Assembly (NCBI GenBank): GCA_028282805.1 | Contig: JANQHD010000028.1 | Coordinates: forward strand, 124,001 to 188,000 | Direction: 5' to 3' | DNA from: Phycisphaeraceae bacterium | GTDB taxonomy: Bacteria > Planctomycetota > Phycisphaerae > Phycisphaerales > Zrk34 | DNA length: 64,000 nucleotides | Part shown: positions 1-64,000 of the stretch, in pieces | Numbering within the stretch: position 1 is the stretch's first letter | Layout of the letters: every line of letters starts with the position of its first letter | Program-made: the position numbers and the translations under genes | Notes under the pieces: generated by a model | The model's input: only the letters and a program-made list of their open reading frames with translations | Told to the model about the DNA's origin: nothing | Databases searched by the model: none

Positions 1-47
1 TCGTCGGCGTAGCGCAGCACTTCGGTGATCTGTGGGTCGTCTATCAC
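1..47 (-). CDS. 5' fragment of a gene coupled to the ECF sigma gene, probably its anti-sigma factor
   Basis: Only the first 15 codons are inside the window (M-I-D-D-P-Q-I-T-E-V-L-R-Y-A-D). The GTG start overlaps the TGA stop of the ECF sigma gene by four bases (GTGA), which implies translational coupling. Gene position is the main argument: the gene right after an ECF sigma factor and overlapping it is usually its membrane or zinc-binding anti-sigma factor. Nothing in the visible residues proves this, so the product is inferred. Confidence 0.5.
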   Translation of the reverse strand, partial: MIDDPQITEVLRYAD

Positions 48-583
48 GCCTGTTCCTCGCTCAGCGCCTTGGCCAGCCGCGCCTTGGCACGGTGCAGGCG
101 GGTGTCGACGGCGTTGCGCCGGACGCCCAGCGCCTCGGCCATCTTCGCGATCGACATCGACTCGAGGTACCGCAGTACGATGACTTCCCGGTCGCCCGCC
201 GACAGCCGCCGCAGCGCGCGATGCACGTGCTGTTGGCGCTCGGCGCTCGCCAGCCGGTCGCCGGGCGTCAGCTCGGTTCCGGCGGGCACGCCGCGGTCCA
301 TGCCCAGCCACCGCCGCCAGCGCGTTTCGCTGCGTTGGTGCCCCCGCGCCACGCGCACGGCGATCCCCGTCAGCCACGTCTTCAACGAGCTGTCGCCGCG
401 AAACGTGCTCAGCTTCGACCACGCGACGACCAGCGTCTCCTGCACCACGTCCGCCGAGTCCGCCGACCACCCCGTCAGGCGGTAGGCCAGTTGGCTCAGG
501 TACGGCTCGTAACGCTGCACGATCATGTCGAAAGCCTCGGCTTGGCCCTGCCGAAAACGCTCCACCAACGCTTGGTCCGTCAC
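44..583 (-). CDS. ECF-family RNA polymerase sigma factor
   Basis: A 179-residue sigma-70 family protein of the extracytoplasmic-function class, which directs core RNA polymerase to a small stress or envelope regulon. Region 2 occupies roughly residues 5-75 and includes the A-D-V-V-Q-E-T-L-V-V-A-W segment used in promoter melting. Region 4 lies near residues 124-174 (L-S-A-G-D-R-E-V-I-V-L-R-Y-L followed by a helix-turn-helix). Regions 1.1 and 3 are absent, as usual for ECF factors. The start is GTG at 583; no strong ribosome-binding site is visible. Its stop overlaps the next gene, so the pair is probably one operon with its own anti-sigma factor. The ECF subgroup cannot be assigned by eye. 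Confidence 0.93.
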   Translation of the reverse strand: MTDQALVERFRQGQAEAFDMIVQRYEPYLSQLAYRLTGWSADSADVVQETLVVAWSKLSTFRGDSSLKTWLTGIAVRVARGHQRSETRWRRWLGMDRGVPAGTELTPGDRLASAERQQHVHRALRRLSAGDREVIVLRYLESMSIAKMAEALGVRRNAVDTRLHRAKARLAKALSEEQA

Positions 584-813
584 GTCCGACAGGGGTTTGC
601 TCCCGTTCGTGCCTATGAGTGTCCGCCACGCACGACGATCTTACAGGTAGCCTGGACTTTTCGTAAAATCACGCTCGGGTAACGGTCGATCAGTCAGTTG
701 GTCAATCGGTTAATCAGTCACACGGCGAGGCCCGCTTCAGCGAGCCGGGTTGTCCGAATACAATCTGATTGACCAGTCGATCGATTGACTCGGCCCTTGT
801 TAAGGGGGCGCTC
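584..813. other. Divergent intergenic region with short repeated CAATC/GATTG words
   Basis: Separates the divergent sigma-factor and macro-domain genes. Around 682-722 and 767-795 it contains several copies of short words such as TCAGT, TGGTCAATC and its complement GATTGACCA. No gene is visible. The words may be binding sites, for example for the adjacent sigma/anti-sigma control, but this is unproven. A good Shine-Dalgarno (AAGGGGG, 802-808) lies at its right end. Confidence 0.35.
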
Positions 814-1344
814 ATGAATCTCGCCACCAGAATGTCCGTCGTCGTCGGCGACATCACGCAACTGCAAGTCGACGCGATCGTCAACGCCGCCAACCAGCGC
901 ATGCTCGGCGGGGGCGGCGTCGACGGCGCCATCCACCGCGCCGCCGGCTCAGAGCTGTTCGACGCGTGCAAGGCCGTCGACGAAGTCTCCCCCGGCATCC
1001 GTTGCCCGACCGGCGAGGCGCGCATCACGCCCGGCTTCGAGCTGCCCGCCCGGTTCGTGATCCACACCGTCGGCCCGGTGTACGCGGGCGGCAAGAAGAA
1101 CGAAGCCGCGCTGCTCGCCGGCGCTTACCGCAGTTCGCTGCAACGCGCCGCCGATTACGGCTGCCGGTCCGTCGCGTTCCCGTGCATCTCCACCGGCGTG
1201 TACAGCTACCCCAAACCCGAAGCCGCGCACATCGCCATCGAAACCACCCGCGCCTGGTTGGAAGACCACGACCTGCCCCAACAGGTCACCTTCTGCTGCT
1301 TCGCCAACGAAGACGCCAAGCACTACGCCGATTTGTCTGTTTAG
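814..1344 (+). CDS. Macro-domain protein, probable O-acetyl-ADP-ribose deacetylase
   Basis: A stand-alone macro domain of 176 residues that binds ADP-ribose; bacterial MacroD-type members hydrolyse O-acetyl-ADP-ribose or remove mono-ADP-ribose from proteins. Visible signatures are V-G-D-I-T near the start, the N-A-A-N segment, the loop G-G-G-G-V-D-G-A-I-H-R-A-A-G that contacts the distal ribose, and C-I-S-T-G-V-Y-S-Y-P in the second phosphate loop. The ATG at 814 was chosen because AAGGGGG sits six bases upstream; an in-frame start at 769 would add 15 residues unlike the family. It stands alone on the plus strand. Confidence 0.93.
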   Translation: MNLATRMSVVVGDITQLQVDAIVNAANQRMLGGGGVDGAIHRAAGSELFDACKAVDEVSPGIRCPTGEARITPGFELPARFVIHTVGPVYAGGKKNEAALLAGAYRSSLQRAADYGCRSVAFPCISTGVYSYPKPEAAHIAIETTRAWLEDHDLPQQVTFCCFANEDAKHYADLSV

Positions 1345-1398
1345 CTTATTGGCGTGAGCGGTGCCGTTTACTTGGCACGCCCGCCGCGCCGGTGGGTG

Positions 1399-1404
1399 TA
1401 TAAT
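1399..1404 (+). promoter_or_regulatory. Perfect -10 hexamer TATAAT upstream of the DUF6985-like gene
   Basis: TATAAT lies 40 bases before the ATG at 1444. No convincing -35 is found at the usual distance: TTGGCA at 1372-1377 is 21 bases away. A weak GTGCC/GGCAC stem precedes it, probably the 3' end of the macro-domain transcript. Confidence 0.45.
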
Positions 1405-1443
1405 CGGCCCAGCAAACCATATACGTCGCCGGGAGAAACCGAC

Positions 1444-1992
1444 ATGTCCGGCACCTTCACCCACCCGCAGCTCGGCGAACTCGAGTTCGACATCGACCTG
1501 TGGCAGGGCGAGATCGCGCTGCCCTCGTTTGCCGTGTACACCGAGGCGGCCTCGCCGTACAACGACGACGACGCCACGCCCGGCCGCTACGAGTTGCAGA
1601 TCCACTGCGGCGACGACGACGTGCCCCCGACCGATGCGCAGGTCGCCGCCGCCCTGAGCCTGATCGAACACGAAAAAGCCCTCGCCGCGGCCCTGCCCGA
1701 CGCGCTGTGGGCCGACTTCATGGGCGAGGGCCCGGCCACCGGCATGTGGTGGCACGGCGACCTCGCGCAGGTCAACGAGATGATGGGCTGCCAAGAGAAC
1801 CTCGAAACCCGCGACCAGCTCGCCCGCCACTTCTCGCTGCAATCGGTCGGCGTCGGCTACCAGCACGAGACCGCCGTCGAACTGATGCTCAGCACGACCT
1901 GGGAAGAAGAGCACGGCGTCGGCGTCCTCGTCGACAACGGCAAGATCATCGGCATCGGCTACAGCCTCGACGTCCAACCATACGACGCGTGA
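1444..1992 (+). CDS. Conserved protein, DUF6985-like
   Basis: A 182-residue soluble acidic protein with no signal peptide or membrane segment. The opening pattern H-P-Q-L-G-E-L-E-F-D followed by W-x-G-E-I-x-L-P-S-F resembles the DUF6985 family, small proteins found in many bacteria and sometimes near contact-dependent toxins; that link is from memory of the family and weak. The middle contains a run of D-D-D residues and the C-terminal half is rich in Glu, Met and Trp. The start is fixed by GGGAGA at 1431-1436, seven bases before the ATG. No partner gene is adjacent. Function unknown. Confidence 0.75.
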   Translation: MSGTFTHPQLGELEFDIDLWQGEIALPSFAVYTEAASPYNDDDATPGRYELQIHCGDDDVPPTDAQVAAALSLIEHEKALAAALPDALWADFMGEGPATGMWWHGDLAQVNEMMGCQENLETRDQLARHFSLQSVGVGYQHETAVELMLSTTWEEEHGVGVLVDNGKIIGIGYSLDVQPYDA

Positions 1993-2425
1993 ACGCCCCA
2001 ACCGCTTAACATCACGGTGCTCGCGTCCTTGAAGGTGAGCCATGTGTACTCACGGATCAGCGCTTCTGTTCACGTTCCTGCTGGCCGCCCGCGAGTTGCC
2101 TGAGCAATAGCATCGCATGCACCGCGAGATGCGGATACGCTATGACCACACACCCGCACTAAACCCCGACGCGGCCCGTTCACCCCGCCCTCGGCCCAAA
2201 CCCACAAACCACCATTACCCACACGCCCGCTCTGCACCGTGAAGGCCCGGGTCCATTCCTTACATTTGTAAGAAATGTATTTTTAGGCAAACAATAGGGT
2301 TTTTGCGGGTGAGCGCGGTGTATAGAGGCCAGATATTATTCCTGTTGCCAGGTTGCGTAATCCGCTCCGGGTCATGTGGTCCGAGCCCCGGTGGTCCAAC
2401 GGCGCACACCATCGCATCGCGCGAC
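1993..2425. other. 433-bp gap between convergent genes; one short inverted repeat
   Basis: No credible gene. It holds TACATTT (2261-2267) and its complement AAATGTA (2273-2279) around a five-base loop, in an AT-rich patch downstream of the minus-strand sulfatase. The hairpin has no long U-tract on either strand, so it is at best a weak terminator or a binding site. Confidence 0.4.
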
Positions 2426-3817
2426 TTAATCTCCCGGCATCCGCCACTCCGGTGGCGTTTCAAAGCGCCCGCTCTCCTTCGGTTCCACCTTGAGCGCTTC
2501 AAACGCCTTGCGCTGCGTTTTCAGTTTAGCGACAACCCCCGGGTGTTCGTCCGCGACATCCCGTGTTTCGTTCGGGTCGCGGTCGATGCGGAACAGCTCG
2601 TCGCCTTTGAGCTTCCACTGTCGACCGACCACCGCGCCGTCGCCGAGGTAGATCACGCGGTCCGGCCCGGTGGCGCCCGAAGCGATCGTGTCCAGCACGT
2701 CGATCCCGTCGAGTTCCCGCTTCGACTGGCCCGACAAGCCAACCACCCGGCGCAGCGTGGGCATCACGTCGACATACGCGATCGGCACATCCACGCTGCG
2801 CCCGCCCGCGAAACGCGCCGGCCAGCGCGCGATCGCCGGCACGCGCACGCCGCCTTCCCACGTGGTGTGTTTCTGCCCGCGCAGCGGCGTGTTGCGGCCG
2901 CCGAAGCGTTCCACGCCGCCGTTGTCGGAAAAGAACAGCACCAGCGTGTTGTCGCTCATGCCTTGCTCGTCGAGCGCCTGCAGTATGCGGCCGATCGCGT
3001 CGTCCATCGCGGTCGTCATCGCCTGGTAGGTCTGCCTGACCGTGTTGCCGTTGCCGATCTTGCCGTACTGTTCGAGGTCGCGCTCACCGCCGCGGTGCCC
3101 GCCGGTGTTTTTCAAGCGTGGGCCGTCGGGGTCGAAGCCGTACCGGTCGAGGTATTTGCGCGGGGCCTGCATTGGCGAGTGAACCGCGTTGAACGCAACG
3201 TACAACAGCAACGGCTGGTTCGGCTTGGTGTCTTTGATCACACGCACCGCCTCGTCGGCGAGCAGGTCGGTCGAATATCCTTCGTCGTAACTCGATTCAA
3301 ACCCGCGGTGCCAGTCGAGTTCGCCGTCGCGTTTGTGGGTGTAGTAATCGATCGCGCCGTTGTAATGCCCGTAAAACTCGGTGAAGCCCTGATTCAGCGG
3401 GTGGTACTTTTTCGAACTATGCCCGAGGTGCCACTTGCCGAGTGCGATGCGGCGCGGGTAGCCGGCGTCGGCGAGCACCTCCGCGATCGTCTGTTCCTCG
3501 GGCGGCAGGCCGTGCTTGCGGTAGGGCGCGATCACGCCGTCGCGCATGCCGTAGCGGTCGGGGTAGCGCCCGGTGAGCAATCCCGCCCGCGTCGGCGAAC
3601 AAACGCTGCACACGTAAAACCTATCCAGCCGGGTACCCTCCGCCGCGAGCCGATCCAGGTGGGGCGTGGCGATGTCCGAGCCGTGGTAACCCACGTCCGC
3701 CCAGCCCAGGTCGTCGGCCAGCAGTATCACGATATGCGGCCGGCTTTCGTCGGCGTGCGCATGACATCCAAATAACACGGCCAGTACGCATACCACGAGC
3801 CTCACGTGACTTACCAT
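2426..3817 (-). CDS. Exported formylglycine-dependent sulfatase (arylsulfatase family)
   Basis: A 463-residue sulfatase that hydrolyses sulfate esters, probably on algal polysaccharides. The N-terminal ~22 residues form a signal peptide. Metal-binding aspartates are in L-A-D-D-L-G-W (residues 33-39). The signature C-S-P-T-R-A-G-L-L-T-G-R starts at Cys73, the residue that an FGE-type enzyme or anSME would oxidise to formylglycine. G-K-W-H-L-G and the F-F-S-D-N-G-G metal site follow, so the enzyme looks intact. It lies 36 bases downstream of the GH43-like gene on the same strand, probably one operon. No maturase gene is in the window. The exact substrate cannot be read from sequence. Confidence 0.95.
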   Translation of the reverse strand: MVSHVRLVVCVLAVLFGCHAHADESRPHIVILLADDLGWADVGYHGSDIATPHLDRLAAEGTRLDRFYVCSVCSPTRAGLLTGRYPDRYGMRDGVIAPYRKHGLPPEEQTIAEVLADAGYPRRIALGKWHLGHSSKKYHPLNQGFTEFYGHYNGAIDYYTHKRDGELDWHRGFESSYDEGYSTDLLADEAVRVIKDTKPNQPLLLYVAFNAVHSPMQAPRKYLDRYGFDPDGPRLKNTGGHRGGERDLEQYGKIGNGNTVRQTYQAMTTAMDDAIGRILQALDEQGMSDNTLVLFFSDNGGVERFGGRNTPLRGQKHTTWEGGVRVPAIARWPARFAGGRSVDVPIAYVDVMPTLRRVVGLSGQSKRELDGIDVLDTIASGATGPDRVIYLGDGAVVGRQWKLKGDELFRIDRDPNETRDVADEHPGVVAKLKTQRKAFEALKVEPKESGRFETPPEWRMPGD

Positions 3818-3853
3818 CTCGGCAATCCTTCATCGCAACGCGCGTGCGCGAGC

Positions 3854-5020
3854 TTATTCAAACCGCTGCGCCTCTTCCGCACCCGGCTTGGCGTAATCCG
3901 GGTCCTTCGCACGGATGTAGATACTGCCGTCGTCGCGCACGCGCACGTCGAGCGGCACGAGCGTCACGCCTTGCTCGTTGATCGTGTAGGCGGTGTCGGA
4001 CATGTCTTTCGTCTTCGCCTGCTCGCGCGTCAGCGGCGGCACGTTGGCGTTGTAAAACGCGGTGCACCACCACCGGCCCTGTTTGTCTTGAAACGGCGTG
4101 CCGTGGCCGAGGTAACGGCCGGCGAACTTACGCTCGTCGTACGGGCCGGTGATCTTGTCAGCGGTGCAGTAGTAAAGGTTATAAGTGCCCGTGCGCATGC
4201 CGTCGGTCGACCACGCGGTGCCGAAGTGCACGTACTTGCCGCCGATCTTGCGGATCGTCGCGCCCTCGTGGCCGATTTGCTTGATCGGCTTGCCCTTGGG
4301 CCCGGGCCGGGTGCCGGCGGGGTCGATGCGCACCGGTTTCGCGGCGAAGCCCGACATGTCCTTCTTCAACGGCACGACCATCGTGTTGCCCCACAGCAGG
4401 TAGACCACCCCGTCGTCGTCGACGAACAGCGACGGGTCGTGCTTCCAACGCGCATCGTCGCCCAGCGGGAACGCGTAGGGCCCGGCGATGCGGTCGCCCC
4501 GCGTCACGGCAAAGTTCGAGCCGCCCCTCGGCGGGCCCGGCGAGGTATGCACCACGTGCCACTTACCGTTGATGAAGTGCACCTCGGGCGCCCACAGCCG
4601 CCAGCGTGAGCGGTCGCTGTTGGCGAAGGCTTCGGGTTGTTGCTTCGCCCAGTAACCATCGAGCAGGTTGAACGGTGCGCCGAGGCTTTCCCATTCGGCC
4701 AGGTCCTTGCTGCGCCACAGCTGCATGTGGTAGCCCACGATGCTGGGGCGTTGGTGCAGCTCCTGTTCCTGGCGGTCGAGGCCGGTGTTGTAAGGCTCGG
4801 CCGCCTCGCGCGGGCTGTTGGGGTTGGGCGTGGTGCCGGTCAGGTAGTAGTAACCGTCAGGCGCGAGGGTGATGTAGGGGTCGCGCATCCAGCCGCCCTT
4901 GACGTGCACGGCGCGGTCGTGGCGTTCGAGGTCGGCGACGACCTGTGCCTTGTCCGAGGTGGCGCAGGCTTGCTGCGTGAACACGACAACGGCGATCAAC
5001 AGGTGGTGCGTGGTTCGCAT
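3854..5020 (-). CDS. Exported GH43-like glycoside hydrolase
   Basis: A 388-residue protein with a signal peptide ending near the A-C-A-T segment, possibly a lipoprotein. The rest fits the five-bladed propeller of family 43: R-D-P-Y-I near residue 46 (general base Asp), W-R-L-W-A-P-E-V-H-F, K-H-D-P-S-L-F (pKa-modulating Asp) and G-H-E-G-A (candidate acid Glu). Family 43 enzymes act on arabinan, xylan and related glycans. The start has AAGGAGA about 11 bases upstream. The sulfatase gene follows 36 bases later, so the two probably work on one sulfated glycan. The substrate is unknown. Confidence 0.85.
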   Translation of the reverse strand: MRTTHHLLIAVVVFTQQACATSDKAQVVADLERHDRAVHVKGGWMRDPYITLAPDGYYYLTGTTPNPNSPREAAEPYNTGLDRQEQELHQRPSIVGYHMQLWRSKDLAEWESLGAPFNLLDGYWAKQQPEAFANSDRSRWRLWAPEVHFINGKWHVVHTSPGPPRGGSNFAVTRGDRIAGPYAFPLGDDARWKHDPSLFVDDDGVVYLLWGNTMVVPLKKDMSGFAAKPVRIDPAGTRPGPKGKPIKQIGHEGATIRKIGGKYVHFGTAWSTDGMRTGTYNLYYCTADKITGPYDERKFAGRYLGHGTPFQDKQGRWWCTAFYNANVPPLTREQAKTKDMSDTAYTINEQGVTLVPLDVRVRDDGSIYIRAKDPDYAKPGAEEAQRFE

Positions 5021-5141
5021 GGCGGTAGCGGTCTCCTTGGCGGATGTGTTTGCAATACTTTACAGCGGGTGGCGGGCCGACGCTGATATCGCGCAGATAG
5101 CCGCCGTCTTCATGCAAAGAGATGCGCACCAAGCCTCGTTT

Positions 5142-5161
5142 ATGCGCAGCGGCGTGCGCAT
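5142..5161. promoter_or_regulatory. Inverted repeat ATGCGCA-N6-TGCGCAT upstream of the GH43-sulfatase unit
   Basis: A perfect 7-bp inverted repeat in the 190-bp space upstream of the GH43-like gene. A further TGCGCA copy lies nearby at about 5123. Size and symmetry suit a dimeric repressor operator, but no regulator gene is adjacent. Confidence 0.35.
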
Positions 5162-5211
5162 TGCTCTGCCCGATTGCGCACGTGTGTAGGGTTGGGTGAG
5201 CGGGCGGCGGG

Positions 5212-6426
5212 TCAGCGCGACATGGCGCTGATGTAGGTCAGGTAGTCGCGTTCGACCTGTTCGATAGGGCCGAACGCTTCGACGAAACGCTGGCGGAGCA
5301 CACCGGGAGCGGCCCTGCCGAGGGGCGAGGCGTTCATGGCCGCGGTGTAAGCCACGAGCTGCTCACGCCGTTGGTTGAACAGGTAATGAAACAAGCCCCA
5401 CGACTGGGCGTAGGCGGCCTCGCGCTTGAGGGCGTCTTCGTTGGGCGCGGCGGTCATCTCGATAAACTCGGCCAGCGGGATCGCCCGGCCCGCGCGAACC
5501 GCTTCGTCCATCTTCGTGCGGCGGAACGCGTTGTCGGCCGTGGGCCCGAACGGCGCGGCGGGGGCGATGGTCTCGAACGCCGTGGCCAAACCCTCGCTGT
5601 ACCACAGCGGCCACTGCACGCCGCGCCGCTGGATGCCGGAGTTGAAGGCGATCTGGTGGGCGGCCTCGTGCAGCGTCTGCTGGATGTTGCCGAACGCCGC
5701 GGCACGCTGGTAATACGCGCGCTGGTGCGAGAGCTTGCTCCGGGCGGCGTTCAGCCGGTGCTGCATGCGCGGGTTCTGCGCGACCTCGGCCTGCCAGTGC
5801 TCGACCTCCGCCTCGAGCTTCCGCATCTTGTCCACCATGCCCTTGAGCTGCGGCGAGTAGTGGATGTTGAAAAACGCCACGCGGTTGGTGCGCTGCGAGT
5901 AATAGCCGCTCGACCACTCGTGCATCAGCCGGTCGGTCTGCTTGGCGTAGTCGAGGTAGGTCTCGTGCTTGTTGAACAGCACGCACACCATCCGCCGTTC
6001 GACGGGCAGCGGGCGGAAGCCGGCCTGCTTGAACTGCCGGTAGAACTCGTCGTACGCCAGCTCGAGCATCCGGGCGCGGCTGTCGGCCCAGGTGTGCCGG
6101 CCGTCGTACACGATCAGGTAGTGGTCGGTCTGCTTGAGGAACTGGCCGTTGGGGATCTCGCGGGCGAGGCGGTCGCGCTGGGCCGGGTCGTCGGCCACGC
6201 CGATCGCCTTGTCGATCTGCCACAGCCGGCGGTACGCCCGGTCGTGGCCCGGCCGCTGGCGCAGCACCACGCGGTACAGGTTCGCCGCGTGGCGGTAGTC
6301 CTTGGCCGCCAGGCGTTTCTCGGCCTCGGCCAGGTAACGCTCGACCGGCGCAACCTGAGCCCCGGTGCTGCCCAGCGCCAGCAGGCAGGCGACCAAACCG
6401 ATCAGCCATGGGGTGCGTGTGTGCAT
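5212..6426 (-). CDS. DUF1570 protein with HExxH motif, exported
   Basis: A 404-residue protein with a signal peptide (first ~23 residues), a short TPR-like helical region (about 25-75) and a DUF1570 domain, a family common in planctomycetes. H-E-A-A-H at residues 253-257 and W-Y-S-E-G-L-A (Glu278) look like the zinc ligands and downstream glutamate of a gluzincin metallopeptidase. A coiled region lies between about 195 and 235. Peptidase activity is inferred from these motifs and has not been shown for the family as far as I know. It lies 64 bases downstream of topA on the same strand; this spacing does not prove co-transcription. Confidence 0.85.
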   Translation of the reverse strand: MHTRTPWLIGLVACLLALGSTGAQVAPVERYLAEAEKRLAAKDYRHAANLYRVVLRQRPGHDRAYRRLWQIDKAIGVADDPAQRDRLAREIPNGQFLKQTDHYLIVYDGRHTWADSRARMLELAYDEFYRQFKQAGFRPLPVERRMVCVLFNKHETYLDYAKQTDRLMHEWSSGYYSQRTNRVAFFNIHYSPQLKGMVDKMRKLEAEVEHWQAEVAQNPRMQHRLNAARSKLSHQRAYYQRAAAFGNIQQTLHEAAHQIAFNSGIQRRGVQWPLWYSEGLATAFETIAPAAPFGPTADNAFRRTKMDEAVRAGRAIPLAEFIEMTAAPNEDALKREAAYAQSWGLFHYLFNQRREQLVAYTAAMNASPLGRAAPGVLRQRFVEAFGPIEQVERDYLTYISAMSR

Positions 6427-6490
6427 GGTGCTGGTCTACGGTACGTGCAGCATAGGCCGCGGGTTCGCCGGATACGCCGACGGCTGCAAA

Positions 6491-9202
6491 TCATGCTTCG
6501 GCCAACTCGGCGGACGCCTCATCCGATGCCTCGCCGTTGAGGTGCATCACCTGCGGGGTGTACGGCTCGGCGTCGGTGATCACCTTGCCCTCGACCGTCT
6601 TGACCTGCGGCACGGGGTTGGCCTTCTCGTGGTTCATCAGCGCCAACTCCCACTTCTTCTGCACGTCCTCTTCGAGGCTCTTCCAGCCCACGCGGCCGCG
6701 ACACTTCGGGAACTTCGCGCAGCTCAGCCACGGCCCGCGCTTGGACCGGCGCAGGTTCATCACCCCGTCGTCGCACTTGCTGCACGGGATGTCGGTCAAA
6801 AGCGGCGGGGCGTGCGGCAGCTTGACGTGCCCCTTGTTGTCGAGGTTCACGATGCCGCTGCAGTCGGGGTAACGCTGGCACGAGAGGAACGGCCCGAACC
6901 GCCCGGTGCGCTTGATCATCGCCGTGCCGCAGATCGGGCAGGCGATGTCCGTCTCCTCCGGCACGTGCGGCTTGCCCTCGCGGTCCACCGGCGCCGCGTA
7001 CTTGCAGTCGGGGTAACGCGTACAGCTGAGGAACCGGCCGTTGCGGCCGAAGCGGTACATCGTCGGCGCGCCGCACTCGGCGCACTTGTACTGCTCGGGC
7101 GCCGGCTGCGTCTCGGCCTTGGCGTGCGTCATCGCCTCGTGCGCCGAGTCGAGGTTCTCCTTGAACGGCCCGTAGAACTTGTGCAAAAACTCGACCCAGT
7201 CGTGGTGCTGCTCTTCGACCGCGTCCAGTTCGTCTTCCATCCAGCGCGTGTAGCCGACGTCCATGATCTTGGGGAAGCCCTCGATCAGCTTGTCGGTCAC
7301 CACCTCGCCGAGGTCGGTGGCGAAGAACCGGCCGTTGAGCTTCTCGACGTACTTGCGGTTCTGGATGACCTGGATGATCGCCGCGTAGGTCGACGGCCGG
7401 CCGATGCCCTCGGCCTCGAGCTTGCGGACCAGCGACGCCTCGCTGTAACGCGGCGGGGGGCTGGAAAAGTGCTGCGTCGGGTCGACCTGCAACGGCGCGA
7501 CGGGCTGGTCTTCTTTGACCTTGGGCAGCGTCGCCTCGTCGGCCGGGTGCGGCACGCCGGCGACCTTGTAGAACCCGTCGAACACGAGCGTGCGCCCGCT
7601 GCCCTTGAACACCAGCTCGTCTTTGCCCTTGCCGCCGGCGATGAGCACGGTGGTCGCGTCCCACTGGGCGGGCGTCATCTGGCACGACACGAACCGCTCC
7701 CAGATCAGCTTGTAAAGCTTGTGCTGGCGTTCGTCGAGCGAGCGCTTGACCTGCGGGTCGTCGGGCATGATCGACACGTCGGTCGGGCGGATGGCCTCGT
7801 GGGCTTCCTGCGCCGACTTGTTGCGCGAGGCGAAGAAGTTGGGCTTGTCGGGCAGGTACTTGGCGCCGAACTTGTGCTGGATGAAGTTGCGCGCCATCTC
7901 GATCGCGGCGCCGGACAGGTGTGTCGAGTCGGTCCGCATGTAGGTGATCAGGCCGACCGCGCCCTGGCCGCCGACCTCGACGCCCTCGTAGAGCTGCTGG
8001 GCGGTGCGCATGGTGGTCTGCGCGGTGAAGCTGAGGGTGTTGGCCGCGGCCTGCTGCAACGTGCTGGTGATGAACGGCGCGTTGGGCCGGCTCTTGGTGC
8101 GCTTGGTCTCGACCGACTTGATGTGCCAGTCGGGCCCGCCGTTGAGCTTGCCTTCGAGGGTGATCTTCGTCGCCGCGGGGCCCTTGCCGTTCGGGTCGTC
8201 GACGACCTTCTTGTCGGTCAGTACAAACCCGGCCCGCTCGGCGACCTTCTGCGCCGCGTCGGCGTCGGTCGCGTCGAACTTCTTGCCGCCGACCTCGACC
8301 AGCTCGGTCATGATCCCGTCGTGCTCGGCCAGCCAGCCGAGCTTCTCGCGCACGCTGCGCCCGTTGACGGTCCGGCCGTTCTTCTTGGTCGGCGCGTCGG
8401 CCAGCCACTGCGCCCACGCGTCGCGGAACTCTTGGTAGTTCGCGGTGTCGGTGGTGAAGATGCCGGTGACCTTCCAGTACTCGTCGGGCACGAACGCGCG
8501 GATCTCGCGCTCGCGCTCGACGACCAGCCGCACCGCCACGGACTGCACGCGCCCCGCGCTCAGGCCGCCGGCCACCTTCTTCCACAGCAGCGGCGACACC
8601 TGGTAGCCGACGATGCGGTCGAGGATGCGCCGCGCCTGCTGGGCGTTGACCTTGTCCATGTCGAGCACACGCGGCTCGTGGAACGCACGCTGGATCTCGT
8701 CCTTCGTGATCGCGTTGAACACCACGCGCTTGGCCGACTCCGCCTTGATCTTCAAAGCCTCGGCGAGGTGCCAGGCGATCGCCTCGCCCTCGCGGTCGAG
8801 GTCGGTGGCCAGCCAGACGCCGTCGGCCTGCTTGGCGGCCTTCTTCAACGCGGTGATGGTCGTGCCCTTACCGCTGATCGCCTCGTAGGTCGGGGCGAAA
8901 TCGTTTTTCAAGTCGACGCCCGGCACGGGGTGGTCGGCGCGCTTGGCGCCTTTCGGCGGCTTGGCCGGCAGGTCGCGGACGTGGCCCACGCTGGCCGCGA
9001 CGACGTAGCCGGGGCCGAGGTATTTGTTGATGGTCTTGGCCTTGGCGGGGGATTCGACGATGACCAGCTGCTTGCCCGTGGCGTCGGGGATGCTCTGGTT
9101 GCGACGGCGCGAAGGGGTCTTGCTCGCCTTGGAGGCCGTGGGCTTGGCCTTTTTGGCGGTTTTCTTGGCGGTCTTTTTCTTGGTCGTCTTCTTCTTGGCC
9201 AT
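6491..9202 (-). CDS. topA: DNA topoisomerase I
   Basis: A 903-residue type IA topoisomerase that relaxes negative supercoils. The Toprim domain starts at L-V-I-V-E-S-P-A-K-A-K (Glu50) with D-L-D-R-E at 134-138. The catalytic tyrosine is Tyr421 in G-L-I-T-Y-M-R-T-D-S. Three Cys4 zinc ribbons follow at about 707-733, 755-781 and 807-834, each with the C-x-x-C ... L-S-C-x-x-[FY]-P-x-C pattern, so the C-terminal part is complete. The first ~40 residues are an unusual Lys/Ala/Thr-rich tail like histone H1, which would add nonspecific DNA affinity. GGAG lies upstream of the ATG at 9202. Confidence 0.97.
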   Translation of the reverse strand: MAKKKTTKKKTAKKTAKKAKPTASKASKTPSRRRNQSIPDATGKQLVIVESPAKAKTINKYLGPGYVVAASVGHVRDLPAKPPKGAKRADHPVPGVDLKNDFAPTYEAISGKGTTITALKKAAKQADGVWLATDLDREGEAIAWHLAEALKIKAESAKRVVFNAITKDEIQRAFHEPRVLDMDKVNAQQARRILDRIVGYQVSPLLWKKVAGGLSAGRVQSVAVRLVVEREREIRAFVPDEYWKVTGIFTTDTANYQEFRDAWAQWLADAPTKKNGRTVNGRSVREKLGWLAEHDGIMTELVEVGGKKFDATDADAAQKVAERAGFVLTDKKVVDDPNGKGPAATKITLEGKLNGGPDWHIKSVETKRTKSRPNAPFITSTLQQAAANTLSFTAQTTMRTAQQLYEGVEVGGQGAVGLITYMRTDSTHLSGAAIEMARNFIQHKFGAKYLPDKPNFFASRNKSAQEAHEAIRPTDVSIMPDDPQVKRSLDERQHKLYKLIWERFVSCQMTPAQWDATTVLIAGGKGKDELVFKGSGRTLVFDGFYKVAGVPHPADEATLPKVKEDQPVAPLQVDPTQHFSSPPPRYSEASLVRKLEAEGIGRPSTYAAIIQVIQNRKYVEKLNGRFFATDLGEVVTDKLIEGFPKIMDVGYTRWMEDELDAVEEQHHDWVEFLHKFYGPFKENLDSAHEAMTHAKAETQPAPEQYKCAECGAPTMYRFGRNGRFLSCTRYPDCKYAAPVDREGKPHVPEETDIACPICGTAMIKRTGRFGPFLSCQRYPDCSGIVNLDNKGHVKLPHAPPLLTDIPCSKCDDGVMNLRRSKRGPWLSCAKFPKCRGRVGWKSLEEDVQKKWELALMNHEKANPVPQVKTVEGKVITDAEPYTPQVMHLNGEASDEASAELAEA

Positions 9203-9426
9203 GAAATCTCCGGGGCGGCGGAAATCGCTGCGCCCATGGGCCGTCTATCGGCCAGAGGCGGGGGATTCTTATAGACGGCTGCGATGCGCGTCAAATCCGC
9301 CCCGTCACGCCCCAACCGGGTCGCCGGGTGGGTGCGGCATATATTAAGTGCCTGCGCAAAAAGGGCTTGGAATAGTTTTGTCTGCGTGTCACCCTAGCCG
9401 GAATCAGGCGTCTATTTTTCTCAGAC

Positions 9427-9446
9427 CCGCCCTCGCGGGCGGTTTT
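9427..9446 (+). terminator. GC-rich hairpin with short U-tract in the leader of the second GH43-like gene
   Basis: CCGCCC (9427-9432), loop TCGC, GGGCGG (9437-9442), then TTTT. On the plus strand it sits just 26 bases before the start of the glycosidase gene, so it is either the end of an unseen leader transcript or a termination/antitermination element. The 3' U-tract is short. Confidence 0.4.
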
Positions 9447-9472
9447 CAGCGCGTCAGGGAGGTGCCATAGCG

Positions 9473-10510
9473 ATGAGCAGGTGTGTCATGTTCGGCTTAC
9501 TGGTCACGATCGCGGGTTGCGGACAGGTGCTGGGCGAACCGGCGGAGGTGCCCGCGCCGCTTTTCAAGGACCCCAACTACCACGGCTCGTGCGACCCGGA
9601 GATCGTTTGGAACTCGCACACGCAGCAGTGGTGGGCGTTCTACACCGCCCGCCGGGCCACGCGCCAGACCGCCACCTACGTCGGCACGCCGATCGGCGTC
9701 GCCGCGTCGAGCGATTGGCAGAGTTGGCGCTTCGTCGGCTATTGCGACTTCGAGCAACACCAAGGCCGACCCGACATGCCCGTGACGTTCTGGGCGCCCG
9801 GCGTCGTGCGCGACGGCGACACCTACCACATGTACGTCACGTTCAAGGACAACGCCGATCCGCCGTGGGCCGGCAAGGGCGGCATCGTGCACTACACCGC
9901 GCCGGCGTCGGACCTGCGCACCGGCTGGGAAAAAGTCGGCCCGCTCGCGCTGCAAGGCCCCGACCCGATCGACGCGGGCGTGTGCAAACTCGACGACCAG
10001 CGCTGGCTGATGGTCTACCGCGCCAAGGGCATCCGCTGGGCGACCAGCACCGACCTGACCCGCTGGCAATGCCACGGCCTGGTGCAAACCACCGACGGCA
10101 AACCGCTCGACAACAAGTTCATCGGCTACCAGGAAGCGCCGTACCCGTTCAAGTGGGGCGGTGACTTCTGGATGCTCACCGACCCGCACGACGGGTTAGC
10201 CGTGTACCGCTCGGCCGACGGCGAGTCGTGGGATTACCAAGGCAAGATCATGAAAGCCCCCGGCACCCGCCCCCACGACAACACGCGCGCCCGCCACCCG
10301 AGCGTGGCCGTGGTGGGCGAGCGCGCGTTCCTGTTCTATCACGTCGAACCGTGGCGGCCGTACCCCTCGCCCCCCGCCGAGCAGCGCACGGTGGAGCAGA
10401 AGCGCTCGTTCCTTCAGGTCGCGGAGCTGAAGATCGCCGACGGCAAGCTGGTGTGCGACCGCAATCAGAAGATCACCGCGCCATCACAGATCAAACCCGG
10501 GAACCCTTAA
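9473..10510 (+). CDS. Exported GH43/GH117-like glycosidase
   Basis: A 345-residue predicted five-bladed beta-propeller protein with a signal or lipoprotein peptide (I-A-G-C near residue 16). Repeated blade patterns are visible: C-D-P-E-I-V-W-N near the start, F-W-A-P-G-V, D-P-I-D-A-G-V and A-R-H-P-S-V-A. These resemble the catalytic-residue contexts of families 43 and 117. The start is fixed by GGGAGGTG at 9458-9464. It converges on miaA, and the two are separated only by a long repeat hairpin (10510-10577). The protein is unlike the 3854-5020 copy in detail, so it is not a recent duplicate. Substrate unknown. Confidence 0.75.
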   Translation: MSRCVMFGLLVTIAGCGQVLGEPAEVPAPLFKDPNYHGSCDPEIVWNSHTQQWWAFYTARRATRQTATYVGTPIGVAASSDWQSWRFVGYCDFEQHQGRPDMPVTFWAPGVVRDGDTYHMYVTFKDNADPPWAGKGGIVHYTAPASDLRTGWEKVGPLALQGPDPIDAGVCKLDDQRWLMVYRAKGIRWATSTDLTRWQCHGLVQTTDGKPLDNKFIGYQEAPYPFKWGGDFWMLTDPHDGLAVYRSADGESWDYQGKIMKAPGTRPHDNTRARHPSVAVVGERAFLFYHVEPWRPYPSPPAEQRTVEQKRSFLQVAELKIADGKLVCDRNQKITAPSQIKPGNP

Positions 10511-10577
10511 CCACAGAGGCACAAAGACACAGAGGTCTTTTCTATACCTGGTCTCTGTGCCTCTGTGCCTCTGTGGT
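10510..10577 (-). repeat. ACCACAGAGGCAC-type octamer repeat forming a 25-bp hairpin between convergent genes
   Basis: Left arm 10510-10534 and right arm 10553-10577 pair over 25 positions with two exceptions. On the plus-strand RNA the exceptions are A-C mismatches; on the minus-strand RNA they become G-U wobbles, so the miaA transcript folds perfectly. The unit CACAGAGG is a repeat known from intergenic regions of many bacteria. It contains the miaA stop codon and probably ends its transcript. Its translation gives the peptide T-T-E-A-Q-R-H-R at the MiaA C-terminus. Confidence 0.85.
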
Positions 10578-11543
10578 GAGTTCTATCCGAACGACTTCGA
10601 CTGCTTGCTCGATCATCGCATCGATGTGCTTGACGTCGGCGTCGATCCAGTGCACGCCGCGGTAGCGTTTGAGCCAGGTACGCTGGGCCTTGGCGAAGCG
10701 GCGGGTCTCGATCTTCACGCGCTCGAACGCCTCGTCCGCCGACAGTTCGCCGCGCAGGTGCGCGAGCACCTGTTTCGTGCCCAGCGCCTCGCGCGCCTGC
10801 GCCCCGAGCAGGCCCGCGTCCTCCAGCCGTTTCGTTTCCGCGATCAGGTCTTCGCTGCCGTCGGTCGGCTTGAACATACGTTTCACGCGCTGGTTGATCC
10901 GCCGGTTGACCGCCTCCGTCTCCCACCGCAGGCCGATGAGGATCGGGTTGTGCCTGTACTGGATTCCGGATTCCGGATTCCGCATTCCGGATTCCACCCA
11001 CTGTTGCTGCTGCGCGCTAATCGGTTTGCCCGTCGCGTGAAACACCTCCAGCGCCCGCACGATCCTTTTGTGGTCGTTGCAATGAATGCGCTCGGCGGCC
11101 TCAGGATCGACTGTGCGCAACTGCTCGTGCAACCGCTGCGCGGGCACGTCGGCGACCGACGCGCGGAACGCCTCGTCGGCGGGCGGGCCCTCGAAAAACC
11201 CTTCCAGCAACGCCTTGAGGTACAGGTTCGTGCCGCCCACGACGATGGGCAGCTTGCCGCGCGATCGGATGTCGGTGATGGTGCGCTCCGCCGCCTCGTA
11301 AAAGTCCGCAACCGTCCACGGCTCGGTCGGCTCGACGATGTCCACCAGGTGGTGCAACACCGCGTCACGCTGGGGGCGCGTCGGCTTGGCGGTGCCGGCG
11401 TCGAGCTGACGGTACACCTGCATCGAGTCGGCGTTGACGATCTCGCCGTCGAATTGCTTGCCGATCGCCACGGCGAGTTCGCTCTTGCCGCCCGCGGTCG
11501 GGCCGACGACGACGACGATGCGTTCAGCGGAGCGGCCGGTCAT
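10542..11543 (-). CDS. miaA: tRNA dimethylallyltransferase
   Basis: A 333-residue enzyme that adds dimethylallyl to A37 of tRNAs reading UNN codons. The P-loop G-P-T-A-G-G-K-S is at residues 14-21, followed by N-A-D-S-M-Q-V-Y, H-H-L-V-D and G-G-T-N-L-Y-L-K-A-L. Two repeats have entered the reading frame: a heptamer array (10961-10995) that adds E-S-G-M-R-N-P-E-S-G-I-Q after G-K-P-I-S, and the CACAGAGG repeat that supplies the last ~11 residues. The core motifs remain intact, so the enzyme should work. Its start overlaps the stop of the DinB-like gene by four bases (ATGA), so it is the last gene of a minus-strand operon. Confidence 0.96.
   Translation of the reverse strand: MTGRSAERIVVVVGPTAGGKSELAVAIGKQFDGEIVNADSMQVYRQLDAGTAKPTRPQRDAVLHHLVDIVEPTEPWTVADFYEAAERTITDIRSRGKLPIVVGGTNLYLKALLEGFFEGPPADEAFRASVADVPAQRLHEQLRTVDPEAAERIHCNDHKRIVRALEVFHATGKPISAQQQQWVESGMRNPESGIQYRHNPILIGLRWETEAVNRRINQRVKRMFKPTDGSEDLIAETKRLEDAGLLGAQAREALGTKQVLAHLRGELSADEAFERVKIETRRFAKAQRTWLKRYRGVHWIDADVKHIDAMIEQAVEVVRIELTTEAQRHRDQV
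10961..10995. repeat. Heptamer array inside miaA
   Basis: Five 7-bp units in a row: GGATTCC three times, GCATTCC, GGATTCC. It lies inside the miaA coding sequence without breaking the frame and encodes an insertion between the helical inserts and the C-terminal part of the enzyme. Confidence 0.85.
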
Positions 11544-12124
11544 AACGGCTTACCCGTGATGCGCGGGGTCATGGCCCACGCGTACGCCTTGCCGAGCATG
11601 CGCCGGATCAGACCGACCTGCCCGGTGTGGTACGTCCAGTGCCAGACCTGGTGCATGAGCAGGCCGCGCACGGTCACGGATTGCACGTTGCGCGGGTACG
11701 GGTCGTCGGCGGGGTTGGGGTGTTCGACGTCGATGTCTTCGAGCGTGGCGATCAACGGCTTGGTGTAGCCCTCGCGCACGCTGCGCACTTCGGTGATCAA
11801 CCCCGCCGCGGTGCGCTGCAACACGGGGAACCGCCCGGGCGGCGCCTGCTCGGCCAGGTCCTTCGGCAGCCCGATCCCCGTGGCCTTGATGAACCAGATC
11901 GGCTCGCCCCACGTCATGTGGCTGATGAGCATCTGGATCGTGTTGGCGCAGTTGTCGGGCAGGGCTTGCAGCTCGTCGGCGTTCAGGTCTTCGATCAGGT
12001 CGATCGCACGCTCGGACAACTCGTCGAGCATCGCGACCAACGCCGCGGCCTCATCGTTGGCGAACCCTTCGGTCGGCGCGAGGTTGTAGTCGCGCGGCCG
12101 GCTTCGTTTGGTTTGATCAGTCAT
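11540..12124 (-). CDS. DinB-like metal-binding four-helix protein
   Basis: A 194-residue protein of the DinB/YfiT-like superfamily, a four-helix bundle with a metal site built from three histidines. Candidate ligands are in I-S-H-M-T-W-G-E and H-Q-V-W-H-W-T-Y-H-T-G-Q-V. Some relatives are mycothiol- or bacillithiol-dependent transferases, but most are uncharacterised. It is translationally coupled to miaA (4-base overlap) and follows yjbQ after 36 bases that contain a GTTTAGCC repeat. The specific reaction cannot be inferred. Confidence 0.8.
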   Translation of the reverse strand: MTDQTKRSRPRDYNLAPTEGFANDEAAALVAMLDELSERAIDLIEDLNADELQALPDNCANTIQMLISHMTWGEPIWFIKATGIGLPKDLAEQAPPGRFPVLQRTAAGLITEVRSVREGYTKPLIATLEDIDVEHPNPADDPYPRNVQSVTVRGLLMHQVWHWTYHTGQVGLIRRMLGKAYAWAMTPRITGKPL

Positions 12125-12137
12125 CGCAGAATCACTC

Positions 12138-12158
12138 CCCTGCGGGTCGCGGCTAAAC
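12138..12158 (-). repeat. GTTTAGCCGCGACCC-type dispersed repeat after yjbQ
   Basis: One of four copies in the window (others at 53291, 54342 and 57908). It starts two bases after the yjbQ stop codon. The 21 bases are identical to the copy at 53291-53311. Confidence 0.75.
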
Positions 12159-12160
12159 AG

Positions 12161-12562
12161 TTACGCATCGTCCACGATCTTCACGTGCGCCTTGCGGGTA
12201 CGCGGGCCGTCGAACTCGCAGAAGTAGATGCCCTGCCAGGTGCCGAGCACCAGTTGGCCGCCCTCGATCAGCACGGTCACGCTGAAGCCCATCATCGACG
12301 CCTTGACGTGGCTGGCGCTGTTGCCCTCGGCGTGCCGGTAGAACGGCTGACGCCACGGCACCATCCCGTCGAGCTGCTTCAAAAAATCGTGCACCACGTC
12401 GGGGTCGGCGTTTTCGTTGATCGTCACGCCCGCCGTGGTGTGCGGCACGTAAACGATCACCCGCCCGTCGGTCACGCCCGAATCGCCCACGAGGCGCTGC
12501 ACGTCGCGGGTGATCTCGACGAACTGGTCACGGCTCTGTGTCGGCACGGTCAGGGTTTGCAT
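12161..12562 (-). CDS. yjbQ: YjbQ/UPF0047 family protein
   Basis: A 133-residue member of UPF0047. Family members show weak thiamine-phosphate synthase activity in E. coli tests; the true role is unknown. Conserved features are V-P-H-T-T-A-G-V-T-I-N-E-N-A-D-P-D-V, G-N-S-A-S-H-V-K-A-S-M-M-G and L-G-T-W-Q-G-I-Y-F-C-E-F-D-G-P-R, with three conserved histidines. Length is normal. A TAGAAT hexamer (12570-12575) ends exactly seven bases before the ATG with no Shine-Dalgarno, suggesting a leaderless transcript. It lies between the FkbM-type and DinB-like genes, all on the minus strand. Confidence 0.93.
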   Translation of the reverse strand: MQTLTVPTQSRDQFVEITRDVQRLVGDSGVTDGRVIVYVPHTTAGVTINENADPDVVHDFLKQLDGMVPWRQPFYRHAEGNSASHVKASMMGFSVTVLIEGGQLVLGTWQGIYFCEFDGPRTRKAHVKIVDDA

Positions 12563-12569
12563 GACCGGT

Positions 12570-12575
12570 ATTCTA
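12570..12575 (-). promoter_or_regulatory. TAGAAT -10 element seven bases before the yjbQ start
   Basis: TAGAAT then ACCGGTC then ATG. Transcription normally begins about seven bases after the -10 box, which would place the 5' end on the A of the start codon. The same spacing recurs at rpe, aat and the rluB-like gene. Confidence 0.5.
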
Positions 12576-13373
12576 CGCGCTCGCGGGCGCGTGCGAGAGG
12601 TGCACCTTCTCGGCCACCTGCCGGTGCGCGCAACCGGCCTGGTCCGCGGCGACGATGATGGCTTGCAGCGCCGCGTCGCCGTGCGGCTCGACGAGCACGT
12701 GGTCGACGGCGGAGAGCCAATCGCCCGGGCCCTCGGCGAACAGCCGCCGCTCGGCGCCCTCGATGTCGATCTTCAGCAAGCTCACCCGCGGCCGATCGAA
12801 ATGGGCCATGATCTCGCCCACGGTCCACGCCCGCACCGCGCCGGGCGCATCGGGCTCACACTCTTCCAACCGGAACAGCCACGCGGGGTCGTCGGGGTTG
12901 GCGATGCGCGTGTGGCAGGGCCGGTGCCACAGCCCGCCGGCGATCACCTCGACGTTGCGCAAGCGCCGGCAGTTGTGGCGGAGTAGGGCCAGGTTGTCGG
13001 CCGACGGTTCGACGGCGACGACGGTCGCGTCGGGGTAACGCCGGGCGAAGGCGGCGGTGGTCAGGCCGATGTTCGCTCCGGCGTCGATGATAAAACTCGG
13101 TGGTTGCGGGAGGTCGAAGTCCATCTCGCGGTCGACGAAGACCTGTTCGAAGACGGCGATGTCGGAGTTGTTACGCCGCAGTTGGAACAAGCCGCGCTGG
13201 CCGCGCACGGCGACGCGCATGGTTTTGAGGCGTAGTGACCATTGCAGCTCGTACCACAGCGCCTGCGGCAGGCCGATCCGCCGGCCGAACGTTTTGACCC
13301 GGTGCAACTTGAACCGCCAATCGACCAACCGCAGGCTCCCGACCCGGTTTGTGAGCGACGCCGATCCGGTCAT
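12573..13373 (-). CDS. FkbM-family SAM-dependent methyltransferase
   Basis: A 266-residue methyltransferase of the FkbM family; these often O-methylate sugars or polyketides. The SAM-binding motif I appears as [12 protein letters not shown], motif II as [10 protein letters not shown], and [10 protein letters not shown] is the family hallmark near the C-terminus. The ATG at 13373 is preferred over an in-frame start 84 bases earlier, because the longer form runs into the pgk leader and adds residues unlike the family. It diverges from pgk and is followed by yjbQ after 10 bases. The acceptor is unknown. Confidence 0.88.
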
Positions 13374-13455
13374 TCTACGGCATGCGCCGGCCGGTTGCCG
13401 CGGGGTCTTGCCGAATCCGCAAGCCCCCTCTACATTGGCCCGCCCCCAGTACCCC

Positions 13456-13483
13456 ACCCGAGACCCGGAACCCGGAACCCGAG
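13456..13483 (+). repeat. Heptamer array supplying the pgk Shine-Dalgarno
   Basis: Four 7-bp units (ACCCGAG, ACCCGGA, ACCCGGA, ACCCGAG). The last unit plus one base gives GAGG, six bases upstream of the pgk ATG, so the array doubles as the ribosome-binding site. Confidence 0.8.
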
Positions 13484-13490
13484 GTTAACC

Positions 13491-14678
13491 ATGGCCAAAC
13501 AAACGATTGCCAACGTCGATGTCGCCGGCAAGACCGTGCTGATGCGTGTCGATTTCAACGTGCCGCTCGATGACAGCCAGAACATCACCGACGACCGGCG
13601 GATCCAGATGGCGCTGCCGTCGATCAAGAGCGTCGTCGACCGCGGCGGCAGACTGATCCTCATGAGCCACCTCGGCCGGCCCAAGGGCGAGCCGGGCGAT
13701 GACAAGTTCTCGCTGCGGCCCACGGCGGTGCGGCTCGGCGAGCTGCTGGGCAAGGGCGTGGCGTTCGCCGGCGACACCGTGGGCGACGAGGCAAAGGCGA
13801 AGGCCGCGGCGATGGGCGGCGGCGACGTGCTCGTGCTGGAAAACCTGCGCTTCAACCCCGGCGAGAAGAAGGGCGACGAGGCGTTCGGCGGCGAGCTGGC
13901 GGCGCTGGCCGACGTGTACTGCAACGACGCGTTCGGCACCTGCCACCGCACCGACGCGTCGATGTTCGCCGTGCCCAAGGCCATGGGCGGCAAGCCCAAG
14001 GTCGTCGGCTTCCTCGTCGAGAAAGAAATCAAGTACCTGTCGGACACCATCGCCAACCCGGCGCGCCCGTTCGTGGCGATCCTCGGCGGCGCGAAGGTCT
14101 CCGACAAGATCAACGTCATCAACAACCTGCTCGACATCTGCGACAAGGTCGTCATCGGCGGCGCGATGGCGTACACGTTCTCCCTGGCGCAGGGCGGGGC
14201 GGTCGGCAAGTCGCTGGTCGAACCGGACAAGGTCGAGCTGGCCAAGCAGCTGCTGGCCAAGGGCGGCGACAAATTGGTGCTGCCCGTCGACTCGCACTGC
14301 GGCAACGACTTTAGTGGCGACTGCGACAAGCAGGTCGTCGAGGCTGGCCAGATCGCCGACGGTTACCAGGGCCTCGACATCGGCCCCAAGAGCATCGAGC
14401 TGTTCGCGGGCATCGTGGGCGGCGCGAAGACCGTGGTGTGGAACGGCCCGATGGGCGTGTTCGAGATGCCCCCGTTCGATGCGGGCACTAAGGCCGTCGC
14501 CCAGGCCATCGCCGACAGCGACGCGACCAGCATCATCGGTGGCGGCGACAGCGCCGCGGCCATCCAGCAGTTGGGTTTCGCCGACCAGGTCAGCCACGTG
14601 TCGACCGGCGGCGGGGCGTCGCTGGCGATGCTCGAGGGCAAGGCCTTCGCAGCCGTCGACGTGCTCGACGAGGCCTGA
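13491..14678 (+). CDS. pgk: Phosphoglycerate kinase
   Basis: A 395-residue glycolytic kinase that converts 1,3-bisphosphoglycerate and ADP to 3-phosphoglycerate and ATP. Signature segments are [11 protein letters not shown] near the start, M-S-H-L-G-R-P-K-G (substrate-binding His and Arg), [15 protein letters not shown], the nucleotide region G-G-A-K-V-S-D-K and the C-terminal [10 protein letters not shown]. Length is typical. The start at 13491 is set by GAGG at 13481-13484. A strong terminator follows at 14702, so it is monocistronic. Its partner gap gene is not in the window. Confidence 0.98.
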
Positions 14679-14701
14679 ACCGGTATGAAATAATGTTTAT
14701 C

Positions 14702-14737
14702 ACGGGGCGCGATCTGTGGGGTCGCGCCCCGTTTTTT
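14702..14737 (+). terminator. Rho-independent terminator of pgk
   Basis: ACGGGGCGCGA (14702-14712) pairs perfectly with TCGCGCCCCGT (14722-14732) around a nine-base loop, followed by five more T. Confidence 0.95.
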
Positions 14738-14785
14738 CATGGGCTGCCGGTGCTACGATATGCGCAATAGCGATTGGAGGCAGCG

Positions 14786-16183
14786 ATGAGCCGGTTGCGT
14801 TTTGTGGTGTTGTGGGCGGTGGCGGCGGTCATGCTCGGCGGTTGTGCGATGGCGCAGGCGGCGGGGCGGTCGAACTTCGTGTTCATTTTCGTCGACGACC
14901 TGCGCTACGACATGCTGGGCATCGCGCAACCGCACGTGCACACGCCCAACCTCGACGCGATCGCGGAGCGCGGGTTGCGGTTCGACGAGGCGTTCGCCGT
15001 GCTGTCGGTGTGCAGCCCCAGCCGGGCGACGGTGCTGACCGGGCGTTACCCATCGAGCCACGGCGTGACCACGTACGGCAACACGCCGCTGAGGGCGGGC
15101 AACCCTTCGTTCGTACACGCGTTCAAGGCCGGCGGTTACAAGACCGGCGTGACCGGCAAGTGGCACCTCGGCACGACGCCGCAAGGGGCGGGCTTCGAGT
15201 GGGCCGACACGTTCGAGGGCAACGGCCGGTGGTACGGGCGCACGGTCATCGAACAGGGCGTCAAGAAGAAGGTCGCCAAGTACATCGAGGCGTGGGTCGC
15301 CGACCGTTCGATCGCGTTCATCGAGCGGGCGGTGGCGGAAGATAGGCCGTTTATTCTGTGGCACTGCACGCAGGTGCCGCACATGACCAGCGGGTTCGAC
15401 TGGCCGGCGAAAGCGCCGGCGATGGCGAAGTACGAGCGCGACGCGTTCGAGTTGCCCGCGTCGTACCCGCCCGACCACGTGAAGACGGGTAAGCCGCCGT
15501 ACTTGAAAGACGCGCGCAGCTACACGAAGGCGATGGGCGAGTACGGCTACCGCGACCCCGAAAAGCTGCGCACGCACATGCACCAGTACGCCGCCGCGGT
15601 GACGGAGATGGACGCCGAGGTCGGCCGCGTGATCAACAAGCTCGACTCACTCGGCATCACCGACCGCACGTACGTCGTGTTCATGTCGGACAACGGCTGG
15701 CAGCTCGGCGAGCACGGCCTGACCAGCAAGGTGCTGATGTACGACAAGTCGATGAAGGTGCCGCTCGTCGTCGCGGGCCCCGGCATCAAACCCGGGCGCA
15801 CCACGCAACTGGTGCACAACGCGGACCTTGCGCCGACGCTGATGGCGCTGGCGGGCGTCGAAGGCGATTACGCGTTTCATGGCGAGTCGTTTGTCGACAT
15901 GCTGCACGGCAAAGCGGTCGAGTGGCGCGACGCGGTGTATTACGAGTCGCCCACGCCGCAATTGGTGCCCCGGCCGTTTTACGGGCTGCGCACCGAGCGG
16001 TACCTGTATATCGAAACCTACGGCCAGCAAGGCCGTACACGGCTCGAGTTTGTCGAGCTGTACGACGTAAAAAACGACCCGCACGAGCTGGTCAACCTCG
16101 CGCTCGACGCGGGGCACGCGTCGCTGCTCGCCGAGTTCAAGCGGCGGCTCGAGGCCCAACGCCGGCGTTACGGGTCGTTATAA
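14786..16183 (+). CDS. Lipoprotein-type formylglycine-dependent sulfatase
   Basis: A 465-residue sulfatase. The lipobox M-L-G-G-C places the lipidated cysteine at residue 20, so the enzyme is probably anchored to a membrane. F-V-D-D-L-R holds the metal aspartates, and C-S-P-S-R-A-T-V-L-T-G-R begins at Cys76, the residue converted to formylglycine. G-K-W-H-L-G-T, M-S-D-N-G-W and G-L-T-S-K-V complete the active site. The C-terminal R-T-E-R-Y-L-Y-I-E-T resembles sulfatases acting on glycosaminoglycan-like or algal substrates. The ATG at 14786 has TGGAGG five bases upstream. It stands alone between the pgk terminator and the TPR gene. Confidence 0.95.
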   Translation: MSRLRFVVLWAVAAVMLGGCAMAQAAGRSNFVFIFVDDLRYDMLGIAQPHVHTPNLDAIAERGLRFDEAFAVLSVCSPSRATVLTGRYPSSHGVTTYGNTPLRAGNPSFVHAFKAGGYKTGVTGKWHLGTTPQGAGFEWADTFEGNGRWYGRTVIEQGVKKKVAKYIEAWVADRSIAFIERAVAEDRPFILWHCTQVPHMTSGFDWPAKAPAMAKYERDAFELPASYPPDHVKTGKPPYLKDARSYTKAMGEYGYRDPEKLRTHMHQYAAAVTEMDAEVGRVINKLDSLGITDRTYVVFMSDNGWQLGEHGLTSKVLMYDKSMKVPLVVAGPGIKPGRTTQLVHNADLAPTLMALAGVEGDYAFHGESFVDMLHGKAVEWRDAVYYESPTPQLVPRPFYGLRTERYLYIETYGQQGRTRLEFVELYDVKNDPHELVNLALDAGHASLLAEFKRRLEAQRRRYGSL

Positions 16184-16264
16184 ATGCCTGTCGCTTGCCG
16201 GGGTCATGGTGTAAAATAATCGTGTTGGCGACCGTGTTTATCTGCGCCAGCGGGGGAACGCGTG

Positions 16265-18565
16265 ATGCGATCTGAACAGCGTAGGGCGTGGGCTTGCTTG
16301 TTTGTGCTGTTGTGGTTTGTGCCGGTCGTGGCGGCGGCGGACGACGAGACGCCCAGCGCCGAGCGGCTCGAGGCGATCAAGTTGTTTGCGCACGGGCAAC
16401 GCGCCGACCAACGCGGCGCGAACAAGCGTGCGATCGAACTGTACACGAAGGCGCTCGAAACCGAGCCGGATTACCTCGCGCCGCTGTACGCCCGCGCGCG
16501 GGTGCACGAGCGGATGGCACGGATCGACGAGGCGATGGCGGACATCGACCGCGCGATCCGCGCCGAGCCCTACGAGCCGGCCAGCTACTCGTACCGCGCG
16601 GCGCTGCACGTGACCAACGGCGACAACGAGCGGGCGATCGACGACCTGTGGAAAGCGGTCCGCCTGGACCCGGACCACGCGGTGTCGTGGTACCGGCTGT
16701 ACGCGGTGCACTACAGCATGCAGGAGTACGACGAGGCGCTGAAGTGCATGGACCGCCTGGCGATGATCGCCCCTGAGAGCGCGACGGTGCTGCGCCAGCG
16801 CGCGAGCTTGTTGATGCTTATGCGCCGCTACGACCACGCGGCGATCGACCTGGGCAAGGCCATCGAGTTGCAGCCCGAGAACGCGGCGCTGCACCAGAGG
16901 AAGGCGCACCTGCTCGACCGGCAACGTAAGTACCGGCAGGCGATGGAGAGCATCAACCAGGCCGGCTCGCTCGACCCCGACGACGTGTCGATCCGCCTGG
17001 ACCGGGCGATGCTGCTGGCGCGCAACCAGCGGTACTCGTTTGCGATCAAGTACGCGTGGAAGCTGATCGACGATGTGCCGGGGTACGCCGAGGCCTACCG
17101 GGTGATGTCGATTGCGCACGTGGGCATCGGCGAGTACGAGCAGGCGCACGAGTTTGTGGACATCGCGCTCGAGGTCGAGCCGGAGTATGCGTTGCACCAC
17201 TGGCAGAAGGGTTTGGTGTACGTCGCCGAGGGCAAGGACGCCGAGGCGCTGGGGTGTTTCGATCGTGCGATCGAGCTCAACGGTAAAGAGCTGGACGTGT
17301 TGTGCGACCGCGCCAAACTGCTTGCGCGGATGGGGCGGGTCGACGATGCGCTGGCCGGGTATGGCGCGGCGGTCGAGCTTGCGCCCAACGACGCCTACGT
17401 GTACGCCCAGCGCGCCCGGGTGCTGATCGACGCCGAGCGGTTCGACCGGGCGGGCGACGACTTGAAAGAGGTGGTGCGGCTCGACGGCGAGCTCGCCGAG
17501 GCACACTTGCTGGACGCGGCGCTGCAGCGACGGCAGCGCCGATTCAACCGGGCGATCGCCAGCGCCGAGCGGGCCATCGAGCTCAACCCGATCGATGCGC
17601 AGGCGTTCGTGCTGCTGGCCGACTGTAAGCGGCAGCTGGGCAAGATCGACGAGGCCAGCCACCTTGTGGTGCGTGGGCTGAGGCTGAACCGATCCAACGC
17701 CGACGCCTACCGGGTGCGCGGCCTGATCGCGTTGAAGCTCGGCCGGGCGGAGCTGGCGGTCGGCGACCTGAAACACGCCGTCGAGCTGTCGCCGACCGAC
17801 AGGGAGAACAACGACACGCTCCTGCGTGTGCTGTGGTCGTTGGGGCGGCACGCCGAGTCGTTGGTGCACGCCAAGGCTTACGTCAAGGCCGTGGGTCACA
17901 ACGCGCACGCGGCCAGCCTGTTGGGGTACTCGGCTTCCGTCGCCGGCGACTACGAGGCGGCGGTCGCCGGCTACAACCGCGCGATCGAACTAGACGGCTT
18001 GGACCCCGATCACTGGTTGAACCGTGGCCTGGCGCATCACCAGCTCAAGCAATACGACCGGGCCCTCGTCGATTTTGATCGGGCGATCGCGATCGACGGC
18101 GGCCTCGCGAAGGTGCACGTCGAACGCGGCAACACGCTGATCGAGCTGAAGCGCTACGACACGGCGATCGTGGCGTTCGATACGGCGATCGGACTGGCGC
18201 CCGACCATGCCCGCGCCTGGAACAACCGTGGCTACGTCTATGAACTGCTCGGCAAAGACGACGAGGCGCTGGTCGGCTACGCCAAGGCGTTGCAACTCGA
18301 TCCCAAACACCAAAAGGCCTACCACAACCAGGCGAACATCTTGATCAAGCGGGGCAACACCACCGAGGCGCTGAAGGTCGTCGGGCTGTTGATCGACCAG
18401 TTCCCCGACGACCCGCAGGCCTACCTCAAACGCGCCTTGCTCAACGCCAAGATGGGCATGTACGCCTTCGCCTGGAGCGACGTCGACAAGGTGAAAAAAC
18501 TCGGCGGCGCCGTGCCCGAACCGTTTTTAGCCAAGCTCAAACAGATGAGCGGCCGCGACGGGTAA
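16265..18565 (+). CDS. Exported TPR-repeat protein
   Basis: A 766-residue protein with a signal peptide (hydrophobic stretch about residues 9-25, A-A-A-D junction) followed by about twenty 34-residue tetratricopeptide repeats that fill the rest of the chain; the pattern A-I-x-L-x-P-x-x-A-x-A-Y-x-x-R-G recurs throughout. TPR arrays are protein-protein scaffolds. No catalytic domain is present. GGGGGA at 16252-16257 supports the ATG at 16265, though a GTG lies directly before it. An AT-rich TAAAATAAT stretch at about 16213-16221 may be its -10 region. Function unknown. Confidence 0.88.
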   Translation: MRSEQRRAWACLFVLLWFVPVVAAADDETPSAERLEAIKLFAHGQRADQRGANKRAIELYTKALETEPDYLAPLYARARVHERMARIDEAMADIDRAIRAEPYEPASYSYRAALHVTNGDNERAIDDLWKAVRLDPDHAVSWYRLYAVHYSMQEYDEALKCMDRLAMIAPESATVLRQRASLLMLMRRYDHAAIDLGKAIELQPENAALHQRKAHLLDRQRKYRQAMESINQAGSLDPDDVSIRLDRAMLLARNQRYSFAIKYAWKLIDDVPGYAEAYRVMSIAHVGIGEYEQAHEFVDIALEVEPEYALHHWQKGLVYVAEGKDAEALGCFDRAIELNGKELDVLCDRAKLLARMGRVDDALAGYGAAVELAPNDAYVYAQRARVLIDAERFDRAGDDLKEVVRLDGELAEAHLLDAALQRRQRRFNRAIASAERAIELNPIDAQAFVLLADCKRQLGKIDEASHLVVRGLRLNRSNADAYRVRGLIALKLGRAELAVGDLKHAVELSPTDRENNDTLLRVLWSLGRHAESLVHAKAYVKAVGHNAHAASLLGYSASVAGDYEAAVAGYNRAIELDGLDPDHWLNRGLAHHQLKQYDRALVDFDRAIAIDGGLAKVHVERGNTLIELKRYDTAIVAFDTAIGLAPDHARAWNNRGYVYELLGKDDEALVGYAKALQLDPKHQKAYHNQANILIKRGNTTEALKVVGLLIDQFPDDPQAYLKRALLNAKMGMYAFAWSDVDKVKKLGGAVPEPFLAKLKQMSGRDG

Positions 18566-18616
18566 GCGGGGCGTTTTGCGCTAAAAAACAGCGGCCCACA
18601 ACCGACGCCGCTTCGC

Positions 18617-18622
18617 TACAAT
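18617..18622 (+). promoter_or_regulatory. TACAAT -10 element seven bases before the rpe GTG start
   Basis: TACAAT, then GCCGCCC, then GTG-ATG. No -35 or Shine-Dalgarno is visible. The spacing predicts a leaderless mRNA starting on the GTG. Confidence 0.5.
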
Positions 18623-18629
18623 GCCGCCC

Positions 18630-19331
18630 GTGATGAGCGAAGCATTCACCTTACTGACCGAACCGCCCCGCCTGCCGTTGGTGCTGCCGTCGATCCTCGC
18701 GGCGGACTTCGCGGCGCTGGGCGACGACGTGGCCGACGTGCTGAACCAGGGCGCCGACGGCGTGCACGTGGACATCATGGACGGGCACTTCGTGCCGAAC
18801 GTGACGATGGGGCCGGCGACGGTCAAGGCGCTGCGGCGGCGGTTCGCGGACCTGTACCTCGACGTGCACCTGATGATGACCAACCCCGAGTTGTACGCCG
18901 AGCCGTTCGCCGAGGCCGGGGCCAACTGCATCACGTTCCACATCGAGCCGACGGCGGGGCGGGCGGAAAACGACGAAATGGGCCTTATCCGCTTGATCCG
19001 CGATTGCGGGTGCGACGTGGGCGTTTCGCTCAACCCCGGCACCGAACCGGAGGCCATCGAGCACGTACTGGATGAGGTGGAATTGGTGCTGGTGATGAGC
19101 GTGAACCCCGGTTTTGGGGGCCAATCGTTCATGCCGGAGGTATTGGAGAAAACCCGCTGGATAGCCGAACGAATACCACAGGGCGTGCGTCTGGAGATGG
19201 ACGGCGGCCTGGACCCCACGACCGTGGGCGCCGCGCGTGAGGCGGGCGTCGACACCATCGTTGCGGGGTCGGCGGTGTTCGGCGTCGAAGACCGCGCCGC
19301 GGCGATCCGGCAACTACGTGGTGAAGTGTAA
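18630..19331 (+). CDS. rpe: Ribulose-phosphate 3-epimerase
   Basis: A 233-residue TIM-barrel enzyme that interconverts ribulose 5-phosphate and xylulose 5-phosphate. All family signatures are present: L-P-S-I-L-A-A-D-F, V-H-V-D-I-M-D-G-H-F-V-P-N (metal His and catalytic Asp), D-V-H-L-M, M-S-V-N-P-G-F-G-G-Q, E-M-D-G-G and V-A-G-S-A-V-F-G. Three in-frame starts compete (18621, 18630, 18633). The GTG at 18630 is preferred because it lies seven bases after TACAAT, as in other genes here. The HAD phosphatase gene follows after 10 bases, so the two are likely co-transcribed. Confidence 0.96.
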   Translation: MMSEAFTLLTEPPRLPLVLPSILAADFAALGDDVADVLNQGADGVHVDIMDGHFVPNVTMGPATVKALRRRFADLYLDVHLMMTNPELYAEPFAEAGANCITFHIEPTAGRAENDEMGLIRLIRDCGCDVGVSLNPGTEPEAIEHVLDEVELVLVMSVNPGFGGQSFMPEVLEKTRWIAERIPQGVRLEMDGGLDPTTVGAAREAGVDTIVAGSAVFGVEDRAAAIRQLRGEV

Positions 19332-19341
19332 GTGGTGAACC

Positions 19342-20013
19342 ATGATTGAAGCAGTGATCTTTGATTTCGACGGCCTCGTGATCGAGACCGAGATGCCCCT
19401 GTACAACACTTGGCGACGCGCCTTTCAGGAGCGCGGCGTCGACCTGCCGATCGGGCGCTGGATCGAGGTGCTCGGCCGGTCGTCGGTCTACTTCGATTTC
19501 CCCGGCCACCTCGAAGAGCTGTCCGGCCGACCCGTCGACCGCGACGCGCTCCAGCAACAGGTGCGCACCGAGGCGCTGGACGTGATCGAACAGCAGCCCG
19601 TGCTGCCGGGCGTTATCGAACGGCTCGACGAGATCGAAGCCATGGGCCTCGTCGTCGGCTTGTGCTCCGGCTCGTCGCGCGAGTGGATCGCCGGCCACCT
19701 GGGGCGGTTGGGCCTGCTCAGCCGGTTCCCGCAGCGCATCTGTCGCGACGACACCGTGCTGCACAAGCCCGAGCCGGCCCCGTACCTGAAGACCGCCGAG
19801 CGGTTGGACGTCGAGCCGAGCCGGTGTTTGGTGTTCGAAGACTCGCCCAACGGGGTTCACTCGGCCAAGGCCGCGGGCATGCTCGCCGTGGCCGTGCCCA
19901 CCGAGATGACCCGCAACGAGGATTTCAGCGCCGCCGACCTCGTCGTCAGCTCCCTGGCGGAGATGACCCTCGCCGAGATGCTCAACAAGCTGGTTGTCCC
20001 GGCCGAGGAATGA
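19342..20013 (+). CDS. HAD-superfamily hydrolase, beta-phosphoglucomutase/phosphatase-like
   Basis: A 223-residue HAD protein with the helical cap of subfamily IA. Motif I is F-D-F-D-G-L-V (nucleophile Asp8 and Asp10), motif II is L-C-S-G-S-S, motif III Lys is in H-K-P-E-P-A-P-Y, and motif IV is F-E-D-S-P-N-G-V. The motif IV form is typical of phosphatases of sugar phosphates and of beta-phosphoglucomutases. The position 10 bases after rpe suggests a sugar-phosphate substrate, but this is not proven. The ileS leader promoter starts inside its last codons. Confidence 0.92.
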   Translation: MIEAVIFDFDGLVIETEMPLYNTWRRAFQERGVDLPIGRWIEVLGRSSVYFDFPGHLEELSGRPVDRDALQQQVRTEALDVIEQQPVLPGVIERLDEIEAMGLVVGLCSGSSREWIAGHLGRLGLLSRFPQRICRDDTVLHKPEPAPYLKTAERLDVEPSRCLVFEDSPNGVHSAKAAGMLAVAVPTEMTRNEDFSAADLVVSSLAEMTLAEMLNKLVVPAEE

Positions 20014-20021
20014 TTTATACT
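19994..20021 (+). promoter_or_regulatory. Promoter of the ileS leader
   Basis: TTGTCC (19994-19999), 16-base spacer, TATACT (20016-20021). The expected start is about 20028, only a few bases before the ATG of the leader peptide at 20032. The -35 lies within the end of the HAD gene. Confidence 0.65.
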
Positions 20022-20031
20022 GGACACTGAC

Positions 20032-20088
20032 ATGCACAAGACGACCGACAGCATCGCCATTATCATTACCTCTCCGAAAAACCGGTAG
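20032..20088 (+). CDS. Isoleucine-rich leader peptide of the ileS attenuator
   Basis: An 18-codon reading frame whose middle reads S-I-A-I-I-I-T, four Ile codons in five (ATC, GCC, ATT, ATC, ATT), ending in TAG at 20086. No Shine-Dalgarno is visible and the 5' UTR would be about four bases, so translation is probably leaderless. The stop codon lies inside the antiterminator arm 20083-20091. Ribosome stalling on the Ile codons when charged tRNA-Ile is short would control folding of the RNA downstream. This logic is known from ilv, his and trp leaders; here the controlled gene is ileS. No other reason for the Ile cluster is apparent. Confidence 0.8.
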   Translation: MHKTTDSIAIIITSPKNR

Positions 20089-20142
20089 GGCGGCGATCTG
20101 TACACCAAGACCCCCAAGCCCTGCCGAAAAGCAGGGTTTTTT
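20053..20142 (+). promoter_or_regulatory. Transcription attenuator controlling ileS
   Basis: Three alternative helices can be read directly. (1:2) ATCGCC at 20053-20058 pairs with GGCGAT at 20092-20097, with weaker pairing inside of 20069-20076 with 20083-20090. (2:3) CGGTAGGGC at 20083-20091 pairs with GCCCTGCCG at 20118-20126, nine pairs including one U-G. (3:4) the terminator 20116-20139. Helices 2:3 and 3:4 exclude each other. A ribosome stalled at the Ile codons breaks 1:2 and frees 2:3 (read-through); one that reaches the UAG covers region 2 and allows termination. Confidence 0.78.
20119..20142 (+). terminator. Attenuator terminator upstream of ileS
   Basis: CCCTGC (20119-20124), loop CGAAAA, GCAGGG (20131-20136), then six T. 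The stem extends by A-U, A-U and G-U pairs at its base (20116-20118). It lies 45 bases before the ileS ATG. Confidence 0.92.
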
Positions 20143-20150
20143 ATTACGTC

Positions 20151-20185
20151 ACTCAAGCCTCACCCCTCAAGCCTTAAGCCTCAAC
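20151..20185 (+). repeat. Heptamer array directly before the ileS start
   Basis: Five 7-bp units (ACTCAAG, CCTCACC, CCTCAAG, CCTTAAG, CCTCAAC) that end one base before the ATG. It takes the place where a Shine-Dalgarno would be; none is present. Confidence 0.8.
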
Positions 20186-20186
20186 C

Positions 20187-23138
20187 ATGACTGAACAAGC
20201 CGACAAACGCACGTACAAGAAGACGCTGAACCTGCCCAAGACGAGCTTCGCGATGAAGGCGAACCTCGTGCAGCGTGAGCCGGAGTTCCAGAAGCGCTGG
20301 GCGAAGATCGACCTGTACCGCAAGATGCGCCAGCAGGACCACCCCGCCGGCCCGTTCGTCTTCCACGACGGCCCGCCCTACGCCAACGGCGACATCCACA
20401 TCGGCCACCTGCTCAACAAGGTGCTCAAGGACTTCGTCGTCCGCACCCGCACCATGGCCGGCCACGACGTCGAGTTCATCCCCGGCTGGGACTGCCACGG
20501 CCTGCCCATCGAGCACAAGGTGATGAAAGACCTCGGCGACGCGGCGCGCGGCATGGAGCCGTTGAAGATCCGCTACAAGTGCAAGGCCTACGCAGAGAAG
20601 TACGTCAAGCTCCAGAAGGGCCAGATGCTCCGCCTCGGCACCGTCGCCAACTACGACGAGCCGTACATCACGATGGACCCGGCCTACGAAGCGGGCGTGA
20701 TGGACGTGTTCGCCGACCTGGTCGACCGCGGGTTGGTGTACCGCGCACTCAAGCCCGTGCACTGGTCGATCGCCAACCGCACCGCCCTCGCCGACGCCGA
20801 ACTCGAATACGAAGACCGCGAAGACACGAGCGTTTACGTTCTCTTCGAGATTACGAATACATCAGACTTGCCGGCTGAGCTCGATGCACCTGCAAGTAAA
20901 CGTATCGATTTCGTCATATGGACGACAACACCTTGGACGTTGCCCGCAAATATGGCGGTCGCTGTTTCACACAGTAACTTTCTGTATTGCTTGTATGAAT
21001 ACGTGAATGGGTCGGGAGAAACACGATATCTGATTGCCAATGACAATCTGGCAGAGGGTATTGGTGGATGTAGTAGTTTCTTTGAAGCCGCTGGTATATC
21101 GGAGTATAGAAAGCTAGGCACTTGTGCTGGATCGCAACTGGAAGAAGCCAGAATTCGTTATCAGCATCCATTTATTGCTCGTACTTCGCCCGTTGTTTGC
21201 GCAGATTATGTGACAGCTGAGGACGGAACCGGTTTGGTACATACCGCTCCGGGGCACGGTGTTGAAGATTTTCAGACCGGGCGTTTTCGTCGATTGCATT
21301 TCAAAAACAGGCAAATAGGGTCTGATGTTGAATGCATACTGCCGAGTGAACATGAACCGGTTGGCCTCAACGAATACGACGTGTACTGCCCCGTGCTCGA
21401 AGACGGCACGTTCGACGACACCGCGCCCGACTGGCTGCGGGGCGAAAGCGTGTGGGATGGCAACGACAGGGTCGTCGACCACCTGCGCGACAGCGGCCAC
21501 CTGTTCCACGCCAACAAGTTTGTGCACAGCTACCCCCACGACTGGCGCGGCAAGACGCCCGTGATCTTCCGCGCCACCAGCCAGTGGTTCATCGGCGTCG
21601 ACGAGGCGTTTAGCGACGGCCCGCAGGGCCGGGCTTCCCTGCGCCGCCGCGCGCTCGACATCACCGCCGACACGATCGACTTCGTGCCGGCGTGGGGCCG
21701 CAACCGCATGCGCGGCATGCTGGAAAGCCGACCCGATTGGTGCATCAGCCGGCAGCGGTCGTGGGGCCTGCCGATCCCGGCGTTCGTGCACAAGCAGACC
21801 GGCGAGCCGCTGCTGACCGCCGAGTCGGTGCGGCACGTCGCCGACCTCGTGCGCAAACAGGGCGGCGACGTGTGGTTCAAGTCCAGCGCCGCCGAGCTGC
21901 TCGCCGGCTGCCCGGGCGTCGACGCCCCCGACGCCTACGAGAAGGGCGGCGACACGTTCGACGTGTGGTTCGAGTCCGGCTCGTCGTGGCACGCGGTCAT
22001 GCGCCAGCGCGAACTGGCGCGCCCCGACGGCGCCCACACCGACCTCTACCTCGAAGGCTCCGACCAGCACCGCGGGTGGTTCCAGACCTCGCTACTGCTC
22101 GGCCTGGGCGCGACGGGCCGGTCGCCCTTCGCCACGGTGCTCACGCACGGGTTCATGGTCGACAAGCACGGCAAGAAGATGAGCAAGTCCGGCGGCAACG
22201 CGATCAACGTCGAAGACCTGCTCAAAGAATACGGCACGGACGTGTGCCGGTGGTGGGTCGCGGGCCTGGCCTACGACAACGACATCAAGGTCGACTGGGA
22301 CTTCTTCAAGCTCGCCGGCGAAGAGTACCGCAAGGTGCGCAACACCATCCGCTTCCTGCTCAGCAACCTGCCCGACCCCCGGAACTCCGACCCCCAGAAC
22401 GGTCGCCGGGAGATGACCAGCGACGACCTGCACTCGGTCGACGCGTGGGCGATGGCGGAGCTCGGCAAGCTGATCACCAACGTGAGCCAAGCCTACGACC
22501 GCTACGAGTACCGCCGGGCGAGCGAGGCGATCTACAACTTCTGCAACGACGCGATGAGCAGCGTGTACCTCGCGGCGGTGAAGGACCGGCTGTACTGCGA
22601 TGCGCCCGACAGCGACCGCCGACGCCGCACGCAGACGGTGATCTACGACATCGCCGAGCGTTTGATCCGGCTGGTCGCGCCGATCCTCGTGCACACCGCA
22701 GACGAGGCGTACCTCGCGCTGCACGGGCTGGACCACAAGTCCGAGCGTAGCGTGCACACCGAGCCGCTGCCACAGCCGTTCGAGCCCGTCGTGGCCGAGG
22801 GTTGGCCCGAGGCGATGGGCCTGCGCGACCGCGTGCTCAAGGCGGTGGAAGACGCGCGGCACAACCGCAACCTCGACAACCCGCTCGACGTGGGTGTGAC
22901 GGTCATGCTGGCGCCCGAGCAGTACGCCCCGCTCAAGCCGCTCGAGGCCGAGCTGGCCGACCTGTGCGGCGTCAGCCGGTTCGAGCTGACCGAAAACGGC
23001 AACGAGACGATCGACATCGCCGACCTGACCGACGCGCCCCGCTGCGAACGCTCGTGGAAACGCGACGGTACCGTCAAGCAACGCAGCGACGGCGGCTACC
23101 TCTCCGACCGCGACGCCGCGGCCCTGGGTCTCGGATAA
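20187..23138 (+). CDS. ileS: Isoleucyl-tRNA synthetase
   Basis: A 983-residue class I synthetase that charges tRNA-Ile. The HIGH motif is H-I-G-H at residues 71-74 and K-M-S-K-S is at 664-668. The CP1 editing domain has W-T-T-T-P-W-T-L-P-A-N (about 245) and G-T-G-L-V-H-T-A-P-G-H-G (about 347), so post-transfer editing of Val-tRNA should be intact. The editing domain is encoded by AT-richer DNA than the rest (see 20841-21365). The C-terminal zinc knuckle is degenerate: only one cysteine remains in A-P-R-C-E-R-S-W. N-L-P-D-P-R-N-S-D-P-Q-N may be another in-frame heptamer remnant. Expression is predicted to be set by the leader attenuator. Confidence 0.97.
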   Translation: MTEQADKRTYKKTLNLPKTSFAMKANLVQREPEFQKRWAKIDLYRKMRQQDHPAGPFVFHDGPPYANGDIHIGHLLNKVLKDFVVRTRTMAGHDVEFIPGWDCHGLPIEHKVMKDLGDAARGMEPLKIRYKCKAYAEKYVKLQKGQMLRLGTVANYDEPYITMDPAYEAGVMDVFADLVDRGLVYRALKPVHWSIANRTALADAELEYEDREDTSVYVLFEITNTSDLPAELDAPASKRIDFVIWTTTPWTLPANMAVAVSHSNFLYCLYEYVNGSGETRYLIANDNLAEGIGGCSSFFEAAGISEYRKLGTCAGSQLEEARIRYQHPFIARTSPVVCADYVTAEDGTGLVHTAPGHGVEDFQTGRFRRLHFKNRQIGSDVECILPSEHEPVGLNEYDVYCPVLEDGTFDDTAPDWLRGESVWDGNDRVVDHLRDSGHLFHANKFVHSYPHDWRGKTPVIFRATSQWFIGVDEAFSDGPQGRASLRRRALDITADTIDFVPAWGRNRMRGMLESRPDWCISRQRSWGLPIPAFVHKQTGEPLLTAESVRHVADLVRKQGGDVWFKSSAAELLAGCPGVDAPDAYEKGGDTFDVWFESGSSWHAVMRQRELARPDGAHTDLYLEGSDQHRGWFQTSLLLGLGATGRSPFATVLTHGFMVDKHGKKMSKSGGNAINVEDLLKEYGTDVCRWWVAGLAYDNDIKVDWDFFKLAGEEYRKVRNTIRFLLSNLPDPRNSDPQNGRREMTSDDLHSVDAWAMAELGKLITNVSQAYDRYEYRRASEAIYNFCNDAMSSVYLAAVKDRLYCDAPDSDRRRRTQTVIYDIAERLIRLVAPILVHTADEAYLALHGLDHKSERSVHTEPLPQPFEPVVAEGWPEAMGLRDRVLKAVEDARHNRNLDNPLDVGVTVMLAPEQYAPLKPLEAELADLCGVSRFELTENGNETIDIADLTDAPRCERSWKRDGTVKQRSDGGYLSDRDAAALGLG
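20841..21365 (+). other. AT-rich mosaic segment of ileS coinciding with the editing domain
   Basis: My hand count gives about 47 % GC over 20881-21360, against about 65 % on each side. Codons rare elsewhere in the window (ATA, AGA, CTA, TAT, GTT) are frequent here. The edges fall near residues 219 and 393, close to the limits of the CP1 editing domain. The reading frame is continuous and the editing motifs are present, so this looks like gene conversion from a lower-GC donor rather than decay. Confidence 0.75.
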
Positions 23139-23173
23139 ACGACTCAACACAGGTTCATCCACAACCGATAAAG

Positions 23174-23199
23174 CCCTGGGCCACTTGCCTGGGGTTTTT
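23174..23199 (+). terminator. Terminator of ileS abutting the next start codon
   Basis: CCCTGGGC (23174-23181), loop CACTT, GCCTGGGG (23187-23194, two wobble pairs), then five T. The U-tract ends only three bases before the ATG of the following membrane-protein gene. Confidence 0.75.
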
Positions 23200-23202
23200 A
23201 TC

Positions 23203-23730
23203 ATGAAGCGGAAGCTCAACCTGAAACGTGTCGCGTCGGTGACGTTGGCGATCATCGCCCTGGTCGGCGTGACGTTCGCGCTGACCTTCATCCAGATACT
23301 GGCAAACATGAGCGGCGATGAGGGGCAGGGCTATCTCCTGGCGACCCTGGACGAGGGGTACCTTTCGTCGTGGCTGTTTACGCCCGAGTTCTGGGCTAAT
23401 TATCCGGGCCATGCCGCGATCGTGAACCCGGCACTGATCGATCTTCCCTCACTGGCCGTGGTGGGTTTGTCGCTCGTGCTGCTTTGGATCGTGGTCAGGC
23501 GATGGCTGCGTTTGGGGCACGTGTCGCTCGCGTTCGCGTGGTTGGGGGCTGGTGTGGCGATTTACGCCAGCGGTGATCGTTTGTTTGTGGCGGAGCTGCC
23601 GCCCAGCGACACGGGACCATTGCTCGCGTTCATGCTCATCAGCGCGTTGTATTGCGGCGCCGCGACGTTGGCCGTGCTGCTCTGGTTCGCCGTGCGGGGC
23701 GATCGGGAGAACGCCGCCACGGCCGGGTAA
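23203..23730 (+). CDS. Small integral membrane protein of unknown function
   Basis: A 175-residue protein with about four hydrophobic segments: near residues 12-32, 85-105, 108-125 and 139-162. The start has basic residues (M-K-R-K-L-N-L-K-R), so the N-terminus is probably cytoplasmic. I do not recognise a family. The ATG at 23203 lies directly after the ileS terminator U-tract, so this gene can hardly be expressed from terminated ileS mRNA unless read-through occurs; a private promoter is not obvious. It is followed 72 bases later by a histidine kinase gene, but no functional link is evident. Confidence 0.75.
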   Translation: MKRKLNLKRVASVTLAIIALVGVTFALTFIQILANMSGDEGQGYLLATLDEGYLSSWLFTPEFWANYPGHAAIVNPALIDLPSLAVVGLSLVLLWIVVRRWLRLGHVSLAFAWLGAGVAIYASGDRLFVAELPPSDTGPLLAFMLISALYCGAATLAVLLWFAVRGDRENAATAG

Positions 23731-23802
23731 CGGCATTAACGCGTTGTTTTCACGCAACACCGCCTCAATCGGCGTACCGATCTGGCCGATGCGCTTGTTG
23801 GT

Positions 23803-24573
23803 ATGTCGTCTTCAGACAACATCTCGCCGCGTGGCGGGGATGACCCGCCGCCTTTGCGCCTCGTGCGCACCGACGGCACCGATGCGTCCCTGCCAGCGCC
23901 CACACGCCAGCGCGACCGGTTGCTGCACGAACTGAGCAACCTGCTCGACGGTTCGTTGCGCAACGTTGGCCTGGCGCTGAGCCGGTTCGACGAGGTGGCC
24001 GCCGAGACCGGCGTCGACGCCGAGGCGCGCCAGTGCCTGGCCACCGCCGACCGCAGCCTGCAGCAGATGGCGGGCTTGCTCCGGCAGTGGATGCGCAGCG
24101 CCTGCGCCGACCTCGGGTCGGTGTACCGGCCCGACGCGAAGCTCGGCGAGATCGTCGAACACGCCGCCCGCAACCTCGCGCCCGTGGCGCGCGTGCAGGA
24201 GATCGACCTGCACGTCGAGACCTCGCACGAGGCCTCGCGCTTCCCCGCCGGCCAGCTGTACCCGGTGCTGGCCAACGGCCTGCGCAACGCGATCGAGTCG
24301 ATCGGAAGCAACGGCGCGGTCACGCTCAGCGCGGACGTGGTCGGCGACGAGCTGGAGGTGCGCATCGCCGACGACGGTGCGGGCGTGCCCGACGACCTGC
24401 CGCGCGACGGCGACGGCCTGGTCGCGCCGGGCGTCTCCACCAAGCCGCACGGCCAGGGCCTGGGCCTGGCGATCAGCCGCGACATCGTGCGGGCGATGGG
24501 CGGCGTGATCCGTCTTGAATCCAACGAACCCCGCGGCGCGGTGTTGTTGATCCGCCTGCCGCGACGCGCCTAA
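23803..24573 (+). CDS. Soluble sensor histidine kinase
   Basis: A 256-residue kinase without membrane segments or a PAS domain. The phosphoacceptor is His42 in L-L-H-E-L-S-N-L-L-D. The ATP-binding domain shows the N box (L-A-N-G-L-R-N-A-I-E-S), G1 (D-D-G-A-G-V-P) and G2 (G-Q-G-L-G-L-A-I-S). It lies 13 bases before an NtrC-type activator, so the two form a cognate pair like FlrB-FlrC or NtrB-NtrC. With a flagellar block 8 kb away a flagellar role is plausible, but that is inference. The short N-terminal 38 residues are disordered and carry no known sensor. Confidence 0.92.
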   Translation: MSSSDNISPRGGDDPPPLRLVRTDGTDASLPAPTRQRDRLLHELSNLLDGSLRNVGLALSRFDEVAAETGVDAEARQCLATADRSLQQMAGLLRQWMRSACADLGSVYRPDAKLGEIVEHAARNLAPVARVQEIDLHVETSHEASRFPAGQLYPVLANGLRNAIESIGSNGAVTLSADVVGDELEVRIADDGAGVPDDLPRDGDGLVAPGVSTKPHGQGLGLAISRDIVRAMGGVIRLESNEPRGAVLLIRLPRRA

Positions 24574-24586
24574 CACACGGAACGCC

Positions 24587-26032
24587 ATGAACGAACAAGA
24601 CCTCAAACAGACCGGCCGCGTCCTCATCGTCGACGACGACCCGATCGTCGCCGAATCGCTCGGCGCGCTGCTGGTGCGCGACGGCCACACCACCGCCACC
24701 GCGCACGACGGCGCCGAGGCGATGACGCTGATCCGCGACGCGGCCGAGCCGTTCCAGGTCGTGTTGACCGACATCAACATGCCCCGCAGCGACGGGACCG
24801 AGCTGTTGAAGAACATCCGCAAGAACCACCCCGCGCTGGTCGTGCTGATGATCACCGGCTACGGCACCATCGAGTCGGCGGTCAGCGCGCTCAAGCTCGG
24901 CGCATTCGATTACCTGACCAAGCCCATCATCGACGAAGAGGTCCGCGCCGCGGTGGGCAAGGCGCTGGTGCAGCACCAGCTGCTCGCGGAGAACACCCGC
25001 CTCAAGGACCGGCTCGGCGAGCGGTTTGCGCTGTCGAACATCGTCGGCGGCGACCACAAGATGCAGAAGGTGTTCGACGTGATCGAGGCCGTGGCCGACA
25101 GCCGGACCACCGTGCTGATCAACGGCGAGTCGGGCACGGGCAAGAGCATGATCGCCAGCGCCATCCACGAACGCAGCGCCCGCCACGACGGGCCCTTCGT
25201 GACCATGGCGTGCGGCTCGATCCCCGAGACGCTGCTCGAGAGCGAGCTGTTCGGTCACATCAAGGGTTCGTTCACCGGGGCCGACCGCGACAAGGTCGGC
25301 AAGCTCCAGGCGGCCGACGGCGGCACGCTGTTCATCGACGAGATCAACTCCGCGACCGCGGCGTTGCAGCTCAAGCTGCTGCGCGTGTTGCAGGAGAAGC
25401 GCTTCGAGCCCATCGGCTCCAACCAAACGATCGAGGTCGACGTGCGTTTCGTGCTGGCGACCAACCAGTCGCTCGAGGCGCTGGTGCAGGAGGGCGGGTT
25501 CCGCGAAGACCTGTACTACCGCATCAACGTGGTGAACGTGGAGCTTCCGCCGTTGCGCCAGCGCGAGGGCGACGTGCCGCTGCTGGTCGAGCACTTCCTG
25601 AAGCGTTACTGCCGGGAGACGGGCAAGGTGATCACGGGCTTCAGCGACGAGGCGATGGCGGCGTTGCGCCGCTACCGATGGCCGGGCAACGTGCGTGAGT
25701 TGGAGAACGCGGTCGAGCGCGCGGTGGTGCTCAGCCGGACGCCCGTGATCGACCTGGACGTGTTGCCGGATAAGGTCGCTTACCAGACACCAGACGGCCA
25801 GCCGGGCTTCCGCGAGCGGCGCAAGAACCCCCAGGGCTGGTCGGCGAGCACGTGGCGGGGCGAGCCGTTGCGGGACGCGTTGTGCGAGCCGGAGCGACAG
25901 ATCATCCTCGCGGCGTTGACGGCCCACGACTGGAACCGCCAGCAGACCGCCGAGGCGTTGGATATCAACCGGACCACGCTTTACAAGAAGATCAAGCAGT
26001 ACGGCCTGGAAGAATTGGCCGCGACGCGGTGA
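24587..26032 (+). CDS. NtrC-family sigma54-dependent response regulator
   Basis: A 481-residue activator with three domains: receiver (phosphoacceptor Asp62 in L-T-D-I-N-M-P), AAA+ ATPase (Walker A G-E-S-G-T-G-K-S at 180-187, Walker B G-G-T-L-F-I-D-E at 245-252) and a C-terminal Fis-type helix-turn-helix ([17 protein letters not shown]). The sigma54-contact loop reads G-S-F-T-G-A at 227-232 instead of the usual G-A-F-T-G-A; the substitution is conservative. It is paired with the upstream kinase. A sigma54-like site before the flagellar operon (32096) is a candidate target. Confidence 0.95.
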
Positions 26033-26119
26033 TCGGTTTCGCATTAAGCCGATTCTGTGCTATATTTAAAAGGTCAGAACGCCGCGACACGTCTACAGTT
26101 CTGGCAGGGGATGTGGCAC

Positions 26120-27505
26120 ATGGCCGAAGTGATGCAGATCCATTGCCCGCAGTGTTCCATACGTCTGGCGGTGCCGCAGGACGCCGGTGGTCGCATGGCG
26201 CGTTGCCCCAAGTGCAAGACGAAGTTCCCCGTGCCCGACCCCAAGCAGATGCTCGACGACACGATCACGTGCTGGTTGAACCTGGACCAGATGGACGACG
26301 ACGACATGCACGACTCGATCGCGGGCGAGGTGGCGATGCAGCGGACGGCGATGGGCATGGCGCCGCCGAAGGACCAGAAGCCGAAGGAGAAGCCCAAGCC
26401 GAAGCGCAAGTCGCCCAAGCCGGCGCAGAAGACCGTGCCCGAGCTGAAGGATGCGCCCCGCCGTGTGCTGCGCCGGCGCCGGTCGGAAGACGAGCCGGCC
26501 GAGCGGCCCGCCGAGTCGGCGGCGGGCGAATCGGCGACGGGTGAGGGCGGTGATGAATCGGCCCAGCGTGACGCGGCGCGCCGCGCGGCGGCGGCGGCGG
26601 CCGAAAACGGCAACCGCGTGCAGCTGAACCTGATCGACGTGACCAGCGCGGGCGTGCGGTTCGGTTTCAGCGTGCACCTGCTCAACGAGAGCGCGTTCCG
26701 CGCCTCGATGCCGATGTGCGACGCGTACACCTGCGAGCACGACCCGGGCAACATGATCGCCCGGCCCCTGGCGTGGGTCGACAAGGCCACGGGCAAGTTC
26801 ACCAACCCCGGCGAGATCGAGGCCCGCTACGAACACCACGTGAAGCTGCACCAGTCGACGCGCGAGGTGGTCGAGGCGATGCGGACGATGGACGAGCTAC
26901 CTTCGCCGTACAACATGCCCATGCCGTACTACGTGACCCGCGGCTCGGGCAAGGCGCCGCTGCACTGCGAGACCTACCAGACCCCGCAGGGCGTGCAGTG
27001 CGAGGTGACCATCCCCAACTCGCGGGTCGCGCTCGACTGGCTGGGGCGGGTCAACGGCGTGTGCTGCGACGAGTACAGCCAGCTCGAGAAAGAAGCCACC
27101 AAGCTCGAGGCCTCGACCTGGCAGTCGTTCCCCGACAAGGTCCGCAAGCGGTTGTCGGTCTGGTTCGACTTCGAGCAGGACGAGGAGTTCCTCGCGTACT
27201 TCAACGAGGGCGACTTCTCCAGCAGCGACCTGGGGCTGGCGGGCCTGATCGTGACCAGCAAGCGCATGGTCTACTGCAAGTACCACTCGATGGGCTCGAT
27301 CCGCCACGACAAGCCGGCGACGATCGTGGCCGCGGAGTCCGGGCGGTTCGCCACGCTCGTCCGCGTGGACGAAAAGCAGCAGCGGCGCATCGTCAAGCTG
27401 CGCGCCGAGGACCTCGAGGAGTTGGTGGCGCTGCTCGACGAGGTCAACTCCGAGGTCGAGCTGCTCGCCCAGGAAGTCGACACCTCGGGCGCCGGCGACC
27501 GCTGA
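26120..27505 (+). CDS. MJ0042-type zinc-ribbon protein with a conserved C-terminal domain
   Basis: A 461-residue protein beginning with a C-P-x-C ... C-P-x-C zinc ribbon of the MJ0042 type, then a long charged linker (Lys/Pro, Arg and Ala/Glu-rich, about residues 75-165), then a globular region of about 280 residues with several Cys and a Glu-rich C-terminal helix. The globular part is not recognised. Such ribbons are frequent in planctomycetes and myxobacteria. The ATG at 26120 is favoured by AGGGGA at 26106-26111; a second ATG lies at 26111. TATATT at 26061-26066 may be its -10 box. No membrane segment. Function unknown. Confidence 0.8.
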   Translation: MAEVMQIHCPQCSIRLAVPQDAGGRMARCPKCKTKFPVPDPKQMLDDTITCWLNLDQMDDDDMHDSIAGEVAMQRTAMGMAPPKDQKPKEKPKPKRKSPKPAQKTVPELKDAPRRVLRRRRSEDEPAERPAESAAGESATGEGGDESAQRDAARRAAAAAAENGNRVQLNLIDVTSAGVRFGFSVHLLNESAFRASMPMCDAYTCEHDPGNMIARPLAWVDKATGKFTNPGEIEARYEHHVKLHQSTREVVEAMRTMDELPSPYNMPMPYYVTRGSGKAPLHCETYQTPQGVQCEVTIPNSRVALDWLGRVNGVCCDEYSQLEKEATKLEASTWQSFPDKVRKRLSVWFDFEQDEEFLAYFNEGDFSSSDLGLAGLIVTSKRMVYCKYHSMGSIRHDKPATIVAAESGRFATLVRVDEKQQRRIVKLRAEDLEELVALLDEVNSEVELLAQEVDTSGAGDR

Positions 27506-27529
27506 GGCCCGGCGGCCGGGCTTTGCCCC

Positions 27530-27535
27530 TACAAT
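27530..27535 (+). promoter_or_regulatory. TACAAT -10 element seven bases before the aat start
   Basis: TACAAT, CGACGGC, ATG. No Shine-Dalgarno and no -35 are visible. Predicts a leaderless aat mRNA. Confidence 0.55.
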
Positions 27536-27542
27536 CGACGGC

Positions 27543-28169
27543 ATGGAACTGACGCCGCAACTGCTGGTCGCCGCTTATTGTCAGGGGGCGTTCCCCATGG
27601 CGCGCGGGCGCGACAGCGACGAGATCGACTGGTTCAGCCCCGACCCGCGCGGCACGCTGCCGCTGGATCGGTTCCGCTGCCCGCGCAGCGTGACGAAGGT
27701 GGTGCGCCAGGGCCGGTTCGACATCCGCACGGACACCGCGTTCGAGCAGGTCATGCGTTGCTGCGCCGCGCCCCGCCGGTACGAGCAGGAGACGTGGATC
27801 AACGAGGCGCTGGTTGCCGCGTACACCCACTTGCACGAGGCGGGCCTGGCGCACAGCGTCGAGGCGTGGCGCGGGGGCCTGCTCGTCGGCGGGCTGTACG
27901 GCGTGGGGATCGGCGCGGCGTTCTTCGGCGAGTCCATGTTCCACCTGCCCGGCGTCGGCAACGATTCGTCGAAGGTCTGCCTGGTGGCGTTGGTCGAGCA
28001 CCTCAAACGGCGCGGCTACGAGCTTTGCGACGTGCAGTTCAACAACCCGCTGCTCGAGCGGTTCGGCGCGGTTGAGGTCGACCGCGCCGATTACATGCGC
28101 CGGCTCGAGCACGCCGTGCGGCGGGACGTGACGTGGGCGGATGCGCCACAAAAAACCTCGCCCGCGTGA
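27543..28169 (+). CDS. aat: Leucyl/phenylalanyl-tRNA-protein transferase
   Basis: A 208-residue enzyme of the N-end rule pathway that transfers Leu or Phe to proteins with N-terminal Arg or Lys, marking them for ClpAP. Conserved segments are A-Y-C-Q-G-A-F-P-M-A, W-F-S-P-D-P-R-G, T-W-I-N-E-A-L, G-L-Y-G-V-G-I-G-A-A-F-F-G-E-S-M-F and C-D-V-Q-F-N-N-P-L-L. Length is typical. The gene ends inside the loop of the minus-strand terminator at 28150-28179, so its own 3' end overlaps that of the convergent CTERM gene. No clpS or clpA is nearby. Confidence 0.96.
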   Translation: MELTPQLLVAAYCQGAFPMARGRDSDEIDWFSPDPRGTLPLDRFRCPRSVTKVVRQGRFDIRTDTAFEQVMRCCAAPRRYEQETWINEALVAAYTHLHEAGLAHSVEAWRGGLLVGGLYGVGIGAAFFGESMFHLPGVGNDSSKVCLVALVEHLKRRGYELCDVQFNNPLLERFGAVEVDRADYMRRLEHAVRRDVTWADAPQKTSPA

Positions 28170-28179
28170 ACGGGCGAGG
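28150..28179 (-). terminator. Terminator of the CTERM-protein gene, overlapping the end of aat
   Basis: CCTCGCCCG (28156-28164) and CGGGCGAGG (28171-28179) form a perfect 9-bp stem. Six A precede it on the plus strand, so the U-tract serves the minus strand. The aat stop codon sits in the loop. Confidence 0.92.
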
Positions 28180-28214
28180 CACCCTCCAAGTAGCTTGGAG
28201 TTGATCGGGGTTGC

Positions 28215-28907
28215 TCAGGCGTCGGCCGCGTGGCGGCGGTGCTTGAAGTACACGCCGCCCATCACGCCCAGCAGCGCCAGGCCGGCCGGGAACGCCGCGG
28301 GCAGCGGGATGTTCGGCGGCGGCGGGGGGCAATCGGCGGACAGGCAGAAGCCCTTGAACCGCAGCGCGTTCTGGTTGTGGTAGCTGTTATCGATGGGCGC
28401 GCCGATGACGAGCTTCTGGCCGGTGGTCACGTCGATGGAGGTGGTGAAGGTGGTCAGGCCGCTGCCCAGCGTGAAGTCGGTGAAGGTGTTTTCGCCGAGG
28501 ATGGAGACGCGCGCCACGTCGTCGCACTCGTAGTCCCAGAACTTGAGGCACTCGACGGTCACGTCGCGGCTGAACTCGATGACCAGCGCCTCGGTCCAGC
28601 CGTCGCACAGCTGGTCGATCATGTCGCGGTAGTCGCCGGAGACACCGGTCACGCCGCTGGAGTCGATGCCCAGGCCCTTTTGGGTCTGGAACACGCTGGC
28701 GGGCGACATCTCGGGCGGGGCGACGTTGGTGTTGATCGCGAAGGCCTTGATCGACACGTCGAGCGGCAGGCAGCCGCCGTCGAGCGCGAGGTTGTATTCG
28801 TGACCGAGGTTGCCGCAGTCGCCGGTCAGCCAGACGCTGTAGTCGGAAGTGGCGTAAGCCTGCGCGGCGGCAAGCATCACGATCAGGGTTATTGCGCAGC
28901 GAAACAT
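28215..28907 (-). CDS. Exported VPLPA/PEP-CTERM-type protein
   Basis: A 230-residue protein with a signal peptide (M-F-R-C-A-I-T-L-I-V-M-L-A-A-A-Q-A-Y-A), a beta-rich domain with eight or so Cys, and a C-terminal sorting signal: a short proline run, N-I-P-L-P-A-A, a hydrophobic stretch and the basic tail K-H-R-R-H. This tripartite end is the variant of PEP-CTERM that exosortase-like enzymes process in biofilm- or exopolysaccharide-forming bacteria. No exosortase gene is in the window. The ATG at 28907 is preferred over an upstream start at 28943, because AGGAG lies ten bases before it and the signal peptide then begins correctly. Role at the cell surface unknown. Confidence 0.82.
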   Translation of the reverse strand: MFRCAITLIVMLAAAQAYATSDYSVWLTGDCGNLGHEYNLALDGGCLPLDVSIKAFAINTNVAPPEMSPASVFQTQKGLGIDSSGVTGVSGDYRDMIDQLCDGWTEALVIEFSRDVTVECLKFWDYECDDVARVSILGENTFTDFTLGSGLTTFTTSIDVTTGQKLVIGAPIDNSYHNQNALRFKGFCLSADCPPPPPNIPLPAAFPAGLALLGVMGGVYFKHRRHAADA

Positions 28908-29238
28908 CTTTGCCCGTCTCCTGGTTGTCTCAGTTCGGCCCAACCCGAATCATCCCCCCACACCCCTATCGATGTGGATAATCCGGATAACTTTCTATCC
29001 TTTCATATCATGACACGCCAGCCCCGGCGGAGCAAGGATTTCGTGCGGTTATTGGACAAGCCCGATTCCGGGCGCGGATATCTGTGATTTACGCCTTAAT
29101 TAGCGCAAACGTGTATAAAACAAGCGGTTTTGTGGCCGTGCCGTCACAGGCACGCCCCGCACGGCAACCCATCGACCGCGTGGCCGCGGCGTGCGACCGA
29201 AAAACCCGGGCCCGTCGCGGCCTGGAGGGTTACCCAGA
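28908..29238. other. 331-bp intergenic region before the CTERM gene and after ribBA
   Basis: Holds the 5' region of the CTERM gene on the right of its start and the 3' region of ribBA. An AT-rich patch (28960-29120) may contain the promoter of the CTERM gene. A 25-codon plus-strand frame at 29010-29087 has no ribosome-binding site and is not called. On the minus strand GCCGTGC and GCACGGC (about 29127-29163) could fold weakly after ribBA. Confidence 0.35.
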
Positions 29239-30378
29239 TTAAACTTCGGCCAGCGGCACGTGCTCGTCGATGGTCAGGCCGAAGCCCTCGAGGCTGTGCA
29301 GCTTGCGGGGGTGGTTGGTGATCAGGCGGAGCTTGCGGAGGCCCAGGTCGCGCAGGACCTGCGAGCCGACGCCGAAGTCGAACTTGTCCATGACCTTGGC
29401 GATCTCGGCGGCGCCGGGGGCCTGTTGCGAGGGGTCGAGGTGCAGGGTCTGCAACCGTTGGAGCAGCCCGGTGCCCATGCCGTCCTGTCTCATGTAGACG
29501 ATCGCGCCCTCGCCGGCCTGCTGGATCATGCGCATCGCGCGGTGGAGGGTGTCGCCCGTGCCGCGGCCGGTTTCGCCGAACACGTCGCCGAGCAGGTCCT
29601 GGCTGTGCATGCGCACGAGCACGGGCTCGTCGATCGGCCCCCGGCCCACGCGCCCGCAAGTCAGCGCCACGTGCGGCAGGGCGTCGACCTTGCTGCGGTA
29701 GGCGATCAGGTTGAACTTGCCCTCGGGCGTTTCGATCGGCGCTTCGTCGATGCGCTCGACCAGCTGTTCGCGCTCGACGCGGTAGGCGATCAGGTCCGCC
29801 ACGCTGCACATCTTCAGCCGATGGCGGCGGCAGACCTCCTTCAACTGCGGCAGGCGCGCCATCGTGCCGTCGTCGTTCATCACCTCGATGATCGCCGCCG
29901 CCGGTTCGATGCCGGCCAGCTTGCACAGGTCGACGCTGCCCTCGGTCTGCCCCGTCCGCACGAGCACGCCCCCGTCGCGGGCGCGCAGCGGGTTGACGTG
30001 GCCGGGCTTGGCGAAGTCGGCGGCGGTGGCGGCGGGGTCGCCGAGCAGCTGGACGGTTTTCGCCCGGTCGGCGGCGGAGATGCCGGTGGTCACGCCGTGC
30101 CGCTCGTGGGCGTCGACGGTCACGGTGTAGGCGGTGGTCATCTGCGAGCTGTTGGTGCCGGACTGCGGCGACAGCTCCAGCCGGTCGCAGATCTCCCCGT
30201 CCAGCGCCACGCACAGCAGCCCCCGGCCGACGGTGACCATGAAGTTGATCACCTGCGGCGTGACAAACTGGGCGGGGCAGATCAGGTCGCCCTCGTTTTC
30301 GCGCTGCTCGTCGTCGACGAGCACGACGATCCGCCCGGCCCTCAGCTCTTCGAGAATCTCATCGATCGGTGCTAACAA
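29239..30378 (-). CDS. ribB: RibBA-type protein: DHBP synthase with a degenerate GTP cyclohydrolase II domain
   Basis: A 379-residue fusion. Residues 1-205 form 3,4-dihydroxy-2-butanone 4-phosphate synthase (D-D-E-Q-R-E-N-E-G-D-L near the start, T-T-G-I-S-A-A-D-R, H-V-N-P-L-R-A, E-V-M-N-D-D-G), complete and probably active in riboflavin synthesis. The C-terminal half is clearly GTP cyclohydrolase II by fold (V-L-V-R-M-H-S, L-L-G-D-V-F-G, L-I-T-N-H-P-R-K), but the three zinc cysteines (S-E-C-L-T-G-D ... R-C-D-C-G) are replaced, and the R-Q-E-G-R-G motif reads R-Q-D-G-M-G. Cyclohydrolase activity is therefore doubtful and a separate ribA is expected elsewhere. Confidence 0.93.
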   Translation of the reverse strand: MLAPIDEILEELRAGRIVVLVDDEQRENEGDLICPAQFVTPQVINFMVTVGRGLLCVALDGEICDRLELSPQSGTNSSQMTTAYTVTVDAHERHGVTTGISAADRAKTVQLLGDPAATAADFAKPGHVNPLRARDGGVLVRTGQTEGSVDLCKLAGIEPAAAIIEVMNDDGTMARLPQLKEVCRRHRLKMCSVADLIAYRVEREQLVERIDEAPIETPEGKFNLIAYRSKVDALPHVALTCGRVGRGPIDEPVLVRMHSQDLLGDVFGETGRGTGDTLHRAMRMIQQAGEGAIVYMRQDGMGTGLLQRLQTLHLDPSQQAPGAAEIAKVMDKFDFGVGSQVLRDLGLRKLRLITNHPRKLHSLEGFGLTIDEHVPLAEV

Positions 30379-30410
30379 CGGCTTGCTCCATCTACCCGCA
30401 CGGCGGCGGG

Positions 30411-30430
30411 CCGGTCATTGTACGGACCGG
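30411..30430 (-). promoter_or_regulatory. ribBA -10 box inside an inverted repeat
   Basis: On the minus strand TACAAT (30417-30422) lies about 38 bases before the ribBA start. CCGGTC (30411-30416) and GACCGG (30425-30430) flank it symmetrically, an operator-like arrangement. No FMN riboswitch is recognisable in the leader. Confidence 0.4.
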
Positions 30431-30557
30431 CGCGCGGCGCGTCGCCTCGGCAACGAGATCATAGGAAACCGGCTCAATTAGCCATTCACACAGACGATCA
30501 TATGCAGCAAATAGAAGATTATGGAAAGCAGGGGAATCGCTTACGCGGTGTCGAATG

Positions 30558-30563
30558 TATAAT
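30558..30563 (+). promoter_or_regulatory. TATAAT -10 box of the low-GC membrane-protein cassette
   Basis: TATAAT lies 21 bases before the ATG at 30585, with GGGAG at 30573-30577 in between. No clear -35. Confidence 0.5.
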
Positions 30564-30584
30564 CCTCTCACTGGGAGACTCCGA

Positions 30585-31040
30585 ATGACAGAGAAGAAAA
30601 CAGAATCCAACCACATAGATCAGCGGACAGAATACTGGGCGTCGCTAAACGATGCTCGTAACCAAGTCATTGCCTCTTATGGCAAAACAGTCATGGCTTT
30701 CTCAGGTGGTGGGCTTGGTCTTACGCTCACATTCATGTCAGACCTGTTGGAAAAGGCTAAGCTTGAGACCATCCAATACATGCTATGGGCTTGGGTATGT
30801 TGGACTGCTTCCTGTGCAGCATCCCTGATGGCTATATACTTCGCCATTCTCTCGGCCAGCCACGCCATGAAACGTCTGCGTCAAGATAAGTCTCTCCACG
30901 CTTTGACCGGTGGTCCTTGGGCGCCGCTTGTTATTGTCCTCAGCCCATTATCCGGTATTCTGTTCATTGTCGGAGCTATATTTGCTATAGTATTTGTCAA
31001 TCTCAATGCAGGGGGATTATCAAATGTCGGAACTCAATAA
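30585..31040 (+). CDS. Small membrane protein, first gene of a low-GC cassette
   Basis: A 151-residue protein: a charged N-terminus of about 40 residues, then three hydrophobic segments (about 41-58 with S-G-G-G-L-G-L-T-L-T, 66-90, and 113-140). GGGAG seven bases upstream fixes the start. GC content is about 48 %, far below the neighbours. No family recognised. The first hydrophobic segment with its central glycines resembles the one in the third gene of the cassette, so the two may be distantly related or form a complex. The next gene starts 17 bases before its end. Confidence 0.7.
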   Translation: MTEKKTESNHIDQRTEYWASLNDARNQVIASYGKTVMAFSGGGLGLTLTFMSDLLEKAKLETIQYMLWAWVCWTASCAASLMAIYFAILSASHAMKRLRQDKSLHALTGGPWAPLVIVLSPLSGILFIVGAIFAIVFVNLNAGGLSNVGTQ

Positions 31041-31218
31041 CGATCCCGATCAACGCCCGCAACCGCAGCCGCAGCCGCCCGCGCAACCTCAACCACCACA
31101 ACCTGCGCCCGATCAAGAACCAGGTCAACTACCTCCGCTTGGCGATCCTGGACGCGATCGTCCAAGTCCGCCTGAGCATTGGACGCCCCCACCCCCACCG
31201 CCGGAAGAAGACGAGTAA
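31024..31218 (+). CDS. Short Pro/Gln-rich protein in the low-GC cassette
   Basis: A 64-residue protein made almost entirely of Pro, Gln, Asp and Glu, with P-Q repeats at residues 12-28 and a run of six Pro before the acidic tail E-E-D-E. It must be disordered. GGGGGA eight bases before the ATG gives a good ribosome-binding site, and it overlaps the upstream gene by 17 bases, which supports a true coupled gene. Function unknown; such a peptide could be a linker or ligand for SH3-like or EVH1-like partners, but nothing here shows it. Confidence 0.6.
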   Translation: MSELNNDPDQRPQPQPQPPAQPQPPQPAPDQEPGQLPPLGDPGRDRPSPPEHWTPPPPPPEEDE

Positions 31219-31294
31219 CGCCTGATTCTGGCATTGCAAGACAGCTCTGTTACTCGGAATGACCACCCCTGCTAATTCGTGATCAAGGGAAGTT

Positions 31295-31870
31295 ATGCCA
31301 TCAACAATCGATAATTCAGATAAGTTGTCCGAGGTACGCAGGGCCTTAGTAGAACTAAGAGATGATGGCGAAACGATCGCATCAATTGATGGCTTGATTG
31401 GCTATATTGATTTGCTCGACAAGGTACCTTTGCCATATGAAGCCCGGCTGGAGCAATACAAGATGCAATTCCACGCCGACTTGGCTCAATGGGAGGCTAG
31501 GAATAAAGCCGCAGCAACCATGCTAAATGCCGCTATAGGATTTGCACACTCTGCCTTGAGGATCATCATCTTGATCAACGGTGGCGCTGCCGTAGCAGTA
31601 ATGGGATTGATCGGGTCAATCGCCCAGAAAACCCAAGTGCCTAACGCTTTGGCGTGGGGTGCAGCCTTGTTCGGCGTAGGTGTATTCTTAGGTGGGTTGT
31701 GTGCCGCTGACTCATACTTCGCGCAGTACGCATATTCCCACTTTGAAGAAAAACGCGGCGACAGGTGGAGGATAGCAGCTATTCTCACCGGTCTGGGTTC
31801 AATGGTGTTATTTTTGGTAGGTTTGATCCTAGTTATTTTCGGCTTCAGTGCGATTACACCTGTGCCTTAA
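31295..31870 (+). CDS. Membrane protein, third gene of the low-GC cassette
   Basis: A 191-residue protein: a soluble N-terminal part of about 80 residues rich in charged helices (R-R-A-L-V-E-L-R-D-D-G-E, Y-E-A-R-L-E-Q-Y), then three hydrophobic segments (about 86-108 with I-N-G-G-A-A-V-A-V-M-G, 118-136 and 161-185). Codon use is AT-leaning like the two genes before it. The helix-rich head followed by a glycine-containing membrane hairpin is common in accessory-island proteins of unknown role. AGGGAAG upstream of the ATG supports the start. I do not recognise a family. Confidence 0.72.
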   Translation: MPSTIDNSDKLSEVRRALVELRDDGETIASIDGLIGYIDLLDKVPLPYEARLEQYKMQFHADLAQWEARNKAAATMLNAAIGFAHSALRIIILINGGAAVAVMGLIGSIAQKTQVPNALAWGAALFGVGVFLGGLCAADSYFAQYAYSHFEEKRGDRWRIAAILTGLGSMVLFLVGLILVIFGFSAITPVP

Positions 31871-32169
31871 TTGCGATCAACCGTTCACAAGCCAATCACG
31901 TTTAGCTCCCTAATTTGGGAGATCGTCCCCGCAATCGGTGCGCAGTGATCGGCGCAACATTCACCTCCTCTCGGCAAGTCTTGCGCATGCTCGGCGTGAG
32001 CGGCGCGAGCGGGCGTGGCGCGGCCTGGCCCGATAATCGCCGGTTCTGGCTCGGAAACAGCGCTGCGCGGGTTTGGCACGCCCGTTCGACAAGTTCGGCA
32101 CCCCGCTTGCGATCGGTTCGGCGGATCGGTCCACGCGCGTGGACTCGACGAACGTGCATGGAGGCACCG
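31871..32169 (+). other. Leader region of the flagellar rod/ring operon
   Basis: GC content returns to the chromosomal level here, marking the right edge of the low-GC cassette. The only clear signals are a sigma54-like site (32096-32111) and the TGGAGG of the first gene (32159-32164). No gene is supported. Confidence 0.4.
32096..32111 (+). promoter_or_regulatory. Candidate sigma54 promoter of the flagellar operon
   Basis: CGGCACCCCGCTTGCG matches the TGGCACG-N4-TTGCW consensus with the invariant GG and GC ten bases apart. A start near 32122 would leave a 48-base leader before the first gene. An NtrC-type activator is encoded at 24587-26032. Confidence 0.4.
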
Positions 32170-32379
32170 ATGTCGAGCAGTTGGTTAAAACTCATTCGCC
32201 AGAGCGGCGACCCGGACGTCGGGTCCGCCGTGGTTCGTTTGGCCCGCATGGCCGCCGCCGTTCACCGCACGCAAGCCGCCGCTTCGGGCTTCGGGGAAGA
32301 CCACGGGATCGACGGATCGGTCCCCCGGGCTACGGTTCCGCGCCTCGGGCGCGCGGGCGACACGGAGGTCGCCCGATGA
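32170..32379 (+). CDS. Small protein coupled to flgF, unknown
   Basis: A 69-residue basic protein (S-W-L-K-L-I-R-Q-S-G-D-P-D-V-G near the start, Arg/Ala-rich middle). The call rests on TGGAGG five bases before the ATG and a four-base ATGA overlap with flgF, both signs of coupled translation. No family is recognised and composition is close to that of shifted frames, so it could also be a leader frame that only serves to load ribosomes on flgF. Confidence 0.5.
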   Translation: MSSSWLKLIRQSGDPDVGSAVVRLARMAAAVHRTQAAASGFGEDHGIDGSVPRATVPRLGRAGDTEVAR

Positions 32380-33155
32380 ACTACGGCCTGTATCTCTCCG
32401 CTTCGGGCGTCCTGACGAACTCGCATCGCCAGGACGTCATTGCCAACAACCTGGCCAACGCCTCGACCGTCGGCTTCAAGCGCGACCTCGCGGCGTTCAC
32501 CCAGCGACTGCCCGAGGCCCAACGGCCCGGCGCCGACTTCACGTCGTCCAACCAATTGCTCGACCGGCTCGGCGGCGGCGTCTTCGTCGCGCCCACCCAG
32601 CTCGACGCACGCGACGGCAGCTACACCCAGTCCGGCAACCCCCTCGACCTGGCGATCAAGGGCGAGGGTTTCTTCGCCGTGCAGGCCAGCGATTCGGCCG
32701 GCCAACCCGCCACCCGGCTGACCCGCGATGGGCAGTTCACCCTCAACCACGACGGCCAGCTCATCACCACCGTCGGCGGCCACCCCGTGCTCGACCGCCA
32801 CGGCCGCACCATCACGCTCAACCACGCCGTGCCCGTGACCGTCGATGAATCCGGCCAGGTCAAGCAGGCCGGCTCGGTCGTCGCCGAATTGAAACTGGTC
32901 AACGCGCGTAGCGACAAGGCCCTCCGCCACCTCGGCCACGGGCTGTACACCGCTTCCGACGCGACGATGAACAGCGACGCCCAGGCCCCCGGCCGGGTGC
33001 TGCAGCACTGGCTCGAAGCGTCCAACGTCGACTCGGTCAAAGAGATGGTCGCCATGATCGAGGCGACCCGGGCCGTGACCAACAACGCCACGATGATCCG
33101 CTACCACGACTCGATCATGGAACGCGCGGTCAACGTGCTGGGCCGGGTGGCCTGA
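32376..33155 (+). CDS. flgF: Flagellar basal-body rod protein FlgF
   Basis: A 259-residue rod/hook-family protein. The N-terminal heptad region contains the family signature A-N-N-L-A-N-A-S-T-V-G-F-K-R, and the C-terminal E-A-S-N-V-D-S-V-K-E-M-V-A-M-I-E-A-T-R-A matches the rod coiled-coil. G-E-G-F-F-A-V-Q is the usual central motif. Being the first of two such genes and shorter than its neighbour, it is called FlgF, the proximal rod subunit. GGAGG at 32364-32368 sets the start. It begins the run flgF-flgG-flgA-flgH-flgI. Confidence 0.9.
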   Translation: MNYGLYLSASGVLTNSHRQDVIANNLANASTVGFKRDLAAFTQRLPEAQRPGADFTSSNQLLDRLGGGVFVAPTQLDARDGSYTQSGNPLDLAIKGEGFFAVQASDSAGQPATRLTRDGQFTLNHDGQLITTVGGHPVLDRHGRTITLNHAVPVTVDESGQVKQAGSVVAELKLVNARSDKALRHLGHGLYTASDATMNSDAQAPGRVLQHWLEASNVDSVKEMVAMIEATRAVTNNATMIRYHDSIMERAVNVLGRVA

Positions 33156-33171
33156 TAGGAGCAGTTAGACC

Positions 33172-33981
33172 ATGGCAACCACCGCACTGCACACCGCGGC
33201 CACCGGGCTCAACGCCCAGTCGACCAAGATCGACGTCATCGCCAACAACCTCGCCAACGTCAACACCGTGGGCTTCAAGTCCAACCGCGTCGTGTTCGAG
33301 GACATCCTCTACCAGGAGCTGGCCGAGCCCGGCGTCGAGAACGCCCAGGGCGACCAGCGGCCGGCCGGCGTTTATGTCGGCCTCGGCGTGAAGATCGCCA
33401 ACACCGACTTCGACTTCACCCAAGGCTCGCCCATCGACACCGGCCAACCGCTCGACGTGATGATCCAGGGCAACGGCTTCTTCGCCGTCGACATCGTGCA
33501 GGAAGAAGGCACCGGCCTCGGCTACACCCGCAACGGCAGCTTCTTCCTCAACTCCGAGGGCGATGTGGTGCTCGGCAACAGCGACGGGCCCAAGCTCGAC
33601 CCGCCGTTGACCATCCCCGCAAACGCCACCAGCCTGTCGATCTCCGCCACCGGCGACGTCGAGGTGCTGCTGCCCGGCTCGACCACCCCGACCAACATCG
33701 GCACCCTCGAGATCACCAGCTTCCTTAACCCCAAGGGCCTGACGCCCATCGGCAACAACGTCTACGTCGAGACCGAGGCCTCCGGCCCGCCCATCACCGG
33801 CGCGCCCGGCACCGAGGGACGCGGCACCCTGCTGCAGAACTTCCTCGAGGCGGCCAACGTCGACCCGGTCAAGGAACTCGTGGAACTGATCAAGGCCCAG
33901 CGCGCCTTCGAACTCAACAGCCAGACCATCCAGGCCGCCGACCAGGCGATGCAGGTCGTGGCCAACCTCAGGCGGTTCTGA
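33172..33981 (+). CDS. flgG: Flagellar distal rod protein FlgG
   Basis: A 269-residue distal rod protein. Signatures: N-terminal L-H-T-A-A-T-G-L-N-A-Q, I-A-N-N-L-A-N-V-N-T-V-G-F-K-S, the central I-Q-G-N-G-F-F-A-V and the C-terminal E-A-A-N-V-D-P-V-K-E-L-V-E-L-I-K-A-Q-R-A-F-E-L-N-S. Length is close to the 260-residue norm. It follows flgF after 16 bases with AGGAG upstream, and precedes flgA by three bases. Confidence 0.96.
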   Translation: MATTALHTAATGLNAQSTKIDVIANNLANVNTVGFKSNRVVFEDILYQELAEPGVENAQGDQRPAGVYVGLGVKIANTDFDFTQGSPIDTGQPLDVMIQGNGFFAVDIVQEEGTGLGYTRNGSFFLNSEGDVVLGNSDGPKLDPPLTIPANATSLSISATGDVEVLLPGSTTPTNIGTLEITSFLNPKGLTPIGNNVYVETEASGPPITGAPGTEGRGTLLQNFLEAANVDPVKELVELIKAQRAFELNSQTIQAADQAMQVVANLRRF

Positions 33982-33984
33982 TCC

Positions 33985-35082
33985 ATGATGCGTAGCGTCA
34001 TCATCTCGGCACTCGTATCCGCCACGCTCGCCGCCGGCGCGCTGGCGGATTCGATCACGCTGCGCGACGGCGACATCGAGCCCGCGGCGCGCGTGGTCAC
34101 GCTCGCCGACGTCGCCGACCTCGACGGCGACTGGGCGCAGGCCTGGGCCGACCTGGTCGTCGCGCCGATGCCGACCGAGCGGCTCGAGCTGACGGTGCAG
34201 ATGGACGACGTCCGCCGCACGCTCGACGGGCAGAAGGTGCACTGGGGCAAGCTGAGTTTGCGCGGCCGGCGGAGCCTGACCGTCACGCGTCGCGCCGCGG
34301 CCGCCGAGCCGGTCGAACCCGTTACGCCACAACCACAACCGCAAGCCGAAGCCACACCTACCACAGTCACGGCCAACCCGGTCGGCGAGATCGACATCAC
34401 CGCGCCGGCCGCGACGACGCTCCGCGACCACGTGCGACAGCTCATCGAGCGCACGCACGCGGTCGGCGGCGACGACCTGCGCATCACGTACCTGCAAGAC
34501 GACAGCCCCGCCTGGTCGCTGACCGACGCCGGCTGCCGGTTCGAGCTGGAACCGATGGACCGCGACCTGTTAGGGCGCGTGCCGATCGTGGCCCGCCGTT
34601 GGCAGGGCGAGACGCTGTTGGGCAGCGAGCGGGTGAGCGTCGACGTGTCGATCCGTCGCGTGGTGGTGACCGCCAACCACGCCTTGCAGCGTAACCAGAC
34701 CATCACCGCCGAAGACGTGACCGTCGAGTCGCGTTGGATGGCCGACGGCCGGGTGCGTTCGTTCGACTCGGTCGAGCCGATCGTCGGCCAGGTCGCCGCC
34801 CATTCGATCCGCGGCGGTCAAGCGATCGGCGCCGACGACGTCCGCCCCGAGCTGCTGGTCCGGCGCGGCCAGCAGGTGACCGTCCGCGCCATCAGCGGCG
34901 GGCTCGTCGTGAAGACCGTCGCCCGGGCGCAGGAGGATGGTGGCCTCGGCGAACTCATCGAAGTCGAAGTGCGCAACAGCGACAAAACCCGCGAACGGTT
35001 CCACGCGAAGATCACGGGCAATCGTCAGGCGGTCATGCTGGTGGGCAGCAATAGCAGCGAGAACCAGGGAGGACAGCCATGA
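33985..35082 (+). CDS. flgA: Flagellar P-ring assembly chaperone FlgA
   Basis: A 365-residue periplasmic chaperone for FlgI. A signal peptide covers about residues 1-22. A Pro/Gln/Thr-rich linker lies near 110-135 (P-Q-P-Q-P-Q-A-E-A-T). The C-terminal part from about 225 is the SAF-like domain typical of FlgA: A-L-Q-R-N-Q-T-I-T-A-E-D-V, G-Q-V-A-A-H-S-I-R-G-G-Q and V-R-N-S-D-K-T-R-E-R-F. It is longer than the E. coli protein (about 220) because of its N-terminal half. It overlaps flgH by four bases. Confidence 0.9.
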   Translation: MMRSVIISALVSATLAAGALADSITLRDGDIEPAARVVTLADVADLDGDWAQAWADLVVAPMPTERLELTVQMDDVRRTLDGQKVHWGKLSLRGRRSLTVTRRAAAAEPVEPVTPQPQPQAEATPTTVTANPVGEIDITAPAATTLRDHVRQLIERTHAVGGDDLRITYLQDDSPAWSLTDAGCRFELEPMDRDLLGRVPIVARRWQGETLLGSERVSVDVSIRRVVVTANHALQRNQTITAEDVTVESRWMADGRVRSFDSVEPIVGQVAAHSIRGGQAIGADDVRPELLVRRGQQVTVRAISGGLVVKTVARAQEDGGLGELIEVEVRNSDKTRERFHAKITGNRQAVMLVGSNSSENQGGQP

Positions 35083-35765
35083 CTCATCGTTGGCAACACA
35101 CCGCGGCCGTCGTCGCCGCGCTTTGCGGCGCGGCGTTCGCGCAGAGCTCGTCGCTTTACTTAGCCGAGAGCTCGCCCCCGCCGCAGATCGACGGCGTCAA
35201 CCAGAACCCGTTCATGGAGCAGGCCAGCTACCTGGCCGTGACCATCCCCGAGCCGCGCACGTTCAGCACGCACGACCTGGTGACCATCATCGTGCGCGAG
35301 AGCAGCTCGTCGAAGCTCGAGAGCGAGCTGGAGACCGAGAAGGCGCTGACCGCGGAGGGCGAGGTCACCTCGTTCCCGATGCTCGACATCGACGAGGTCA
35401 CCGACTCGGGGCTGAACCAGGGGCCGAACCCGAGCGTGGGCCTGGAGATCAGCAAGGAGTTCGAGGGCGAGGGCGACTACCAGCGCAAGGACGAGACGAT
35501 CTTCCGCATCACCGCGCGGGTGGTCGACGTCAAGCCCAACGGCACGCTCGTGCTCGAGGCGCGCAAGTCGATCGCCACCGACAAGGAGACCGAGACCATC
35601 ACGCTGACCGGCTACTGCCGCACCGAGGACATCGGCGCCGACAACACCGTGCTGAGCACGCAGATGTACGACCTGCGGATCAACAAGCAGCACACCGGCG
35701 CGCTGCGTAAGGCCAGCGAGAAGGGCATTTTGACCAAGGCGTTTGACCTGTTCTTGAACTTCTGA
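35079..35765 (+). CDS. flgH: Flagellar L-ring protein FlgH
   Basis: A 228-residue L-ring subunit in the outer membrane. The signal peptide ends at about A-A-F-A-Q; the A-A-L-C context is a poor lipobox, so unlike the E. coli protein it may not be a lipoprotein. Conserved parts are T-H-D-L-V-T-I-I-V-R-E near residue 70, a Glu/Ser-rich stretch, F-E-G-E-G-D-Y-Q-R-K-D-E and the C-terminal G-Y-C-R-T-E-D-I-G-A-D-N-T-V. The presence of L and P rings agrees with a diderm envelope. Translation is coupled to flgA through an ATGA overlap. Confidence 0.92.
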   Translation: MTHRWQHTAAVVAALCGAAFAQSSSLYLAESSPPPQIDGVNQNPFMEQASYLAVTIPEPRTFSTHDLVTIIVRESSSSKLESELETEKALTAEGEVTSFPMLDIDEVTDSGLNQGPNPSVGLEISKEFEGEGDYQRKDETIFRITARVVDVKPNGTLVLEARKSIATDKETETITLTGYCRTEDIGADNTVLSTQMYDLRINKQHTGALRKASEKGILTKAFDLFLNF

Positions 35766-35814
35766 GTCGGACGCGAGACGTAGCGGCGGGACGCCGCGGG
35801 AAACGAGGACCAGG

Positions 35815-36900
35815 ATGGTCGGACGGATCGAACAACTGACGCTCACGACGCTGCTGGCGCTGACGCTGTCGGCCGCGTCGTTGCGCGCTGTCGAGGTGCA
35901 GGACATCACCCGCCTGAAGGGCGCTGAGAGCTCGAAGCTCGTCGGCATGGGTCTGGTGGTCGGCCTCGAGGGCACGGGCGACGGCGGCGACTTCGCCCCG
36001 GCCATCCGCCCGCTGGCCGCGATGATGCAAAGGTTGATGGACCCCAACGTCGTGGCCCACGAGCTGAAGAACGTCAAGAACGTGGCCGTGGTGACCGTCA
36101 GCGTGAAGCTGCCGGCGTCGGGCGTGCGCGAGGGCGACGAGGTCGACATCCAGGTCGCCAGCGTCGGGCCCGCCAAATCCTTGAGGGGCGGCCGGCTGTT
36201 CCTCACGCCGCTGTACGGGCCGAAGCCGGGGATGGGCGTGTTCGCTTATGCCGAGGGGCGGTTGCAGTTTGAGGACGACCAGACCGAGACCGTGGCCACG
36301 ATCAAGAAGGGCGCGACGATCACGCGCAACGTGCTGGCGCAGTCGACCGACGAGTTCGGCCGATTGACGCTGGTGCTCGACGGGCCGAACGCGACCTGGC
36401 CGATGGCTAACACGCTCACGTCGATGATCAACGACGAGCTTTCGCCGGACGGCCCGCCGATCGCGATCGCCGCCGACCAGAAGAACATCCTCGTGCAGGT
36501 GCCGGCCAACGAGCGGAACAACCCGTCGGGCTTCATCTCGCGCGTGCTCGAGCTGCACATCGACCCGTCGCTGGTGCGGACCGAGGCGCGGGTGGTGATC
36601 AACCAGCGCACGGGCACGATCGTGATGACGGCGGACGTGGAGATCTCGCCGACGGTGATCATGCACGAGGGCCTGACGATCACCACGATCACGCCGCCGC
36701 GCGTGCCGACCGCCGAGCAGCCGGTGGTCGAGACGACGGACGCCGTGGCGATCGACCCGCAGCGGCGCGGCGGCGCGAGGCTGGCGGACCTGCTGGAAGC
36801 GTTCAACCAGCTGAAGGTGCCCGCGGAAGACCGCATCGCGATCCTTAAAGAGATACACAGGTCGGGCAAGCTGCACGCCAAGCTGGTGTTGGAGGATTAA
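35815..36900 (+). CDS. flgI: Flagellar P-ring protein FlgI
   Basis: A 361-residue periplasmic ring subunit of normal length. Signal peptide about residues 1-24. Hallmarks are V-Q-D-I-T-R-L-K-G-A-E, V-G-M-G-L-V-V-G-L-E-G-T-G-D-G-G, N-V-K-N-V-A-V-V-T-V and the C-terminal R-G-G-A-R-L-A-D-L-L-E-A-F-N-Q-L-K-V. Its chaperone FlgA is encoded two genes upstream. CGAGGA lies before the ATG. The flgJ-like gene starts three bases after its stop. Confidence 0.95.
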   Translation: MVGRIEQLTLTTLLALTLSAASLRAVEVQDITRLKGAESSKLVGMGLVVGLEGTGDGGDFAPAIRPLAAMMQRLMDPNVVAHELKNVKNVAVVTVSVKLPASGVREGDEVDIQVASVGPAKSLRGGRLFLTPLYGPKPGMGVFAYAEGRLQFEDDQTETVATIKKGATITRNVLAQSTDEFGRLTLVLDGPNATWPMANTLTSMINDELSPDGPPIAIAADQKNILVQVPANERNNPSGFISRVLELHIDPSLVRTEARVVINQRTGTIVMTADVEISPTVIMHEGLTITTITPPRVPTAEQPVVETTDAVAIDPQRRGGARLADLLEAFNQLKVPAEDRIAILKEIHRSGKLHAKLVLED

Positions 36901-36903
36901 GCC

Positions 36904-37272
36904 ATGCAGATCGGCGCGATCGACAACACGGGTTTGGGACTGGGACGTGGTCACTTAAGTGACCACGCCGTCAACGACGGGCGCTTTGAGCAGTTGTTGC
37001 GCGCGCAACCCGAGGGGGATAGCGAGTTGCGTGAGCAGGCGGAGCTGTTGCTCGGCCACACGCTGTTCTTGCCGTTGCTCAAGCAGATGCGCAACGACCC
37101 GTTTAAATCGGAGCTGATGCACGGCGGGTTCGGCGAGGACGCGTTCGCCAACCAGTTCGACCAGTTGATCGCCGAGCGGATGGCCCGGCGGGTCGACTAC
37201 CCGCTGACCGACGCGGTCGAGCGGTCGATCGTGAACCGCCACGAGAACAAGGGATTGAACGCCGTTGGATAA
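36904..37272 (+). CDS. flgJ: Rod-binding FlgJ N-domain-like protein
   Basis: A 122-residue protein matching only the N-terminal rod-capping domain of FlgJ: L-F-L-P-L-L-K-Q-M-R-N-D-P-F-K-S-E-L and G-G-F-G-E-D-A-F-A-N-Q-F-D-Q. The muramidase domain of the proteobacterial protein is missing, as in many phyla where a separate lytic enzyme opens the wall. It sits between flgI and a flgN-like gene, overlapping the latter by eight bases. Confidence 0.85.
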   Translation: MQIGAIDNTGLGLGRGHLSDHAVNDGRFEQLLRAQPEGDSELREQAELLLGHTLFLPLLKQMRNDPFKSELMHGGFGEDAFANQFDQLIAERMARRVDYPLTDAVERSIVNRHENKGLNAVG

Positions 37273-37765
37273 GCAACTGAACCAACTCGAGTCGCACCTG
37301 CGGCAGCTGTTGACGGAGCACGAGTCGTTGCTGTCGCTGATCCGCCGCAAGCAGGCGGCGATGCGCGAAGCGAACGCCCGGCTGGTCGGCGACTGCTGCG
37401 AGCTGGAGAACCAGCGTGTGCAGCGCATCGGCGAGATCGAGAAGTCGCGGCAGGGCGTGGTGGCGGAGCTGACGGCGATGCTCACGCCCGGCGCGGCCAA
37501 GCCGATGACGGTCGGGCAGGTCGCCGAGCGGGTCGACGAACCGCGGCGCGGCAAGCTTTTGGTGTTGCAGTCGAAGCTGATCGGTGTGATCGGCGACATC
37601 CGCCGGGAGAGCGCGGTGACGCGGGCGGCGATGGAACGCCTGCTCAACCACGTCAACGGCATGGTGCAGACGATCGTCAAGACGGTCGGAGGCGGGACGT
37701 ACGGGCGGCGGGGCGTGGTGCAGGCCACCCCGTCGCTGGTCAGCAGTTTTTCGGCCACGGTGTAA
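37265..37765 (+). CDS. flgN: FlgN-like chaperone for hook-associated proteins
   Basis: A 166-residue, largely helical protein (Q-L-N-Q-L-E-S-H-L-R-Q-L-L near the start, L-V-G-D-C-C-E-L-E-N-Q-R in the middle). Sequence conservation in FlgN is weak, so the assignment depends on size, coiled-coil character and position directly before flgK, its expected client. The start is TTG at 37265, with AAGGGA ten bases upstream; no ATG fits better. It overlaps the flgJ-like gene by eight bases. Confidence 0.75.
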   Translation: MDKQLNQLESHLRQLLTEHESLLSLIRRKQAAMREANARLVGDCCELENQRVQRIGEIEKSRQGVVAELTAMLTPGAAKPMTVGQVAERVDEPRRGKLLVLQSKLIGVIGDIRRESAVTRAAMERLLNHVNGMVQTIVKTVGGGTYGRRGVVQATPSLVSSFSATV

Positions 37766-37774
37766 GGAAGCGAC

Positions 37775-39487
37775 GTGTCACTCACGAACGCCTTACAGAT
37801 CGGACGTAGCGGGCTCGTGGCCAACCAGGCCGCGGTCGAGGTGGCCGGTAACAACCTGGCCAACGCGTCGACGCCGGGCTACACGCGACAGACCGCGATG
37901 CTCGCGCCCGCCACGCCCGTCGAGGTGTCGCCGGGCATGTTCATCGGCACGGGCGTGAAGCTGCAGTCGATCATCCGCAACATCGACGCGGCGCTGGACG
38001 CGCGCATCCGCAACGCCGTCGGCGACAACCACGCGGCGCTGGCGCGGCAGGACCTGCTGACGCAGATCGAGTCGATCTACAACGAGTTTTCCACCACCGG
38101 CCTGTCGAGCCGGATGACCGAGTTCTTCAACGCGTGGTCGCAGCTGGCCAACGACGCGACCGAGGGCTCGCTGCAGACGATGGTCATCTCGCAGGGCACG
38201 TCGCTAACGCATTTCATCCGTTCGCTGCGCAGCGACCTGGACAACGCCCGCGTGCAGCTCGACGACCAGGTGCGCGGCGCGGTGCAGCAGGCGGACTCGC
38301 TGCTGACGCAGATCGCCGGCCTCAACGCGGCGATCACCACCGCCGAGGGCGGACAGGGCGGCGCCAACCAGCTGCGCGACGAGCGCGACCAGCTCATCAC
38401 GCAGCTGTCGGAGCTGATCGACGTGAGCACGGTCGAGCAGGCCAACGGCGCGACGGACGTGCTGCTGGGCGGCACGCCGCTGGTGCTCGGCAACAAGAGC
38501 CGGGGCCTCAGCGTCGACTTCAAGACCGACGCCACCACGGGCAACCTGGACATCAACGTGCGCGTCGCGGCCGACGGCACGTTCCTCAACCCGACCACGG
38601 GGAAGATCGGCTCGCTGATCACGGCGCGCGGCCAAGACCTTTTGCCGGCGATCGACGCGCTCGACCAGTTCGCCGGCTCGCTGATCTACCAGCTCAACCG
38701 CGTGCACAGCCAGGGCCAGGGCGAGGTCGGTTTCGACAGCGTCACCGGCACGTACCAGGTCGACGACCCGGCGCAGCCGATGACCTTGGCCGCGGCGGGG
38801 CTCGACTTCGTGCCCGCCAACGGCACGTTCAAGGTGCACGTGACGCAGGTCGCCACCGGCACGCGCACCACCAGCCAGGTCGCCGTCGACCTCGACGGCA
38901 TCGGCGGGGCGGACATGTCGCTGGACGACCTCGTGGCGGCGATCGACCTGGTGCCGAACATCTCGGCGGTGGTGACGGTGGACGGCCGGCTTCAGATCAG
39001 CGCCGACTCGCCGGACTACAAGATCTCGTTCAGCGACGACTCGTCGGGGGCGCTGGCGGCGCTGGGCATCAACACGTACTTCACGGGCCAGGACGCGACG
39101 GACATCGATATCAACGGCGTGTTGCAGGCGACACCGGCGATGCTGTCGACCACGGCCAACCACGTCGCCGGCGGCAACGCCACGGCGCTGGCGCTGGCCG
39201 GGCTCGGCGACGCGGCGCTCGACGACCTCGGCGGCCTGTCGCTCAACGAGATGTGGTCACGCCACGTCGAGGATTACGCGGTGCGGACCAGCCAGGCGGG
39301 CCTGGACGTCAGCAGCACGCAGGTCGTCGTCGAGTCGCTGCAGTCGCAACGCGAAGCGGTCAGCGGCGTGAGCGTCGACGAGGAATCGATCAACCTCATC
39401 GCCTTCCAACGCGCCTACCAGGGCTCGGCACGCTTCATCAACGTCGTCGACGAACTCATGCAGACCCTGCTCGGCCTCATCAGATAA
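37775..39487 (+). CDS. flgK: Flagellar hook-associated protein FlgK
   Basis: A 570-residue junction protein between hook and filament. The N-terminal V-E-V-A-G-N-N-L-A-N-A-S-T-P-G-Y-T-R-Q is the rod/hook family signature with the FlgK-specific P-G-Y-T-R-Q. The C-terminal S-V-D-E-E-S-I-N-L-I-A-F-Q-R-A-Y-Q-G-S-A-R forms the terminal coiled coil. The variable middle contains Ala/Asp-rich repeats. The start is GTG at 37775 behind AAGGAAG (37764-37770). A heptamer array separates it from flgL. Confidence 0.95.
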   Translation: MSLTNALQIGRSGLVANQAAVEVAGNNLANASTPGYTRQTAMLAPATPVEVSPGMFIGTGVKLQSIIRNIDAALDARIRNAVGDNHAALARQDLLTQIESIYNEFSTTGLSSRMTEFFNAWSQLANDATEGSLQTMVISQGTSLTHFIRSLRSDLDNARVQLDDQVRGAVQQADSLLTQIAGLNAAITTAEGGQGGANQLRDERDQLITQLSELIDVSTVEQANGATDVLLGGTPLVLGNKSRGLSVDFKTDATTGNLDINVRVAADGTFLNPTTGKIGSLITARGQDLLPAIDALDQFAGSLIYQLNRVHSQGQGEVGFDSVTGTYQVDDPAQPMTLAAAGLDFVPANGTFKVHVTQVATGTRTTSQVAVDLDGIGGADMSLDDLVAAIDLVPNISAVVTVDGRLQISADSPDYKISFSDDSSGALAALGINTYFTGQDATDIDINGVLQATPAMLSTTANHVAGGNATALALAGLGDAALDDLGGLSLNEMWSRHVEDYAVRTSQAGLDVSSTQVVVESLQSQREAVSGVSVDEESINLIAFQRAYQGSARFINVVDELMQTLLGLIR

Positions 39488-39490
39488 GGA

Positions 39491-39525
39491 CCCTAAGCCT
39501 CAAGCCTCAAGACTCAAGACTAACT
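39491..39525 (+). repeat. Heptamer array between flgK and flgL
   Basis: Five 7-bp units (CCCTAAG, CCTCAAG, CCTCAAG, ACTCAAG, ACTAACT) ending two bases before the flgL ATG. As at ileS, the array occupies the place of a Shine-Dalgarno. Confidence 0.8.
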
Positions 39526-39527
39526 CA

Positions 39528-41456
39528 ATGAGCAGCATCCCTTCCAACCTCGCACGCGTGTCCGGCAACATGATCAGCTCGTTGCTCACCAGCAACCTGC
39601 GCCGGACCAACGTCGACCTGTTCAACGTGCAGGAGCAGATCGCCACGGGGTTGCGGGTCAACCGACCGAGCGACGACGCGTCGGTGGTGGCGACGATCAA
39701 CTCGCTCCGCCGGATACTCGAGCAGGACGACCAGAAGTTGAACAACCTCGCGCAGGCGCAGGGCCTGATCGACACCGCGGACTTCGCGCTGGGCGACGTG
39801 AGCAACATGCTGCTGGAGGCCCAGTCGATCGCGTCGAGCCAGGTGGGCATCGGCTCCGACGCCGACACCCGCGCCAACCAGGCGCAGGTGATCCAGGCGA
39901 TGCTCGACGAGCTGCTGCGCACCGCCAACCGTGAGCTGAACGGCATCTACCTGTTCGGCGGCGAGACGTCGGCCGACGACCCGTTCGTGTCGCAGGCGGG
40001 CGGCATCCGCTACGTGGGGGCGCGCAGCGACCTGGTGACGGACATCGGGTTGGGCTCGACGGTCGGCGTCAACCTCAACGGCGCCGACGCGTTCGGCGCG
40101 CTCAGCGCCCGGGTGCAGGGCGACGTGGACCTCGACCCCGACATCACCGCGGAGACCCGGCTGGTCGACGTGGAAGGCGCGCGGGGGCGCGGCATCACGC
40201 TGGGTACGGTGAACGTGAACGTCGACGGCGCCAACACGCAGGTGGACCTGCGCGGGGCGGACACCGTGCTGGACGTGGCCAACCGGCTCATCGATGCGAT
40301 CACCCCGGCCAACGGCGCGATCATCGTCAGTGGTTCGGGCATGAGCATCGCGGCCCTGCCGGGGCACACGATCACCATCAGCGACATCGGCCAGAGCTTC
40401 GTGGCCGCGGACCTCGGCATCGACCTGACCGCCGACGCGTCGGCATCGGCGGTGCCCGTGACCGTGGCCGGCGGCGACCTAGACGCGCACGTGACCGAAC
40501 TGACGGAGGTCACCGCGATCACCGCGCCGTTCGACACGGCCGGCGGCTTGAAGGTCACCAACGGCGCGCTGGCCACGGTGATCGACTTCAGCGGCGCGGC
40601 GACCGTGCAGGACATGATCAACCAGGTCGAGGCGGCGGACGTGGGGGTGCGGCTGGAGATCAGCGAAGACCACAAGACGCTGCGGCTGGTCAACGAGATC
40701 AGCGGCACCGAGTTGAGCGTGGGCGAGAACGCCGGCGGTTCGACGGCGGGCGACCTGGGGTTGCGGACGTTCGGCGACAACACGCTGCTGAGCGATTTCA
40801 ACTTCGGCCGGGGCGTGCAGACGGCGACGGGCGACGATATTCAGATTCATTTGCACGACGGCACGGACGTGTTCGTGGACCTGTCGGCGGCGGCGACGGT
40901 GAGCGACGTGGTCGCGGCGATCAACGCCGCGGGCGGCGGCTCGGTGACCGCGACGCTGGCGGCGGACGGCAACGGGCTGGTGGTCAACGATCTGACGGTG
41001 GGCGGCGATTCGTTCGTGATCACGGACGTGGGCCAGTCGCTGGCGGCGACGGACCTGGGCATCCGCAAGAACGCGGGGGCGGCGGGCGCGCTGGCGGGCG
41101 ACGACGTGGCCAAGGAGCGCGTGGACAGCCTGTTCACGCACCTGATGATGCTGCGGGACGGGCTTTTGAGCAACGACGAGCGTTTGATCACGGAGGCGGG
41201 GGGGAAGATCTCACAGGACATCAACACCGCCGCGTCGGCGCGGGCGCAGATGGGCGTGCGCAGCCAGCGCGTGGCGCAGCAGGTCGTGCGGACCGAGGAG
41301 CTGACTTTGCAGAACCAGTCGCTGCTGGGTGAGGTGCGCGACGCCGACCTGAATGAAGCGATCACCCGCTTCGTTCAGCTTCAGCAACAGCTACAGGCCA
41401 ACCTGCTGACCGGGCAGCAGCTGTTGAACATGTCGCTGTTGGATTTTCTCCGGTAG
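39528..41456 (+). CDS. flgL: Flagellar hook-associated protein FlgL
   Basis: A 642-residue junction protein, about twice the usual length. Both ends are flagellin-like: N-terminal Q-E-Q-I-A-T-G-L-R-V-N-R-P-S-D-D-A and C-terminal L-N-E-A-I-T-R-F-V-Q-L-Q-Q-Q-L-Q-A-N. The extra length is a central insert (about residues 180-520) made of repeated modules: T-V-Q-D-M-I-N-Q-V / T-V-S-D-V-V-A-A-I-N-A-A-G and twin I-x-D-[IV]-G-Q-S-x-x-A-x-D-L-G-I segments, resembling flagellin hook-IN motifs. No Shine-Dalgarno is present. Confidence 0.92.
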   Translation: MSSIPSNLARVSGNMISSLLTSNLRRTNVDLFNVQEQIATGLRVNRPSDDASVVATINSLRRILEQDDQKLNNLAQAQGLIDTADFALGDVSNMLLEAQSIASSQVGIGSDADTRANQAQVIQAMLDELLRTANRELNGIYLFGGETSADDPFVSQAGGIRYVGARSDLVTDIGLGSTVGVNLNGADAFGALSARVQGDVDLDPDITAETRLVDVEGARGRGITLGTVNVNVDGANTQVDLRGADTVLDVANRLIDAITPANGAIIVSGSGMSIAALPGHTITISDIGQSFVAADLGIDLTADASASAVPVTVAGGDLDAHVTELTEVTAITAPFDTAGGLKVTNGALATVIDFSGAATVQDMINQVEAADVGVRLEISEDHKTLRLVNEISGTELSVGENAGGSTAGDLGLRTFGDNTLLSDFNFGRGVQTATGDDIQIHLHDGTDVFVDLSAAATVSDVVAAINAAGGGSVTATLAADGNGLVVNDLTVGGDSFVITDVGQSLAATDLGIRKNAGAAGALAGDDVAKERVDSLFTHLMMLRDGLLSNDERLITEAGGKISQDINTAASARAQMGVRSQRVAQQVVRTEELTLQNQSLLGEVRDADLNEAITRFVQLQQQLQANLLTGQQLLNMSLLDFLR

Positions 41457-41505
41457 CGCGTGCTGCCGGCGGCGGTGCGGGTCAGGCCGGGCCCGCGACG
41501 CCGGA

Positions 41506-41552
41506 CGACAGGAGGTCGACCCCCGACGTTCGGGGGTGATCCAGGATGGATC
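41506..41552 (+). promoter_or_regulatory. fliW leader: three hairpins, two with AGGA loops (candidate CsrA sites)
   Basis: CGAC-AGGAG-GTCG at 41506-41518, CCCCCGA-CGT-TCGGGGG at 41520-41536, and GATCC-AGGAT-GGATC at 41538-41552. The first and third present AGGA in the loop, the hallmark of CsrA-binding sites. A further CAGGA lies unpaired at 41571. None has a U-tract. Confidence 0.5.
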
Positions 41553-41578
41553 GGCCAAAGCAGGAAATGGGGTGACCC

Positions 41579-42022
41579 ATGCAAGTGGAAACATCGAGGT
41601 TCGGGCAGGTCGAGGTCGCGGACGATCGCGTGATCACGTTCGCCAAGGGGCTGCTGGGGTTCGGCAAGTTCACGCGTTACGTGCTGATCCAGCCGGAGGG
41701 CGACAGCTACTTCTTCTGGCTTCAGTCGTGCGACACGCCGGAGCTGGCGTTCGTGGTGACCGACCCGTCGCTGTTCGTGCGGGACTACCAGGTGACGATC
41801 AAGGGCGACCAGATGGACGAGCTGGCGTTGGAGTCGATCGACGAGGCGCAGGTGTTCGTGATCGTCAACAAGCGTGGGAACACGCTGACGGGGAACCTGC
41901 AGGGCCCGCTGGTGATCAACACGAAGCGTTGCGTGGGCGAGCAGCTGGTGCTGGCCGACCGCCGATTCAACACGCGGGTGCCGTTGGTGGACCTGAAGAA
42001 CGCGCAGGCCGCGTCGGCCTGA
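41579..42022 (+). CDS. fliW: Flagellar assembly factor FliW
   Basis: A 147-residue protein that binds flagellin and, when free, inhibits CsrA allosterically, relieving repression of flagellin translation. Conserved patterns are V-E-T-S-R-F-G-Q-V-E-V, F-A-K-G-L-L-G-F, Y-F-F-W-L-Q-S and A-F-V-V-T-D-P near residue 60, and N-L-Q-G-P-L-V-I-N in the C-terminal half. It is next to csrA and the flagellins, the arrangement described in Bacillus and Campylobacter. Its leader contains hairpins with AGGA loops, so CsrA may in turn control its antagonist. Confidence 0.96.
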   Translation: MQVETSRFGQVEVADDRVITFAKGLLGFGKFTRYVLIQPEGDSYFFWLQSCDTPELAFVVTDPSLFVRDYQVTIKGDQMDELALESIDEAQVFVIVNKRGNTLTGNLQGPLVINTKRCVGEQLVLADRRFNTRVPLVDLKNAQAASA

Positions 42023-42169
42023 CGGCGGGTTGGACGAGTCCGTATTCGACGGAACACACAGGAGTTGAGTCGGTGCTGAACCCACAGACCGACATCACGG
42101 CGACACACACAACCGCGACGCAAGGAAGCGTTGCGCTATCCATCCAGCGACCGGCCCTACGATTTGTGG

Positions 42170-42198
42170 GGGCCGACAGCGCCGGCCCAAGGAAGGAG
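42170..42198 (+). promoter_or_regulatory. csrA leader hairpin followed by a double GGA Shine-Dalgarno
   Basis: GGGCCG (42170-42175) and CGGCCC (42183-42188) form a stem, immediately followed by AAGGAAGGAG (42189-42198) with two GGA triplets before the ATG at 42206. Autoregulation by CsrA is possible, but the GGAs are not in a loop. Confidence 0.35.
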
Positions 42199-42205
42199 CC
42201 AAGCC

Positions 42206-42475
42206 ATGCTGGTACTTTCTCGTCAACGAGACGAAACGATCATGATCGGCGACGACGTGGAGATCACGGTCGTCGACATCCGCGGCGACAAGGTGCGGTT
42301 GGGGATCACCGCGCCCGCCCATATCCCCGTGCATCGCAAGGAAGTGTACGAAGCGATCAAGCGCGAGAACCGAGAGGCCACGCAGGTCGACATGGACGAC
42401 TTGCAGCAGGCCGACGAGAAGCTGCGCAAGTCCGACGGTGGGCAACCGCCTTCGGGCCCGACGCAGAAGTCATAG
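42206..42475 (+). CDS. csrA: Carbon storage regulator CsrA
   Basis: An 89-residue RNA-binding dimer that represses translation by covering GGA motifs at ribosome-binding sites. M-L-V-L-S-R-Q-R-D-E-T-I-M-I-G-D-D-V-E-I is the classic N-terminus (Arg6 region contacts RNA), and V-R-L-G-I-T-A-P-A-H-I-P-V-H-R-K-E-V-Y carries the second RNA-contact segment (Arg44 equivalent). The last ~25 residues form a polar extension beyond the usual 61-65. The start at 42206 fits both motif and Shine-Dalgarno. The first flagellin gene follows after 113 bases. Confidence 0.97.
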   Translation: MLVLSRQRDETIMIGDDVEITVVDIRGDKVRLGITAPAHIPVHRKEVYEAIKRENREATQVDMDDLQQADEKLRKSDGGQPPSGPTQKS

Positions 42476-42569
42476 ATCGCGGCCGACCGAACGGCCTGAA
42501 ACACAACCGCACCCCCGCCACGGCACAGACCAACCACACCGCCGGCTTGGGTGCGACGAGCGTGTAGCC

Positions 42570-42587
42570 ACAATCAAGGAGGATTGT
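42570..42587 (+). promoter_or_regulatory. CsrA-type hairpin over the Shine-Dalgarno of flagellin 1
   Basis: ACAATC (42570-42575), hexaloop AAGGAG, GATTGT (42582-42587), then C and ATG. The perfect 6-bp stem displays AAGGA in the loop, as in the high-affinity CsrA consensus, and the loop is the only ribosome-binding site. Confidence 0.8.
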
Positions 42588-42588
42588 C

Positions 42589-44061
42589 ATGGCTAGAATC
42601 AACACCAACATCCCTTCGCTGATCGCGCAACACAACCTTCAGCGCTCCAACGAGGATTTACAGGTGCGCCTGCAGCGACTCAGCACCGGCCTGCGGATCA
42701 ACCGCGGCGCCGATGGGCCGGCCGACCTGATCATCTCCGAGCGCTTGCGCAGCGAGATCGAGGGCGTCGGCCAGGCGATCGACAACGCCGAACGCGCCAC
42801 CAACGTCATCGCCACCGCCGAGGCGGCGCTGGCCGAGGTGGCCAACCTGCTGACCAGCATCAAGTCGCTGGTCGTCGAGTCGGCCAACACCGGCGGCGTG
42901 AGCAAGGAAGAGATCTCGGCCAACCAGCTGCAGCTCGACGACGCGGTGGCCTCGATCACGCGCATCGCCGACACGACCAGCTTCGCCGGGCTCAAGCTGC
43001 TCGACGGGTCGATGGACTACGTCACCTCCGGCATCGCGACCAGCGCGATCTCGGACGCGAACATCTTCCAGGCCAGCTTCGGCACCGCGGCCAACCTGCC
43101 GGTGACCGTCGAGGTGCTGACCAGCGCCGCCAAGGCCAACCTGTTCCTGTCGACCGGCTCGGCCGCGTTGACCAGCTCGGTCACCATCGAGGTCGCCGGC
43201 AACAACGGCGTGGAGGTGCTGCAGTTCGTCACCGCCACCAACCTCAGCGCCGTCGCCTTCGCGGTCAACCGCGTGTCGGACTCCACCGGCGTGGCGGCGC
43301 AGCTGACCAGCGGCGCCGGCGGCGCGGGCACCAGCGCCCTGCAGTTTGTCAGCGCCGACTTCGGCACCGACTCGTTCGTGTCGGTCTCGAAGCTGCCCGG
43401 CACGTCCGGCGGCGACTTCTTCGCCGTGTACGACCAGTTGGGCGCCGGCGGCAGCGTCGTCGGACGCGACGAGGGCGACGACGTGCTGGCCCTGGTCAAC
43501 GGCTCGCTGGCCCTCGGCGACGGCACCAAGGTCAAGCTCAACAGCTCCTCGCTGAACATCGAGATGCAGCTGACCGACGATTTCGCCCAGACCGCCACGA
43601 CCAAGCAGTTCACCATCGTCGGCGGCGGGGCGACCTACCAGCTCGGGCCGGTCGTGCAGTCCAAGCAGCAGATCAGCTTCGGCATCCAGTCCGTGGCCGG
43701 CTCACGCCTGGGCAACTCGACGGTGGGCTTCCTCTCGTCGGTCACCTCCGGCGGGACCAACTCGCTGGTCAACGGCAACGCCAAGAACGCCAGCGACATC
43801 ATCGACGCGGCCATCACCGAGGTGTCCGTGATCCGCGGCCGGCTGGGCGCGTTCGAGCGGAACACGCTGCGGACGAACGTCAACTCGCTGCAGATCGCCC
43901 TGGAGAACATCACCAACGCCGAATCGCAGATCCGCGACGCCGATTTCGCGGTCGAGACCAGCAAGCTCACCCGCGCCCAGTTGTTGGTGAACGTGGGCAC
44001 GAACGTGCTGGCGACGGCCAACAGCACGACCGCGAACGTGCTGGCGCTGCTGCAGGGCTGA
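42589..44061 (+). CDS. fliC: Flagellin 1
   Basis: A 490-residue flagellin. N-terminal D0/D1: R-I-N-T-N-I-P-S-L-I-A-Q-H-N-L, L-S-T-G-L-R-I-N-R-G-A-D-G-P-A. C-terminal: N-A-E-S-Q-I-R-D-A-D-F-A-V-E-T and the closing V-L-A-L-L-Q-G. The central D2/D3 part (about 140-400) is Ser/Thr/Ala-rich and differs from flagellin 2. D-G-P-A replaces the common D-D-A-A/D-D-P-A. The leader hairpin implies CsrA repression, and a strong terminator follows at 44117. Confidence 0.96.
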   Translation: MARINTNIPSLIAQHNLQRSNEDLQVRLQRLSTGLRINRGADGPADLIISERLRSEIEGVGQAIDNAERATNVIATAEAALAEVANLLTSIKSLVVESANTGGVSKEEISANQLQLDDAVASITRIADTTSFAGLKLLDGSMDYVTSGIATSAISDANIFQASFGTAANLPVTVEVLTSAAKANLFLSTGSAALTSSVTIEVAGNNGVEVLQFVTATNLSAVAFAVNRVSDSTGVAAQLTSGAGGAGTSALQFVSADFGTDSFVSVSKLPGTSGGDFFAVYDQLGAGGSVVGRDEGDDVLALVNGSLALGDGTKVKLNSSSLNIEMQLTDDFAQTATTKQFTIVGGGATYQLGPVVQSKQQISFGIQSVAGSRLGNSTVGFLSSVTSGGTNSLVNGNAKNASDIIDAAITEVSVIRGRLGAFERNTLRTNVNSLQIALENITNAESQIRDADFAVETSKLTRAQLLVNVGTNVLATANSTTANVLALLQG

Positions 44062-44116
44062 TCGGCGCGGCCGATAACCCCGGCGCCGCCGGGCGCCACG
44101 CACCACAGGGGAGATT

Positions 44117-44148
44117 ACCGGACCGGTGAAAATCGGTCCGGTTTTTTT
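44117..44148 (+). terminator. Terminator of flagellin 1
   Basis: ACCGGACCG (44117-44125) and CGGTCCGGT (44134-44142) form a perfect stem around GTGAAAAT; seven T close it. Confidence 0.96.
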
Positions 44149-44486
44149 ATATGGCGCCGCGAAAGTCGGGGGCCCGGCGGGACGACACTGAGAATGCGGT
44201 GACGTGCTTATTAGAGCGCTGTTACCGAGTCTTTGGGGGCAACTCGGGAGCATCCTGCTCTATGGCGTCTCCGTGTCGGCACAACTTGTCCGATAACGCG
44301 GAAGTTTTTTTCTGCGTTTAGGCAAAGGGCGGTTAACTGCCGAATCAGGACAACCGATAGCTCACTTCAGTCGTACCTGTCCGCGTTGGGCAGCACGGCG
44401 ACGAAAAGAAAAGGATTGGGGCTTTCGGGCCCGGTGCCCCGTAGCGTGGGGCATTAAGAGCAATCAGTGTTCAGGGAGGACACGCA
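44149..44486 (+). other. 338-bp leader of flagellin 2 with a candidate sigma28 promoter
   Basis: TAAC (44334-44337), 15 bases, ACCGATAG (44353-44360) match the sigma28 consensus TAAA-N15-GCCGATAA at 9 of 12 positions with exact spacing. Downstream, TGCCCC (44435-44440) and GGGGCA (44448-44453) form a stem, and a second AAGGA lies at 44411-44415. No gene is supported here. Confidence 0.35.
44467..44483 (+). promoter_or_regulatory. CsrA-type hairpin over the Shine-Dalgarno of flagellin 2
   Basis: GTGTTC (44467-44472), loop AGGGA, GGACAC (44478-44483; one U-G pair). The loop again holds an A-N-G-G-A element that is part of the ribosome-binding site, three bases before the ATG. Confidence 0.65.
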
Positions 44487-45965
44487 ATGAGCAGGATCAA
44501 CACAAACGTCTCGTCTTTGCTGGCCCAGCGCATCCTCGGTCAGCAAAACCAGTCGCTGACGACCTCGTTGGAGCGGCTGAGCACCGGCTTGCGGATCAAC
44601 CGCGGCGCCGACGACCCGGCCGGCCTGATCGCCAGCGAAAACCTTCGCGCCGAGAAGACCGCCATCACCTCGGCCATCGGTAATGCCGAGCGGGCCAACC
44701 AGGTCGTCAACATCGCCGAGGGCGGCCTGATCGAGGTCAGCAACCTGCTGACCGAGCTCGAGTCGCTCGTCGACTCGTCCGCCAACGACGCCGGGTTGAG
44801 CCAGGAAGAGAAGGAGGCGAACCAGCTGCAGATCGACTCGATCCTGCAGACCATCGACCGGATCGCCAACTCCACCAGCTTCCAGGGCTCCAAGCTCCTC
44901 AACGGCACCTTCGACTACACGCTGACCGGCGTGACCACCACCGAGATCTCCGAGGCCAGCGTCAACGCGGCCAAGGTCCCCTCGACCGGCACGCTCGGCG
45001 TCGCCGTGGAAGTCGTGACCTCCGCCCAGACCGGTGCGGCCTTCCTCTCCGCCGGTGGCGGCGCCGCCATCAACCTCGGTGGCGGGGGCACCGTGACCGT
45101 CGAGATCGCCGGCGCCAAGGGCGTCTCGCAGTTCACGTTCACCTCCGGCGCGGCCCTGACCGACGCGGAGAGCGCCGTCAACGGCTTCAAGGAAGTCACC
45201 GGCGTCAGCGCCTCGATCAGCTCCAACATCCTCAAGCTCAACTCGACCTCCTTCGGCAGCGACGAGTTCGTCTCCGTGAAGGTCGTCGAAGGCAACAACC
45301 TCATCGGTGTCGACGCCAACGCCTACACCGCGGGCACCGCGACCGCCGAGGGCACGACCACGAAGGACACCGGCCGCGACGCGACCGTGAACATCAACGG
45401 CTCGTCCGCCAACGTCAAGGGCCTCACCGCCACGCTGGCCACGGCCAACCTCGACGTCGAGCTCGAACTGACCACCGCGTTCAACTCCGACGGCAACACC
45501 TCTAGCTTCACCATCACCGGCGGCGGCGCCAACTTCCAGCTGTCGCCGACGCTCGACCTGGCCGGCCAGGTCTCGCTGGGCCTGCCCTCGGTCACCACCG
45601 CGAACCTCGGTTCGAACCTCAACGGCCGCCTGACCGCGCTGAAGTCCGGCGGCACGGCCAACATCGTCACGGGTGGCATCGGCAACCTGAACAAGGCCCA
45701 GAACATCATCCGCGACTCCATCAAGCAGGTTTCCCAGCTGCGTGGCCGTCTCGGCGCCTTCCAGAAGAACACGATCGCTTCGACGACGCGTGCCCTGGGT
45801 GTGGCCCTCGAGAACACCGCCGCGGCCGAAAGCCAGGTCCGCGACACGGACTTCGCCCAGGAAACCGCGAACCTCACCCGTTCGCAGATCCAGGTCCAGG
45901 CCGCGACCAACGTGTTGGCCATCGCCAACAGCCGGCCGCAGTCGGTCCTCGCGCTGCTCGGGTAA
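44487..45965 (+). CDS. fliC: Flagellin 2
   Basis: A 492-residue flagellin with canonical ends: R-I-N-T-N-V-S-S-L-L-A-Q-R, L-S-T-G-L-R-I-N-R-G-A-D-D-P-A-G-L-I-A-S, and at the C-terminus A-A-E-S-Q-V-R-D-T-D-F-A-Q-E-T with A-T-N-V-L-A-I-A-N and V-L-A-L-L-G. Its ends agree more closely with the flagellin consensus than those of flagellin 1, so it is likely the major filament subunit. It has its own long leader, a CsrA-type hairpin and a terminator, thus is transcribed separately from flagellin 1. Confidence 0.97.
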   Translation: MSRINTNVSSLLAQRILGQQNQSLTTSLERLSTGLRINRGADDPAGLIASENLRAEKTAITSAIGNAERANQVVNIAEGGLIEVSNLLTELESLVDSSANDAGLSQEEKEANQLQIDSILQTIDRIANSTSFQGSKLLNGTFDYTLTGVTTTEISEASVNAAKVPSTGTLGVAVEVVTSAQTGAAFLSAGGGAAINLGGGGTVTVEIAGAKGVSQFTFTSGAALTDAESAVNGFKEVTGVSASISSNILKLNSTSFGSDEFVSVKVVEGNNLIGVDANAYTAGTATAEGTTTKDTGRDATVNINGSSANVKGLTATLATANLDVELELTTAFNSDGNTSSFTITGGGANFQLSPTLDLAGQVSLGLPSVTTANLGSNLNGRLTALKSGGTANIVTGGIGNLNKAQNIIRDSIKQVSQLRGRLGAFQKNTIASTTRALGVALENTAAAESQVRDTDFAQETANLTRSQIQVQAATNVLAIANSRPQSVLALLG

Positions 45966-45996
45966 TCGATTCGAGAGCATCGATCGCTGATCGCTC

Positions 45997-46030
45997 AACG
46001 GCGGCCCGGTTCAACCGGGTCGCCGTTTAA
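45997..46030 (+). terminator. Terminator of flagellin 2
   Basis: A long stem: AACGGCGGCCCGGT (45997-46010) with ACCGGGTCGCCGTT (46014-46027), including one G-U, around a three-base loop and followed by TAA-rich sequence. The U-tract is short. Confidence 0.75.
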
Positions 46031-46311
46031 CATTTCACGCCGCGCACCAAACCGTCGCGCACCGATCGTTCGTTTGAACCACCGGCGTCCGCCCCCAACC
46101 GCCCCCACGTTGAAATAACGCCGGTGGTGCGTGTTCGGCGGCAGGCCGTTGCGCACCGCCGGTGATCGCCGCGCACCGGCGTGTCCGCGTTTTTGGTAAT
46201 AGCGGATCGATCGTGCGCGATAAACCCTTGTTTTCAAGCTCGAAACCGCCTTGTGCGCCCGGTGCGCACGGCGGGCGGTGCGCGCGCGTTCGTTCGGTCC
46301 GCTATTCCGCG
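46031..46311. other. Intergenic region with a 10-bp inverted repeat and repeated GCGCACC words
   Basis: ACCACCGGCG (46078-46087) is repeated in inverse at 46119-46128. GCGCACC or its complement occurs at least six times between 46041 and 46290. It lies between flagellin 2 and the convergent AEC transporter. No gene is supported; a structured RNA cannot be excluded. Confidence 0.35.
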
Positions 46312-47280
46312 TTATCGGAACGACCACAAGAGGTAGGGCAGCGCGCAGACGACGAAGGCGGCGGTGTTCCACAGCCACAGGGCGCTGGCGAAGCGCGCGT
46401 CGAGGTGGAAGAGGTTCGAGGTGATGACCGCGATGATCGCGGTGGGCATGAAGGCGCTGATGACCAGCACGTCGCGCGGCGCGTCGGCGATGGGCAGGCC
46501 GGCGGCGTCCAATAACCACAGCGCCGCCAGGGCCGCGGCAGGCATGCCGATGAACTTGGCCACCGCCAGGGCCGCGTGCTCGCGCTTGCGCGCGGTGCGT
46601 TTGCCGAAGTGCAGCCGCAGTCCGATCGCCGTGTAGCTGCCCAGCGCGCCGAGGTAGAAGAGGGTTTCGAGCAGCGGGCCGCTGGTCAGCCAATTAGGCA
46701 CGGGCACGTGGCAGGCGCTGAGCGTCAGGCCCGCGGCCGAGGCGTACAGCGTCATCGCGCGGACGTCGAGCAGCGACTTGATGATGAGCCTGGCGATGGG
46801 CATGTTCGGCTCGGGCCCGTAGTGGCGGGCGATGGGGTAGAACATCACCACGGCGCAGACGTTCATCGACATGGTGTAGGTGATCGCGTAGCTCATGGCG
46901 TCGCCGCCGAGCAGGGCGTAGCACAGGTACGCGCCGAGGGTGAAGCCCTGGTTGCTCAGAGCGGTGCACAATATGACCACGCCGGTGCGGTCGGGGCTGA
47001 GGCGGAGCGTTTTGGCGATGGCGAAGCCCAGCAGCCCGCCCCACGCGAGCATGGCCGGCTGGAACAGCAGCACGGTGAGCAGTTGGCGGTCGACGTCGAG
47101 GCGCCAGAAGCTGACCAGCGCGACCGGCGACCAGAAGCCGACGAGCGTGATCAGGTGGATGGGCCGGCTGGTGTTTTCCGTCAGCCAGTTGCGTCGGCGG
47201 GCGGCGTAGCCGAGCACCAGGCACGCGGCGCTGAACGCGAGGTAGAGGCAGAACTTGAGTGTTTCGAGCGACACATGCAT
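46312..47280 (-). CDS. AEC-family transporter (auxin efflux carrier type)
   Basis: A 322-residue inner-membrane protein with about ten hydrophobic segments in two five-helix halves separated by a charged loop near residues 145-165. S-N-Q-G-F-T-L-G-A-Y in the fourth/fifth segments and F-M-P-T-A-I-I-A-V-I in the C-terminal half match the discontinuous helices of this fold. Bacterial members export or import organic acids such as malate or malonate. The substrate is unknown. It diverges from pgi with 58 bases between starts. Confidence 0.85.
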   Translation of the reverse strand: MHVSLETLKFCLYLAFSAACLVLGYAARRRNWLTENTSRPIHLITLVGFWSPVALVSFWRLDVDRQLLTVLLFQPAMLAWGGLLGFAIAKTLRLSPDRTGVVILCTALSNQGFTLGAYLCYALLGGDAMSYAITYTMSMNVCAVVMFYPIARHYGPEPNMPIARLIIKSLLDVRAMTLYASAAGLTLSACHVPVPNWLTSGPLLETLFYLGALGSYTAIGLRLHFGKRTARKREHAALAVAKFIGMPAAALAALWLLDAAGLPIADAPRDVLVISAFMPTAIIAVITSNLFHLDARFASALWLWNTAAFVVCALPYLLWSFR

Positions 47281-47338
47281 TCCTGTAGAAAAGCGGTAGA
47301 GTATACGGCCCGATTCGAAAGACCCAACGGAGCGAGAA

Positions 47339-48892
47339 ATGGAACCCCAAGCACTCTGGCAGCGTTACCAGCAATACCTGTGCGTCAACGACGAGATCGG
47401 CTTGAGCCTCGACATCAGCCGGATGAACTTCCCCGACGGTTTTTTCGACCGCATGGCCGGGCCGATGGCCGAGGCGTACGCGGCGATGGACGAGTTGGAA
47501 GGCGGGGCGATCGCGAACCCCGACGAGGGGCGGATGGTCGGCCATTACTGGCTGCGCGCCCCGGAGCTGGCACCCGATGGGGACCTTGGCGCGGAGATCA
47601 CCGCGACTTTGGCGCAGGTCAAGGACTTCGCGGCGAAGGTGCACGAGGACCGGTGGACGGACCTTTTGGTGATCGGCATCGGCGGCTCGGCGCTGGGCCC
47701 GCAGTTCGTGGCCGAGGCGCTGGGCGACCCGGTGAGCGACAAGCTTCGGCCGCACTTTTTCGACAACACCGACCCGGCGGGCATGGCGCGGGTGTTGCGT
47801 GAGCTGGGCCACGACCTGCCGAACACGTTGTCGATCGTGATCAGCAAGTCGGGGGGCACGCCCGAGACGCGCAACGGCATGCTCACGGCGAAGGCGGCGT
47901 ACGAGGCGGCGGGTTTGAGCTTCGCGGAGCACGCGGTCGCCGTGACTTCGGACGGCTCGAAGCTGCACCGCACGGCGCAGGACGAGGGTTGGCTGGCGAC
48001 GTTCCCCATGTGGGACTGGGTGGGGGGGCGGACGAGCGTGACCAGCGCGGTGGGGCTGCTGCCGGCGGCGCTGCAGGGGTTGCCGATCGGCAAGCTGTTG
48101 CGTGGCGCCGCCGAGTGCGACGCGGTGACCCGGCGGGCCGACACGATGCACAACCCCGCGGCGCTGTTGGCGCTGATGTGGTACCACGCGACGGGCGGTC
48201 GGGGTGAGAAGGACATGGTGGTGCTGCCGTACAAGGACTCGCTGCTTTTGTTCAGCCGGTACTTGCAGCAGTTAGTCATGGAATCGCTGGGCAAGGAGTT
48301 CGACCTGGAAGGCAACGCGGTGTACCAGGGGATCGCGGTGTACGGCAACAAGGGCTCGACGGACCAGCACGCCTACGTGCAGCAGCTGCGCGAGGGGGTG
48401 AACAACTTTTTTGTGACGTTCATCGAATCGCTGGAGGCGGGCGACGATGCGATCGAGGTCGAGCCGGGCATCACGAGCGGCGACTATTTGCGCGGGTTCA
48501 TGATGGGGACGCGCACGGCGTTGTACGAGGCGGGGCGCGAGTCGATGACGATCACGGTGCCGCGCGTGGATGCGTTTACGGTGGGGGTGTTGATTGCGCT
48601 GTACGAGAGGGCGGTCGGTTTTTACGCGAGCCTGGTGGGGATCAACGCGTACCACCAGCCGGGCGTGGAAGCGGGCAAGAAGGCGGCGGCGGCGGTGCTG
48701 GATTTGCAACGCGCGGTGGTCGAGCACCTGGCGGCGAGCGATGGGGAGCGGACCGCCGAGCAGGTCGCCGAGGCGATCGGCCAAGGCGACGCGGTCGAGT
48801 CGGTGCACAAGCTGCTGGCGGCGCTGGCGGCGAACGGCCGGCTGAAGGCGAACGCGGGGGCGAAGCCCGCGGAGGCGGGGTTTCGTGTGTGA
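47339..48892 (+). CDS. pgi: Glucose-6-phosphate isomerase
   Basis: A 517-residue isomerase of glucose 6-phosphate and fructose 6-phosphate. Sugar-phosphate binding loops [11 protein letters not shown] and [11 protein letters not shown], the segment [12 protein letters not shown], the catalytic Glu region E-S-L-G-K-E, and [10 protein letters not shown] with the ring-opening His are all present. GGAG precedes the ATG at 47339. The C-terminal 40 residues ([15 protein letters not shown]) form a small extra helical domain. A weak hairpin at 48945-48966 may end the transcript. Confidence 0.97.
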
Positions 48893-48988
48893 GGGGTGAG
48901 GGCTTGCGTCTCGGCGATCAGCGTGGATCGCGGACATTGCACGGCCGGCGGCCCAAGCGTCGCCGGTTGTTGCGTTTGAATGCTTGTG

Positions 48989-49011
48989 ATCGTTTTTAGT
49001 CTAAAAACGAT
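48989..49011. promoter_or_regulatory. Perfect 23-bp operator-like palindrome
   Basis: ATCGTTTTTAG, one central T, then CTAAAAACGAT. Perfect 11-bp arms and AT-rich centre look like a dimeric repressor site. It lies 235 bases upstream of the -10 candidate of the AsmA-like gene. Confidence 0.55.
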
Positions 49012-49065
49012 GAGCGCCAGGTGGGCACATTGTGTTTGTGAGCGGTTCGGTCTGAGGGGGCGATG

Positions 49066-49102
49066 GGGGAATCCAGATTTGCGCTGCGCTACAGTCCGGC
49101 TT
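49066..49102 (+). repeat. GGGGAATCC...GTCCGGCTT dispersed repeat, copy 1
   Basis: A 37-bp element whose core GCGCTGCGCT lies between imperfect inverse arms (CCAGAT and AGTCCGG here, CCGGAC and GTCCGG in the better copy at 56204). Two more copies are at 53179-53214 (inverse) and 56204-56240. Confidence 0.8.
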
Positions 49103-49283
49103 GTTTGGTGGGCGGTCGTACTTGTAAGTGGGTGTGAGGGAGAAAACGGGCTTGATGGCCTGAAAACGGGGTTTTTGGGTGTAAAAATGTCGCTGAGGGG
49201 GGTGGGTTGAGCCGATATGAAACGAGTTGCGGTAAAATCTGCACGCCGCTGTGGTTGTGCCCGCCTATGGTATTGCTCACCCG

Positions 49284-52200
49284 ATGACGCGAGATGCCAA
49301 GCAACCCGGAACCAAGCCCAGGCGTTGGCGCGTGGGGCTTCGCTGGACGTTTATCGTGCTGGTGCTGTTCATCGTGTTGGGCACGGTGGCGTACTTCGCG
49401 TTGCTGTCGCCGGCGCGGATGAAGCAGATCGCCTCGGGGGTGCTCGAGGGCAAGCTGGGCGGGCGGGTTACGGTGGGTGATGCGCACTTCTCGTTGCGCT
49501 CGTGCCAGCTGGTGCTCGACGACGTGCGGCTGGACGTGCGGGGGGTGGGATCGCCGGCGTCGCAGCTGCTGGCCGCGGACCGGGTGCTGGTGCAGCTCGA
49601 CCGCGACGCGATCTGGAAGGGCGAGTTCATCGCCACGCGGATCGAGGTCGACCAGCCGACGCTGACGCTGGCGGAGATCGACGGCACGCGTCAGATGAAC
49701 TACCACTTTTTGAGTTGGGAAGACGCCGACGAGCCGGAACCCGATCGGCCGATGCCCTTGATCGAGCTGCGCGCCGGCGTGCTGCGCAACTGCGCGTGGT
49801 CGGGCGGCGAGATGGTGGAGCTGGCGTCGACGAACATCAGCGGTTTCCTCAAGCCGTTGGACAACTACCCGCACATCTACTGGCTGAAGGTTTACGAGAC
49901 GGCCGACGGCCGGCAAAAAGAGGGCGGCGTGCAGGTGACGGGGCGGATCGACGTGGAGGCGGACACGGTTGACGCGCGCGTGGAGCAGTTGTCGTTCGAC
50001 AAGCGTTTCGTGCGGTTTTTGCCGTCGAGCGTGCGCGACCTGTGGCACGAGATGGACCCGGTGGGCACGCTGCCGCGCGTGACGTACTCGATGAAGCCAC
50101 AGCTGGGGTGGGAGACGCTGATCCACGTGGAGGACCTGGGCTTCTACCTGCCGGCGCTGAACGCGGGGCCGGACCGCGTGCGGCTGGAGAACGTGAGCGG
50201 GGCGTTCCGCTTGACCAAGACGGGCTTCGAGATCATCGCCGACAAGCTGACCATCGATCGGCTCGAGGGCGAGATCGCGGCGTTGGACCCGGCGCAAGAC
50301 CGCGCGCGGCTCGAGCGGTTGAACAAGGCGTTGGCGCAGGCGCAAAAGCCGCAGATCACCGGTGAGATCGAGGGCATGGTGCACAGCCTGTCGGGCCACT
50401 ACGACGGCTGGCACCCCGAGGCGCCGTTCAACCTGAGCCTGGTGACCGAGGCGTTCGACCTGCCGGAGCAGCCGAGCGTGATCTACGCGTTGCCGGACCC
50501 GGTGCAGCGTGCGTTCCGCATGATCGCGCCGAGCGGCCGGCTGTCGGTGACGATGGCGATGTGGCGCGGCGTCGATGGCGGCGAGCTCGACTACCTCGGC
50601 ACGGCCAAGCTGCTGACCGGCAAGGGGCGCTTCGAGCGCTTCCCCTACGAGATGTCCGACTGCCGCGGCACGATCAGCTTCGACCGCGAGATGATCAAGA
50701 TCCGCAACATCACCGGCCGGACCTCGGGCGACGGGTCGGCGACGATCAACGGCCGGATCACGCTGCCGCGCGTCACCGAGGACTTCGCCGACGGCGACGG
50801 CTTCTACCCCGGCCTCGACCTGACCGTCACCGCGATCGACCTGCCGTTCGACGAGAAGCTGTACGACGCGTTCAAGGACCATTACCGGTCGGCGATCGAC
50901 ATGTTCTTCGACCGCGAAGGCTACGCCGCGCTGCGCGACAGCGGGCGCATCGTGGACTACGACACGTACAACAAGACCGAGCTGGAAGCGGCGCGCGTCC
51001 GCCGGCAGCTGTTCCGCCTCGACAAAGACAAGGACAAGGCGCAGGTCGCCGCGCTCAACGAAGAGCTCGCCGACATCAACCGGCGCCTCGACACGCCGGC
51101 CTTCGAGCTCGGCGGGCGGGCGAACGTGAGCGTGCACGTGCTGCGCAAGCCGGGCGCCGAGCACCACTCGCAGGCGACCACCGAGGTCGACATCGAAGAA
51201 GCGCAGTTCCTGTTCAAGTACTTCCCCTACCCGATGCGCGTGACCCGGGGGCGGGTGCGCATCCGGCCGGGCTACGTCGAGTTCGACGACATCCACATGG
51301 AGGGCCTGGTCGGCGGCAAGGGCGTGGCCAAGGGTTACGTCGCGCTGGCCAGCTCGGAGGAGGGCGCCGGCCACGTGGTGCCGAACGTGAGCTTCACGGG
51401 GTTGGACCTGCCGCTGGCGGAGCTGGTGTACGACGCGCTGCCCGAGGCGCAGGGCCGGTGGCTGCGTCGGATGAAGCTGGCGGGCAACGTCGACGTCGCC
51501 GGCCGGATCATCGCCGACGACCGGCGCGAGACCGACATCGACCTGCTGATCACCACGCGCGACCTGGTCGCCGAGCCGGGCGACGGTTCGTTGCCGTTGA
51601 CCGACCTGGCCAGCGAGCTGCGCGTGACGCTCAAGACGCTGGAGCTGCGCAAGGTCGAGGCCAGGCACCCCGGCGGCACGCTCACGCTCACCGGCGCCGT
51701 CGATTGGACCGACCCCCAGGCGATGAGCACCGAGGTCGACGGCAAGGTCGTGGGCCTGGACCTGGCCGCGCCGCCGTTCGGCGCGATCGGTGAGCTCGTC
51801 GCCGTCGACGAGGACTGGCTCAAGTTCCTCAAGGCCCACGACGTGCGCGGCCGATTCGACGCCGGCTTCCGCTACGTCCGGCTCGGCGACGACAGCGAGT
51901 ACACCGTCCGCCTCATGCCCGGGCCCATCGCCTTCAAGCACGACGGCCGGCCCGTCAAGCTCGAGCAGATGTTCGGCGCCGTCACCGTCGACCCCGTCGG
52001 CCTGCACCTCGACGGCTTCGGCGGCGCGTTCGACGGCGGCCGTCTCGCCACCACCGGCACCATCCGCTTCGACGACACACGCAACGCCCGCCTGTCGTTC
52101 GAGTGCGCCGGCCAACGCGTCACCGACGAGCTGAAGAACGTGCTGCCCGCCGCGCTCGGCCAGCTCATCGACACCCTCAAGATCGACGGCCAGTACAAGA

Positions 52201-53174
52201 TCAACTTCGACGAGGTCGCCATCGCCACCGTCACCGGCAAGCCCACCAGCAGCTCGCACATCAAGGGCGCCGTCGCCCTCAAACAGGGCCGGTGCAAGCT
52301 CGGCCTCGACATCACCGACTTCGACGGCCGGTTCATGGTCGACGTCAAAACCGACGCCGACCAACCACGCCCGCGCTTCACCGTCGACATGCACGGCGAC
52401 CGCCTGAAGATCGGCGGGCGACAGATCACCCAGCTCACCGGCACCCTCAAGAGCGTCGACGGCGCCGACCACCTGATCATCCCCCGCCTGCGCGGACGCA
52501 TGTACGACGGCGCCATCGGCGGCAGCGGCGGCTTCGACCTGTCCGACAAGGCCTACCAGATGCGATTCGAGATGAGCGACGTCGACCTCGACCAGTTCAT
52601 CAAGGCCGGCCAACCCGCCAACGGCGCCGCCGCCGGGCCCGGCGCTCAACCCAGGGCCATGAAGGGCCGGCTGTCGGCCGCGCTCGACCTGCAGGGCAAG
52701 TGGACCGAGGCCAACGGCCCGCTCGCACGCGGCGACATCCTCGTCAAGGACGGCGAGATGTACGACCTGCCCCTCTCCGTCGGCCTGCTCCAGATCGCCA
52801 ACCTCTCCCTGCCCCTCTCCCGCGCCTTCGACCGCGCCGAGATCAGCTACTTCATCAAGGACGGCAAGGTCGTCTTCGAACGCATCGCCCTCGACTCCAA
52901 CGTCGAGGTCGGCGACGAAAAATACATCACCAACCTCGCCGTCCGTGGCGCCGGCCAGATGGACTACAAGACCCAGGCCCTCGACCTGACGCTCAACTCC
53001 TCCAACCCCGGCGGCCTCGACCTCGGCGCGCTGACCGACCTGATCGACGGCTTCAAGAACCAGCTGGTCACCATCCACGTCACCGGCACCCTCGACAAAC
53101 CCGTCACCGAGGTCAAACAGTTCTCCGCCATCACCGCCGCCTGGAACGACGTGTTCGGCAACGACAAAAAGTAA
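49284..53174 (+). CDS. Very large AsmA-like membrane-anchored protein
   Basis: A 1296-residue protein with one N-terminal transmembrane segment (about residues 18-40) and a long periplasmic beta-rich body typical of the AsmA/TamB/YhdP bridge proteins that carry phospholipid between membranes. V-T-V-G-D-A-H-F-S-L-R-S-C-Q-L-V-L-D-D-V-R near the start and repeated G-x-L-x-x-x-G-x-I blocks with a C-terminal AsmA-like region (I-S-Y-F-I-K-D-G-K-V-V-F, N-S-S-N-P-G-G-L-D) support this. The ATG at 49284 is chosen; a GTG at 49251 is close to TAAAAT and possible. A repeat element follows its stop by four bases. Confidence 0.82.
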   Translation: MTRDAKQPGTKPRRWRVGLRWTFIVLVLFIVLGTVAYFALLSPARMKQIASGVLEGKLGGRVTVGDAHFSLRSCQLVLDDVRLDVRGVGSPASQLLAADRVLVQLDRDAIWKGEFIATRIEVDQPTLTLAEIDGTRQMNYHFLSWEDADEPEPDRPMPLIELRAGVLRNCAWSGGEMVELASTNISGFLKPLDNYPHIYWLKVYETADGRQKEGGVQVTGRIDVEADTVDARVEQLSFDKRFVRFLPSSVRDLWHEMDPVGTLPRVTYSMKPQLGWETLIHVEDLGFYLPALNAGPDRVRLENVSGAFRLTKTGFEIIADKLTIDRLEGEIAALDPAQDRARLERLNKALAQAQKPQITGEIEGMVHSLSGHYDGWHPEAPFNLSLVTEAFDLPEQPSVIYALPDPVQRAFRMIAPSGRLSVTMAMWRGVDGGELDYLGTAKLLTGKGRFERFPYEMSDCRGTISFDREMIKIRNITGRTSGDGSATINGRITLPRVTEDFADGDGFYPGLDLTVTAIDLPFDEKLYDAFKDHYRSAIDMFFDREGYAALRDSGRIVDYDTYNKTELEAARVRRQLFRLDKDKDKAQVAALNEELADINRRLDTPAFELGGRANVSVHVLRKPGAEHHSQATTEVDIEEAQFLFKYFPYPMRVTRGRVRIRPGYVEFDDIHMEGLVGGKGVAKGYVALASSEEGAGHVVPNVSFTGLDLPLAELVYDALPEAQGRWLRRMKLAGNVDVAGRIIADDRRETDIDLLITTRDLVAEPGDGSLPLTDLASELRVTLKTLELRKVEARHPGGTLTLTGAVDWTDPQAMSTEVDGKVVGLDLAAPPFGAIGELVAVDEDWLKFLKAHDVRGRFDAGFRYVRLGDDSEYTVRLMPGPIAFKHDGRPVKLEQMFGAVTVDPVGLHLDGFGGAFDGGRLATTGTIRFDDTRNARLSFECAGQRVTDELKNVLPAALGQLIDTLKIDGQYKINFDEVAIATVTGKPTSSSHIKGAVALKQGRCKLGLDITDFDGRFMVDVKTDADQPRPRFTVDMHGDRLKIGGRQITQLTGTLKSVDGADHLIIPRLRGRMYDGAIGGSGGFDLSDKAYQMRFEMSDVDLDQFIKAGQPANGAAAGPGAQPRAMKGRLSAALDLQGKWTEANGPLARGDILVKDGEMYDLPLSVGLLQIANLSLPLSRAFDRAEISYFIKDGKVVFERIALDSNVEVGDEKYITNLAVRGAGQMDYKTQALDLTLNSSNPGGLDLGALTDLIDGFKNQLVTIHVTGTLDKPVTEVKQFSAITAAWNDVFGNDKK

Positions 53175-53178
53175 CCCC

Positions 53179-53214
53179 AAGCCGGACCGAAGCGCAGCGC
53201 AGGTCCGGATCCCC
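53179..53214 (-). repeat. GGGGAATCC...GTCCGGCTT dispersed repeat, copy 2 (inverse)
   Basis: Begins four bases after the stop of the AsmA-like gene, with GGACC and GGTCC arms around the GCGCAGCGC core. It may form a hairpin at the end of that transcript. Confidence 0.85.
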
Positions 53215-53463
53215 GCACAGCAAGACCCAAGCGAGCCCGGCCGTCCCGGCCCGGGCGTCGCCGTCCGCGGCGATCCATACGGCCACGCTGCCCTGCGGGT
53301 CGCGGCTAAACACTTGCCGCTCCGTTGCCGGGCTGTGCTTGTGGATGAGAAGGCGTCATAATAATTATTCTCACTACGATGGTGACGTTCGCGCAGAAGC
53401 ACTTGATGCCCGTGGCGGCGTGGCGATACTGGTGGCGCAGGCCGCGTACACGGAGTCGAACCC
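53215..53463 (+). other. Region before lysE: repeat copy and AT-rich patch
   Basis: Besides the 48-bp direct repeat (53291-53338) it holds an isolated AT-rich patch with the palindrome AATAATTATT (about 53360-53369) and the GGAG (53452-53455) upstream of lysE. A T-arm-like word GGAGTCGAACCC (53452-53463) has no tRNA around it. Confidence 0.4.
53291..53338. repeat. Left copy of an imperfect 48-bp direct repeat flanking lysE
   Basis: Its first 21 bases equal the dispersed repeat at 12138-12158. The whole 48 bp match 54342-54389 at about 38 positions. In the right copy the same sequence is the stop region and last codons of the rluB-like gene. Confidence 0.65.
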
Positions 53464-54087
53464 ATCACCACCACGGGCTTTTACATCTCGTTCCTGCTGG
53501 TCTCGGCGGCGCTCATCGTGGTGCCGGGGCCGAACGTGTTGTTGATCGTGGCGACGTCGCTCGCGCGCGGCCGGCTGCGGGGGTTGCAGACCGTCGCCGG
53601 CACGACGACCGCGATGGCGCTGCAACTGCTCGTCGCGGCACTCGGCACGGCGTGGTTCGCCGCTGCCTTATCGCAAGCGTTCGGCGTGCTCCGCTGGTTG
53701 GGTGTGGCCTATTTGGTTTACCTGGGCGTCACGCGGTTGCGCCAGGCGATCAAGCCGGCGCAGCGAGTTGACGAACCGGACATCGCCGCGTCGTGTGCGT
53801 ATTGGCGTGGGTTTTTGGTGTCGATAACCAACCCGAAGACGATCCTGTTCTTCGGCGCGTTTTTGCCGCAGTTCACCTCGGCGTCGCTGCCGTACGGGCC
53901 GCAGGTCGTGGTGTTGTCCGTGACGTTTCTCGTGCTCGCCGCGGTGTTGGATTCGTGCTACGCGGTCGCCGCCGGCGCGGTCAGCGCCCTCGCTCGCCGC
54001 CCGCTTGCCCGGCGTTGGTCCGACGGGATCGCCGGCACGCTGTACATCGGCTCGGGTGTGGGCCTGGCCCTCGCCCGCCGCGCGTGA
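53464..54087 (+). CDS. LysE/RhtB-family amino-acid exporter with an apparent ATC start
   Basis: A 207-residue membrane protein with six hydrophobic segments, of the LysE/RhtB exporter family. V-V-P-G-P-N-V-L-L-I-V in the first segment, G-V-A-Y-L-V-Y-L-G-V-T-R-L-R and F-L-V-S-I-T-N-P-K-T-I-L-F-F are typical. An annotated start at GTG 53518 would remove half of the first helix. The frame reads I-T-T-T-G-F-Y-I-S-F-L-L upstream, so the family start aligns with ATC at 53464, which has GGAG eight bases before it. No ATG, GTG or TTG lies between the upstream stop (53404) and 53518. Either a rare AUC start is used or the start codon was lost. Confidence 0.8.
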   Translation: MTTTGFYISFLLVSAALIVVPGPNVLLIVATSLARGRLRGLQTVAGTTTAMALQLLVAALGTAWFAAALSQAFGVLRWLGVAYLVYLGVTRLRQAIKPAQRVDEPDIAASCAYWRGFLVSITNPKTILFFGAFLPQFTSASLPYGPQVVVLSVTFLVLAAVLDSCYAVAAGAVSALARRPLARRWSDGIAGTLYIGSGVGLALARRA

Positions 54088-54341
54088 CGACGCTTGCCCC
54101 GCAAGTTCGCTTGCTCAATCGCATAATCTGGCCCGGCTCTCGCACGCAGCAGTGCCACTTACACACGATGAAGGACCGCGCACGACATCGCTCGCGTTGG
54201 CGCTTCAGCACCGATTATTATTCTAATGTTCTTGAGAACTTTAGAATAATAATCGGCGCATCGCATGTTCGATGAGCTGCCCGTGCGGCGTTGTGTGGCG
54301 GGTGGGTGAGCACGCACACATACATACATGCGGGCGCGCTC
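54088..54341. other. Region between convergent lysE and rluB-like genes
   Basis: Contains the 46-bp palindrome (54211-54256) and otherwise no gene or recognisable RNA. A CACACATACATACATG stretch near 54313-54330 is simple-sequence. Confidence 0.5.
54211..54256. repeat. 46-bp near-perfect AT-rich palindrome
   Basis: Arms CCGATTATTATTCTAA (54211-54226) and its exact complement (54241-54256); inside, GTTCT and AGAAC pair again around a TG centre with one T-T mismatch. It could be a bidirectional terminator, a recombination site or a protein-binding site. Confidence 0.85.
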
Positions 54342-54389
54342 CCCCGCGGGGCGCGGCTAAACGATTATCGCTTCTTTGCCGGGCTGCGC
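54342..54389. repeat. Right copy of the 48-bp direct repeat flanking lysE
   Basis: Overlaps the last eight codons and stop of the rluB-like gene and the GTTTAGCC element that follows. See 53291-53338. Confidence 0.65.
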
Positions 54390-55207
54390 TTGGGGCGCTT
54401 CGGCGTAGTGGGGGCCTTGCTCGCGTGGCGGCGCAAGCTCGCCAGCTCCGTGCGGGTCAGCTCGCGCCACTCGCCGGACGCCACGCCCTTGAGCTTGACC
54501 GGGCCCACGGCGGTGCGCACCAGCTTCTTCACCGGGTGCCCGAGCCGCGCCAGCAGCCGGCGGATCTCGCGGTTGCGGCCCTCGCGCAGCGTGATCTCCA
54601 CCCGGCTGCGGTCGTGGTGGCGGTCGATCAGCTTCACGCGCTCGACGCGCGCCTTGACCGCGCCGCCGCGCACCCTGTCGCCGAGGTAGATGCCGCGTTT
54701 CATCTGCTCGATGTCTTGCTCTTCCAGCCGGCCCTTGATCGTCACGCGGTACGTCTTGGGCACCTCGCCGCTGGGGTGCGTCAGCTTCTGCGTCAGCGCC
54801 CCGTCGTCGGTCAGCAGCACCAGCCCGGTCGAGTCGTAGTCCAGCCGGCCCACGCAGAACAACCGCTGCGTGTGCGGCACGAGATCGAACACGCGCCGTC
54901 GGCCCTCCGGGTCGCTATTCGTGCAGATGTAGTTGCGCGGCTTGTTGAGCATCAGGTACGTGTGCCCGCGCCGCTTGCGCCCGATCGGTCGGCCGTCGAC
55001 CTCGACCCGGTCGGCCCCGGGGTCGACCCACACCGGCATCTCGGTCACGGTCCAGCCGTTGACCGACACGCGCAGCTCGTCGATCAGTTCGTCGCACGCC
55101 CGGCGTGAGGCGACGCCCGCCTCGGCCAACAGCTTGTTCAAGCGGACGCCGCGCGACGCGTCGCGCAGCTCGGCGGGGGCCTTCGGTTTCGTTTTTCTCG
55201 GTGACAT
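54365..55207 (-). CDS. rluB: RluB/RsuA-type rRNA pseudouridine synthase
   Basis: A 280-residue pseudouridine synthase. An S4-type RNA-binding domain (R-L-N-K-L-L-A-E-A-G-V-A-S-R-R, about residues 21-70) is followed by the catalytic domain with V-G-R-L-D-Y-D-S-T-G-L-L/V, where the Asp is the nucleophile, K-T-Y-R-V and E-G-R-N-R-E-I-R-R-L. Members of this family modify 23S or 16S rRNA; RluB (U2605) is the best guess. A Lys/Arg-rich tail ends the protein. The ATG at 55207 is preferred to a start 198 bases earlier, because TATGAT (55215-55220) lies seven bases upstream and the domain begins normally. Confidence 0.92.
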   Translation of the reverse strand: MSPRKTKPKAPAELRDASRGVRLNKLLAEAGVASRRACDELIDELRVSVNGWTVTEMPVWVDPGADRVEVDGRPIGRKRRGHTYLMLNKPRNYICTNSDPEGRRRVFDLVPHTQRLFCVGRLDYDSTGLVLLTDDGALTQKLTHPSGEVPKTYRVTIKGRLEEQDIEQMKRGIYLGDRVRGGAVKARVERVKLIDRHHDRSRVEITLREGRNREIRRLLARLGHPVKKLVRTAVGPVKLKGVASGEWRELTRTELASLRRHASKAPTTPKRPKRSPAKKR

Positions 55208-55214
55208 CGGGCAG

Positions 55215-55220
55215 ATCATA
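55215..55220 (-). promoter_or_regulatory. TATGAT -10 element seven bases before the rluB-like start
   Basis: On the minus strand TATGAT, CTGCCCG, ATG. No Shine-Dalgarno. Predicts a leaderless mRNA. Confidence 0.5.
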
Positions 55221-55268
55221 GCAGCCGCCCTTGCCAACGTCTGCCGCCCACGCGAACATGCCCCGATC

Positions 55269-56063
55269 ATGCGATTCCACTGGGTCCAACGCGGCCACGA
55301 GCAACTCGCCACCTCCGTCGACCTGCCCGCCGGCGACGACGGCAACGGCCCCGCGCACCCGACCGTGATCGTCGTGCACGGCCTGACGGGCCAGCGCCTC
55401 GGCAAGAGCTACCACCTCGTCGAGTTCGCGCGCATGCTGAGCGCGCGCGGCCTGGCCGTGGTGCGCTTCGATCAGGCCGGCTGCGGCGAGTCGACCGGGC
55501 GGTTCGAGGAGCTGACCATACCGAGCATGATCGCCGACACCCGCGCGGTGTGCGATTGGGCGGCGGCGCAGCCGTGGTGCGATGCGCAGCGGCTGGCATT
55601 CGTGGGCCTGTCACTCGGCGCGCTGCCGGTGGTGGCGTGCGAAAACGAGTACGGCCCGTTTGCCTCGGCGTTGTGGGCGCCGGTGTACGACATGCCGCGC
55701 GTGTTCGGCAACACCGCCAAGACCGGCCTGCGCGCCATCCTCGAACACCAGGGCTGGGTGCCGTACCGCGGCGTGCGGATCGGCAAGGGCTTCGTCGACA
55801 CGCTCGACGCCGTCGACACCGGCTCGCAGCTCGCCGAGAGCGCCGCGCCGCTGCTGGTCTGCCACTCGCGCGCCGACGACGTGGTGCGTTTCGAGGAGGG
55901 CGAAAGCTACCGCGACCGCTGCGCCGCGATCGGCCGAGCTTGCCAGTTCGTCGAGTTCGTCGACGCTAACCACGACTTCGCCGATTATGCCCACAGGCAG
56001 AAGCTGCTGGAGACGACGGTGGCGTTCATCGCCGAGCGCGCCGGCCGATCTGGTCCCGTGTGA
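55269..56063 (+). CDS. Alpha/beta hydrolase
   Basis: A 264-residue serine hydrolase. V-I-V-V-H-G-L-T-G forms the oxyanion region, the nucleophile Ser is in F-V-G-L-S-L-G-A-L, the acid is in C-H-S-R-A-D-D-V-V and the His in D-A-N-H-D-F. F-D-Q-A-G-C-G-E-S-T-G-R matches the cinnamoyl-esterase or dipeptidyl-peptidase-like esterase group, but the substrate is open. The ATG at 55269 gives the normal length. It diverges from the rluB-like gene, and a tRNA follows 30 bases after its stop. Confidence 0.9.
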   Translation: MRFHWVQRGHEQLATSVDLPAGDDGNGPAHPTVIVVHGLTGQRLGKSYHLVEFARMLSARGLAVVRFDQAGCGESTGRFEELTIPSMIADTRAVCDWAAAQPWCDAQRLAFVGLSLGALPVVACENEYGPFASALWAPVYDMPRVFGNTAKTGLRAILEHQGWVPYRGVRIGKGFVDTLDAVDTGSQLAESAAPLLVCHSRADDVVRFEEGESYRDRCAAIGRACQFVEFVDANHDFADYAHRQKLLETTVAFIAERAGRSGPV

Positions 56064-56093
56064 TTGAGCCGCTAAGATGTGCGGATGCGACGA

Positions 56094-56167
56094 GCGCCCG
56101 TAGCTCAGTTGGATAGAGCAGCGGCCTTCTAAGCCGCAGGTCCCAGGTTCGAATCCTGGCGGGCGTG
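56094..56167 (+). tRNA. tRNA-Arg (anticodon TCT)
   Basis: A 74-nt tRNA. Acceptor stem GCGCCCG (56094-56100) with CGGGCGT (56160-56166; one G-U), D-arm GCTCAGTTGGATAGAGC, anticodon stem GCGGC/GCCGC around CTTCTAA (anticodon TCT, reads AGA and AGG), and T-loop GGTTCGAATCC. The 3' CCA is not encoded. TAAGAT at 56073-56078 may be its -10 box. A heptamer array starts seven bases after it. Confidence 0.97.
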
Positions 56168-56173
56168 TTGCGA

Positions 56174-56215
56174 GTGGGGAGTGCGGATTGCGGAGTGCGG
56201 AGTGGGGAATCCGGA
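56174..56215 (+). repeat. Heptamer array after tRNA-Arg
   Basis: Six 7-bp units (GTGGGGA, GTGCGGA, TTGCGGA, GTGCGGA, GTGGGGA, ATCCGGA) running into the GGGGAATCC repeat. Confidence 0.85.
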
Positions 56216-56240
56216 CTTGCGCTGCGCTTCAGTCCGGCTT
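56204..56240 (+). repeat. GGGGAATCC...GTCCGGCTT dispersed repeat, copy 3
   Basis: The best-preserved copy, with CCGGAC (56211-56216) and GTCCGG (56232-56237) arms. On the minus strand it supplies the last codons and the TGA stop of the next gene. Confidence 0.85.
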
Positions 56241-57887
56241 AGCCGGGCCGTTTGTTTTCGCGGGCAGCTTCAATTCAACGACGATGTCGTGGGGTTCGGA
56301 GAAGCTGTTTTTCTTTACGCGTTCGTCGACGCCGCCGCCGTCGACGAAGTCGGGGCCGATGGAATAGATCAACACGCCCTCGGCGGTGCGCTTGTAGCAG
56401 ATCGGCTGGTCGTCGAACGGGTCGACCGGCACCGCGTCGAGGTATTCGGGGACGAGCGCTTGCAGCGAGTCGGGGTGCTTGCCGTGCGCGTGGGCGTACA
56501 AACGCAACGCGACCGCGATCCGGCACAGCATCAACCTCGCATCCGCTCGTGAGACCAGCCGCTCGCCCCTGGAGTGGGGGAACACTTGTATGATCCCTAA
56601 GTGAGCCACCGCGACGTCGTTCAGCCTTTCGCGTTGGATCGCTCGCGGCGACAAGAACCGGGTCACCTTGCCTATTGTCGAGTGCTCGTGCTCGTACCGT
56701 GGCAGGTAGTCGTTTTCAATGCGGGCGATGATGGTGTCGTACGCGTGATGCCGTTTCTGCATCGGCTGGATGTCGGCCGCGTTCGCCAGCTCGCGCTGAA
56801 GCGTGCTCAGTTCTTTCATGACTTGATTGATGTCGCACCGCCGGAGCGCATGGCCGGTGAGGCTGTCGTCGTCCACGAGTACGGGCTTGTCGCGTGAGCG
56901 ATAGTAGTACTGGGCGAGGCTGACGCCGCCCAGGGTTTCGTGTTGAACATGTTCACGCCAATTCGTGCTCGGCTTTGTTTGATTCAACTCATCCAGCACG
57001 TAGCGTAAAGTGGTTTGCGGGGTTTGTGGGTTGTGTACCAGCGGGGTTAGGACGTTGCACGCAAGACCGCGAATGGTGGTTCCAACGAGGTGGCCGATGA
57101 ATGGGATGTTCTCGCTGCGGAGCAACGCCGCCAGCCGGTGCGCCGTGAGGATGTCCTCGGCCGCTTCTTGGTACTCGCCCCGCCCGATCCGCAGGTTTGC
57201 GCGGATGATCAACGTTTCGGCGAAAGCGCGATGGATACTCACGTCGGGTGCCAGCACGTCCCACAGGCTATCGGTGTCGTCGCCGATCTTTGGCGGGGCG
57301 TAATAGCGTTCACGCCGGGTTGCGGACCGGAGGAGATCGAGCTGTTGGCGGTTTGATTCGAGCCACGCCACGAGTTTCGGGTACTGTTCGCGCGACCAGG
57401 GATGTTCCATGGCGAGGTCGTACTGATCTTGCAGCGCATCGCCGGCTTTGTCGGGATCGAAGGTGTCGGGGTATTGTTCGATCTGCCGTTGGCGCAGTTC
57501 GCGTTTGACGCTGTCGATGGTGACGAAGTCCGGGAACGGATCACCCGTCTCGGGCAGGCCGAGTTGGCGGCGTATCGCTCCCAGGTGATCCGCGTCGAGC
57601 ATGTCGGGGCCGATGATCGACAGCAACGGTACGAACGCGTTGTTGTCGTTGGTCACGCCTTCACTGAGCATGTCGTTGTGGTACTTGATGTAGTCGACGG
57701 TGCCGTCGGCCCGCAGGGGCCCGGTGATGACCGTGGTTTCGGGGGAGACGACCAACTTCACCGGAGGCAGCGGCCAGGCGATGGAGAAGAGGTACGCGAT
57801 AAGCAGCGCGCCGGGGGTGCCGAGGTAGAGCAGGCGGGCGTAGAACTTGCGGCGGTGTTCCGGAAGGGGGGTGGTCATGGCGTGCAT
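56229..57887 (-). CDS. Large hypothetical membrane-anchored protein
   Basis: A 552-residue protein with one transmembrane segment near residues 19-38 and a long extracytoplasmic, mostly helical part. Near the C-terminus the pattern H-P-D-S-L-Q-A-L-V-P-E-Y-L-D-A-V-P-V-D-P-F-D and Y-S-I-G-P-D-F-V-D-G-G-G resembles a segment common in planctomycete proteins and in pseudopilin-like C-termini. No enzyme family is recognised. Its last residues (A-K-P-D) and stop come from a dispersed repeat, so the C-terminus has been rewritten by repeat insertion. An in-frame ATG three codons in is an equally possible start. Confidence 0.78.
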   Translation of the reverse strand: MHAMTTPLPEHRRKFYARLLYLGTPGALLIAYLFSIAWPLPPVKLVVSPETTVITGPLRADGTVDYIKYHNDMLSEGVTNDNNAFVPLLSIIGPDMLDADHLGAIRRQLGLPETGDPFPDFVTIDSVKRELRQRQIEQYPDTFDPDKAGDALQDQYDLAMEHPWSREQYPKLVAWLESNRQQLDLLRSATRRERYYAPPKIGDDTDSLWDVLAPDVSIHRAFAETLIIRANLRIGRGEYQEAAEDILTAHRLAALLRSENIPFIGHLVGTTIRGLACNVLTPLVHNPQTPQTTLRYVLDELNQTKPSTNWREHVQHETLGGVSLAQYYYRSRDKPVLVDDDSLTGHALRRCDINQVMKELSTLQRELANAADIQPMQKRHHAYDTIIARIENDYLPRYEHEHSTIGKVTRFLSPRAIQRERLNDVAVAHLGIIQVFPHSRGERLVSRADARLMLCRIAVALRLYAHAHGKHPDSLQALVPEYLDAVPVDPFDDQPICYKRTAEGVLIYSIGPDFVDGGGVDERVKKNSFSEPHDIVVELKLPAKTNGPAKPD

Positions 57888-57907
57888 GATACCCGTTGTG
57901 GGGCGCC

Positions 57908-57930
57908 GGTCGCGAGCGACCGGGCTAAAC
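57908..57930 (-). repeat. GTTTAGCC-type dispersed repeat after the oxidoreductase gene
   Basis: GTTTAGCC followed by a GC-rich hairpin (CCGGTCG / CGACCGG around a four-base loop). The TAG within GTTTAGCC is the stop codon of the Gfo/Idh gene. Confidence 0.65.
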
Positions 57931-58941
57931 GATTGGGCTGATGTCGATGGGCGATTTCGCGCGGTCGGACTCGATGGCGCACGCGGCCATGGCGTAGCTT
58001 TTCAGGTTGTCGGTGGCGACGCACTGCGGGGGCGGGCCGCCGGCGAGGGCGGCGAGGAACTCGCGCAGGTTTTCGTGCATGCCGGAGCGCGGCATCTCGG
58101 GCGTTTCGAGTTCCTCGTTCCAGTATTCCCACATGAACTTCTCGCTCGGCTCGGCCTCGTGCAGCGTCGGCGGCTGGTCGTCGGCCCAGATGAGTGAGCC
58201 CTTGGTGCCGACGATGCGCCAGTTGCCGTTCCAGGGGGTGTGCTTGCCCTCGGCGCACCACGAGCCGCGGTAGGTGAAGGCGACGCCGTCGGTCATGTCG
58301 AACACGCAGTCGGCGGCGCAACCGTTGGCGGCCCACGAGTTGACGGGGTTGTACTGCCGGCAGTAGACGCCGAGCGGGTCGACGCCGGCCATCATGCGGG
58401 CCAGGTCGAAGTGGTGGATGGCCATGTCGTTGAGCAGGGGGCTGTCCATCTCGGCGCGGAAGCCGGTGTAGTGCACGCCCATGATGAAGTCGCAGTACAC
58501 GGCGGTGATCCGGCCGATGCGGCCGGCGCGGATCGCGTCGCGCATCACCATCGCGCCCGGCTCCCAGCGGCGCGACTGGCTGACGGTGTAGAGCAAGCCC
58601 GCGTGGGCGGCGGCCTCGACCATCGCACGCGCATCGTCGAGGTTGTGGGACATCGGCTTTTCGCCGAGCACGGCGAGGTTTGCTGCGAAAGCGGCGCACG
58701 CGACGTCGCGGTGGGCGCCGGGCGTGGTCAGGTCGAGCACGAAGTCGGCGTCGCGCTCGGCGATCGCCTCGCGGTAGTCGGTGAACGGCTCGGCCGAGTC
58801 GAGCTGGCAGAACGCGATCGCCGTGTCGGCCAGCGCCAGGTCGAGGTCCACCACGGCGACCACGTCGACGCCCTCGGCTTTCAGCGCCGCGAACCAGACC
58901 TTCGAGATCGCCCCCGCTCCGACGACGATTGCTCGCACCAC
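57925..58941 (-). CDS. Gfo/Idh/MocA-family oxidoreductase
   Basis: A 338-residue NAD(P)-dependent oxidoreductase. The Rossmann fold starts with I-V-V-G-A-G-A-I-S-K-V-W, and L-G-E-K-P-M-S-H-N carries the E-K-P signature with the catalytic Lys. D-M-A-I-H-H-F-D-L-A matches the usual D-x-x-x-H active-site pair. Planctomycetes encode many such enzymes, most acting on sugars or inositols; the substrate is unknown. The start is GTG at 58941 behind AGGAG. The gene ends in a GTTTAGCC repeat that provides its stop codon. Confidence 0.93.
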   Translation of the reverse strand: MVRAIVVGAGAISKVWFAALKAEGVDVVAVVDLDLALADTAIAFCQLDSAEPFTDYREAIAERDADFVLDLTTPGAHRDVACAAFAANLAVLGEKPMSHNLDDARAMVEAAAHAGLLYTVSQSRRWEPGAMVMRDAIRAGRIGRITAVYCDFIMGVHYTGFRAEMDSPLLNDMAIHHFDLARMMAGVDPLGVYCRQYNPVNSWAANGCAADCVFDMTDGVAFTYRGSWCAEGKHTPWNGNWRIVGTKGSLIWADDQPPTLHEAEPSEKFMWEYWNEELETPEMPRSGMHENLREFLAALAGGPPPQCVATDNLKSYAMAACAIESDRAKSPIDISPIV

Positions 58942-58993
58942 GTGACCGCTCCTTTCGGGTGTGTGGCAGATGGTAACGTGTTGTGTGAAGAAT

Positions 58994-59019
58994 AAAAAAG
59001 CCCCGCGGGGTGGCGGGGC
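58994..59019 (-). terminator. Terminator of the prs-rplY-pth-rpsF-ssb-rplI unit
   Basis: On the minus strand GCCCCGC (59019-59013), loop CACCCC, GCGGGGC (59006-59000), then six T (58999-58994). Perfect 7-bp stem right after rplI. Confidence 0.95.
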
Positions 59020-59035
59020 GGGGGCTATATAGGGG

Positions 59036-59626
59036 TTACAGGTTGTTGTCGGCCTCGGCGGGCACGCGGAAGGATTCTTCCTTCGGCGCTTCGGCCTCGG
59101 CTTCGCCCTCGACCTTGGCTTCGGCTTCCGCCTCGGCCTCTTCGAGCAGTTCCTCGGCGGGCTTGTCGGACACGACCCACAGCTTGATCTCGGTGGCCAG
59201 GTCGTCGTCGACCTTGATCGGGATCATGTAGCTGTCGAGGCGCTTGATCGGGTCGCCGATGCGCACGTCGCGCTCGTTGATCGCGAAGCCCTCTTCACGC
59301 AGCGCATCGGCGATGTCGGCTTGCGTGACCGAGCCGAACAACACGCCCGACTCGTTGGCGGCGCGTTGCAGGGTGATCTCGTGTTCTTCGAGCGAGGCGA
59401 TGAGGCGCTCGCGCTGCTCGCGGAGTTCGCGGAGCTGCCGCTCGACCTCGGCGCGGCGCTCCTCGACGGCGGCGCGGGCCGCGTCGGTCGGTTGGGTGGC
59501 TAGGCCCATCGGCAACAGGTAGTTGCGGGCGTAGCCGGCCTTGACGGAAACGACGTCGCCGACGATGCCGAGCTTCTCGACGTTCTCCAGCAGCATCAGC
59601 GAGACGCTCTTCTTCGATGATGTCAT
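59036..59626 (-). CDS. rplI: 50S ribosomal protein L9
   Basis: A 196-residue L9, longer than the usual 148. The N-terminal domain has the signature L-E-N-V-E-K-L-G-I-V-G-D-V-V-S-V-K-A-G-Y-A-R-N-Y-L split over residues 13-37, a long central helix (R-A-A-V-E-E-R-R-A-E-V-E-R-Q-L) and the C-terminal rRNA-binding domain. After it comes an acidic tail of about 40 residues (E-A-E-A-E-A-K-V-E-G-E-A-E-A-E) not found in model bacteria. AGGAGGA precedes the ATG. The usual neighbour rpsR is absent between ssb and rplI. Confidence 0.96.
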   Translation of the reverse strand: MTSSKKSVSLMLLENVEKLGIVGDVVSVKAGYARNYLLPMGLATQPTDAARAAVEERRAEVERQLRELREQRERLIASLEEHEITLQRAANESGVLFGSVTQADIADALREEGFAINERDVRIGDPIKRLDSYMIPIKVDDDLATEIKLWVVSDKPAEELLEEAEAEAEAKVEGEAEAEAPKEESFRVPAEADNNL

Positions 59627-59693
59627 GGTGTCCTCCTTTCAGGACGGGAGTTAGACGCCGCCACGCGCGACGCCAACATGTCTAAATAAGTTT

Positions 59694-59770
59694 CAAGTTC
59701 CAAGTCCGGGTTCCGGGTTCCGGGGCTCGGGTTCCGGGCCTCAAGTCTCAAGACTCAAGCCTCAAGACTC
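59694..59770. repeat. Long heptamer array between ssb and rplI
   Basis: Eleven consecutive 7-bp units; the composition shifts from CAAGTCC and GGGTTCC types to AAGTCTC, AAGACTC and AAGCCTC without losing phase. This shows that the GGGTTCC and CTCAAG variants elsewhere in the window belong to one family. Confidence 0.9.
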
Positions 59771-59775
59771 ACATA

Positions 59776-60282
59776 TCAAAACGGAATATCCTCGTCGCCG
59801 GCGCCGGGGTCGCCCATGGGCGGGGCGCTGGGGGCGGGGCCGCGGTTGTCGTAGTTGCTTCCGCCGCCACCACCGCCACCGCGGTTGTTGTAGTTTGAGC
59901 CGGCGTTGTTGTAGTCGCCGCCGCTGCCGCCGCCTTCACCGCCGCCACCGCCGCGGGAATCGATGAACTGGAAGCCCTCGACGAACACGCGGTGCTTGGA
60001 GCGCTGGTTGCCATCTTTGTCCTGCCAGCGGTCGAGCTGGAGCCGGCCCTCGATGAACACCGGCCGACCCTTGCGGAGGTATTGGTTCAAAAGCTCGGCA
60101 GTCCGGCCGAACGACCGGCAGTCGACGAACAGCGTCTCCTCGCCCTGCTCGCCGTCCTGCTTGCGGAAGCGCCGGTTCACGGCCAAGCCGAACTCGACGA
60201 CCGGCGTGTTGCTCGGCAGGTAGCTCAGTTCGGGGTCGCGGGTCAGGTTGCCCATCAGCATGATCTTGTTGAAGTTCGCCAT
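59776..60282 (-). CDS. ssb: Single-stranded DNA-binding protein
   Basis: A 168-residue SSB. The OB fold spans residues 1-110 (M-A-N-F-N-K-I-M-L-M-G-N-L-T-R-D-P-E near the start, F-V-D-C-R-S-F-G-R-T-A-E, Y-L-R-K-G-R-P-V-F-I-E-G-R-L). A Gly/Asn/Tyr-rich linker follows (113-155), and the C-terminal tip D-E-D-I-P-F recruits partner proteins. It lies between rpsF and rplI in the conserved ribosomal cluster. Confidence 0.98.
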   Translation of the reverse strand: MANFNKIMLMGNLTRDPELSYLPSNTPVVEFGLAVNRRFRKQDGEQGEETLFVDCRSFGRTAELLNQYLRKGRPVFIEGRLQLDRWQDKDGNQRSKHRVFVEGFQFIDSRGGGGGEGGGSGGDYNNAGSNYNNRGGGGGGGSNYDNRGPAPSAPPMGDPGAGDEDIPF

Positions 60283-60337
60283 GTCTTAGCTCCTGTTTGC
60301 GGTGGTGCTGATCAACAATGAATGACGTTACGTGGTT

Positions 60338-60820
60338 TTACTCGGCGGGCGTGGCCGGCTCGTCGGCCGCGGGCGTTTCGGCGACGACGGGCTCGGCGGG
60401 CGCCTCGGGGGCGGCGTTCGCTTCTTCGGTGTCGGCGGGCGCATCGTCGGCGCGGAGCGCAGCCTCGTCGGCGGTCTTCGACGCGGCCTGCACGAACTGC
60501 TCCAGCTCGGTCTCGCCGATGTGGTCGCCCTTGATGATCATGCAGCGCAGCAGCTTCTCGTTGAGCGTGACGTCGCGCTCGATGTTGGCGATCTGGCTGC
60601 CGCGCGCCTTGAAGTGCGTCAGCAGGTACAGGCCGCGCTTCTGGCCCTTGATCTCGTAGGCCAGCTTGCGCTCGTCCCACTTGCTCAGCGTGATCACCTC
60701 GGCCTCGGCGCGGTCGAGGATCTCCTGAAGCGTCTCCATCGCCACGTTCAGGTCGCCTTCGATCTCCTGGATGTTGAACAGGAAAAGGCCTTCGTACAAA
60801 GCTACGTTCGATTCGGACAT
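60338..60820 (-). CDS. rpsF: 30S ribosomal protein S6
   Basis: A 160-residue S6. Residues 5-100 are the ferredoxin-like fold: A-L-Y-E-G-L-F-L-F-N, K-W-D-E-R-K-L-A-Y-E-I-K-G-Q-K-R-G-L-Y and R-D-V-T-L-N-E-K-L-L-R-C-M-I-I. The last ~50 residues form an Ala/Glu/Pro-rich tail, parallel to the acidic tails of L9 and L25 in this operon. The cluster order pth-rpsF-ssb-rplI is kept. Confidence 0.95.
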   Translation of the reverse strand: MSESNVALYEGLFLFNIQEIEGDLNVAMETLQEILDRAEAEVITLSKWDERKLAYEIKGQKRGLYLLTHFKARGSQIANIERDVTLNEKLLRCMIIKGDHIGETELEQFVQAASKTADEAALRADDAPADTEEANAAPEAPAEPVVAETPAADEPATPAE

Positions 60821-60874
60821 GTCGTTTAAGCTCCTTCGTTCGGTGGTATGGGACCCGCGCGGGGTCCGAACGAT

Positions 60875-61486
60875 TCAAGTTTGTTTCGTGTCGGTATCCG
60901 TCTGGTTGTTTTCCGGTCGGGCGTTGTAGCGGCTCATCACGTCGGCGATGTCACCGGTCAGCCAGGCCTCGATCGCGTCGCACGCCTTGCCCACCGCGGG
61001 CTGGAGGTCGGCCAGCTGCTCGTCGGTGAACCGGCTGAGCACGTAGTCGGCCTGGGGCACCTTGTGCTCGCCGTGCCGCGGCGCGCCCACGCCGACACGC
61101 AGCCGGGGGTAGGCGTCGGTGCCGAGGGCGCGGGCGATGTCGGACAGACCGTTGTGCCCGCCGGCGCCGCCTTGCGGTCGCACGCGGATCGCGCCGACCG
61201 GCAGCGCCGTGTCGTCGACGACCACCATCACCTCGCCCGGCTCGAGCCGATGGAAGCGCGCAGCTTCTCCGACGGCCAGGCCGCTGCGGTTCATGTAGGT
61301 GGTCGGTTGCATGAGCATGACTTTCTCGCTGCCGATCAAACCGTCGAGCAGTGACGCGTGGAACTTCGCCTTGGCGCCGGCCAGCCCGTGCCGCTGGGCC
61401 AGCGCTTCGAGCACCATGAAGCCGACGTTGTGTCGCGTCTTGTGGTACTCGCGGCCCGGGTTGCCTAGTCCGACGATCAGCTTCAT
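60875..61486 (-). CDS. pth: Peptidyl-tRNA hydrolase
   Basis: A 203-residue hydrolase that recycles peptidyl-tRNA. I-V-G-L-G-N-P-G-R-E-Y-H-K-T-R-H-N-V-G-F carries the catalytic His19 and the substrate-binding Asn9; M-Q-P-T-T-Y-M-N-R-S-G and G-G-A-G-G-H-N-G-L are conserved. The usual V-H-D-D-L-D reads V-V-D-D-T-A here; the catalytic Asp is kept. It follows rplY after 18 bases, a conserved pairing. Confidence 0.97.
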   Translation of the reverse strand: MKLIVGLGNPGREYHKTRHNVGFMVLEALAQRHGLAGAKAKFHASLLDGLIGSEKVMLMQPTTYMNRSGLAVGEAARFHRLEPGEVMVVVDDTALPVGAIRVRPQGGAGGHNGLSDIARALGTDAYPRLRVGVGAPRHGEHKVPQADYVLSRFTDEQLADLQPAVGKACDAIEAWLTGDIADVMSRYNARPENNQTDTDTKQT

Positions 61487-61504
61487 CGTTCTGCGCCGCG
61501 GCCG

Positions 61505-62161
61505 TTACTCGCCGGCTTCTTCGTCCTTACGCTCGGTCAACACCTCGGGCTCGGCGCCGGAAGCGGCCTCGGCGGGGGTCTCCTCGACCTCCTCCTCTTC
61601 CTTCTTCACGTGCACCATGGCCACCACGGCGTCGCCGTCGGTCACCAGCGCCACGCCGGCCGGCAGCTCGACCTGCGAGGCGGTGATCGAGCTGTTGGAT
61701 TCGAGCTCGCTGACGTCAACGACGACCTCTTCGGGGATCGCGTTGGCCTTGCAGGACACTTCCAGGTCGGTCAGCGGGTGCTCGAAGATCGCGCCGGCGA
61801 CCTTGCAGCCGGGCGCCTTGTCCCGGCCCTTGATCACGATGGGCACCGAGACGCTCACCTCTTCGTTGAGGTTCACCCGCGCCAGGTCGGCGTGGATGAT
61901 GTGGTCGCCGAGGAAGTCGTACTGCAGGTCCTTGATCAGGCAGGTCTCGCTCTTGCCCGAGTCGATCTTCAACTCGAACAGGTGAGCGCCGCCGAGCAGC
62001 TGCTCGATGAACGACTCGCCGTCGACCGACAGGTGCTGGGGCTCTTTGCCGTGGCCGTAGACGACGACGGGCAGCCTGCCGGCCTTGCGCAGCCGGTTGG
62101 AGTACCGCGTGCCGGTCCGCGGCCGCGTCTCCGCTGCAAAAGTAGGTGTTTCATGGGTCAT
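61505..62161 (-). CDS. rplY: 50S ribosomal protein L25 (Ctc type)
   Basis: A 218-residue L25 of the long Ctc/TL5 type that binds 5S rRNA. The N-terminal domain includes L-R-K-A-G-R-L-P-V-V-V-Y-G and K-D-L-Q-Y-D-F; the C-terminal beta domain has E-V-S-V-S-V-P-I-V-I-K-G and A-I-P-E-E-V-V-V-D-V-S-E-L. An acidic tail ends it. The GGAG before the ATG (62169-62172 on the minus strand) lies within a heptamer array, so the array provides the ribosome-binding site. Confidence 0.96.
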   Translation of the reverse strand: MTHETPTFAAETRPRTGTRYSNRLRKAGRLPVVVYGHGKEPQHLSVDGESFIEQLLGGAHLFELKIDSGKSETCLIKDLQYDFLGDHIIHADLARVNLNEEVSVSVPIVIKGRDKAPGCKVAGAIFEHPLTDLEVSCKANAIPEEVVVDVSELESNSSITASQVELPAGVALVTDGDAVVAMVHVKKEEEEVEETPAEAASGAEPEVLTERKDEEAGE

Positions 62162-62165
62162 TTGT

Positions 62166-62200
62166 TATCTCCGATCTTCAATCTGCGATGTTCGATCTAT
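62166..62200. repeat. Heptamer array, left flank of the four-helix-bundle gene
   Basis: Five 7-bp units (TATCTCC, GATCTTC, AATCTGC, GATGTTC, GATCTAT). It contains the stop codon of the four-helix-bundle gene and the Shine-Dalgarno of rplY. ATGTTCGATCT at 62188-62198 is inversely repeated at 62592-62602. Confidence 0.85.
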
Positions 62201-62559
62201 TGTTCTGTCTTACGCGCTCTCGCGGTCTTCTTGGAGGCGACGATGATGGCGAGTATTTCCTGTGCTTCGGTCAGCAGCGAGGCGACGCGTTTTTCTTCCA
62301 TCAGGTCGCCGTCGACGATCATCTCCAGCCAGAACACGGTTTCGTCGGCTTCCTCTTCGACGACGCCGAGCTTGGCGATAAACTCCGCTTTCGATCGGGC
62401 GCGTCCGGCGGCCCGGTAGTTCGCCGCGACCGACATGCCGCTCCTGAGTAGTTGTCGCCCGACCTCCCTGCCGAGCACGTCTTTCATCAACACCCGCGCC
62501 AGTTTCAAGATCCGCAGCGCGAGTTGTTTTGTCCGATTCTCCAGTTCCACCCGGTCCAT
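62197..62559 (-). CDS. Four-helix-bundle protein of the S23/IVS family
   Basis: A 120-residue all-helical protein. The pattern R-T-K-Q-L-A-L-R-I-L-K-L, G-R-Q-L-L-R-S-G-M-S-V-A-A-N-Y-R-A-A-G-R-A-R-S-K-A-E-F split over residues 35-62, and E-E-A-D-E-T-V-F-W-L-E-M identifies the family first seen in intervening sequences of 23S rRNA and related to the Avd accessory protein of diversity-generating retroelements. Its function is unknown. It interrupts the prs-rplY-pth order and is bounded on both sides by heptamer arrays in inverse orientation; its stop codon lies inside one of them. Confidence 0.93.
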   Translation of the reverse strand: MDRVELENRTKQLALRILKLARVLMKDVLGREVGRQLLRSGMSVAANYRAAGRARSKAEFIAKLGVVEEEADETVFWLEMIVDGDLMEEKRVASLLTEAQEILAIIVASKKTARARKTEQ

Positions 62560-62571
62560 CGCGTTCCTTTC

Positions 62572-62602
62572 GATCGCACATCGGCGATCGCAGATCGAAC
62601 AT

Positions 62603-62606
<4 letters not shown>
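62572..62606. repeat. Heptamer array, right flank of the four-helix-bundle gene
   Basis: Five 7-bp units (GATCGCA, CATCGGC, GATCGCA, GATCGAA, CATTTAT) between the prs stop codon, which it includes, and the start of the four-helix-bundle gene. Confidence 0.85.
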
Positions 62607-63585
<979 letters not shown>

Positions 63586-63589
<4 letters not shown>

Positions 63590-64000
63590 TTGGTGACCTC
63601 CATGCCCAGGCGTGCGCGGAGGATGGCGTCGACCTCCGCGAGTTGTGGCGGGTTGTTGATGCTCAAAACGTCCTGCGGCGGCACGGCGTCGATGACCTCG
63701 ACCGGCTTGCCCTGCGAGCGGAACAGGCCGAACAGGTCGGTGATGTAGTACTCGCCGGACGCGTTGGTGTTCGACAGCTCCGGCAGGGCGGCGAACAGCT
63801 CGGCGGCGTCGAAGCAGTAGTAGCTGGGGTTGACCTCGCGGATGACCAGTTCGTCTTCGGTCGCGTCTTTCTGTTCGACGATGCGGTCGAGCCGGCCCTC
63901 GGGGCTGCGCACGACGCGGCCGTAGCCGGTGGGGTCGTCGATGACGGCCGTGGCGAGCGTGGCGGCGGCGGCGGTGGTGCGGTGGCGTTCGAGCAACTGG
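63586..64000 (-). CDS. GlmU-like nucleotidyltransferase, 3' part only
   Basis: The last 138 codons of a gene that enters from beyond the right edge. G-Y-G-R-V-V-R, I-V-E-Q-K-D-A, E-V-N-P-S-Y-Y-C-F-D and N-A-S-G-E-Y-Y-I-T-D-L match the uridylyltransferase domain of GlmU, which makes UDP-N-acetylglucosamine. The protein ends soon after this domain (R-L-G-M-E-V-T-K), so the left-handed beta-helix acetyltransferase domain is missing. It is either a single-domain UDP-sugar pyrophosphorylase or GlmU split into two genes. It is coupled to prs by an ATGA overlap. Confidence 0.88.

Follow-up and report, generated by a model that had tools for sequence, protein, structure and literature searches.

A predicted isoleucine leader-peptide attenuator before ileS and cimA in the planctomycete class Phycisphaerae

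Anatomy of the region upstream of ileS

The window, i.e., the whole stretch of 64,000 nucleotides analyzed here, comes from a Phycisphaeraceae bacterium (assembly GCA_028282805.1, contig JANQHD010000028.1, positions 124,001 to 188,000). It encodes the isoleucyl-tRNA synthetase, whose gene ileS (20187..23138, + strand) is single copy in the genome and whose product scores 806 bits against TIGR00392, for a cut-off of 621. The features of interest lie just upstream, between 19994 and 20186, all on the + strand. A sigma-70-like promoter, TTGTCC-N16-TATACT (19994..20021), can be read from the sequence, with the -35 box TTGTCC at 19994-19999, a spacer of 16 nt and the -10 box TATACT at 20016-20021; it overlaps the preceding HAD-family gene at its 3' end. 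It is followed by a putative leader peptide gene of 18 codons (20032..20088), encoding MHKTTDSIAIIITSPKNR between an ATG at 20032 and a TAG at 20086-20088. The presumed regulatory codons of this frame, I-A-I-I-I, span 20053..20067, and their first six bases, ATCGCC (20053-20058), double as arm 1 of a possible 1:2, or protector, helix. The partner of arm 1, GGCGAT (20092..20097), is the one given by the minimum free energy (MFE) fold.

The two mutually exclusive helices of the element share arm 3, GCCCTGCCG (20118..20126). In the antiterminator (2:3), arm 3 is complementary to arm 2, CGGTAGGGC (20083..20091), whereas in the terminator (3:4) it is part of an intrinsic hairpin followed by a T-run (20116..20142, with the stem at about 20116-20139 and T6 at 20137-20142). 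The stretch between the terminator and ileS (20146-20186) consists of consecutive repeats similar to CTCAAGCCT and has no Shine-Dalgarno site. An earlier note, made from the sequence of the window alone, had described the promoter, the leader, the arms, the terminator and ileS, and we find all of them at the positions it gave. It had also located the leader stop codon inside the antiterminator arm, and the TAG at 20086-20088 does fall within 20083-20091.

Pattern scans of this region are of uneven value. The promoter scan returned 1 site for 0.2 expected, and the terminator scan by itself returned 1 for 1.1 expected, i.e., not above chance. The case that the element exceeds chance therefore comes from its conservation, as a covariance model trained exclusively on cimA leaders from other genera matches the window (see below), and not from the terminator scan. 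When the RNA of the window is folded, the whole leader is predicted to form the terminator and the 1:2 hairpin, and a leader shortened to mimic a ribosome placed over the Ile codons is predicted to form the antiterminator.

Conservation before ileS and cimA

The earlier note had proposed to look for conservation in relatives. Using the IleRS protein as a query, we located ileS in 301 genomes of the order Phycisphaerales and read the upstream regions. We examined 51 ileS loci of the two families nearest to the window and found the same anatomy before 25 of them, one of these (L135) being assigned by leader similarity as its contig ends there. The element is thus missing at about half of the ileS genes of these families, and 5 of the 7 ileS genes in the window's own family lack it. 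Other ileS leaders found ahead of the same arms and terminator include MQRHRINIIGIIIIDPNRR, MPNAQLTLAIIISNPDQR, MTHAQPTIIAIIISDPDQR and MNTQISIIAEIIISAA.

We then have several ileS leaders of other kinds. Four candidates in families f2 and f5 (L033, L037, L079 and L080) show alternating Ile residues (PIRITMPR, IRIFIRIMLPR and ISIRIGITMPH, each up to the stop) and a TGA stop within a CCCC-TGAGGGC arm; they are possibly a diverged form of the element. In a Sedimentisphaerales MAG (L183) and in another Phycisphaerae MAG (L191), the Ile-rich leaders SKAITGIAIIIAIIIGGPG and ETSRIAIIIAIIIGVTP, each ending at a stop codon, occur about 230-250 nt upstream of ileS, with hairpins unrelated to those of the window.

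A covariance model built from 21 ileS leaders and run over whole genomes gave further strong matches, which revealed a second gene, absent from the earlier note. Among the 40 matched regions that were fetched, 37 were assigned to cimA, recognized by the first residues of its product, and 3 to ileS, the assignment of a few being based on the leader and not on the downstream gene, and no other gene was found where the downstream sequence was readable. Citramalate synthase is the first enzyme on the route from pyruvate to isoleucine and catalyzes its committed step. Both genes associated with the element, ileS and cimA, thus belong to the metabolism of isoleucine, the amino acid of the leader. 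The genome of the window has such a cimA leader, MSHSSIIAEIIMIPSHGR, and its CimA is a citramalate synthase by TIGR00977 (656 bits, cut-off 450). In this genome, which is 99.8% complete, no protein scores better against the bacterial LeuA profile (TIGR00973) than CimA, which stays below the cut-off, and no separate LeuA was found at E 1e-60. Another order of the class (families f11, f17 and f28) has 14 elements before cimA and 1 before ileS. Outside the class Phycisphaerae, the covariance-model search gave weak matches only. In one planctomycete from outside the class (L275, about 1500-1615), a leader ending in RIIGIIIG and a stop codon, with a different set of hairpins, precedes cimA.

For a held-out comparison, a model was built from 35 cimA leaders, with the ileS leaders and the window's genus excluded. 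It matches the window at 20038-20144 with 75.3 bits (E=1.2e-19). When the whole genome is ranked with this model, the ileS leader of the window comes best (7.2e-18) and the genome's own cimA leader second (5.2e-14), followed by a partial match at 4.5e-4. Weak terminator-only matches elsewhere in the genomes, including one at 58993-59054 of the window, were taken as ordinary terminators. We saw no sign of concerted evolution between the ileS and cimA copies, as their identity is 52.9% within the same genome vs 52.1% between genomes.

Leader codons and initiation

Isoleucine accounts for 360 of the 1376 codons (26%) in 76 leaders, of which 212 are ATT, 135 ATC and 13 ATA, and the third base of these codons varies between T and C. 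They peak at 6-9 and at 12 codons before the stop, which is TAG in 72 of the 76 leaders. ATH triplets number 360, 19 and 14 in the three frames, i.e., 33 of 393 are out of frame. In 61 of 76 leaders, the start is preceded by a -10-like hexamer whose end lies 6-10 nt away. Both counts are somewhat inflated, since Ile content or the -10 box helped to decide some of the starts and frames. Of random positions, 1.5% have such a hexamer 5-12 nt upstream.

In the window, 10 nt separate the end of the -10 box from the leader ATG, without a Shine-Dalgarno site, so that, given the position of the -10 box, the leader peptide would have essentially no 5' UTR. A Shine-Dalgarno-like site occurs in 8 of the 76 leaders. 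Because the leader start follows the -10 box by 6-10 nt in most cases, these leaders are probably leaderless, i.e., read without a 5' UTR, a feature that the earlier note did not mention. In Planctomycetes and some other phyla, genes that lack a Shine-Dalgarno site have been linked to leaderless mRNA and/or to ribosomal protein S1 (PMC5397173).

Alternative helices

The 2:3 and 3:4 helices, which the earlier note had derived from one sequence, are conserved with compensatory changes in relatives. In an alignment of 61 sequences, 4 of the 10 terminator pairs show compensatory changes, and the covariation score of the terminator is above all 500 shuffles and far above slid controls. The antiterminator arms are nearly invariant and covary in no more than a few clade-level changes; in the 21 ileS leaders alone, they do not vary. 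Double-change cells of the antiterminator amount to 17, vs 9.0 in shuffles. An antiterminator C-G pair has become G-C in the second order, where 14 of 15 cases have GGG instead of CGG as the last codon ahead of the stop and C instead of G in the partner. In two other leaders (L127 and L133), arm 3 has an A instead of a G, which makes an antiterminator U-G pair into U-A; arm 2 still pairs with the changed arm 3, and arm 4 changes to match.

A further helix between ATCGCC and GGCGAT had also been suggested. It is present in the sequence of the window, but its conservation is weaker: the members' own partners beat permuted ones, with 12 of 2000 permutations as good, and many members have no good helix.

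Folding of the 76 leaders gives a consistent picture if the order of events is considered. With arm 2 free and the polymerase just past arm 3, the antiterminator is the MFE structure in 75 of 76, and with a ribosome placed at the stop codon, the terminator is the MFE structure in 75 of 76. In the complete leader, folded without kinetic order, the antiterminator is the overall MFE structure in 31 of 76 only, and the switch must therefore act during transcription. Known attenuators likewise make their choice during transcription.

Counted from the first base of the codon in the P site, a ribosome reaches some 15-16 nt further downstream. By this geometry, the front of a ribosome paused at Ile8 to Ile12 is computed to lie near 20066-20078, clear of arm 2, which starts at 20083. 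Once the stop codon occupies the A site, the front would lie near 20099, with arm 2 and the GGCGAT segment covered.

Proposed mechanism and alternative explanations

We interpret the region as a ribosome-mediated transcription attenuator of the classical type, which would control ileS in response to charged tRNA-Ile, and put the probability of this reading at about 0.93 from the sequence evidence. The earlier note had proposed a peptide-leader attenuator for ileS, and this proposal is strengthened by relatives in many genera that keep both the Ile codons and the alternative helices. From this arrangement we infer a translated leader, on which stalling would decide between termination and read-through. 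The transcript would begin a few bases ahead of the leader ATG, and leader translation would set in nearly at the transcript's 5' end. When Ile-tRNA is plentiful, the ribosome would reach the TAG and cover arm 2, arm 3 would pair with arm 4, and RNA polymerase would stop at the T-run near 20142. When Ile-tRNA is scarce, the ribosome would stall on the Ile codons (front at about 20066-20078) and CGGTAGGGC would stay free; it could then pair with the newly made GCCCTGCCG, the terminator would not form, and ileS would be transcribed. The same switch is predicted to act on cimA. Hence, the element would almost certainly raise ileS and cimA when charged tRNA-Ile is short, and since the same device stands before cimA in the same genome, isoleucine synthesis and charging would be raised jointly.

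Other explanations were considered. The hairpin could serve only to end transcription of the HAD gene upstream, the short frame being a chance ORF, as the hairpin lies about 100 nt past the HAD stop codon and the terminator scan taken alone does not stand out. We regard this as very improbable because the element stays with ileS and cimA while upstream genes change, the HAD and RPE genes of the window being upstream of no other copy. Neither the Ile codons in the frame, nor the promoter-like site that the element has for itself, nor the match of the held-out model would be expected from the end of a HAD transcript. A protein that binds the near-invariant CGGTAGGGC and controls the terminator, with a minor role for the leader peptide, would account for a primary sequence that, in arms 2 and 3, is more conserved than pairing demands. 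Yet this invariance is explained by the pairing of arm 2 with arm 3, by the stop codon and by the pairing of arm 3 with arm 4, and where one of those letters changes, others follow. Since protein binding also leaves the conservation of Ile codons without a reason, we consider it very unlikely.

The element could finally be a T-box, or another riboswitch binding tRNA or a metabolite, and respond to isoleucine or tRNA-Ile by itself, with no need for a translated leader. Indeed, ileS is a common target of T-boxes in Gram-positives, and Actinobacteria have translational T-boxes before it (PMC1262725). Here, however, the distance from promoter to terminator is about 115 nt and leaves little room for a T-box, and the conserved features are in-frame codons and a stop codon. 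A search of Rfam, T-box included, gave no match to the element, neither in the window at gathering thresholds nor in ten related loci at E up to 1. We thus give very little weight to direct sensing and retain attenuation by a translated leader.

Threonine and leucine leaders

Leaders rich in other amino acids were also observed. In the genome of the window, thrS is preceded at a distance of about 360 nt by a Thr-rich leader, MNTLTTTTTATTTTLTRGAGGL (L294, in G000:C32), and a GC-rich terminator, GGCCGCCC...GGGCGGCCGTTTTC, lies between the two. Two other loci of the class (L267 and L271, at about 1495-1610 in the orientation of the match) encode the leaders MHRPTTTTTTTTATRHRG and MPRPTTTTTTTTETRPRG, with eight consecutive Thr codons. 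There, TATACT stands just before the ATG, and the leader is followed by a terminator and by an ORF that resembles thrS, as judged by its N-terminal sequence; this ORF is a 110-aa fragment without NCBIfam match. Leu-rich leaders with terminators precede leuA in the same order (L281, MQIIPPIHAAATLPLAGLLLLGAHAG, with arms TGGATAGGGC/GCCCTGTCCA) and in a genome from outside the class (L265, MLNGSLKLLLLSPSCGRE). All these Thr and Leu leaders end at a stop codon.

The Thr leaders before thrS and the Leu leaders before leuA suggest a broader use of attenuators. On balance, we lean slightly towards the view that, in Phycisphaerae, leaderless leader-peptide attenuators with the stop codon in the antiterminator arm are general for amino-acid genes (Ile for ileS and cimA, Thr for thrS, Leu for leuA), in the role that T-boxes have in Firmicutes.

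Comparison with known systems

In the open literature, we found no leader-peptide attenuator for ileS or for cimA (citramalate synthase) and none in planctomycetes, in line with the earlier note, which knew of none for ileS in this group; an earlier prediction may nonetheless exist. The mechanism would be textbook attenuation, and what is apparently new are the genes, the phylum and the two-gene isoleucine regulon. We rate the stop-in-arm layout and the probable leaderless start as traits of the lineage. These results give amino-acid control in a little-studied phylum a concrete, testable form, in which one switch would tie the citramalate route of isoleucine synthesis to tRNA charging with isoleucine. 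They also supply a covariance model for an RNA family missing from Rfam.

The closest parallels are the attenuators of trp, his, leu, ilv and pheST (Yanofsky type), which have a leader rich in the regulating residue, an aminoacyl-tRNA signal and an antiterminator 2:3 opposed to a terminator 3:4, as proposed here. Unlike them, the element of Planctomycetota is associated with ileS and cimA, has its stop codon inside the antiterminator arm, and its leader gene probably lacks a 5' UTR. The actinobacterial T-box of ileS (PMC1262725) likewise provides RNA control of ileS by tRNA-Ile charging; it binds the tRNA directly and hides the Shine-Dalgarno sequence, whereas here a translated leader would act on a transcription terminator.

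Leaderless leader peptides have been described in Streptomyces lividans (leuL, trpL, ilvL and thrL, and including those of leuS, trpS and thrS; PMC8079986) and in Sinorhizobium meliloti (trpL, or rnTrpL; PMC7298713), and PMC13236596 cites mycobacterial Cys attenuators of this kind. In these systems too, the peptide is read at or near the very 5' end, and some control aminoacyl-tRNA synthetases (leuS, trpS, thrS), as is predicted here for ileS. The element is also a natural case for asking whether attenuation timed by the ribosome can work with leaderless initiation beyond Actinobacteria and Alphaproteobacteria. It differs from the leaders of Actinobacteria and S. meliloti in its phylum, amino acid and genes, and in having a conserved terminator/antiterminator pair in nearly every member.
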